From a virus: a stretch of 27,176 nucleotides of DNA. The translations under genes and the position numbers were made by a program. Position 1 is the stretch's first letter. Every line of letters starts with the position of its first letter. Below the pieces are notes generated by a model. It was not told the origin of the DNA. It worked only from the letters and a program-made list of their open reading frames with translations, and made no database searches. Below, in pieces: positions 1-27,176 of the stretch. The stretch spans positions 1 to 27,176 of the IMG/VR virus record IMGVR_UViG_3300035179_000912; one strand, written 5' to 3'.

Positions 1-804
1 ATGCCCAGACTTAGGCTGACTCTTGCGCTAATTCTGTTGACCTTGTTTACGGTAAGCGCTGCAGCTTATGCCTGGGTGCCACAGAACCTTGGGTTTGAAA
101 TCTATGCTACGAACACCCATGCTTGGCACATCAGCCTAGGGAACATGGCTGTGGGAACATTGAAGACATTCAATGCGACGGTGGAATGTGAAGAGAAATC
201 AGGCGAGTTTCTCGTAACCTACTTTCTTGAAATCGACGGCCCAAAGGGCCTTTGCAGTGATTACCTGAAAGTGTGGTGGCAAGACACCGATGGAGGAGCT
301 TTCACGATAGGAAAAGGAGGTCAACAAACGTTTTCGGGAAGCGGTACTGTCAGATGGAACAGCGAACCGTCAGATTTCAAAGCAGGACACAAAAATAACG
401 TGACACTGACACTCACTTTCTTGACGACAGCAGCCATAGGCAAATACGAAGCCAAAGTGTGGGTGTCTTTCACTCAAAGGCCAATCAAGGCCGAGATAAT
501 CATCGTTCCACGAGTGTTGAATAGCAGAAGCGAGGGGGAATGGATTAAAGCATTCATATTCTTGCCAGAACCTTACTCGCCTAAGAACATCGACATTAAA
601 TCAGTGAAACTGTGGTACAGGGGCAACTTTATTTCAGCGGGACGGGGCACACCTACAGGGTGCTTCTTCATGGCCGAGTTTCCAAGAAATCGTCTTATAG
701 AGTTGCTCGGATCTGCGAAAGGGCTTGTCAAACTTCGCATCACAGGCAGGGTCAAAGGGAATGAATTCTATGGAATTGTCACGATTAATATAGACAGATC
801 ATAG
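1..804 (+). CDS. Exported beta-rich protein of unknown function
   Basis: The 267-aa product opens with a classical signal peptide: basic MPRLR, a hydrophobic stretch and a likely cleavage site near SAAAYA, about residue 24. The mature part alternates short hydrophobic strands with polar turns, has N-x-S/T sequons such as NATV and NVTL, and lacks a C-terminal anchor, so it looks like a secreted or surface Ig-like beta-sandwich protein. I do not recognise a family. The ATG is the first base of the window, so the true start and promoter may lie outside. It converges tail-to-tail on the COG2401-like gene with 5 bp between the stop codons. It could be a host surface protein at the edge of a provirus or a viral accessory protein; the sequence does not decide. 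Confidence 0.7.
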   Translation: MPRLRLTLALILLTLFTVSAAAYAWVPQNLGFEIYATNTHAWHISLGNMAVGTLKTFNATVECEEKSGEFLVTYFLEIDGPKGLCSDYLKVWWQDTDGGAFTIGKGGQQTFSGSGTVRWNSEPSDFKAGHKNNVTLTLTFLTTAAIGKYEAKVWVSFTQRPIKAEIIIVPRVLNSRSEGEWIKAFIFLPEPYSPKNIDIKSVKLWYRGNFISAGRGTPTGCFFMAEFPRNRLIELLGSAKGLVKLRITGRVKGNEFYGIVTINIDRS

Positions 805-809
805 ACATT

Positions 810-2285
810 TTATACACGCAAACCTGAAGGCAAAGTTGTGGGCGCCGCTTGATTATCCGGCCAGAATAGGTAAACCTTAGTTTGCAGTAGCATTCCGCAT
901 ATCTTTATGAGACGAGCCATCTTTTCCAATGGAGCTTTCTTCAATGCCTCGGCGTAGAGGCTGACTTTTCCATAGACGTTGCGTGAAGCAAATTCTTTGA
1001 GGAATCTAGGATGCCGATACTTGATAAAGGCGGCTCGTAGCTTGTTCAAATCAGCTGAGTTTAGAAGACGCAATTTGTGCAATAGATAAGTTTGGGAGCC
1101 TAGGAATTGAGGGTTAAAGCCTAGATCAGACAGAGTTTCGCAAATGCAGAGGAGTCCTTTGACAGGACTTTGCTGGGTGATCCGCTGCATCCCAGCGTTT
1201 TCTGCAAAGGGATTGTACTTTGCCATGACTGCAACCATTTCAACGTGCGTTCCGACAAGCGGCAGTGTATCTCCGATCAACTTCTTCCCCAGTCCCATTG
1301 TCCGATATTTTGGATGCACAACGACACGGCTGATAATGCTCAGTTTCTCGTTAAGTTCATTCATACGCATTCTGGGTAAAACCATTCTGCGACCGTATGC
1401 ATTAGGGGGTGGATAACAGTAAACAATCACGCCGCACACTTCCTCTGCACGCCGGAGAGAGAAGATCTTGCGAACAGCACCCAGTCTGTGGCTTCGATAA
1501 TGAAAACTGGCGAGCCGCTTCCAATCCTGCGTTGTACCCTCCGAAACATGCATCTCTCCCATCAGACTGCACTCTCGGGCTGGCTCGTTTGGATAATATT
1601 TGACTGATATCTCCTTACCGAAGCGCTTGTGAACATGAACACTAGGCTTCAAATCCTCAAACAAGTCAGTATGAGTTGTGGCCGCAACAACAGCTTTTCC
1701 AAGGGCTCTCGCAAGCTTCTGTACATTAAAGGCCACAATCTTCGCTGTATCCCGGTCTAGTGTGGCGCAGAACTCGTCCATCACCCACCATTGTCTACCG
1801 CTCTCAATCAACTTGGCGAGACGGTACCTGTATCGCTGACCATCTGACAGTTGATTGTAGGTGCGTAGGAATAAAAACGCGTCGTTAAGGCCCACGCGGC
1901 TTAGAAGCTCCAGGCCTTCCTCAACCGTTCTGCCAAGCGTTTCGATAAGCGGCCTGTCAGCATCCACTCTAACACGGGTCATCTCAACCGCCTCAGGTCC
2001 AAGATCCTTAAGCAGAGCTCGCAAGAAAACACTCTTGCCGCTACCACTATCGCCCGTAATGTACACAATGTCCTTCGGAGAAAGGTTCAACTCAACATTG
2101 TCATATATCACGAACTTCTCCCATTTGTCAAGACCTAATCCAAAGCCTTCAGCAACCGCAACAACTCTCTCACTAGGTCTAGGAGCCGCAGTTTCATACG
2201 CGACATCAAGAACAAACTTGCCAGAAATTCTATCATAACGCCTAGCAAACTTGCAGATCCTGAAATACTCTCTTGCTCTTCTCAT
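810..2285 (-). CDS. COG2401-like ABC-type ATPase fused to GNAT acetyltransferase
   Basis: The 491-aa protein has an ABC ATPase core in its N-terminal half: Walker A GDSGSGKS (78-85), signature LSDGQ (146-150), Walker B WVMDE (167-171) and an H-loop His in TTHTD (about 205). No transmembrane segment is present, so it is not a transporter subunit. From about residue 240 a GNAT fold follows, with the acetyl-CoA loop motif R-T-M-G-L-G (329-334) after a VVVHP strand. This order matches COG2401, known as an ABC-type ATPase fused to a predicted acetyltransferase, whose biochemical role is unknown to me. The C-terminal helix (KICGMLLQTKVYLFW) recurs at 23.5 kb. The ATG start lies about 80 bp beyond a T-run terminator, so it is probably transcribed apart from the late operon. 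Possible roles include modification of a host or virion protein driven by nucleic-acid binding; that is inference. Confidence 0.85.
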   Translation of the reverse strand: MRRAREYFRICKFARRYDRISGKFVLDVAYETAAPRPSERVVAVAEGFGLGLDKWEKFVIYDNVELNLSPKDIVYITGDSGSGKSVFLRALLKDLGPEAVEMTRVRVDADRPLIETLGRTVEEGLELLSRVGLNDAFLFLRTYNQLSDGQRYRYRLAKLIESGRQWWVMDEFCATLDRDTAKIVAFNVQKLARALGKAVVAATTHTDLFEDLKPSVHVHKRFGKEISVKYYPNEPARECSLMGEMHVSEGTTQDWKRLASFHYRSHRLGAVRKIFSLRRAEEVCGVIVYCYPPPNAYGRRMVLPRMRMNELNEKLSIISRVVVHPKYRTMGLGKKLIGDTLPLVGTHVEMVAVMAKYNPFAENAGMQRITQQSPVKGLLCICETLSDLGFNPQFLGSQTYLLHKLRLLNSADLNKLRAAFIKYRHPRFLKEFASRNVYGKVSLYAEALKKAPLEKMARLIKICGMLLQTKVYLFWPDNQAAPTTLPSGLRV

Positions 2286-2326
2286 TGTTTAGACACCTAG
2301 TATCTACTGACAATAATCAAATTGGC

Positions 2327-2342
2327 AAAAAAGGGGAAAAAA
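2327..2342 (-). terminator. T-run terminator at the end of the late operon
   Basis: On the minus strand two runs of six T separated by CCCC follow about 25 nt after the stop of the last membrane-protein gene (2368). Oligo-T tracts without a hairpin are the usual archaeal intrinsic terminator. Its position, after the last late gene and before the COG2401-like gene, fits the end of a transcription unit. Confidence 0.6.
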
Positions 2343-2367
2343 GTCTTCAGAAAATCAAAATGCAGCC

Positions 2368-2787
2368 TTACGTTTTTGGAGGACTTGGGCCAGACGCCAG
2401 GGTCACCTGCCTGGTGAAATGCAACTTTCTTGCAATTATCTCGGAGACCTTCCACAGATACCAAGTAAGAAAACCGTTAGCAAACCAGAGTTGGATCGTA
2501 CTATAAGACCAGCCAGCATACAAGGTGCCAACCCCTATCGTGAAGCTGATCAACGCCGTGTACACGAAGTTTTCAAGCTTGAAGTTTTCAGCAGGCGCCT
2601 TCGACAAGTATCCCACGATGCAATTTAGCAAAGCAAGTATCACGGCGATAGGCGTGGCCTTAGCCGCAACCCAGATCCCGTGAATCCAGTCGATAGGCAA
2701 ATCCGGAGGCTGATCCTGAGCAAAAACGACAGGAATAGCAACCGCAAATGCCAGCAAAGCTAAAACAGCCAGGAATAGCTTCTTCAA
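2368..2787 (-). CDS. Small membrane protein with signal peptide, holin-like position
   Basis: I chose a TTG start at 2787 because GGAGGTGG sits about 8 nt upstream, and translation from it gives a clean signal peptide (MKKLFLAVLALLAFAVAIP, then VFAQD). The 139-aa product has two or three further hydrophobic stretches (around ATPIAVILALLNCIVGYL, ALISFTIGVGTLYAG and the QLWFANGFLTWYLW region) and a basic C-terminus. An in-frame ATG 16 codons upstream (2835) has no ribosome site. It is the last gene of the late operon, beside another small membrane protein. That is where tailed viruses often keep holins, but no family motif is visible and a lysis role is only suggested by context. Confidence 0.75.
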   Translation of the reverse strand: MKKLFLAVLALLAFAVAIPVVFAQDQPPDLPIDWIHGIWVAAKATPIAVILALLNCIVGYLSKAPAENFKLENFVYTALISFTIGVGTLYAGWSYSTIQLWFANGFLTWYLWKVSEIIARKLHFTRQVTLASGPSPPKT

Positions 2788-2827
2788 TTCCGTTCCACCT
2801 CCTCTCACCTTGCGAAACCGGTAAGCT

Positions 2828-3124
2828 TCAAGCATGTTGACCTATCAAAACGCCAGTGATAGTGCCAATCAACCCAGTAATTGCGGCGAACACTTCGCTG
2901 TTCCAGCTGTGAAGAAGAGCCATGTGAGCAATCTCCACAGCGCTAAGGCAAACCGTCATGCCGATGGCAAACTTCACGCCGTACACAAGCTCATCTTGGG
3001 GCCTGATAAGAAGCTCTTGACTCCTTCCCCTGGGCCCTTTCTGATGAATTCTTCTTGTCAGGGCCCGTTCAACCCAGTCTGCCACGGTGATTGCGCACCT
3101 TCTGCTGCCTAGAACTACGCTCAT
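2828..3124 (-). CDS. Small two-helix membrane protein, holin-like
   Basis: The product (98 aa from ATG 3124; 103 aa from a TTG at 3139) has a basic cytoplasmic-looking N-terminal half (ERALTRRIHQKGPRGRS). Two hydrophobic helices follow, around FAIGMTVCLSAVEIAHMAL and FAAITGLIGTITGVLIG. The second resembles the glycine-rich helix common in small phage membrane proteins and holins. Its 5' end overlaps the 3' end of the preceding gene by about 55 bp, and it lies just upstream of another membrane protein, so the pair may act together in the envelope. Family identity is not established. Confidence 0.7.
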   Translation of the reverse strand: MSVVLGSRRCAITVADWVERALTRRIHQKGPRGRSQELLIRPQDELVYGVKFAIGMTVCLSAVEIAHMALLHSWNSEVFAAITGLIGTITGVLIGQHA

Positions 3125-3464
3125 TCCGCCTTCCGCCAATCAAAAAACTGTGAAGCAAATCTTTGGCCTTTTCAGTTGAAACATAACTCTTCCGTATAAT
3201 GGTAATTTTTATGCTCCATTGAATGGGAATCGCTGTGTAGTCCAAATCGTAGAGGCCGTTGGCATACCGAAAATTGTTCTGAGCCAGGATCAAGTGCTTG
3301 CTGTTTTGACCTAAGACGGCAAGGTAAATCCCCCAACTTTCAACGTTTACATCAATTTTCGTACCGACCTCCAAGCTCTTGCCTCTGCTCGCGTCGCACC
3401 ATTCAACACACACTAAATCGCCTACGCTGAGTTTTTCTATTTCACCAAGAATCTTTCGCTTCAA
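3069..3464 (-). CDS. Uncharacterised protein downstream of the tail fibre
   Basis: A TTG at 3464 begins 1 nt after the stop of the hub/fibre gene, with a GGAG about 10 nt upstream, giving MKRKILGEIEKL and 131 aa. An ATG at 3524 would overlap the fibre gene by 59 bp and has no ribosome site. The core (KLSVGDLVCVEWCDAS, EVGTKIDVNVESWGIYLAVL, KHLILAQNN) reads like a small beta-barrel of SH3 or Sm type, followed by a basic tail rich in Arg and Gln. No family is recognised. Its place after the fibre and before two membrane proteins could mean a fibre-assembly, lysis-related or regulatory role. Confidence 0.65.
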   Translation of the reverse strand: MKRKILGEIEKLSVGDLVCVEWCDASRGKSLEVGTKIDVNVESWGIYLAVLGQNSKHLILAQNNFRYANGLYDLDYTAIPIQWSIKITIIRKSYVSTEKAKDLLHSFLIGGRRNERSSRQQKVRNHRGRLG

Positions 3465-3465
3465 C

Positions 3466-6400
3466 TCAGTTTTTCTCCATTTGTTTTCGTGTATGCTTTC
3501 GCAAAAGGTGTCTGAACCTGACATGCGGGCTCGTTTTTCCCAGAAGTTGCATGTTGCCTTTTTCGTTAAGAACCATTATCACCTTGCCCCTTGAGTTCAG
3601 AAAGGCCAGACCTCTTGGAAAGCCAAGCTTTTCGGCTTCAGTTATAGCAAACTTGTTTTCGAAAACAACGTCAGCAGCAGACCAGTTCTTGCAGTTGACG
3701 CTGTTTGTGATTATGCCACCGTTGAACGTTATTTGGCCAGAATAGACGTTCGGACATCGCGCTTCAGCAAGGACGCCGCTTGTGATGTCTCCTGCAGCGT
3801 GGTTGTGTCCTGCTGGCGTGTACCGGCCATTAGGGTTAACATACATTGGATTGTTACTTGCACCTTCAGCTTCAAGCACGTAGCCATTTGTGCCACGCGG
3901 CATATTCAACAATGAAAATTGGCCGCTCGTAATAATGCCGGCGTCCGCAGTTACATTCTGCAGAACACGGCTGCTCGAGATAACCAACGCACCGCCGATA
4001 TTCAACCACCCAAGATCGGCAAGGCCTGCCAGATACAGGTTGCCCCATCTCGTTCCAGAAGCGCCAAGATTGTAGGTGTTGTCAGCGTTTGGCAGAAAGT
4101 GAACTGCAACTCCGCCCGCTAAAGCTTTAATCGCACCTGCAAGGTAAATGTCTCGCCAGCGTTTCGGCGTAACATTTTCGCCAATATCATATAGATTGTC
4201 TGCATCGGGTATCAGGTTTCCAGTCCAATGGAATTGGCTCGCGTAAAGGTCTATTGCGTGGATCTCGCTCCAACGTCGTGGCGAGTCGCCACCGTGGCCA
4301 ATCTTTCCTGCATTGTCTCCTGTAGGTACAAGATCATTCTTGACTTCAAACTCTCCAGATACTAGTCTGCGCAGCCAAGTGTCAAGAGCAGCAGTCCCAC
4401 CTGAACCGAACTGGAGACGGTCTTCAAGTAAAGATGCCAGCGGGTTAGCATCACCTTGATTCTTTATGTGCAACTGACCATATGGCGAACCCAGGCCATG
4501 ATACAAAGTTAATAGTTTGCCGTGGATTTCATTCCAGTGGTAAGATTCACAACCGAAAATACCATGCTCATTGTCAGAAGGTTGTAGCTGATGATCAACA
4601 AGTTGCGAACCGCTCTTGTTCTTAGTTCGGAACGTCGTGACTGCTGCCACATCATTAAGAGGTCCTATAAAATTTGGCGCGATCCAGCCTGTGAGCGGAT
4701 CCCAGCCTCCTACTGCTGGACTGCTGTATTGAACGCCGTTAACGTCGCCCACTTCATGGCCAACATGGTGATTGCCAAGGCCACCGCCGCTTAGTGATCC
4801 TGTTGTGAACTGGCCCACTCCAGCCTTTGTCCTAGCAAGCTTTTCAACGTTGATTGTTTTAGATCTCATGCCGTAGAGATAATCAGCGAGTTGCGGGGAG
4901 ACTTTTCCAAGTTCAAAAGTCACTTCAAGCGTCTGTTCTTTGCCGTCAACGTAATACTCTACAGTGTCAACGCGGTAGTCGCCGTCAACATTCTCGTTCG
5001 GAAAAGTAATGTGCACAGTGTCGCCTGGAAGAATCGGCGTGCTACCATAATCAAGGATTGTGCTTTTGACAGTTAGAGACTCCGCGGCATCCTTATAGTA
5101 CGCTAGCAGACTTTTCGCGCGTAGGTCACATTCGCCATCAGTTACAAGCTCTTCATCAGTTTCTGAGAGTTCGCGCAGTTCATCGCCAGCTACTTGTTCA
5201 ACAGCCGAAAAACGGCCCTTGTCAAAGAAAAGCTTGTCAACATTCATAGCGATCCAGCCGTTCGTCTGATATGGACCGCAAACGCCCTGTCCCGCAAATT
5301 CTATGTAGTTTATGTTTCTCCAGTCCGGATTACCCTGCGGAATCCAGTAAGGCTCATTACTGTTCTGCGTTTCATAGGCTGTGCCAAGGCGATCTGTAAA
5401 ATAGGCCCAACGCGTGTCCTGCTGGTCAGCATCAGCGATTGCATAGTGCTTTTCAAAATAGTTATTAGGATCCGTCATTAAGCGGACATAAAAATCTGTG
5501 AACCAATAGTTTCCGCCTATGCACTGACCAGTTTTGCGTAGCGCATAGTTCAGCTGCTGAAAACCATTATGGCCACCACACTCAACACCACTTTGCAGGG
5601 CAAGTCTCATACGGGCCGTGGGATATGGCCAAGTGCTCACGCCTTGAACATACACGCTGTAGTTGCCGTAAACCTTGTTTGTGCCATCTGCGCTGAGGGC
5701 CTCACCTGAATCGCAGCTCCAACCCGTTGTATCTTCAGTCCATAAATCCATGCTTGCAGGATAGACTTTCTCTGCGGCGCCGAAAACGTATATCTTATTG
5801 CGCACCCGGGTGATGTCTTTCTTATAGCCCGTAACCTCTGGAATGTTTACGAGAGATACGCTCCCAGCTTTACTGTTTAAGGGGAAAAACTCGAACTTGC
5901 CATCAGGCACCACGCGAAAGTCGAAGCCGATAGCACCGTTGAGATCAGCGGTTTCAGCAATGTACTTGAGAATATCCCAAAGTGTAGTGTTGTCATAGTC
6001 AAGCTCCGTGTAGGTGGTGCTTGTATCTTCGATAAGTTCAACGCCGTTTCTACTATGGCTGAGACCTGCATAACTGTCCATCAAGTCTTTGACTACTGCT
6101 TCACCCTTCTGGTTCGTGTACGTCTTGCTTACAACCCGGCCAAAAAGGCGTTCGCCGCAACATCTGCCCGTGACCTTGAGATAGTGCTCGTCAACCGAGG
6201 GTTCCTCGTACTCGATGTTTTCAACCTTGCAAGTAATGATTTGCGGTACATTCGTTCCTCTGCCGATGTAGATGCTACCATTAGATGGTACAATGATCGG
6301 AGTTTGTCCGCCAGGACTGTACTTCTTGTTCCAGTTTTGCAAGGTCAGTTCGAAGCTGCTGACTTCCTTTGTGCAGCCAAGATGTATCCTAAGGTCGATA

Positions 6401-6474
6401 ACATCGCCTTGAGGGGGCGTAACCGTGCCTAAGACAACAGCAACCTGCGGGATCCCGACGCTCCCGATACTCAT
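3466..6474 (-). CDS. Tail hub protein fused to a tail fibre
   Basis: The 1002-aa protein is the largest in the window. Residues about 1-240 and 420-560 look like a baseplate/tail-tip hub of the gp27/gpD type: a beta-rich start, then KVENIEYEEPSVDEHYLKVTG and ILKYIAETADLNGAIGFDFRV, and later VDTVEYYVDGKEQTLEVTFELG. A beta-sandwich-like insert lies at about 250-420 (YPASMDLWTED onward). Residues about 640-850 carry four copies of a fibre repeat with the pattern DN-x-(Y/G)-x-(I/L)-G then (R)RW-x-(E/D/N)-I/L-Y/H. The C-terminus (GLAFLNSRGKVIMVLNEKGN) looks like a fibre tip. It overlaps the tape-measure stop by 4 bp (ATGA), so the two are translationally coupled. It probably forms the tail tip and contacts the host surface. 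Confidence 0.85.
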   Translation of the reverse strand: MSIGSVGIPQVAVVLGTVTPPQGDVIDLRIHLGCTKEVSSFELTLQNWNKKYSPGGQTPIIVPSNGSIYIGRGTNVPQIITCKVENIEYEEPSVDEHYLKVTGRCCGERLFGRVVSKTYTNQKGEAVVKDLMDSYAGLSHSRNGVELIEDTSTTYTELDYDNTTLWDILKYIAETADLNGAIGFDFRVVPDGKFEFFPLNSKAGSVSLVNIPEVTGYKKDITRVRNKIYVFGAAEKVYPASMDLWTEDTTGWSCDSGEALSADGTNKVYGNYSVYVQGVSTWPYPTARMRLALQSGVECGGHNGFQQLNYALRKTGQCIGGNYWFTDFYVRLMTDPNNYFEKHYAIADADQQDTRWAYFTDRLGTAYETQNSNEPYWIPQGNPDWRNINYIEFAGQGVCGPYQTNGWIAMNVDKLFFDKGRFSAVEQVAGDELRELSETDEELVTDGECDLRAKSLLAYYKDAAESLTVKSTILDYGSTPILPGDTVHITFPNENVDGDYRVDTVEYYVDGKEQTLEVTFELGKVSPQLADYLYGMRSKTINVEKLARTKAGVGQFTTGSLSGGGLGNHHVGHEVGDVNGVQYSSPAVGGWDPLTGWIAPNFIGPLNDVAAVTTFRTKNKSGSQLVDHQLQPSDNEHGIFGCESYHWNEIHGKLLTLYHGLGSPYGQLHIKNQGDANPLASLLEDRLQFGSGGTAALDTWLRRLVSGEFEVKNDLVPTGDNAGKIGHGGDSPRRWSEIHAIDLYASQFHWTGNLIPDADNLYDIGENVTPKRWRDIYLAGAIKALAGGVAVHFLPNADNTYNLGASGTRWGNLYLAGLADLGWLNIGGALVISSSRVLQNVTADAGIITSGQFSLLNMPRGTNGYVLEAEGASNNPMYVNPNGRYTPAGHNHAAGDITSGVLAEARCPNVYSGQITFNGGIITNSVNCKNWSAADVVFENKFAITEAEKLGFPRGLAFLNSRGKVIMVLNEKGNMQLLGKTSPHVRFRHLLRKHTRKQMEKN

Positions 6475-7238
6475 TCAACACCACGCCGGAGCATATTCTG
6501 TTCCTGAGCACGTTGAATACCCTTGGTCACTTTTGGAATTTTGCTCGCTGCATCATTGTAATTATTGACGCTTGCAGTCGCAGCGTTCATTTGACTTGCA
6601 AAAATAGAGACCGCAGCAGCAGCGGCAATGATAACCCCGATTCCCACACCTGTCAAGGCCAGAAAGGTTGCATGGCTAATGTTTAAAGCGTTCTGGCAGG
6701 CCGTAGCAAAGTTGCAGGCGGCAGCATAAATATTGTGGGCAACTGCTGAAAGGCTAATCGCTCCGGTAGTAGCCGTTGTTGCCGTGCCTTCAATCGCAAT
6801 CGCGGCCGTGTGCCCTGTTGTCATGACTGATAGGAAGCTGTACATTCGAGCGGCTGTGGATACAACCATTATCATGGTCATGACCGTGCGCAGGTACTTG
6901 TTTGTTTCTTTATCCACGAGCCCGAAATCATTAGCCAGCATTGTGATCTCTGAACCCATCATAGCAAAATTCCTGATGCCGCCTGCAACCGTGCGTAAGC
7001 TCACTTCACAAGCCTCAACATGCGTGCCCATATCCGTGAAGCTCTCACCTGCAACGCGGACGTCTGCGCACATCTCTGTCGCGGCAACCCCAACCTGGCT
7101 GAAGGAGCCAACAGCACTGGCACCCACAGAAGCGATATTGTCACCCATCCTTGCAGCGTCACCACTGATCGCTTCAAACTCAGGCGTAGCCTCATTAACC
7201 GCCTTGATAGTTACACCCAATTCACCCATATTGCTCAT
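6471..7238 (-). CDS. Short tail tape-measure-like protein
   Basis: The 255-aa product starts MSNMGELGVTIKAVNEATPEFE, the usual opening of tape-measure proteins (ikavneAtp-FeaI). It continues as an Ala/Gly/Thr-rich helical chain with a long hydrophobic segment (GVGIGVIIAAAAAVSIFASQM, roughly 195-220) and ends in a basic helix. It sits between the gp10-like gene and the hub gene, the normal place for a tape measure. It is very short for the family, where several hundred to over a thousand residues are common. By the usual rule of about 0.15 nm per residue it would specify a tail of at most about 40 nm. There is no sign of a frameshift; the start is an ATG after a 45-bp gap. Confidence 0.75.
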   Translation of the reverse strand: MSNMGELGVTIKAVNEATPEFEAISGDAARMGDNIASVGASAVGSFSQVGVAATEMCADVRVAGESFTDMGTHVEACEVSLRTVAGGIRNFAMMGSEITMLANDFGLVDKETNKYLRTVMTMIMVVSTAARMYSFLSVMTTGHTAAIAIEGTATTATTGAISLSAVAHNIYAAACNFATACQNALNISHATFLALTGVGIGVIIAAAAAVSIFASQMNAATASVNNYNDAASKIPKVTKGIQRAQEQNMLRRGVE

Positions 7239-7284
7239 GAAAACCGAGACTCCTACCTTGACACTACTTTGGTACTACTTCGGC

Positions 7285-7659
7285 CTATTCCGAGGAAGCT
7301 TCCTCAGTTGCGTACTGCAACGCGGCAGCAACAATCGAAAGAAAATTCATGGCATTCTCGCTCAGAGCTCGCGTCAAGAAATACCGTGCCTGAATGTACC
7401 GCGTTCCAAGCTCTTGAAAGATTGCGTATGGTACCATGCACGCGACCTTGACGACCCACTTGTAAATTATCTGTGAGTATATGCTTGAAATCAACCGTCC
7501 GGTACGAATTGGTGCAAGCTCCTGAGCCCTTCGTATAACAAGCCGGCCAGTCTGATTCAACGCGTCCTGCACATACTTCTGCGTCGCATCATCCAGTCGA
7601 CGCATTCTCTCAGCAAAATCTTCAATGCCGCCAACTTCAACCCGAAACTGTACGGTCAT
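7285..7659 (-). CDS. HK97 gp10-like minor tail/neck protein
   Basis: The 124-aa protein matches the HK97 gp10 family pattern: an N-terminal FRVEVGGIEDFAERMRRL, the central AP(I)RTGRLISSIY, VPYAIFQELGTRYIQARYFLTRAL, and a C-terminal amphipathic helix. Members act at the head-tail joint or as minor tail components in siphoviruses. Unusually it is placed after the tail chaperones instead of before the tail tube. Its ATG overlaps the preceding stop as ATGA, indicating coupled translation. Confidence 0.8.
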   Translation of the reverse strand: MTVQFRVEVGGIEDFAERMRRLDDATQKYVQDALNQTGRLVIRRAQELAPIRTGRLISSIYSQIIYKWVVKVACMVPYAIFQELGTRYIQARYFLTRALSENAMNFLSIVAAALQYATEEASSE

Positions 7660-7859
7660 CCACGGAAGCCCCTTTGAGAACCAGATTCTCTCTTGGCCTT
7701 GTCAATTTCCTGTTGAGTCTGCCGGTCAATCTCTGCAAGAATTATCAGAAATTCCTGTATCTTCTTACTAGGTTGCTGCTCTAACTCTTCGACTGTCCAT
7801 CCGAACTCTTTGCACAAGCGATAATCTGTCAGGGCTGGATGCGGTCTTCCGCGTCTCAT
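7656..7859 (-). CDS. Tail assembly chaperone, downstream (-1 frame) part
   Basis: The 67-aa ORF (LTDYRLCKEFGWTVEELEQQPSKK onward) resembles the short T part of tail-assembly chaperone pairs (lambda G/GT type): a 'd..L..efGwt..el...p..ki..fl.il' helix set followed by a basic linker. It lies in the -1 frame relative to the preceding ORF and contains its own ATG at 7859. Ribosomes slipping at 7871-7877 would read through LLRA into this ATG and make a fusion of about 188 aa. It could also be translated separately, because GAGGGC precedes the ATG by a few bases. Chaperones of this kind coat the tape measure and recruit tail-tube subunits. Confidence 0.8.
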   Translation of the reverse strand: MRRGRPHPALTDYRLCKEFGWTVEELEQQPSKKIQEFLIILAEIDRQTQQEIDKAKRESGSQRGFRG

Positions 7860-7877
7860 CGCCCTCAGGAGTTTTTT
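7831..7877 (-). promoter_or_regulatory. Probable programmed -1 frameshift site with nested stem-loop
   Basis: On the minus strand the zero-frame codons AGA AAA AAC contain the heptamer A AAA AAC (7871-7877), a canonical X XXY YYZ slippery site. The zero-frame stop TGA follows one codon later (7865-7867). Five nucleotides after the heptamer, AGGGC (7861-7865) can pair with GCCCT (7831-7835). Inside that stem, GCGG-AAGA-CCGC (7841-7852) forms a perfect tetraloop hairpin. The -1 frame is open from the heptamer into the downstream chaperone ORF. This is the arrangement known for G/GT-type tail chaperones in tailed phages. Confidence 0.8.
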
Positions 7878-8221
7878 CTTTCCTCAACCGACAGGTTGAT
7901 AACACTGTTGACTTTTTTCTCAAGGAGCTCGGCAAGTTCAGGCGGAACGCAAGTGTCAATGTCCCGACTCAGAAGCTTCTCAAGAGTAATAGGGTTAGCG
8001 GTGCCTAATCCTTTACCTGGCTGCTTCAGGCTTGCCAAAACAAACTCTGCCTGGATTGCAGTATGGTTTATATTCAGAACTTGTCCTGTTTGATGATTGT
8101 ACTGCGTGTACTTCTCGATAATCTCTTTACGCACCGCCCAGGGAAGTTGCCTTGCAACGTAGTGGCCTCTGTATTCTTGGCCATAGCTCTCGTCGACATC
8201 AAACTCTTCTTCCTTTCGCAT
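7865..8221 (-). CDS. Tail assembly chaperone, upstream part
   Basis: The 118-aa product is acidic at its start (MRKEEEFDVDESYGQEYRG) and then largely helical (QLPWAVRKEIIEKYTQYN, IQAEFVLASLKQP, PPELAELLEKKVNSVINLS). This matches the size, composition and position of G-type tail chaperones, which follow the tail tube and precede the tape measure. It ends ERKNS at the slippery site, so a fraction of ribosomes probably continue into the next ORF. Its ATG lies inside the preceding small gene, a 23-bp overlap. Confidence 0.8.
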   Translation of the reverse strand: MRKEEEFDVDESYGQEYRGHYVARQLPWAVRKEIIEKYTQYNHQTGQVLNINHTAIQAEFVLASLKQPGKGLGTANPITLEKLLSRDIDTCVPPELAELLEKKVNSVINLSVEERKNS

Positions 8222-8405
8222 GATTGATCATCTCCATAGTTGCTACGCGGTTTTCGATTGCCGTGTTCACGTCTTCAAGAATGATTACTTGCATCCACTT
8301 TGGAAACTTCAGGATCCGAGCCCCAAGTCTATCCCATATTTTCATCCACTTCTTGCGCAGCTCTGCCTCCCGGCCCCAATTCTCCAAAATCTTAACTTCA
8401 GCCAT
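8199..8405 (-). CDS. Small helical protein after the tail tube
   Basis: The start is ATG 8405 because GGAGG lies 7 nt upstream; longer reading upstream runs through the end of the tail-tube gene without a ribosome site. The 68-aa product (MAEVKILENWGREAELRKKW onward) is rich in Trp, Lys and Arg and appears all-helical. It sits between the tail tube and the chaperones and overlaps the chaperone start by 23 bp. I do not recognise a family. A role in tail assembly follows from position only. Confidence 0.65.
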   Translation of the reverse strand: MAEVKILENWGREAELRKKWMKIWDRLGARILKFPKWMQVIILEDVNTAIENRVATMEMINHAKGRRV

Positions 8406-8416
8406 TCCCCGGCCTC

Positions 8417-9292
8417 CTAGCTTATCCAGAGATCTCGAGCAACAAACTTCGCCTTCACGCTCACAAGGTCCTCTTTCTTGTTCGGCAAGTCCCAATCTTC
8501 CCACTTGCAATGCTTGAACAAGGCCGTGTTTGTGCTTCCAAGGCCGAAAAGCAGACTGAACTCAGTATCATTCAAGATATCCACAAGCTCGGAGTTGCTC
8601 TCAAACTCCATAGTCAACTCGCCCTCAAGCTTACGATTTCTTTCACGCAAATATTTTAGCCATAATGCAGTGCCACCGCTTTGAATCACTCCAACAGGTT
8701 TCAGGTTATTCTCAACATCGAATTTCCAATCAGTCACATCAGTTAAGGTCACACCGCTTCCGCCTGAGGGAACACCCTTCTGCACATAAGAGTTGTTGAA
8801 CGGAACTGCGCCAGAAAAGTCACCGTATGTTGCACCTGTGATCAAAGAAGTTCCATATCCAATATTTCGTCCTATCAATTCAACATTTGCTTTTATCACA
8901 TCTTCCAGGTGACATTCAACGCTCAGCTTGTCAATCTTGCAACCAGCCAAAAGAAAGCTAAGAATGTCCGATGGATTTGACCACAAGCCTTTGTAATAGA
9001 GGATTTGAACGCTTAAGCTGCTGAGCGTTTGAACATGCTGTATGAAACTAATAGGCGAAACACTCGATAGGGCACTGGGAACTTTCAACGTTACTTTCTC
9101 CAGTCCAGCATTTAGACTTTGAAGGTCTCTGCTACCAATACCCATCGTTTTTATCAATCCAGGATCTACTTTCGGCTCCATGCCTTCCGTGTTTATTCCA
9201 AGGAATGCAGGATTAGCAGGCGTCTCGCTATACACAGTTTCTGCCACAAAATAGATTCGCGATTCATGCGCACCGTACGTTTCAACACTCAT
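8417..9292 (-). CDS. Major tail tube protein
   Basis: The 291-aa protein has the usual tail-tube traits: a short polar N-terminus (SRIYFVAETVYSETPANPAFLGI), beta strands throughout, Gly/Ser loops in the middle, and a C-terminal section (GELTMEFESNSELVDILNDTEF then VSVKAKFVARDLWIS) like Phage_tail_3/TP901-type tube proteins. It lies directly after the tail terminator and before the chaperone pair, the canonical slot. GGTG about 6 nt before the ATG serves as ribosome site. It should polymerise into the tail lumen. A contractile sheath gene is not seen, so a siphovirus-like tail is most likely. Confidence 0.8.
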   Translation of the reverse strand: MSVETYGAHESRIYFVAETVYSETPANPAFLGINTEGMEPKVDPGLIKTMGIGSRDLQSLNAGLEKVTLKVPSALSSVSPISFIQHVQTLSSLSVQILYYKGLWSNPSDILSFLLAGCKIDKLSVECHLEDVIKANVELIGRNIGYGTSLITGATYGDFSGAVPFNNSYVQKGVPSGGSGVTLTDVTDWKFDVENNLKPVGVIQSGGTALWLKYLRERNRKLEGELTMEFESNSELVDILNDTEFSLLFGLGSTNTALFKHCKWEDWDLPNKKEDLVSVKAKFVARDLWIS

Positions 9293-9305
9293 ACTCGTTC
9301 ACCTT

Positions 9306-10292
9306 TTAGAATAAGCCTCCAATGTCCTCGAAGAACCATGACTTCAGAACAAACTCAGTCCTGAAAATGAACGGTTTAACGTCAACCTTGTCCCTATCAC
9401 GAAAGGCCACGACATCTAGGTACGTGATACCGTTGACAGTAACTGTGCAGCTAACATAATCACAGTAGAGTACGGCCGCAGCGGACCCATTGCTCGAGTT
9501 TGTCGTTCTCGCCAACAACCAAACGTATCCGTTCGCGTCAATGTAATTCGTCAAGTTTGAAGTCAACGTGATAGTAACAGTCTCATTTGCTCCTCCGGAT
9601 TCAGTAGCGGCGTTTTGCCAGGCAGAGGCCACTTGATTCCACACCTTAATCGTGCTCCCGTTCCCTCCAGGAGCGGTTCCGTAACCCACAAAGTCTAAGA
9701 CAATTTTCAGAACCGTCTGCGCCTTGCTGGCTACTTTGAAGCGGAAGAGCATCATACCGTATTGAAGGTTGACTGAAACGCTTTTGCTATAGTCAATCGC
9801 GTCTGCAACCCAGATTTTCTGATAATCCGCACTTGAGAGCTCGGTCCATGCTGCGTTGCCCGGTGCAAACTCGCTTACACCTGCAGCTTGGAAAGCCTTG
9901 TGCGGATCCCCAGAAGGATATCCGAGTCCTACAAAGTCATAAATGGTCTGATTGGGAACCTTCATGTTCTGCCGCACAACACGGTTTATCTCTTCGACGA
10001 TCTTTTGCCGCATGCTTCTGCCCGTGTCTGAGCTGCCGACCTTGTCTGTGACCCACACGTTCACGGCAAGCCTGCCTCGTCGTTGACGTATCTTCCCGCT
10101 TATGTCGATTTTGTAATCTTCACTCTGACTCAGGCCCACGGTTACCTGGGCATCATAATTCTTGAAAAGCTCCCTTTCATACCATTGCTGGCTCACGTAG
10201 ACGCTGGCAACTGAACCGCTATTCTTGACCACGCGTACGTTCTGACTGAGAAGACGAATCGTGGTCGTAACTGGATCCTCAAAGCTGCTCAT
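9306..10292 (-). CDS. Tail terminator with inserted beta-sandwich domain
   Basis: ATG 10292 was chosen because it overlaps the upstream stop as ATGA; an ATG seven codons earlier gives a longer overlap. The first ~110 residues of the 328-aa product (DPVTTTIRLLSQNV, QWYERELFKNYDAQVTVGL, RGRLAVNVWVTDKV, VEEINRVVRQN) look like a tail terminator/completion protein. The same fold seems to resume at the end (DVKPFIFRTEFVLKSW). Between them, about 160-300, lies a beta-rich stretch starting DFVGLGYPSG with Asn/Gly/Thr-rich strands and sequons. It resembles a carbohydrate-binding jelly roll and would project from the neck. The core call comes from pattern and position; the insert's ligand is unknown. 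Confidence 0.65.
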   Translation of the reverse strand: MSSFEDPVTTTIRLLSQNVRVVKNSGSVASVYVSQQWYERELFKNYDAQVTVGLSQSEDYKIDISGKIRQRRGRLAVNVWVTDKVGSSDTGRSMRQKIVEEINRVVRQNMKVPNQTIYDFVGLGYPSGDPHKAFQAAGVSEFAPGNAAWTELSSADYQKIWVADAIDYSKSVSVNLQYGMMLFRFKVASKAQTVLKIVLDFVGYGTAPGGNGSTIKVWNQVASAWQNAATESGGANETVTITLTSNLTNYIDANGYVWLLARTTNSSNGSAAAVLYCDYVSCTVTVNGITYLDVVAFRDRDKVDVKPFIFRTEFVLKSWFFEDIGGLF

Positions 10293-11911
10293 TGACTTAT
10301 CAACTTCCTGCAAACAGCCTTGAAATACTGCGGATCCCCATTCAAATCAAGAACCTGAACGGTCAAGACCTCGTAGTCCACGCCTCGGCGACGGATCTTG
10401 TCATGAACCCGCACTGGCAAGAAACTGTAAACCGTGATGTGGTCTTCCGTGATATAGCCTGGCTCAATAACGATTTCGCCAGCAGCCCCCATGGTGACGA
10501 GGCCCTTAATGCTTAAGCCTTCGCTCCAAGCAACCTGATCAGCAGCCTCTTCAACAGAATGGAGAATAAGGTTCTCACCGCTCAGATCTATGGCGCGAGT
10601 CATGTCTGTGACCGGATCCTGATAGCTGAAGAAGAGCTCCGCAAGCCACGTCACGTTTGCCATAGCCTTCTGCGGCGTTATCGGACTGTAATCCGTGAAA
10701 ACTGGGCCCCAAAACAGAAATTCGTCCTGATACTTGCTGATTACCTGCATGCTCAGGGCAAGGCTCGGCTTGTCATGCGCAGCCCTGATCTTCCACAGGA
10801 TCCCACTTGTCACCGCGTCGTAATAGGCGCATGCCGGGAATCTTCCAATCACGTCAATGTACCCAGGCCAACAGATGGCAGGGTTATACGCTGGATACTG
10901 CGCTGAAGCCCTGATGCTTTCTAGGAAGCTGTAAACCTGCTGACAGGTTAAGCTCCACCCTTCATAAGTGTACAGGCCCAGTAAAGCGAAGCTCACCGGG
11001 TCATCGTAAACCTGAGTCTCGCCGAGGCCGACGCGATGCCAGTTCCCATCGCCCGTAGGCTCAGGGTCAAACCACAAGTACAGTTGCTCAAAACCGCTGC
11101 GCAAGAAACAAACCAGATCACTCATCATTGCGTTGTACGTGCTGGCATTCCCTGAATCGTAAGTTTGTGCTAGCATCTGCAAGCCGATTAGGCAGTACAG
11201 GTTTTCAACGTCGATCTGTTCGCTCCAGTCATCATCAATGGTGACGTACCTTGCGAATCCACCGTAATACCTGTCGTGTACGCCAAGAAAGACCGGCAAA
11301 GCCCGCATGTCACCGAGGAAAGTGTGCCCCGCAAGGACCGCAGCTGCAAGATAGCTACTTGTGCCGGCTAAGCTATAGGCCTCCAAGAGCGCAGGGATAC
11401 ATCTTCCCGCGTCGATGCTCCAGTATTCTTGGCTGTTTTCGCTGTTCTGGAATCCTCCATAAGCGTTTTTCGCGCCATCCATGCACTGCTGTGTGAGAAT
11501 GAAGTCTGCAAGACTCTTAATTTTCGTCAAGATATCAGCTTGATTCGCCGCGAACTGAGTGCTTGAATAAGCCTGATAAAGAAATTCGATTGCGAAGGCC
11601 GCTGGAAAAACACCTCGCCCATAAGCTAGGTCGGGACCTTCAACCTTGCCGTTCTTGGCTAGGTAATACGTGTTCACGAGGTTACTTTGCATCACGACAA
11701 CGTTACCGTTCACAGATGAGACTGCGTTCCACTCACTGTGGGCATCATCGCTAACCTGCACTGGATAACTACTTTGAAACTTGCTGCCATCCACAACCGT
11801 CACATTTTTCTGACCTGCAGAAGCATCCGCAGCCATCAAAGTTGGAATCACGTAAAAGTACGGTGCGTAATGCATCACGAAATCATAGTAACTCTGAGGA
11901 ACAGTCCCCAT
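10289..11911 (-). CDS. (alpha/alpha)-toroid enzyme-like protein fused to head-tail stopper
   Basis: The 540-aa protein reads as three parts. Residues about 25-90 are a beta module (NVTVVDGSKF, PVQVSDD, NAVSSVNGNVVVM) of a type seen in phage structural proteins. Residues about 95-420 are repeated helical hairpins with aromatic loops (NAYGGFQNSENSQEYWSIDAG, DDWSEQIDVENLYCLIGLQML, NPAICWPGYIDVIG), resembling the six-hairpin toroids of glycoside hydrolases and uronate-processing enzymes. Acidic residues in the loops could be catalytic. Residues about 430-540 end VHDKIRRRGVDYEVLTVQVLD then YFKAVCRKL, the pattern of head-tail joining/stopper proteins. It lies between the adaptor and the tail terminator, the stopper slot. 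A virion enzyme at the neck is the simplest reading; the substrate is unknown. Confidence 0.7.
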   Translation of the reverse strand: MGTVPQSYYDFVMHYAPYFYVIPTLMAADASAGQKNVTVVDGSKFQSSYPVQVSDDAHSEWNAVSSVNGNVVVMQSNLVNTYYLAKNGKVEGPDLAYGRGVFPAAFAIEFLYQAYSSTQFAANQADILTKIKSLADFILTQQCMDGAKNAYGGFQNSENSQEYWSIDAGRCIPALLEAYSLAGTSSYLAAAVLAGHTFLGDMRALPVFLGVHDRYYGGFARYVTIDDDWSEQIDVENLYCLIGLQMLAQTYDSGNASTYNAMMSDLVCFLRSGFEQLYLWFDPEPTGDGNWHRVGLGETQVYDDPVSFALLGLYTYEGWSLTCQQVYSFLESIRASAQYPAYNPAICWPGYIDVIGRFPACAYYDAVTSGILWKIRAAHDKPSLALSMQVISKYQDEFLFWGPVFTDYSPITPQKAMANVTWLAELFFSYQDPVTDMTRAIDLSGENLILHSVEEAADQVAWSEGLSIKGLVTMGAAGEIVIEPGYITEDHITVYSFLPVRVHDKIRRRGVDYEVLTVQVLDLNGDPQYFKAVCRKLISQ

Positions 11912-11936
11912 TCTATCACTTTAACAGTTAATTTAT

Positions 11937-12071
11937 CAAACGGTGAGTCTCGCAAGAGCTGCACACGAAATAGTCAGTTACTAGGCAGTTCTTGCAGACA
12001 AGCTGGCTAAGACGTTTCAGCCTTTCAACCGACAAGGTTTTTTCCGCCCTCAGAAATGACACAAGGTACAC
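11937..12071 (-). CDS. Micro-protein with zinc ribbon (44 aa)
   Basis: A GTG at 12071 with GGAG 6 nt upstream opens a 44-aa frame: a basic helix (ERLKRLSQL), then C-x2-C (VCKNC) and C-x2-C (VCSSC) nine residues apart, and a stop right after THR. Four cysteines in this spacing indicate a zinc ribbon or knuckle. A TTG at 12035, preceded by GAGGGCGG, would give a 32-aa version. It lies between the adaptor-linked micro-gene and the enzyme/stopper gene in the same direction. It could bind DNA or RNA or be a small neck component. Confidence 0.55.
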
Positions 12072-12123
12072 AAAAAACTCCAGAAGGGAGAAAGGAGAAG
12101 GCTTTCTGAGAGGCTTTGGATAC

Positions 12124-12255
12124 CTAGGTTGGTGTTATGACTTCGACGTCATAGCCATCGTTAATAAGCTGTTGCATCTCAGTGCTTTTTAGTACCATTT
12201 TGACACCGTTGACCTTGGCGAGGATGTAATTTCCTTTTCCGAGAACTTTGCTCAC
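12124..12255 (-). CDS. Micro-protein coupled to the head-tail adaptor (43 aa)
   Basis: A GTG start at 12255 overlaps the TGA of the adaptor gene as GTGA, a clear sign of translational coupling. The 43-aa product (SKVLGKGNYILAKVNGVKM, then VLKSTEMQQLINDGYDVEVI) has two beta strands and an amphipathic helix. Similar tiny proteins occur next to neck genes in tailed viruses but I cannot name the family. The coupling and sensible composition argue for a real gene. Confidence 0.65.
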   Translation of the reverse strand: MSKVLGKGNYILAKVNGVKMVLKSTEMQQLINDGYDVEVITPT

Positions 12256-12977
12256 GGGTTCATGAGGCCCCCATGATAGGTTGGCACATCATCCTTCCCG
12301 CTTGCCTCAGCTGCAACAACAGGCGTTGAAAAGTTCATCAAAACCCTGATAAGATCATTCCTGAAGCCTTGAACAGCATTCTCAAATGCAAGTCTGCTAA
12401 CACTAGCCTTCGTAATATACAGATCTCCCAGACGATAATCAAATGCGCCCAAGAGCATGCCGCCACTTGCTGCCACAAGCACACGAAGACACGCCAACTC
12501 CAGAGCAGCCATCTTAGCCCAGTTATAACGCTGATCCAGAAGAGAAAGAACAGAGCCCACAATCGAGTTCACGTACAAGTTGGCATGATCAACGTGAGCC
12601 TGAAAACTTGCTAGAGAGACCGGTAAACCAAAAACTGTGTACGTCTGGCTTGCTGAATCATAACTCGCGTTCAGGTGTGATTGAACGTCGTCAGCTGTAG
12701 TATACACGCCTGGGGCCGTAACCGGTGGGCTAGGCGGCTGAAGTGGACCTGGCGGCGCCGCTTGCGTGATTATCTGAAAGCTAAAAACATGGTCTACAAG
12801 GTCTATGCTGCCGATGTTTATGCGAAAAGTTGTTGAGCCTGGATTACTAGGCCAAAAGGTTCTACCGCCTAGATCATCTTGGGGCGTTAGCACGATCTGG
12901 TCGATTGTTGGAGTAAATGACAGACCGTGAGTTACATCAGCATGAGTATTCCCTGCAGTAATAGTTGCTGAACCCAT
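12252..12977 (-). CDS. Head-tail adaptor-like protein with N-terminal beta domain
   Basis: Of 241 residues, the last ~150 (VYTTADDVQSHLNASYD, then ANLYVNSIVGSVLSLL, AALELACLRVLVAASGG, FENAVQGFRNDLIRVLMNF) form a helical bundle like gp6/gp15-type connectors that bind the portal. The first ~75 residues (GSATITAGNTHADVTHGLSF, TPQDDLGGRTFWPS, STTFRINIG) are a separate beta module with the HGL motif common in tail fibres and lectin-like virion proteins. A Pro-rich linker (PPGPLQPPSPPVTAPG) joins the two. The adaptor call comes from fold pattern and gene order; the N-terminal module probably faces outward. Confidence 0.65.
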   Translation of the reverse strand: MGSATITAGNTHADVTHGLSFTPTIDQIVLTPQDDLGGRTFWPSNPGSTTFRINIGSIDLVDHVFSFQIITQAAPPGPLQPPSPPVTAPGVYTTADDVQSHLNASYDSASQTYTVFGLPVSLASFQAHVDHANLYVNSIVGSVLSLLDQRYNWAKMAALELACLRVLVAASGGMLLGAFDYRLGDLYITKASVSRLAFENAVQGFRNDLIRVLMNFSTPVVAAEASGKDDVPTYHGGLMNP

Positions 12978-12992
12978 TTAGACCAGAACTCT

Positions 12993-15131
12993 TTATGGCA
13001 CATATTCTGCTTTCCAGTAGCATGTCATCGTCGCTGGAAGAGATGTGCCTGTCACAGTCACATTTATGGCTGTGGCGTTTGCAATCCAAGTGTAACCTGA
13101 AACTGCCGTTGTGCTGAAACTACACCAAACACCTCCATGACCCGCGCTTGGCCCCGCAGTAAGTCCATGTGCAAAACTGAAGACCGTTGCAGTGACATTC
13201 GTTGCTGAACCATCATTCTCGGTGATATAGCCAAGGTTATAATGGATGATCATTGTTGTACCGCCTGGACTTACTGGACCTACTGTATTACTTGCAAATT
13301 GACAATATTGTACTTGGCAGGATGTTCCATGTATGTCAATTCCATAGCCAGTATTACTAGCTATATATACCCCATCAAAATAGTGATTAGTACCCCAAAC
13401 TTGAATTCCACCGCCAAGATTGCTTGTTACGCGGCCGCCGATAACTTGGTGGCTACTGCCGCCCCGTATCATTAATCCAAGTAGAGTATTACTGTCAAAT
13501 TCGCAGGAGAAGAACCATTTTGCCCAGCTAGATGTCCCAAGGTCAACGCCGCTTCCAGAGTTCGAAGCGAATCTGCAGCCGAAGAATGAAGCTGCATTGC
13601 TGTTGTCTGTAGCATTGTACCCATTTAGCCCACAACTTTCAATTGTGAAGCCAAAGTATCTGTGGCCCCAAGCGGAATTTCTAACGTACATGCCATCTTT
13701 CGCAGCATTGTATATCCACACTCGGTAGACTGTCAGATCCCACGTATTTCCTGTACAGTTGATTCCATCTCCGAGAGTGTTTTGCGCTTTATTCCCGTTT
13801 ATCGAGAAATCTCTCAGTTCCAAAAATTGCTCAGTGCCAGCAGGTGCCCATCGCATCACATCAATATTCGCATTGTTGTCCAAGATGAATTGTGTTGAAT
13901 ACATGCCATCACCTTCCAGGGTAATTTGGCCTTTCAGATTGATGGTGGTTTTGACTGTGTAGGTACCAAACTTGACGTGAATTAAGCCATAGGTCATATT
14001 GCCAAATGCGTTGTTTAAGACTGCACCAACATCATTGCTTCTAAAATCAATCTGCCCAGTCGTGCAATTCTTTAGTTGATATGTTGAACCAACAGCATCG
14101 ACGATGTAGCTTGCAGCCTCCAGAGGATTAACCACGACGTCGGTACGATTCTGGCTATTCCACCAAAGTTGGCCGCTTCCAGCAAAGTTTGTTGCATTAA
14201 CCCAAGTCGCACTATAAATACCATAAGACCCGCCTATGTTCCAGTCTCCAGTCAAAGCCCTTGTACCGTTCGCAAACAAGTACACGGCTAAATCCGGTGT
14301 GCCAGTGAGGTTCGCATATGGAAAAGTCTGCGGGACGCCAGTCAAGTTAGCATATGGATAAGTACTGGGGGTCGCCCCTATAGGCGTCCAAGCACTATTA
14401 TTGTAGACATAAAGACATCCTAAGTCACTTCTGAAGAAGACTTGTTTATCAATGGGTGATGCTGGAAAACTCGTGCCATTTTCAACGATTAGATGCAGAA
14501 TCTTGACGCCCTGGCCGCTTTGAAGCTGATCTATGCTTGCACAATAGAGTGATGTCAGATTCACGCTTTGAAGCAGCAAGGTGCCGGTTGAGAAGTTTAA
14601 GTCACTCTGCAAGACGCCTTGCGCGTAATATTGAGCTCTACCAAGACTGAAATCATCGATAATGCAGGTGGCACCAGCGTCCACTGTGTATAATATGCCG
14701 AGTGCGCCTTTTTCAACGATAAACCGCGTGTTATTCCGCACTATCGGCGAAGCACTATACCCGCCCTCCTTGACATAGACGCTACCGCCAAGAACAGACA
14801 CAGCGTCGAGGCCTGACTGCATCACAAGCGTATGATTCACACTGTATAGATCAAGCTTTCCTATCGTACCATTCTGCAGCGTCGCATAAGCATCCACGAG
14901 ACCTACAACGTACGTGCTTGGATTCTGGAACGGATAGAAACTGCTGTTCACTGGCACTTCCAGGGTGTGCTCTATCGCCGATACCCGGTCCGCAAGATTA
15001 ACATTCACCGAAACGTTAGCGCCAAAATACGCGGCAACCCCAGCGCACACTAGGATTGCACAAATCATCAATGTTCTAGCCCATGTCAAACCGTTAACCT
15101 GAATGCTCTGAGCTTTGTTGTCCGAACTCAT
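12993..15131 (-). CDS. Membrane-anchored right-handed beta-helix protein
   Basis: The 712-aa protein has one hydrophobic segment near its N-terminus (TLMICAILVCAGVAAYFGANV, about 20-40). A strand-rich region and two tandem YANLTG(V/T)P repeats (about 260-280) follow. From about 370 comes a pectate-lyase-like right-handed beta-helix whose coils show repeated N-G/S-N spacing (DFSINGNKAQN, FFGCRFASNSGSG, YIASNTGYGIDIHG). The last ~75 residues form a beta domain with an AHGL motif, like the one on the adaptor. N-x-S/T sequons are very frequent, suggesting exposure outside the cell. It lies between the capsid and neck genes after a terminator. It may be a receptor-binding or glycan-degrading spike, or a protein displayed on infected cells. 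Confidence 0.75.
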   Translation of the reverse strand: MSSDNKAQSIQVNGLTWARTLMICAILVCAGVAAYFGANVSVNVNLADRVSAIEHTLEVPVNSSFYPFQNPSTYVVGLVDAYATLQNGTIGKLDLYSVNHTLVMQSGLDAVSVLGGSVYVKEGGYSASPIVRNNTRFIVEKGALGILYTVDAGATCIIDDFSLGRAQYYAQGVLQSDLNFSTGTLLLQSVNLTSLYCASIDQLQSGQGVKILHLIVENGTSFPASPIDKQVFFRSDLGCLYVYNNSAWTPIGATPSTYPYANLTGVPQTFPYANLTGTPDLAVYLFANGTRALTGDWNIGGSYGIYSATWVNATNFAGSGQLWWNSQNRTDVVVNPLEAASYIVDAVGSTYQLKNCTTGQIDFRSNDVGAVLNNAFGNMTYGLIHVKFGTYTVKTTINLKGQITLEGDGMYSTQFILDNNANIDVMRWAPAGTEQFLELRDFSINGNKAQNTLGDGINCTGNTWDLTVYRVWIYNAAKDGMYVRNSAWGHRYFGFTIESCGLNGYNATDNSNAASFFGCRFASNSGSGVDLGTSSWAKWFFSCEFDSNTLLGLMIRGGSSHQVIGGRVTSNLGGGIQVWGTNHYFDGVYIASNTGYGIDIHGTSCQVQYCQFASNTVGPVSPGGTTMIIHYNLGYITENDGSATNVTATVFSFAHGLTAGPSAGHGGVWCSFSTTAVSGYTWIANATAINVTVTGTSLPATMTCYWKAEYVP

Positions 15132-15167
15132 ATCTCAAACATTCCTGTAAGATTGTAACTCTGAAAC

Positions 15168-15200
15168 GAAACGAAAAGAGGAAAAAGAAAAAGGGAAAAT
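15168..15200 (-). terminator. T-rich terminator after the major capsid gene
   Basis: On the minus strand, starting about 12 nt after the capsid stop codon, there is a pyrimidine-rich stretch with several runs of three to five T (TTTTCCCTTTTTCTTTTTCC and onward). Archaeal RNA polymerase terminates at such tracts. It may reduce transcription downstream so that capsid protein is made in excess over neck and tail proteins. The 80-bp gap shows no obvious TATA box for the next gene. Confidence 0.45.
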
Positions 15201-15211
15201 CTAGGGCTTTT

Positions 15212-16105
15212 CTAGGTTGTATTCAACCCGGTTATTTTGACGATTGCTTCTCCGCATGTGACAACTGGCGAATACCTGGTAGTCAACGACACATCCACTG
15301 CATCGAACTCTTTCTTAACGTCCAAATCCGACAGCAATGGCCTTTTGATCACGAAGAATCCCAAGGGAGCATACGCACCGCTCAGGTTTTGACCCGTGCT
15401 CAGAACATACGCCGTGCCTGCAGAGACAACGCTGCTCACGTACAAGTCCAAACCGTACACTTTGCCGATTGCACCGGACTGAATCACCGGCTCACCGTAC
15501 TGCATGGCTAAGCTGAATTGTGGGATGTACTTCAGATCTCGAGCGTTGACAGGATTGACCAGGATGCTGTCAGCAATGAAGTTGTAGCTTTCAATCTTCG
15601 CGTCAGCCCACAGAATATCCTTTGTACCGATGCCGCCGCTGACGGTGAACTCTGTACCTGTGGCGCCCATGCTAGTTCCTGTTCCGGCGCTTGAATTAGC
15701 AGCCCCAGCGTCAATGACTGTGAGACAGTCCTTGTCAATCTGGTAGGCCATACGTCTTGCGAGACGTCTTAGCTGCTGCTCAATCACTGGAATGTATAGG
15801 TCTTCAATCTGCTCACGCGGTATACGTTCTCTGAGGCCTTTCTTGTAGGGCGTCACGGTAACATAATCAAGCGGCGTGAAATCCATCGGAATCTCGACGG
15901 TCTCGCTGATTTCGCTGATGCCTATGCTTCTGGAACCTTTCTCTTTCGTGAACGTTGCCGTTCGACCCGCAACCAGTGGAAATTCTGGTAGGAGCCGCTT
16001 GACGACAAGGGCGGGCATTGTCAACTCGATTATGCGCTTGTGTAATGCAGGATACGCTACTGCTCCAGTATCAATCCATGTTAAAGCGTCTCTTTGAAAA
16101 CTCAT
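15212..16105 (-). CDS. HK97-fold major capsid protein
   Basis: The 297-aa product has the hallmarks of a short HK97-type capsid protein. An N-arm helix precedes VVKRLLPEFPLVAGRTATFTKEKG; then come ETVEIPMDFTPLDYVTVTPYKKG (P-domain/E-loop side), a long spine helix (PVIEQQLRRLARRMAYQIDKD) and an A-domain core (SILVNPVNARDLKYIP, GKVYGLDLYVSSVVSAG, FFVIKRPLLSDLDVK). There is no N-terminal delta domain. That fits the upstream gene, in which the scaffold is fused to the protease. It follows the decoration-like gene by 10 bp and is followed by a terminator. Confidence 0.85.
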   Translation of the reverse strand: MSFQRDALTWIDTGAVAYPALHKRIIELTMPALVVKRLLPEFPLVAGRTATFTKEKGSRSIGISEISETVEIPMDFTPLDYVTVTPYKKGLRERIPREQIEDLYIPVIEQQLRRLARRMAYQIDKDCLTVIDAGAANSSAGTGTSMGATGTEFTVSGGIGTKDILWADAKIESYNFIADSILVNPVNARDLKYIPQFSLAMQYGEPVIQSGAIGKVYGLDLYVSSVVSAGTAYVLSTGQNLSGAYAPLGFFVIKRPLLSDLDVKKEFDAVDVSLTTRYSPVVTCGEAIVKITGLNTT

Positions 16106-16115
16106 CTAGACCACC

Positions 16116-16544
16116 TTAGATTAGCAGAATGTAAGCTGAACCGCCACTTACAGCGCCAGCGTTTGCCCAGCCCATGACATTTCTCGCCTTTGTGATTGCT
16201 GTTGCAGTGCCCGCGCTTGTGTTGCAGTCTGTTGCTGTTGGTGCGGGGACTGTTTGAATTGTGCCTCCTGGCCCTGAGCCAACCGCGTCTCCAGCAGTAA
16301 TGGTACCATAAGCCTTGGCGCGCGCTAGCCCTCTCCATAGAACTGAGATTGCCTTGCCGTTAAGTGCGCTTATCTGGCAGATGCCGCAACGTGTGAGACT
16401 TGGGTTTGTAGTGGGCTTTTTAACGGTCCAATCAGCAGTGATTTCGACAACTTGGCCGATTGTAAGGTCTTCGCCTGCTATTTCCTGGGTGACATAACGA
16501 TCAGAGACCAGCGGTGTTGTTCCTTCAAAAACTGGTGCACTCAT
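16116..16544 (-). CDS. Capsid decoration-like protein
   Basis: The 142-aa protein (DRYVTQEIAGEDLTIGQVVEITADWTVKK, then CGICQISALNGKAISVLWRG, GTITAGDAVGSGPGGTIQ) follows the pattern of DUF2190-like decoration or stabilising proteins. These have a beta-tulip core with a conserved G-(D/A)-x-V-(G/-) turn and sit just before the capsid gene. It lies between the protease/scaffold and capsid genes, 5 bp after the protease stop. Such proteins cap three-fold sites on the mature shell. The family call is moderate, based on pattern and position. Confidence 0.65.
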   Translation of the reverse strand: MSAPVFEGTTPLVSDRYVTQEIAGEDLTIGQVVEITADWTVKKPTTNPSLTRCGICQISALNGKAISVLWRGLARAKAYGTITAGDAVGSGPGGTIQTVPAPTATDCNTSAGTATAITKARNVMGWANAGAVSGGSAYILLI

Positions 16545-16549
16545 CTAAA

Positions 16550-17689
16550 TCACTTGAATCCAGCGTTTATCTTGCGCGAGGCCTTGATCAGGTCCTTGAA
16601 CCAGTCATAATTGCCAAGGGCATCACGGTTAATTTCGTCAGTTGCCACAATACCCTTACCACTGGCACGCTTTGCTTCTTCTGCGCTTGGCGGTTTCCCT
16701 TCTTCTTCGCCTTCTTCCTGACCTTCCTCTTGGGCCTCGCCTAGCTTCTTGGACAATTCGCTGATTTTCTTGCCAAGCTCGGCCTTCCTGGCTCTCTTCG
16801 CTAATTCACCCTCGAGATCAACCAGTTTCTTGTTCAAAGAATCTAGTTCAGCGTCAGACGCTCCAGGCCTCTGCATTATCTGCTTCTCAAGCTGCGTCAA
16901 CTGGTCAATGTATTCTTGATACGTATGCTCTTTCGGCGCTTGTTCTCCCGGTGCGACGTTAACTACTCCTTGCGCTTGGTGCGGAGAAGCTCCTTGCTGA
17001 GCATTTTGTTCAGGCAAGTGCTTCACCTCTTTTGTTTCATTCTTTTTGTTTTCAGGTCCTTGCGGCTCACGCCTAGAACCCACATCATCACTTTCAAGTG
17101 ACCGTGAAATTGCGGGATTCGAACCCGCAGCCCTTGCCGCTTCTTGCTGATTCAGATCCATTGCGGCAGCAAATCCAACGGGCTTAAACTCGGTTTTCTC
17201 GTAAGCTGGAGAAGCAACAATACTTAATTCTCGCACTCGAGGCTTGTGCACTATTTCCCAGGCGTCTGGGCATAGGTGAACAAGCAAGCCTTCCTTCCGA
17301 GTTGGCTTCTTGCACCTGCTACACTCAACATCGTCACTGTCAACCTGGACACTCACATATTTTACGTATCCGCGCAGTATCTTGTCAATGAGTTTCTCTT
17401 CTCCTCCGACCTCAGCTCGGAAATAAACTTCTTGCCCTTTACGTCTAGCCTCGGGAACCTTTCCAACAATCATGAAGACACTTTCTGCATGGTCAGCACG
17501 CAGTTGAGCGTCCTTCAGAGTTGCAGTGAAAAAGTCAAGGTCCTCCTCCGGAACCTGCCACTTATTCTTATTGACACTCGTATCGACAGCTAAACCTTCG
17601 ATATTGATAAGTCTCTCTTTCAACGCAAACTGTGCGTCGACGCCTTCTTGCGCCTTGAAGGGAACATAATACTTCAACTGCATTTTCAC
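16550..17689 (-). CDS. HK97-type prohead protease fused to a coiled-coil scaffold
   Basis: Residues about 1-170 of 379 are an S78/U35-type prohead protease. The candidate catalytic His is in RADHAES (H67) and the Ser in ELSIVASPAYE (S156). A small insert between them holds C-x2-C (ECSRCKK, 123/126) and H-x-C (138/140), a likely zinc site. After a Gly/Ser/Gln-rich linker (about 175-260), a charged coiled coil (EYIDQLTQLEKQIMQ, LDSLNKKLVDLEGELAKRAR, ISELSKKLGEAQEEGQEEGE) forms a scaffold. A C-terminal GNYDWFKDLIKASRKINAGFK probably contacts the shell. The fusion explains the absence of a delta domain in the capsid protein. It should shape the procapsid, then cleave itself out. Confidence 0.85.
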   Translation of the reverse strand: MKMQLKYYVPFKAQEGVDAQFALKERLINIEGLAVDTSVNKNKWQVPEEDLDFFTATLKDAQLRADHAESVFMIVGKVPEARRKGQEVYFRAEVGGEEKLIDKILRGYVKYVSVQVDSDDVECSRCKKPTRKEGLLVHLCPDAWEIVHKPRVRELSIVASPAYEKTEFKPVGFAAAMDLNQQEAARAAGSNPAISRSLESDDVGSRREPQGPENKKNETKEVKHLPEQNAQQGASPHQAQGVVNVAPGEQAPKEHTYQEYIDQLTQLEKQIMQRPGASDAELDSLNKKLVDLEGELAKRARKAELGKKISELSKKLGEAQEEGQEEGEEEGKPPSAEEAKRASGKGIVATDEINRDALGNYDWFKDLIKASRKINAGFK

Positions 17690-17690
17690 G

Positions 17691-18002
17691 TCACCGCACG
17701 TCTGAGATTCGAACGTAAGCGTTCACAACTCGGCGCCGATACTCATTCCAAGCCCTAAAGTCTAGCAAAGTCTGAATCTCGCCCTTCAAGTGACTGTCAA
17801 GCCACTTACGAACTTGGTCCCGAGTCTTGAAGTGTTCCTTCTCAAACATATAGTTCTGGATCTCCCAGCGGTCGCTATCCTTCACCTTTCCAACCGTGAT
17901 TTTGACGCCTTTCCCAAGTTCTTTAACCCGAAACTTCTCAAACTTGTCGGGATCCGCCACCCGGTAACGCCACACGGTCTTAGCTTCTTCAAGTCCAGGC
18001 AT
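17691..18002 (-). CDS. Small conserved-looking protein before the prohead protease
   Basis: The 103-aa protein (VWRYRVADPDKFEKFRVKEL, KGVKITVGKVKDSDRWEIQN, FEKEHFKTRDQVRKWLDSH) follows a pattern I associate with small proteins found beside prohead proteases: an 'fr.k.ig.gvk...g...' strand pair, then 'w..q...F.k..f....a..WL'. The C-terminal part adds a basic helix. It precedes the protease by 1 bp, so the two are co-translated. No function is known to me; a role in head assembly is likely from context. Confidence 0.65.
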   Translation of the reverse strand: MPGLEEAKTVWRYRVADPDKFEKFRVKELGKGVKITVGKVKDSDRWEIQNYMFEKEHFKTRDQVRKWLDSHLKGEIQTLLDFRAWNEYRRRVVNAYVRISDVR

Positions 18003-18016
18003 AATTCAACTCACCA

Positions 18017-18286
18017 TCAGTTAGCGAGCCACTCGCAAATTGTGAGTAGCCGCTTCAGAATCGCTCCTTTGAGAGCGCCTAAGTGCCGCTTGTTATCGAT
18101 GAAGAGGACATAGTTCGAGCAGTCTCCCGGCATGACAACCCGCATGAGCTTGTTATAATGAAAGTATTTTCTGTCCAATTTCCTGTAGAAATAGCGTCTC
18201 ACCCTGCAGAAGAGACAAGTAATATGCGGTCTACTCATCTCGTTGCTGTAGCCGCACAATGTGTGACACGGCATCCTTACTCTCAT
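18017..18286 (-). CDS. Small Cys-rich basic protein coupled to the portal
   Basis: The ATG at 18286 overlaps the portal stop as ATGA, so the gene is translationally coupled to the portal. The 89-aa product has cysteines in C-x3-C (CHTLC) and C-x2-C (CLFC) pairs near its N-terminus, a very basic middle (RVRRYFYRKLDRKYFHYNK) and a hydrophobic C-terminal helix. A zinc site with nucleic-acid binding is plausible. An internal ATG at residue 17 would keep only the second pair. Family unknown. Confidence 0.6.
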   Translation of the reverse strand: MRVRMPCHTLCGYSNEMSRPHITCLFCRVRRYFYRKLDRKYFHYNKLMRVVMPGDCSNYVLFIDNKRHLGALKGAILKRLLTICEWLAN

Positions 18287-19641
18287 GCGGTCTTGCCCTC
18301 CTCGACCATCGTAAGAGAGGATCCAGCAGAAGTGTCACCAGGGCTCTGCTCAGGCGGCTGCTCCGGATAACCCAGCTGAGGCCTCGCTTCACTGGGCACG
18401 ATAATTTTCTTCTCAACAAGGTCACTGATGAACCTGGCTTTCACGTCAAGCGTGGGCTCCCACACGGGCCTCCAACTGACTTTGGGAATTTCAACGCCTT
18501 CGCCGAACTTGGCCTGAATGAGCTGCTTGAACAAAACCGTCTCCAACGTGCCGCTGATAAGCTGTTGCAGCATCCTCAAACGCGTAACATACTCTTGCAT
18601 GACGATTTCAGCCGTGGCTCTATTCGTTTTTTCGCTTTCGCCCATGAAAATCTTGGGAACACCCAAGACAGCCTCACGCTGCTTGTGAAGATATTCGATC
18701 CACCATTGAATGTTCACGTCTTTTGTCATGCTTTGAACTACAGTAACCTCAACATCGCCACGAACAAACACGTCAGTCGCAGGTTTGCGGTCTCGGAAAG
18801 CCTCGACGAGACTCTGAAGCTGCGGATCACTGAATGGCCTTTCGGCAGTTCCAGCCTTCACAACGAGCATAGGCTTCGTGTAAATATGCATGATTAAAGC
18901 CATGTCATCTTGAAACTGGTCAACCAAAGCCTGAATCTTCAACAGGGGCCTAATCAGGCTTGTGCCATAGCTGAACTCGTACCACCAGCTTTTGCTTCCC
19001 CACCGAAAATGCACCATGTCTTGCGCGGTGAAGGCCACAGGCGGAAAAGTCAAGAGTTGTACATAACCGAAAACGTTTCCATAAGCATCCCTGCGCACCC
19101 TCATGTGCACCGGGTCCAGCGGCTTAAGCCAGCTAACCTCGCCAGTATCCTCGTCACGACAAATCTCTATGAAAGCGTTACCGAAAACAAGCATATCTGT
19201 ACCTGTAATCCGCAACGTTTGCAAAATGTTCTGCTCATCAAGCCAGTCAGTAAGCCATTCTCGGACCTCTTCAGTACTTCCTTCCAACTCAAAACCGTTC
19301 GAGATAGCAAGATTAACCGTAACATCGATTGCTGCCTTGATGTACGGCGTGAAAGTGTAAAGGTCCTTGTATGCCGGCAGGTCCTCAACGGGAGTTGCTC
19401 CCCACAAACGCTCCCAATACGCCATGTATGGCGGAGTGACAAAACCCGCGCCAGAGCCCTTGAGCATGTACTTGGTGACGTAACCCCACAGCATGTTGTC
19501 AGCTTTCCAGCTGACGGGGACCTCCTCCTCAATCTGCTTCTTGCTTATGTCTTCAGGAACTTGTCGCTGAGCAACAAACCTGCCCGCAAACTGCTTGACT
19601 GACTGCAAACCCTTACGAACTCTTTCAGCGACAAGACTCAA
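18283..19641 (-). CDS. Portal protein
   Basis: The 452-aa protein shows the phage portal pattern: a wing (DLYTFTPYIKAAIDVTVNLAI, WLDEQNILQTLRITGTDMLVFGNAFIEI), the beta-hairpin WLKPLDPVHMRVRRDAYGN, a clip/stem section (DMVHFRWGSKSWWYEFSYG then SLIRPLLK) and a crown helix (AVLGVPKIFMGESEKTNRAT then AEIVMQEYVTRLRML). The last 35 residues are Pro/Ser-rich. It follows the terminase and a membrane protein. It would form the dodecameric DNA entry vertex that docks TerL and, later, the adaptor. Confidence 0.9.
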   Translation of the reverse strand: MSLVAERVRKGLQSVKQFAGRFVAQRQVPEDISKKQIEEEVPVSWKADNMLWGYVTKYMLKGSGAGFVTPPYMAYWERLWGATPVEDLPAYKDLYTFTPYIKAAIDVTVNLAISNGFELEGSTEEVREWLTDWLDEQNILQTLRITGTDMLVFGNAFIEICRDEDTGEVSWLKPLDPVHMRVRRDAYGNVFGYVQLLTFPPVAFTAQDMVHFRWGSKSWWYEFSYGTSLIRPLLKIQALVDQFQDDMALIMHIYTKPMLVVKAGTAERPFSDPQLQSLVEAFRDRKPATDVFVRGDVEVTVVQSMTKDVNIQWWIEYLHKQREAVLGVPKIFMGESEKTNRATAEIVMQEYVTRLRMLQQLISGTLETVLFKQLIQAKFGEGVEIPKVSWRPVWEPTLDVKARFISDLVEKKIIVPSEARPQLGYPEQPPEQSPGDTSAGSSLTMVEEGKTA

Positions 19642-19645
19642 GTTT

Positions 19646-20011
19646 TCAACAGCCTCTTAACAGTATTAACAAGCCAAGAACAATCAAGGCGAAAGCATCA
19701 ACCCAGTACCACACGTAAACGCCTAGGAGAAGTTTGAAGCCGCCAATGTTGCTCCAATCTTCCTGCTTTAGCTGCCTACGCTCAATCAGCTGCCACGTTG
19801 CATCTTCGACCAGCGGCATCGCCAAGAAACTCCAAAGAAAGACAGGCCAGACTGGATCGAATGCGATAACCCCGAAGAGCAATAACATGAAAAGGTGATA
19901 TGTTTTGAAGTGACCTAGAAGCCACTCGTCTTCATGTCCCTCGAAAAACAGTCTGTTCTCCATTACTCCGTACAATATGGCGCAAAGTATTGAACGAACT
20001 GCAGACAGCAT
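19646..20011 (-). CDS. Multi-pass membrane protein between terminase and portal
   Basis: ATG 20011 is the first start after the TerL stop (20028); a TTG at 20020 is an alternative, while longer forms would overlap TerL by about 120 bp. The 121-aa product has about four hydrophobic segments (AVRSILCAILYGV, LFMLLLFGVIAFDP, PVFLWSFLAMPLV, YWVDAFALIVLGLLILL). Charged loops include ENRLFFEGHEDEWL and VEDATWQLIERRQLKQEDW. Membrane proteins are unusual at this site in known tailed viruses. It may tether packaging to the membrane, or be an unrelated cargo gene. No family recognised. Confidence 0.65.
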   Translation of the reverse strand: MLSAVRSILCAILYGVMENRLFFEGHEDEWLLGHFKTYHLFMLLLFGVIAFDPVWPVFLWSFLAMPLVEDATWQLIERRQLKQEDWSNIGGFKLLLGVYVWYWVDAFALIVLGLLILLRGC

Positions 20012-20027
20012 AGAGGTCAACTTTTTT

Positions 20028-21296
20028 TTAGAGTATGATAGCACCTTTTCCGGGTCGAGGTGTTTGAGCAGTAGCATAAACCGCAAGTGCCAATGACCAA
20101 AGCATGTCATCATGGCCTCTTGGAGGGTGAGTGAAAAGCAAGTGGCCACTCTTACCGTAATCGCATTGCTGTTCGTTCATTTGTTGGCATAATTGTTTAT
20201 CGTAAGGTACGGCCAATCGGTTTTGCTCCATCGTAATCTTCAGTGTTGTAAGCAGCGATTCCTTGGTCTCAGTGGTGAATACTAATCCTTCTGCGAGGTT
20301 CATGCCTTGGTTATGCATTTCCTCAAGCACTGGTTCGCCCACACCGGTCTGATCTACGAATATGTTACGGAACCTGAATTTTTCATGCGCTCGGAATAGA
20401 TGGCCTATAACGTGTGTGTAGAGTGTTTCCAAGGGGAACTGGTGCAGATAGATGAGGCTGAGATTTTCTTTTTCACGTTTCACGACGGTTATCACACTGT
20501 AATCTTGTAGTTTGCCAAAATCGACACCTGCGTAGTAATCTCCAATAGGAAATTCGCCTTCGAGACTTGCGCAGAGCTCAACGCCTAGTTTTTGGGCCAG
20601 TTCGACGCATTTGCGTATCAAGTCCTGCGTGAAATAGCTGTTCACTGCTTCGACGAATTCGGCTTCATATTCCATGAGGTATGCTTCATGTGTCATGTTT
20701 TCGCGCATTTCCTTCAGGAACTCGGGTTTGATGAGTGGGCATTCTTTTGATCTTACTTTGTGCACGCTGTAGTTCGGATTTACGAAGGCTCTGCGAAAGA
20801 AGTGATTCTTGTCCCACGGCGTGCTTAAGAAAATGGCATAGCCGTCCGTTGTACTCAACATCGGAAAAAGAACCTGCGTGATGACTTCCTCGCGAACCCA
20901 GCTTGCTTCGTCACAGATCAGCATGTCAACCGTGTATCCTCTCAGCAGGTTTTCGCTGCAAGGCAACGCGATTATGCGGCTACCGTTGACTAGTTGAACC
21001 ATTGTTCTTGTGGCTCTGGCGACTCTGTTCAGCAGGCGTGCTGTTGAAAAGACAAGGGAGGCTACGCGGTCAAACATGATCATGCTCTGCCGAAGCGAGG
21101 GGCTGGTGATTAGAATGGTGACGTTTGGGTGTGTGTCTGCAAAGAATACTGCTTTCATGGCTATTGCAGTTGTTTTGCCTGTTTGACGTCCCATGCAAGC
21201 AACTATGCGCTTATTCTCATCTTCAAGCAGTTCGGCCTGGTAGGAAAATGGTTTGATACCAAAAACGCTTTCGGCATACACGACCGGTGAATCCAT
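20028..21296 (-). CDS. terL: Terminase large subunit (ATPase-nuclease)
   Basis: With the start at ATG 21296 the product is 422 aa. The ATPase domain has Walker A GRQTGKTT (36-43), Walker B LICDEAS (126-132) and coupling motif FLSTPW (about 156-161). The RNase H-like nuclease has Asp in AGVDFG (about 259), IFVDQTGVG (about 315) and HDDM (about 396-397). Reading continues 58 codons further upstream to 21470, but that stretch is in another frame over the coiled-coil end of TerS and looks spurious. GTG 21338 is a second option. The gene starts 16 bp after the TerS stop. TerL drives ATP-dependent packaging through the portal and cuts the concatemer. Confidence 0.92.
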   Translation of the reverse strand: MDSPVVYAESVFGIKPFSYQAELLEDENKRIVACMGRQTGKTTAIAMKAVFFADTHPNVTILITSPSLRQSMIMFDRVASLVFSTARLLNRVARATRTMVQLVNGSRIIALPCSENLLRGYTVDMLICDEASWVREEVITQVLFPMLSTTDGYAIFLSTPWDKNHFFRRAFVNPNYSVHKVRSKECPLIKPEFLKEMRENMTHEAYLMEYEAEFVEAVNSYFTQDLIRKCVELAQKLGVELCASLEGEFPIGDYYAGVDFGKLQDYSVITVVKREKENLSLIYLHQFPLETLYTHVIGHLFRAHEKFRFRNIFVDQTGVGEPVLEEMHNQGMNLAEGLVFTTETKESLLTTLKITMEQNRLAVPYDKQLCQQMNEQQCDYGKSGHLLFTHPPRGHDDMLWSLALAVYATAQTPRPGKGAIIL

Positions 21297-21312
21297 CGGC
21301 TCAGCGGTTTCT

Positions 21313-21804
21313 TCATACAGTAGGTTGCGCACTTGGGTTTCCGTTTTGTCTAGGCTTTGTGTGAGAATCTTCTGCGTTCTTCTTTGCTGCCAACTGTGCC
21401 ACCAACTTCTCAACTCTCTCGACACGTCTTTCCACCTCTTCGTACTTCTGAAACTTGTAATAAACTTCAAAGTAAGCGCGAGCTGAAGAAAAGATGATGC
21501 GAAAACGCTCCAAATCCTCTTTACTGCATGATTTCAAATCGCAAACCTTGTTGAATGCATCAACATATCGTTTCACAACGGAGTCCAATCCGATGATGTC
21601 GGCCTCTCCAATCTGAGCCCCCAGAGAGACTTCCTTCTGAACATCCGGATCGCCACGCGTTCTGTCAACTTCATTCTGTATTGCACGGTACGTGCGGTTT
21701 GGAAACGTGCCTGAATCGTAAATCTGCTGAGCATTCATTCCCCTCTGAATCATCTCAAACAGAAGCTTCTCTTCGACTTCTGTCCAATTCTCTCCTCGAA
21801 CCAA
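21313..21804 (-). CDS. terS: Terminase small subunit-like DNA-binding protein
   Basis: The start is TTG 21804, with GGAG 6 nt upstream that also forms the end of the previous gene. The 163-aa product begins with a SANT/Myb-like three-helix DNA-binding domain (NWTEVEEKLLFEMIQRGM, NAQQIYDSGTFPNRTYRAIQ). A helical oligomerisation part follows (VVKRYVDAFNKVCDLKS, DLERFRIIFSSARAYFEVYY), then a coiled coil (YEEVERRVERVEKLVAQLAA) and a polar tail. Size, order and position directly before TerL fit a small terminase that recognises the packaging site. The 12-bp tandem repeats 330 bp upstream are a candidate target. Confidence 0.75.
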   Translation of the reverse strand: MVRGENWTEVEEKLLFEMIQRGMNAQQIYDSGTFPNRTYRAIQNEVDRTRGDPDVQKEVSLGAQIGEADIIGLDSVVKRYVDAFNKVCDLKSCSKEDLERFRIIFSSARAYFEVYYKFQKYEEVERRVERVEKLVAQLAAKKNAEDSHTKPRQNGNPSAQPTV

Positions 21805-21807
21805 ACG

Positions 21808-22050
21808 TTACTCCTCTTTTGAAGGCTCTGTTTGGAAACTTCCGTTTCCACGCGAGTCAACCAAGACCTCGCCCTTTTCAAGTTCCGGCACAAGACCAAG
21901 CTGAACAGGCTCCTTGAGCCGTGCTAGAACGTCTGTGCGAGTCATTCTGCAGACCGTTTCGCAACGAATTCGGTCATGGAAACTGCTGGAAAGAATGATT
22001 CTGCGAACTTGTCTTAGCTGTTCTTTCTCTTTGGTTCTTCTGTGCGTCAT
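21808..22050 (-). CDS. Small basic protein, first gene of the late operon
   Basis: ATG 22050 gives 80 aa; GTG 22059 gives 83 aa. The N-terminal part is strongly basic (MTHRRTKEKEQLRQVRRII) and the middle (RIRCETVCRMTRTDVLARLK, EPVQLGLVPELEKGEVLV) could be a helix-turn-helix. It ends 3 bp before TerS, and its final GAG GAG TAA supplies the TerS ribosome site, so the pair is co-translated. It may help TerS or regulate the operon. Family unknown. Confidence 0.6.
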   Translation of the reverse strand: MTHRRTKEKEQLRQVRRIILSSSFHDRIRCETVCRMTRTDVLARLKEPVQLGLVPELEKGEVLVDSRGNGSFQTEPSKEE

Positions 22051-22117
22051 GGTTCTCACTCACGCCACTCAAGGGCGGCGGGCTTCGAATTCTACACGCA
22101 GAGAATACACATACGAA

Positions 22118-22128
22118 TTGAAATAAGA
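22118..22128 (-). promoter_or_regulatory. Weak TATA-like element for the late operon
   Basis: The minus strand reads TCTTATTTCAA here, about 70 bp before the first start codon and immediately downstream of the 12-bp tandem repeats. It is a poor TATA match, but nothing better lies in the gap. A weak TATA beside a repeat array would suit activator-dependent late transcription. Confidence 0.3.
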
Positions 22129-22130
22129 CA

Positions 22131-22178
22131 CGGTACCGTACGCGGTACCTTGCGCGGTACCTTACGCAGTACCTTGCG
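22131..22178. repeat. Four tandem 12-bp repeats (CGGTACCTTGCG-like)
   Basis: Four head-to-tail units occupy 22131-22142, 22143-22154, 22155-22166 and 22167-22178. The consensus is CGGTACCTTGCG; the first unit has GTACG and the last has CAGTACC. Three contain the palindrome GGTACC. The array lies between the 22.3-kb spacer and the start of the late operon, so it is a candidate packaging (pac/cos) recognition site for TerS or an activator operator. Confidence 0.8.
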
Positions 22179-22360
22179 AGGCCTTTGCCACATAAGAGCG
22201 GTGCATACGAGGAAATGCTAACAAAGAAGTGGTGCAAGAAAACATGTCCACGCGCCTTGGAGGATTGCGGAAGCAAACCGTCATAAGCATTGATATACTA
22301 TCAATAGCGCGCGGCAGTTGATTTCATCTTTGCTAAACTTAGGTCTTACGAGTTGGTTAA
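22179..22360. other. Gene-free spacer with a perfect 7-bp inverted repeat
   Basis: The gap between the late operon and the zinc-ribbon gene (22060-22450) has no convincing gene apart from one doubtful micro-ORF. Besides the 12-bp repeats it holds ATTGATA-tac-TATCAAT at 22289-22305, a symmetric operator-like site. The rest shows nothing I can interpret. Confidence 0.5.
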
Positions 22361-22441
22361 TCAGATTTTCTCTATCTTGCGCATCCTCAATGAGAGAACT
22401 TCCTTGTATGCGCTATCTGGCAGCAATATTGTGATTCTCAT
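22361..22441 (-). CDS. Possible 26-aa micro-protein
   Basis: An ATG at 22441, about 10 nt after the zinc-ribbon stop, opens a 26-codon frame (MRITILLPDSAYKEVLSLRM, ending KIEKI). Its hydrophobic strand followed by an amphipathic helix resembles the first half of a ribbon-helix-helix domain. No clear ribosome site is present, and it could be a decayed remnant or chance. Confidence 0.2.
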   Translation of the reverse strand: MRITILLPDSAYKEVLSLRMRKIEKI

Positions 22442-22450
22442 GTTTCAAGA

Positions 22451-22681
22451 CTAGGGCTGATTTCTTTCAGACATTTTTTCAGAAGTGATTCTAACCAACG
22501 TCTTGGGTTCAGTTAACAAGTTCCCGCATTTCTTGCACTTTTCAACCTTCAACGGTTCATAGAAAGGAATTATGATTTTGACTTTGGGTTCTGGAGAAGG
22601 CTGTTCTATGAAGAGTTTGTTCACTTCAAAACGATTCCAACATCCACAATTCTCGCACTTCATTCTCAGCCTGGTTTTCAT
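22451..22681 (-). CDS. Zinc-ribbon protein
   Basis: The start is ATG 22681, with GGGAG 6 nt upstream; a longer reading would overlap the RHH gene. The 76-aa product has two C-x2-C knuckles about 40 residues apart (MKCENCGCWNRFEV and VEKCKKCGNLL). They frame a beta segment (PKVKIIIPFYEPLKV), the arrangement of a rubredoxin-like zinc ribbon. It lies downstream of the RHH regulator in the same direction and is probably co-transcribed. A role in transcription or nucleic-acid binding is likely but not specific. Confidence 0.7.
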   Translation of the reverse strand: MKTRLRMKCENCGCWNRFEVNKLFIEQPSPEPKVKIIIPFYEPLKVEKCKKCGNLLTEPKTLVRITSEKMSERNQP

Positions 22682-22749
22682 GCCTGCTCCCTCAAATGAG
22701 CAATTAAAGAAAAGACATGGTATAGAAGATCTTCCAGGGCGGATATCTC

Positions 22750-23133
22750 CTAGACGTCGGGAAGCTTCCAGCCTTCTTTTTTCCTTTCTCGGATCAACTT
22801 CTGGGCGTTGGGGTTTGCTAAGGCAAATTTGATGTGGCGGCAACTGTCTAGCTTACATTCTGCACATTCGAGTCCTTTGGGGGTGATGAGGATCTGCACG
22901 GTTCTCTTGAGGCTTTTGTCATAGAGTAGTGGGCCCATCTCGTTTGCGTTGATCTCTAGCAAGGATATCTTTCCAGGGTAGACTCCGAGCTGTTCAAACC
23001 GCATGCGGACGGCATCCGCAACAAAGTCTGCGATACTCTTGTAGTTTGCCTGCGGGTTTTCCTCGATGAAGGCTTCGATTGTTTCAACAAGCTCTTTTGA
23101 GAGACTTATCCCTCGGTATTTTCCTTTCGGCAT
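22750..23133 (-). CDS. Ribbon-helix-helix regulator with C-terminal Cys/His motif
   Basis: The 127-aa protein starts with an RHH DNA-binding domain (GISLSKELVETIEAFIEEN, then YKSIADFVADAVRMRFEQLG). After a linker comes a C-terminal motif, LECAECKLDSCRHIKFALAN, with C-x2-C-x4-C-H, and a basic end, a pattern I recall from archaeal RHH proteins. It is transcribed divergently from another RHH gene. A strong TATA box (23163-23175) and a TTACCA/TGGTAA inverted repeat (23176-23195) lie just upstream. It probably regulates itself and the divergent gene. Confidence 0.85.
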   Translation of the reverse strand: MPKGKYRGISLSKELVETIEAFIEENPQANYKSIADFVADAVRMRFEQLGVYPGKISLLEINANEMGPLLYDKSLKRTVQILITPKGLECAECKLDSCRHIKFALANPNAQKLIRERKKEGWKLPDV

Positions 23134-23162
23134 ACTTTACCCATGCTGTATTCTTTGCACAA

Positions 23163-23175
23163 GAATATATAAAAA
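23163..23175 (-). promoter_or_regulatory. TATA box of the RHH/zinc-ribbon operon
   Basis: The minus strand reads TTTTTATATATTC, an excellent archaeal TATA box about 35 bp upstream of the ATG at 23133. The adjoining inverted repeat would place a repressor right next to TBP/TFB. Confidence 0.7.
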
Positions 23176-23211
23176 TTACCAGACGCGGTTGGTAAAGATG
23201 ATGCTGGTAAT
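23176..23211. promoter_or_regulatory. RHH-type operator between divergent genes
   Basis: TTACCA (23176-23181) and TGGTAA (23190-23195) form a perfect 6-bp inverted repeat with an 8-nt centre. A third half-site, CTGGTAAT, follows at 23204-23211. The site lies between the two divergent TATA boxes. Binding there could repress both genes; the neighbouring RHH proteins are the obvious candidates. Confidence 0.55.
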
Positions 23212-23232
23212 ATACTTCATACATGCCACAAG

Positions 23233-23240
23233 ATTTAAAT
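23233..23240 (+). promoter_or_regulatory. TATA box of the plus-strand RHH gene
   Basis: ATTTAAAT lies about 32 bp before the ATG at 23268, which would leave a leader of only a few bases. This supports 23268 (or 23280) as the real start instead of an earlier ATG at 23223, which lies upstream of the TATA box. Confidence 0.55.
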
Positions 23241-23267
23241 GCCCCGTGCAGCATGGGTGCTGTATGG

Positions 23268-23447
23268 ATGCGCTATTCCATGGCACGGAAAATCGTCAGA
23301 GTCTACCTCTCGACTGAACAAAAGAAGCTTCTCGAAAGGATATGCAAAAGCTTGGGAATTGACGAGAGTGAAGCCCTTCGCGAGGCCTTCATGGACTACG
23401 CCAAATCAATAAGCCTGATAACAGAGAAAGTCCATGGGAAAATCTAG
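23268..23447 (+). CDS. Small RHH/CopG-like DNA-binding protein
   Basis: From ATG 23268 the product is 59 aa (ATG 23280 gives 55). KIVRVYLSTEQKKLLERICK, then LGIDESEALREAFMDYAKSI, is a ribbon-helix-helix pattern: strand, helix, turn at G-I-D-E-S, helix. It is transcribed divergently from a larger RHH gene with a shared operator. The pair resembles an early/late or maintenance switch. Its 3' end overlaps the COG2401-fragment ORF by 14 bp. Confidence 0.75.
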   Translation: MRYSMARKIVRVYLSTEQKKLLERICKSLGIDESEALREAFMDYAKSISLITEKVHGKI

Positions 23448-23637
23448 GCGAATGCCTCACGAGACTGTTGGGCGCGCGCTTGCAAGGATGATCAAACTGT
23501 GCGGTTTTCTCCTGCAGACGAAGGTTCACCTGTTTTGGTTCAGTTGTGGATTCCAAAAGCCACATTCCAAATCGGACATGAGTCTAACAAGTGATTATAA
23601 CTATGTTGTCATCCTTAACCATTCTTTCAGGGCCTGA
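23434..23637 (+). pseudogene. Fragment homologous to the C-terminus of the COG2401-like protein
   Basis: This 67-codon frame contains ALARMIKLCGFLLQTKVHLF, then W. It matches the C-terminal helix of the COG2401-like protein at 810-2285 (ARLIKICGMLLQTKVYLFW) at 15 of 19 positions, with conservative changes at the rest. The similarity covers only about 20 residues and no ATPase or GNAT motif is present. It could be a relic of a second COG2401 gene or a small stand-alone gene carrying that helix. The last 37 bp overlap the convergent gene at 23601-24083. The two copies lie in opposite orientations flanking the whole late cluster. Confidence 0.55.
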
Positions 23638-24083
23638 GCTTTATCTCCTGGTCCTCGACCTATTGGAAAATGCACTTTGATTGAGAATGTCCTTGCTATC
23701 CACGAAACATCTGGCAGGGATTCTGCGTACTTCTTACCCATGGCGATGAAGACTTCTGAGCAGTTCCCCTTTCCCAGCTTCCTAACCAAGGTTCTTTCAT
23801 TTCTTTTTTTCGCATCTGGAATGACTTCCTTTGGAATATGATATTTGCTCCATGTATAGCCTTCAGGATGGCTATAGGGCAAAAGCGTCCTGCTATCCAC
23901 CAAGGTCAAGTCATCTTTCATTACGAGAACTTCCACATCCCTAAGATTAGTCAAGTTCGCCCTAGCAACTCTGAACAGAAGTCCCTCATAACGTTTCAGT
24001 GCTGGTATCGGCGTCATATTCTCATTGCGTCTGAAGGAAGGTCCCATGATTAGCAGACGAGTCTTCCTGACCACGCTTATCAC
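23601..24083 (-). CDS. DUF6884-like protein
   Basis: A GTG at 24083 lies 27 bp after a TATA box, consistent with a leaderless mRNA. The 160-aa product follows the DUF6884-type layout: a first strand (TRLLIMGPSFRR), the conserved PA-x3-Y-x-G-x-LF segment (IPALKRYEGLLFRVARANL), a second strand (DVEVLVMKDDLTLVD), a PY motif (LLPYSH) and a C-terminal FPIGRGPGDKAQALKEWL like the 'G.g.g...L...' end. The usual CS-x2-K and SAKYGL motifs have diverged, so the family call is tentative. It may act on nucleotides or modified bases; the function is not established. Confidence 0.55.
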   Translation of the reverse strand: MISVVRKTRLLIMGPSFRRNENMTPIPALKRYEGLLFRVARANLTNLRDVEVLVMKDDLTLVDSRTLLPYSHPEGYTWSKYHIPKEVIPDAKKRNERTLVRKLGKGNCSEVFIAMGKKYAESLPDVSWIARTFSIKVHFPIGRGPGDKAQALKEWLRMTT

Positions 24084-24317
24084 GTGATGCAGTAGCTTCC
24101 AAGCGCTATAAAAAGGATTGCTTGCAATGATACTGTTAAGTTATTTGTGGTGACCCAACGCTTTCAGTTGCCAATTATGTAGCCTAAACGCCTTTTCTCT
24201 GTCAGGTTCTGTTAACTCTTAGGGGCTTGTATGGATAAATGTTTGTTCATGTTAACCAAAGGGGCTTTTCTCATTTCACAAACGAGCCCATAGACGTTTT
24301 TTCTTCTGTGAACCCTT
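24084..24317. other. Gene-free promoter and repeat region
   Basis: A minus-strand TATA (TTTTTATAG, 24107-24114) serves the DUF6884-like gene. Two direct repeats, GTTAAC followed by GGGGCTT (24211-24228 and 24251-24267), start 40 bp apart. I see no gene and no RNA gene here. Confidence 0.55.
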
Positions 24318-24527
24318 TTGAGTCATCGAAAGCGATCTGACCTTAAGAAGTGGCTTGTTGTTAGGCGAAAGGGAAACAGCATTATTCGGGTTGTTGCTGG
24401 AGAACGTTTCAGGACTAAGAAGAAAGCTGAACGAGAAGCTAGAGAATGGAACAAGGCGTACAAAGGTAGCGACGTAAAGTTTCTAGTGAGGAGAGAGGGA
24501 TGGAGAAGAAAACGCGGTTGGTCGTGA
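24318..24527 (+). CDS. Small basic protein
   Basis: A TTG at 24318 opens a 69-aa frame. The product is strongly basic and patterned: KKWLVVRRKGNSIIRVVAGE (three strands), then RFRTKKKAEREAREWNKAY (helix), then VKFLVRREGWRRKRGW. This beta-beta-beta-helix-beta order resembles AP2-like or integrase N-terminal DNA-binding folds. The start is uncertain and no ribosome site is clear. Related short repeats flank the gene (24254-24269 and 24549-24564). Function unknown; DNA binding is likely. Confidence 0.55.
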   Translation: MSHRKRSDLKKWLVVRRKGNSIIRVVAGERFRTKKKAEREAREWNKAYKGSDVKFLVRREGWRRKRGWS

Positions 24528-24647
24528 GGGCATGCGTTCCTCTATTTCAACCAAAGGCACTTTTGACAATGCTGGTATGTGACAATTAAGTCAAACTGGA
24601 TATACCATGTACACCTTGTTACATTCATGTTGTGTTCACCAATATTC

Positions 24648-24723
24648 AAAAATTAATTAATTAATTAATTTCGTTAATGTTGTTAATTTCGTTAATTTCG
24701 TTAATGTTGTTAATGTTGTTAAA
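24648..24723. repeat. AT-rich tetranucleotide run plus six 9-bp iteron-like repeats
   Basis: A (TTAA)n run at 24648-24669 is followed by six tandem 9-bp units (24670-24723). They have the form TTCGTTAAT or GTTGTTAAT in the order T, G, T, T, G, G by first base, the last ending in A. The block could unwind easily and looks like an origin or partition iteron array, though a slippage-generated satellite is possible. Confidence 0.75.
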
Positions 24724-24997
24724 TAATCGCGTCACTTTCCTAACTGTTAGCTAGACAGAACGGCAGAGCGCACGGTCAACCGTACTGTCAGCCGAAATAT
24801 CGATTCTTTTTGTTACGTAGCGTTACGTTTTTAGCATGTGGAGTGAGTACTCAAACACATTTTACCGTCGTTTAGTGTCACCGTAAAGCTTGCCTTTACC
24901 TTACCTTTACCAATATCTGTCTACAAAGCAGGTATTTTGTCCAAGCACGTGTCCGAGTAATACCCGCGCACTACCTTGCACCTGTGCATCAATAAAG

Positions 24998-25007
24998 TTT
25001 ATAAATA
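24998..25007 (+). promoter_or_regulatory. Strong TATA box
   Basis: TTTATAAATA matches the archaeal consensus. Its centre lies 26 bp before the GTG at 25029, predicting a leaderless transcript for the downstream gene. Confidence 0.75.
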
Positions 25008-25028
25008 CGGAGTGTGTGTATAATTTAA

Positions 25029-25394
25029 GTGAGTGCTATGCCAGAAAAGAAAGGGATTAACCTTGAAAACTTGAAGTTCGTGGATGCGAATGAAGTCCCA
25101 ACAAAAGTGAGGTACACCCCCTACAGAGAATTGCTCAAGCGCATACGAAAGGGCAAGGCGTTGGTATTAAGCGAGAATGACATCAACATCAATACTGCCA
25201 GGGCAGGAATCAAAAGATTGCAAAAGAAAGGAGAGTTCAAGAGAATCACAACAGTCCAAAGAAGATTGGCAAGCGGTGAACAAGTGCTTTACGTGGTCAA
25301 TCCATCTGACGAAGTTATGGATGTTGTAGATGGGCAAATTGTTAGACGTGCAAGGAAGAGTAGCGAAGAGAAACAGCAAGAGAACAAATATTAA
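25029..25394 (+). CDS. Small charged protein, probably DNA-binding
   Basis: GTG 25029 coincides with the predicted transcription start; ATG 25038 is the alternative. The 121-aa product (FVDANEVPTKVRYTPYRELL, KRIRKGKALVLSENDININT, ARAGIKRLQKKGEFKRITTV, then LYVVNPSDEV) looks like a compact winged or beta-alpha fold with a Lys/Arg-rich helix and a polar tail. I recall similar archaeal proteins of unknown function but cannot name a family. It sits immediately downstream of the iteron-like region, so it may bind those repeats as a replication, partition or regulatory factor. Confidence 0.65.
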   Translation: MSAMPEKKGINLENLKFVDANEVPTKVRYTPYRELLKRIRKGKALVLSENDININTARAGIKRLQKKGEFKRITTVQRRLASGEQVLYVVNPSDEVMDVVDGQIVRRARKSSEEKQQENKY

Positions 25395-25651
25395 CAGAGT
25401 AGATGGCCAGAATAGAGCGAAGGAAAACGATGACCCATAGCTGAAGTATGACAGCGACAAAAGCTATGGTTTTGGCATGGCTTTGTCGTGCCAGAAGATA
25501 AGGCTATGGCGAGATGCGACCTGGCTTCCCCACCTTACCTTGCTCTTCTGACAGTCATCTACTCTTAACCTTTGTGAATCCAAACTATAAGAGTTTTGCC
25601 GTTATACCGCTTTGACCTTTTACAGTTAGATATATGTACTGAATAGCCTAT
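25395..25651. other. Gene-free segment with a hairpin and one operator-like site
   Basis: No gene is apparent. GGCATG and CGTGCC near 25474-25493 can form a 6-bp stem with one wobble pair. A copy of the 15-bp GCGGTATAACGG site lies inverted at 25599-25613. Nothing else is interpretable. Confidence 0.45.
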
Positions 25652-25810
25652 TTATTTCTTTCCTTCTTTGTGCTTCTGCATAAACTCTCGAATTGCGTCT
25701 TCAGTCCATTCGCTGATCTTCCGTGTTGAGCCTGTCTCATGTACTACGAAATCAATCCATTCTCGCCAGAGCTTATCATCAACGGATACTGAGGTCTTGC
25801 GTCTTGACAT
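25652..25810 (-). CDS. Small RHH/Arc-type DNA-binding protein (52 aa)
   Basis: ATG 25810 opens a 52-aa frame. MSRRKTSVSVDDKLWREWID, then FVVHETGSTRKISEWTEDAI, is a textbook ribbon-helix-helix: a KTSVSV strand, helix, G-S-T-R turn, second helix, and a Lys-rich end. A minus-strand TATA (GGTATATTCT, 25828-25837) lies about 22 bp upstream, so the mRNA is nearly leaderless, and operator-like sites overlap it. It probably represses itself and the divergent transposase-like gene. No toxin partner is visible, so an antitoxin role has no support here. Confidence 0.75.
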   Translation of the reverse strand: MSRRKTSVSVDDKLWREWIDFVVHETGSTRKISEWTEDAIREFMQKHKEGKK

Positions 25811-25872
25811 TTCCGCTCACAATGACAGAATATACCGTTAGCGGCATATAGGTTTTGCGGTATAAGAGTAAA

Positions 25873-25882
25873 GCTTAAATAC
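25873..25882 (+). promoter_or_regulatory. TATA-like box for the transposase-like gene
   Basis: GCTTAAATAC lies about 57 bp before ATG 25934, which is preceded by a GGTG ribosome site. The GCGGTATAACGG operator falls between the expected transcription start and the ATG. Confidence 0.45.
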
Positions 25883-25933
25883 GTCTTTGGACATATAGAT
25901 GTATAGCGGTAAAGCGGTATAACGGTGAAAGAA

Positions 25934-26737
25934 ATGAGAACCTCAAACACACGTAAAATCCGCGCATACTCTATTCTAGCTCATGGAAAGGTTGACAAGA
26001 TAAGCGACTTTACCTATCGAGTTTGGTCTCAGACTGAGGAAGGCAAGCACTACATTCTCGTAAGAGAGGGGCTTGAGTGGAAATGTGAATGTCCCGATTT
26101 TGTCTTTAACCATGTGGCCTGCAAACACATTCATGCGGTTGAACAGATCAGGTTAAATGAGCAAGTCACATTTCCTTCTGAGAAAGAGGGTGAGAACCTA
26201 TGCGAACAAATAGAATCAACAGAGTCGGTTTGTAAATTCTGTGGCTCTCAGAACATCGTCAAGAGAGGGTACAGAAGCACTCAGAACGGAAAGGTTCAAC
26301 GCTTCTTCTGCAAAGACTGCAAGAGAAAATTCATTGTTGATGAAGGGTTTGAGAGGATGAAGGCTACTCCTGAAACTGTGACAGTAGCCTTGGACTTGTA
26401 TTTCAAGGGAGTCAGTATGAGGGCTATCGTTGATCACATAAAGCAGTTTTACGGAGTAGAGGTTAGTCATGTGGCGATTTACAAGTGGATAAGAAAGTAC
26501 GTTGCTATGATGAAGAAATATTGTGATCAGCTAGTGCCGAGGGTAAGCGGAATCTGGCACAGTGACGAAATGACCTTGAACATAAAGGACTTGGAGAACC
26601 ACGAAAACTTGAGATGGAACGTAGTCAACTGCACAAATAGCAAGTTTTATTTTGAAAAAGTTCTGAATATCAGTGTGTTCAAGGAACCGACCATTGATGA
26701 AGGTCCTTCTAGTCTCAGACGATCCACAAAAGGATAA
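25934..26737 (+). pseudogene. Truncated SWIM/zinc-ribbon DDE transposase (IS6-like)
   Basis: From ATG 25934 the 267-aa product has a SWIM motif (CECPDFVFNHVACKH), a zinc ribbon (SVCKFCGSQNIVKRG then FFCKDCKRKF), a helix-turn-helix (MRAIVDHIKQFYGVEVSHVA) and the start of a DDE domain (SGIWHSDEMTL, first Asp). This order is typical of archaeal IS6/IS240-type transposases with a SWIM module. After LRWNVVNCTNSKF the sequence loses similarity, and the second Asp and the Glu are missing, so it is about 100 residues short. It is probably inactive as an enzyme, though the DNA-binding part could survive as a regulator. No clear terminal inverted repeats were found. Confidence 0.7.
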
Positions 26738-27176
26738 ATTCGTTGAAATCGTAGGTCTCGCAAAACAGATTGAAAATGTCGGCGTCAAGATTATAGATGT
26801 GTTTTGCTTATGCGAAAATACAATGAATTTTTTCAACTGTGAAATTGGAGAGGAAAGCCTCAAACAGGGAACTCCCTCTGCAACACTTGAAACTATTCTG
26901 AAAAAGAGAAGATACGAGTTAATCGTCATATCGCTCAAGTCAGACAGCTTGGAGAAGCTAGTCTTAGGCGAAAAGAGCATAATCGATTTGTTTAAGAGAA
27001 TATGTCCCAAGGCTACAGTCTTTATCTTTAGCGGAACAAGTGTATTTGAAAAGCTCAAGTTAGAGAGCTCTGAATCAATCTATGCCTATGACAGACATGG
27101 TGTGGCAAAAGTAACTCGAGAATTCAACGCGGCTATCATTAGTCATATAAGAACAGCAATGAAAAAAGAACTGTAG
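26697..27176 (+). CDS. Receiver-like (CheY-fold) protein
   Basis: ATG 26697 starts a 159-aa protein; GTG 26673 would extend it into the transposase frame. KVLLVSDDP resembles the first strand and acidic pair of response-regulator receivers, YELIVISLKSDSLEK the third strand, and ATVFIFSGTS the fourth with its Ser/Thr. The residue expected to be the phospho-acceptor Asp after the third strand is not evident, so it looks like a pseudo-receiver. No output domain is present; the C-terminus is a helix (AAIISHIRTAMKKEL). It overlaps the transposase tail by 41 bp and ends exactly at the window edge. It may be a host gene. Confidence 0.5.
   Translation: MKVLLVSDDPQKDKFVEIVGLAKQIENVGVKIIDVFCLCENTMNFFNCEIGEESLKQGTPSATLETILKKRRYELIVISLKSDSLEKLVLGEKSIIDLFKRICPKATVFIFSGTSVFEKLKLESSESIYAYDRHGVAKVTREFNAAIISHIRTAMKKEL

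Follow-up and report, generated by a model that had tools for sequence, protein, structure and literature searches.

A predicted programmed -1 ribosomal frameshift in the tail assembly chaperone gene of a Bathyarchaeia-type siphovirus, and two classes of slippery heptamer among its relatives

We analyzed a 27,176-bp virus record (IMGVR_UViG_3300035179_000912), referred to here in its full length as the window, in which two overlapping open reading frames (ORFs), the second in the -1 frame, are located on the minus strand between the tail tube gene and a weakly assigned tape measure gene (Table 1). The 118-aa zero-frame ORF ends with GTT GAG GAA AGA AAA AAC TCC TGA, so that the heptamer A_AAA_AAC is in the correct phase for -1 slippage and a single codon separates it from the stop. 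Reading in the -1 frame is uninterrupted between 7883 and 7656 and takes in a 67-aa ORF; the predicted fusion of the two frames is 188 aa long and carries the junction peptide RKNLLRAM. The heptamer, the stop and the open -1 frame had all been described in the initial annotation, and its coordinates are correct throughout. An ATG belonging to the 67-aa ORF itself stands right behind the zero-frame stop, a feature absent from that annotation.

Table 1. Coordinates of the features at the chaperone locus and in the neighboring tail genes of the window
Feature	Coordinates	Strand	Basis and details
Zero-frame ORF, 118 aa, predicted short tail assembly chaperone (G)	7865..8221	-	AlphaFold and Foldseek
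Slippery heptamer A_AAA_AAC	7871..7877	-	Zero frame, correct phase; sequence and relatives
Zero-frame stop TGA, one codon past the heptamer	7865..7867	-	Sequence
-1 frame extension (T-like domain), predicted to give the 188-aa GT product	7656..7871	-	Open -1 frame, phrog_9001, Finn gp22
ATG of the 67-aa ORF, at which a free T domain might start separately	7857..7859	-	Conserved in class A
Stem-loop	7831..7865	-	Outer arms 7865-7861/7835-7831; inner arms 7852-7849/7844-7841; spacer 5 nt
Tail tube protein, upstream of the G/GT pair	8417..9292	-	Pfam Phage_tube_2, E 3.5e-14
HK97-gp10-like/Neck1 tail completion protein, between GT and tape measure	7285..7659	-	PF04883, E 2.3e-6; phrog_5, E 1.3e-18
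Putative short tape measure protein, 255 aa	6471..7238	-	Weak tape measure PHROGs, E 0.0065, 0.017

No match was obtained when the 118-aa protein was searched against sequence families. Its AlphaFold model (pLDDT 86) was compared by Foldseek and matched (predicted) viral tail assembly chaperones with probabilities of 0.97-1.00, among them those of Bacillus phage Gemini (1e-3), Siphoviridae ctsDY37 (8e-4) and HCTV-1 (3e-2), and the matches in the PDB, YqbN (3klu) and the HK97 chaperone (2ob9), were weak (E about 0.5). The -1 extension matches the tail assembly chaperone family phrog_9001 (E 2.2e-15) and gp22 of Bacillus phage Finn (50% identity, E 8e-11). The annotation of Bacillus phages 276BB001 and 019DV002 gives the homologous pair as one short CDS plus one joined CDS with a frameshift. 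The sequence relation between the G domain and the Bacillus G is weak (hhalign probability 20%). Identification of the window pair as probable G and GT tail assembly chaperones is thus strongly supported, by a sequence match for T and by the predicted fold for G.

The surrounding genes belong to a tail module. Genes for capsid, tube, G, GT, gp10-like, tape measure and hub follow one another in the same order in the window and in proviral loci of Bathyarchaeota, which are syntenic with the window and 41-68% identical. When genomes were scanned with the fused protein, 20 loci were recovered, of which 19 lie in Bathyarchaeota or other archaeal genomes, including one on a 2.15-Mb Bathyarchaeota contig, and a class-level search of Bathyarchaeia found a match in 32 of 257 genomes. 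The assignment to an archaeal virus made in the initial annotation agrees with these homologous, syntenic proviral loci in host genomes. The window virus would accordingly be of Bathyarchaeia type, a host assignment that comes from the 41-68% identical loci and not from a direct link for the contig itself. One family member (L018) comes from a metagenome-assembled genome of the bacterium Candidatus Bipolaricaulis, where it sits on a 24-kb contig; this bacterial placement is probably a binning error.

Several further observations were made around the tail module. The putative tape measure protein is 60% identical to a 253-aa match in provirus L013, and a tape measure protein of 255 aa, if it is one, would imply a very short tail. 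Throughout the family, the HK97-gp10-like/Neck1 gene separates the tape measure gene from the chaperone pair, which is not so in the Bacillus phages. In L013 (5512-6320), about 800 nt separate the -1 ORF from the gp10-like gene, whereas the two are nearly contiguous in the others. A single Bathyarchaeota genome (A05DMB-2) holds five copies of the chaperone locus and both U_UUU_UUA and U_UUU_UUG. An ABC-ATPase plus GNAT-like gene at 810-2285 (-) of the window is found again close to the tail module of Bathyarchaeota loci L011, L012 and L014 (48-68% identity), and appears to be viral because of this recurrence. The C-terminus of its product, RLIKICGMLLQTKVYLFW, resembles RMIKLCGFLLQTKVHLFW, encoded at 23434-23637 (+); the two are on opposite strands near both ends of the viral region, and no repeat of at least 30 nt was found there. 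An inverted repeat of 38 nt (25594-25930; 74% complementary, 261 nt between the arms) lies just upstream of, and slightly overlaps, the start of an ORF for a transposase-like SWIM-domain protein.

Conservation of the heptamer was assessed in 101 loci, made up of the best 80 of 432 viral-contig matches to an alignment of the fused protein and of the genome loci; one locus with an only distantly related T domain (L030) was omitted. Every one of the 101 relatives has an in-phase heptamer at the corresponding place, either A_AAA_AAC/U/A or U_UUU_UUA/G, 60 or 63 nt upstream of the codons for CKEFGW. Among 96 loci there are 57 A_AAA_AAC, 5 A_AAA_AAU, 1 A_AAA_AAA, 27 U_UUU_UUA and 6 U_UUU_UUG, and the remaining 5 loci have A_AAA_AAC (2) or U_UUU_UUA (3). 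The 96 loci collapse to 66 representatives at <90% nucleotide identity, and therefore are not all independent. As a background, an in-frame A6/T6 heptamer occurs elsewhere in the ORFs of these 66 representatives at 3 of 7252 codon positions. Twenty-three loci lay outside the narrow heptamer patterns; they were read by eye and with a wider pattern, which left zero exceptions, and in L042 the run stands in the context AAA AAA AAC with its phase retained. Furthermore, loci found by the zero-frame domain alone have the heptamer in 30 of 30 cases in Bathyarchaeia, in a set of one locus per genome that partly overlaps the 101. The initial annotation had named loss of the heptamer in relatives that keep both ORFs as an observation against slippage, and no such loss was seen. 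A single -1 step could mimic an indel, and the layout could then be a coincidence or a sequencing artefact that splits one gene. Some 100 assemblies share the layout, however, and their heptamer is of two different kinds that replace one another along the phylogeny; this practically negligible alternative is already refuted by that comparison.

The relatives fall into two classes. Class A, which includes the window, combines A_AAA_AAC/U/A with a near stop and a local stem; its zero-frame stop is 0-4 codons past the heptamer in 59 of 63 loci and 41-44 codons past it in four. Class T has U_UUU_UUA/G, one codon further downstream than the heptamer of class A, and nearly all of its members are without a -1 start codon, a near stop or a stem; the zero frame stays open for 25-46 codons beyond the heptamer. 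Between the heptamer and the CKEFGW motif, no -1 start codon was found in class T, except for a GTG or TTG near the end of the stretch in a few loci. Since the chaperone domain of class T is generally without a start codon of its own, it is readable only by a -1 shift, and in nearly all members frameshifting is the only evident route to this domain.

Past the heptamer, the -1 frame is under coding constraint in both classes. The entropies at -1 codon positions 1, 2 and 3 are 0.52, 0.25 and 1.25 in class A, and 0.55, 0.24 and 0.93 in class T. Pairwise identity in class T is 0.77 in the -1 frame versus 0.54 in the zero frame; the -1 frame is the constrained frame here, with variation concentrated at -1 third positions. 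In the tree, class T appears three times, and two of these events are forced by well-supported branches. One switch took place between near relatives, L049 of class A on one side and L060 and L081 on the other. Both halves of the latter two loci are closest to or near class A L049, and recombination is not favored as the cause of their switch.

The slippage sites are homopolymeric, and the -1 product could also be explained by transcriptional slippage on the A6/T6 run in place of ribosomal slippage. Runs of 6 nt are short for polymerase slippage, and the run is exactly 6 nt long in 59 of the 66 representatives. The codon preceding the heptamer takes ten forms in class A, with A always as the final base, and six forms in class T, with T always as the final base; the phase of the heptamer relative to the reading frame is invariant, which slippage of this kind would not require. 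Class A has, in addition, the local stem. We consider a transcriptional origin of the -1 product most unlikely, and favor slippage of the ribosome.

The nested stem reported in the initial annotation, in which AGGGC pairs with GCCCU and encloses GCGG-AAGA-CCGC, does form when this part of the window is folded. Its folding energy is -16.1 kcal/mol versus -8.7 kcal/mol for shuffles (z -2.98) over the interval that the annotation had proposed, with z about -1.9 in other folding windows and -0.7 in a 100-nt window. A structure about 5-9 nt downstream of the heptamer, as in canonical programmed -1 frameshifting, is found in the window and in class A, but not in class T. Relatives in class A pair in two registers, and single-sequence significance is modest in several of them. 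We therefore claim no single consensus stem, an option that was dropped and replaced by a test against synonymous recodings with control windows. Compared with synonymous recodings that encode the same -1 protein, the 45 nt after the class A heptamer fold more stably (mean z -1.11, P = 1e-7, from a t test on related sequences and thus a guide only). No excess stability over synonymous recodings was found in class A control windows 60 and 120 nt further downstream, and upstream windows show at most a weak excess. In class T, the region after the heptamer is less structured than expected from synonymous recodings (z +0.72).

A -1 start codon shortly after the heptamer is present in 63 of 63 class A loci (60 ATG, 3 GTG) and in 0 of 33 class T loci. 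The GGGCG that precedes it is conserved at synonymous sites, the Ala codon before the start being GCG in 34 of 38 representatives. Together, the start codon and GGGCG are conserved in class A even where pairing by the stem's 3' arm is not possible, and are absent in class T. These features could be explained if the 67-aa T domain were mainly a separate protein, reinitiated at the ATG after the TGA, with the A-run incidental. Several findings argue against this. Nearly all members of class T are without a start codon and must frameshift, and in class A the phase of the heptamer and the wobble A are kept across ten different preceding codons. SD-like pairing at the class A ATG is weak (16 of 38 representatives) and only 2 nt from the ATG, versus a good SD at the start of G. 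Moreover, in the four class A loci with the zero-frame stop 41-44 codons downstream, coupling cannot work. Reinitiation as the main source of the T domain is thus very unlikely. Ahead of the heptamer there is also an SD within the ORF; it slightly exceeds random positions in strength, and is inseparable from the Glu-Glu codons.

The conserved class A start codon is nevertheless a point against the frameshifting explanation, since the extension could also be produced alone, and a separately initiated T domain beside GT is therefore possible. Class A might use both routes, the -1 frameshift for GT and the conserved AUG for a free T, which is compatible with frameshifting as the best explanation. 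The heptamer and the start codon with its GGGCG are both conserved, and this only in class A. On the other hand, the stem and the peptide RAM may account for GGGCG and AUG, the SD spacing is poor, and the lambda model as given in PMC5009743 has no free T product. We regard the use of both routes as a minority possibility, rather unlikely but deserving of consideration.

We therefore conclude that the window very probably carries a G/GT tail assembly chaperone gene with a programmed -1 ribosomal frameshift, in a siphovirus of Bathyarchaeia type. The claim that such a shift makes both chaperones, put forward in the initial annotation, is strongly supported by comparison, through the 101 of 101 heptamers, class T and the chaperone matches. 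Most ribosomes would reach the TGA and release G of 118 aa. The stem would hold the ribosome at A_AAA_AAC, where the tRNAs for Lys (AAA) and Asn (AAC) would re-pair one base upstream, and some of the ribosomes would go on in the -1 frame to give GT of 188 aa. As in lambda, the two products would be expected to form a coat on the tape measure protein, and subunits of the tail tube would be brought in through the T part. What the analysis shows are the sequence, its conservation, the constraint on the frame, the fold and the family matches; that slippage occurs, its rate, for which the initial annotation assumed a fixed ratio, and the role of both products in assembly are inferred.

Lambda-type G/GT frameshifting is widely conserved in long-tailed phages (PMC5009743; PMC8211752). 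The window shares with lambda the order of tail tube, G and -1 extension before the tape measure, an X_XXY_YYZ heptamer near the end of G and the chaperone fold; it differs in the heptamer (G_GGA_AAG in lambda, A_AAA_AAC in the window or U_UUU_UUA in relatives), in the archaeal-type host and in the neck gene between GT and tape measure. The same gene order is found in Bacillus andromedaviruses and their relatives (Finn, 276BB001, 019DV002 and Geobacillus GBK1), together with a T domain of 30-50% identity and a -1 heptamer where G ends; 276BB001 and 019DV002 have a joined CDS in their annotation. However, their zero-frame domain is hardly recognizable by sequence, and their heptamers are A_AAA_AAG (6 of 8) or A_AAA_AAA (2 of 8), never AAC/AAU or U6. 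The initial annotation considered -1 slippage to be little documented in archaea. The cases are few, one being the -1 frameshifting at an A-rich slippery site in Sulfolobus fucA1 (PMC8211752), a cellular enzyme gene unrelated in protein and purpose. G/GT frameshifting in archaeal viruses is not undocumented, though, since a g-t -1 shift has already been proposed for HVTV-1, HCTV-1, -2 and -5 (PMC5009743; PMC8211752). These are also archaeal head-tailed viruses, and the HCTV-2 site is likewise A_AAA_AAC (PMC5009743), but they belong to another archaeal phylum, also use G_GGA_AAC and G_GGA_AAG, and have no reported U_UUU_UUA class. While G/GT frameshifting is thus of a known kind, the two-heptamer pattern in this family is unreported. 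Papers on Bathyarchaeia viruses and archaeal proviruses do not mention frameshifting, which, in a search that mostly covered papers free of subscription, points only weakly to novelty.

On mammalian ribosomes, A_AAA_AAC ranks with the sites most prone to shifting, and HIV shifts at U_UUU_UUA, whereas E. coli prefers A_AAA_AAG, which works far better there than either of the two (PMC5009743). A_AAA_AAG was found in 0 of the 101 archaeal-type relatives, although most bacterial homologues use it. Class T tolerates G at the last position (Val in the -1 frame) at 6 of 36 sites, and protein constraint is therefore unlikely to be the sole cause of this absence. It may be that the decoding apparatus of the host, and not the gene, sets which heptamer works. 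A broader proposal, about as likely as not, is that head-tailed viruses of Bathyarchaeia keep one programmed -1 frameshift in two interchangeable solutions: A_AAA_AAC is paired with a stem, whereas U_UUU_UUA goes with avoidance of local structure and a zero frame that stays open. The second would have replaced the first three times (two of them forced), both would be of mammalian/retroviral type to the exclusion of A_AAA_AAG, as set by the archaeal decoding apparatus, and class A may add a free T.

Archaeal -1 frameshifting is known from very few cases. Within a single protein context, this family offers about 66 natural signals that differ from one another, along with bacterial homologues to set against them, and thus makes slippery sequences and stimulators for archaeal ribosomes directly testable. 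It uses almost only heptamers of the mammalian/HIV type, not the A_AAA_AAG preferred by E. coli, and annotation that ignores frameshifting would truncate or mis-annotate the class T genes.
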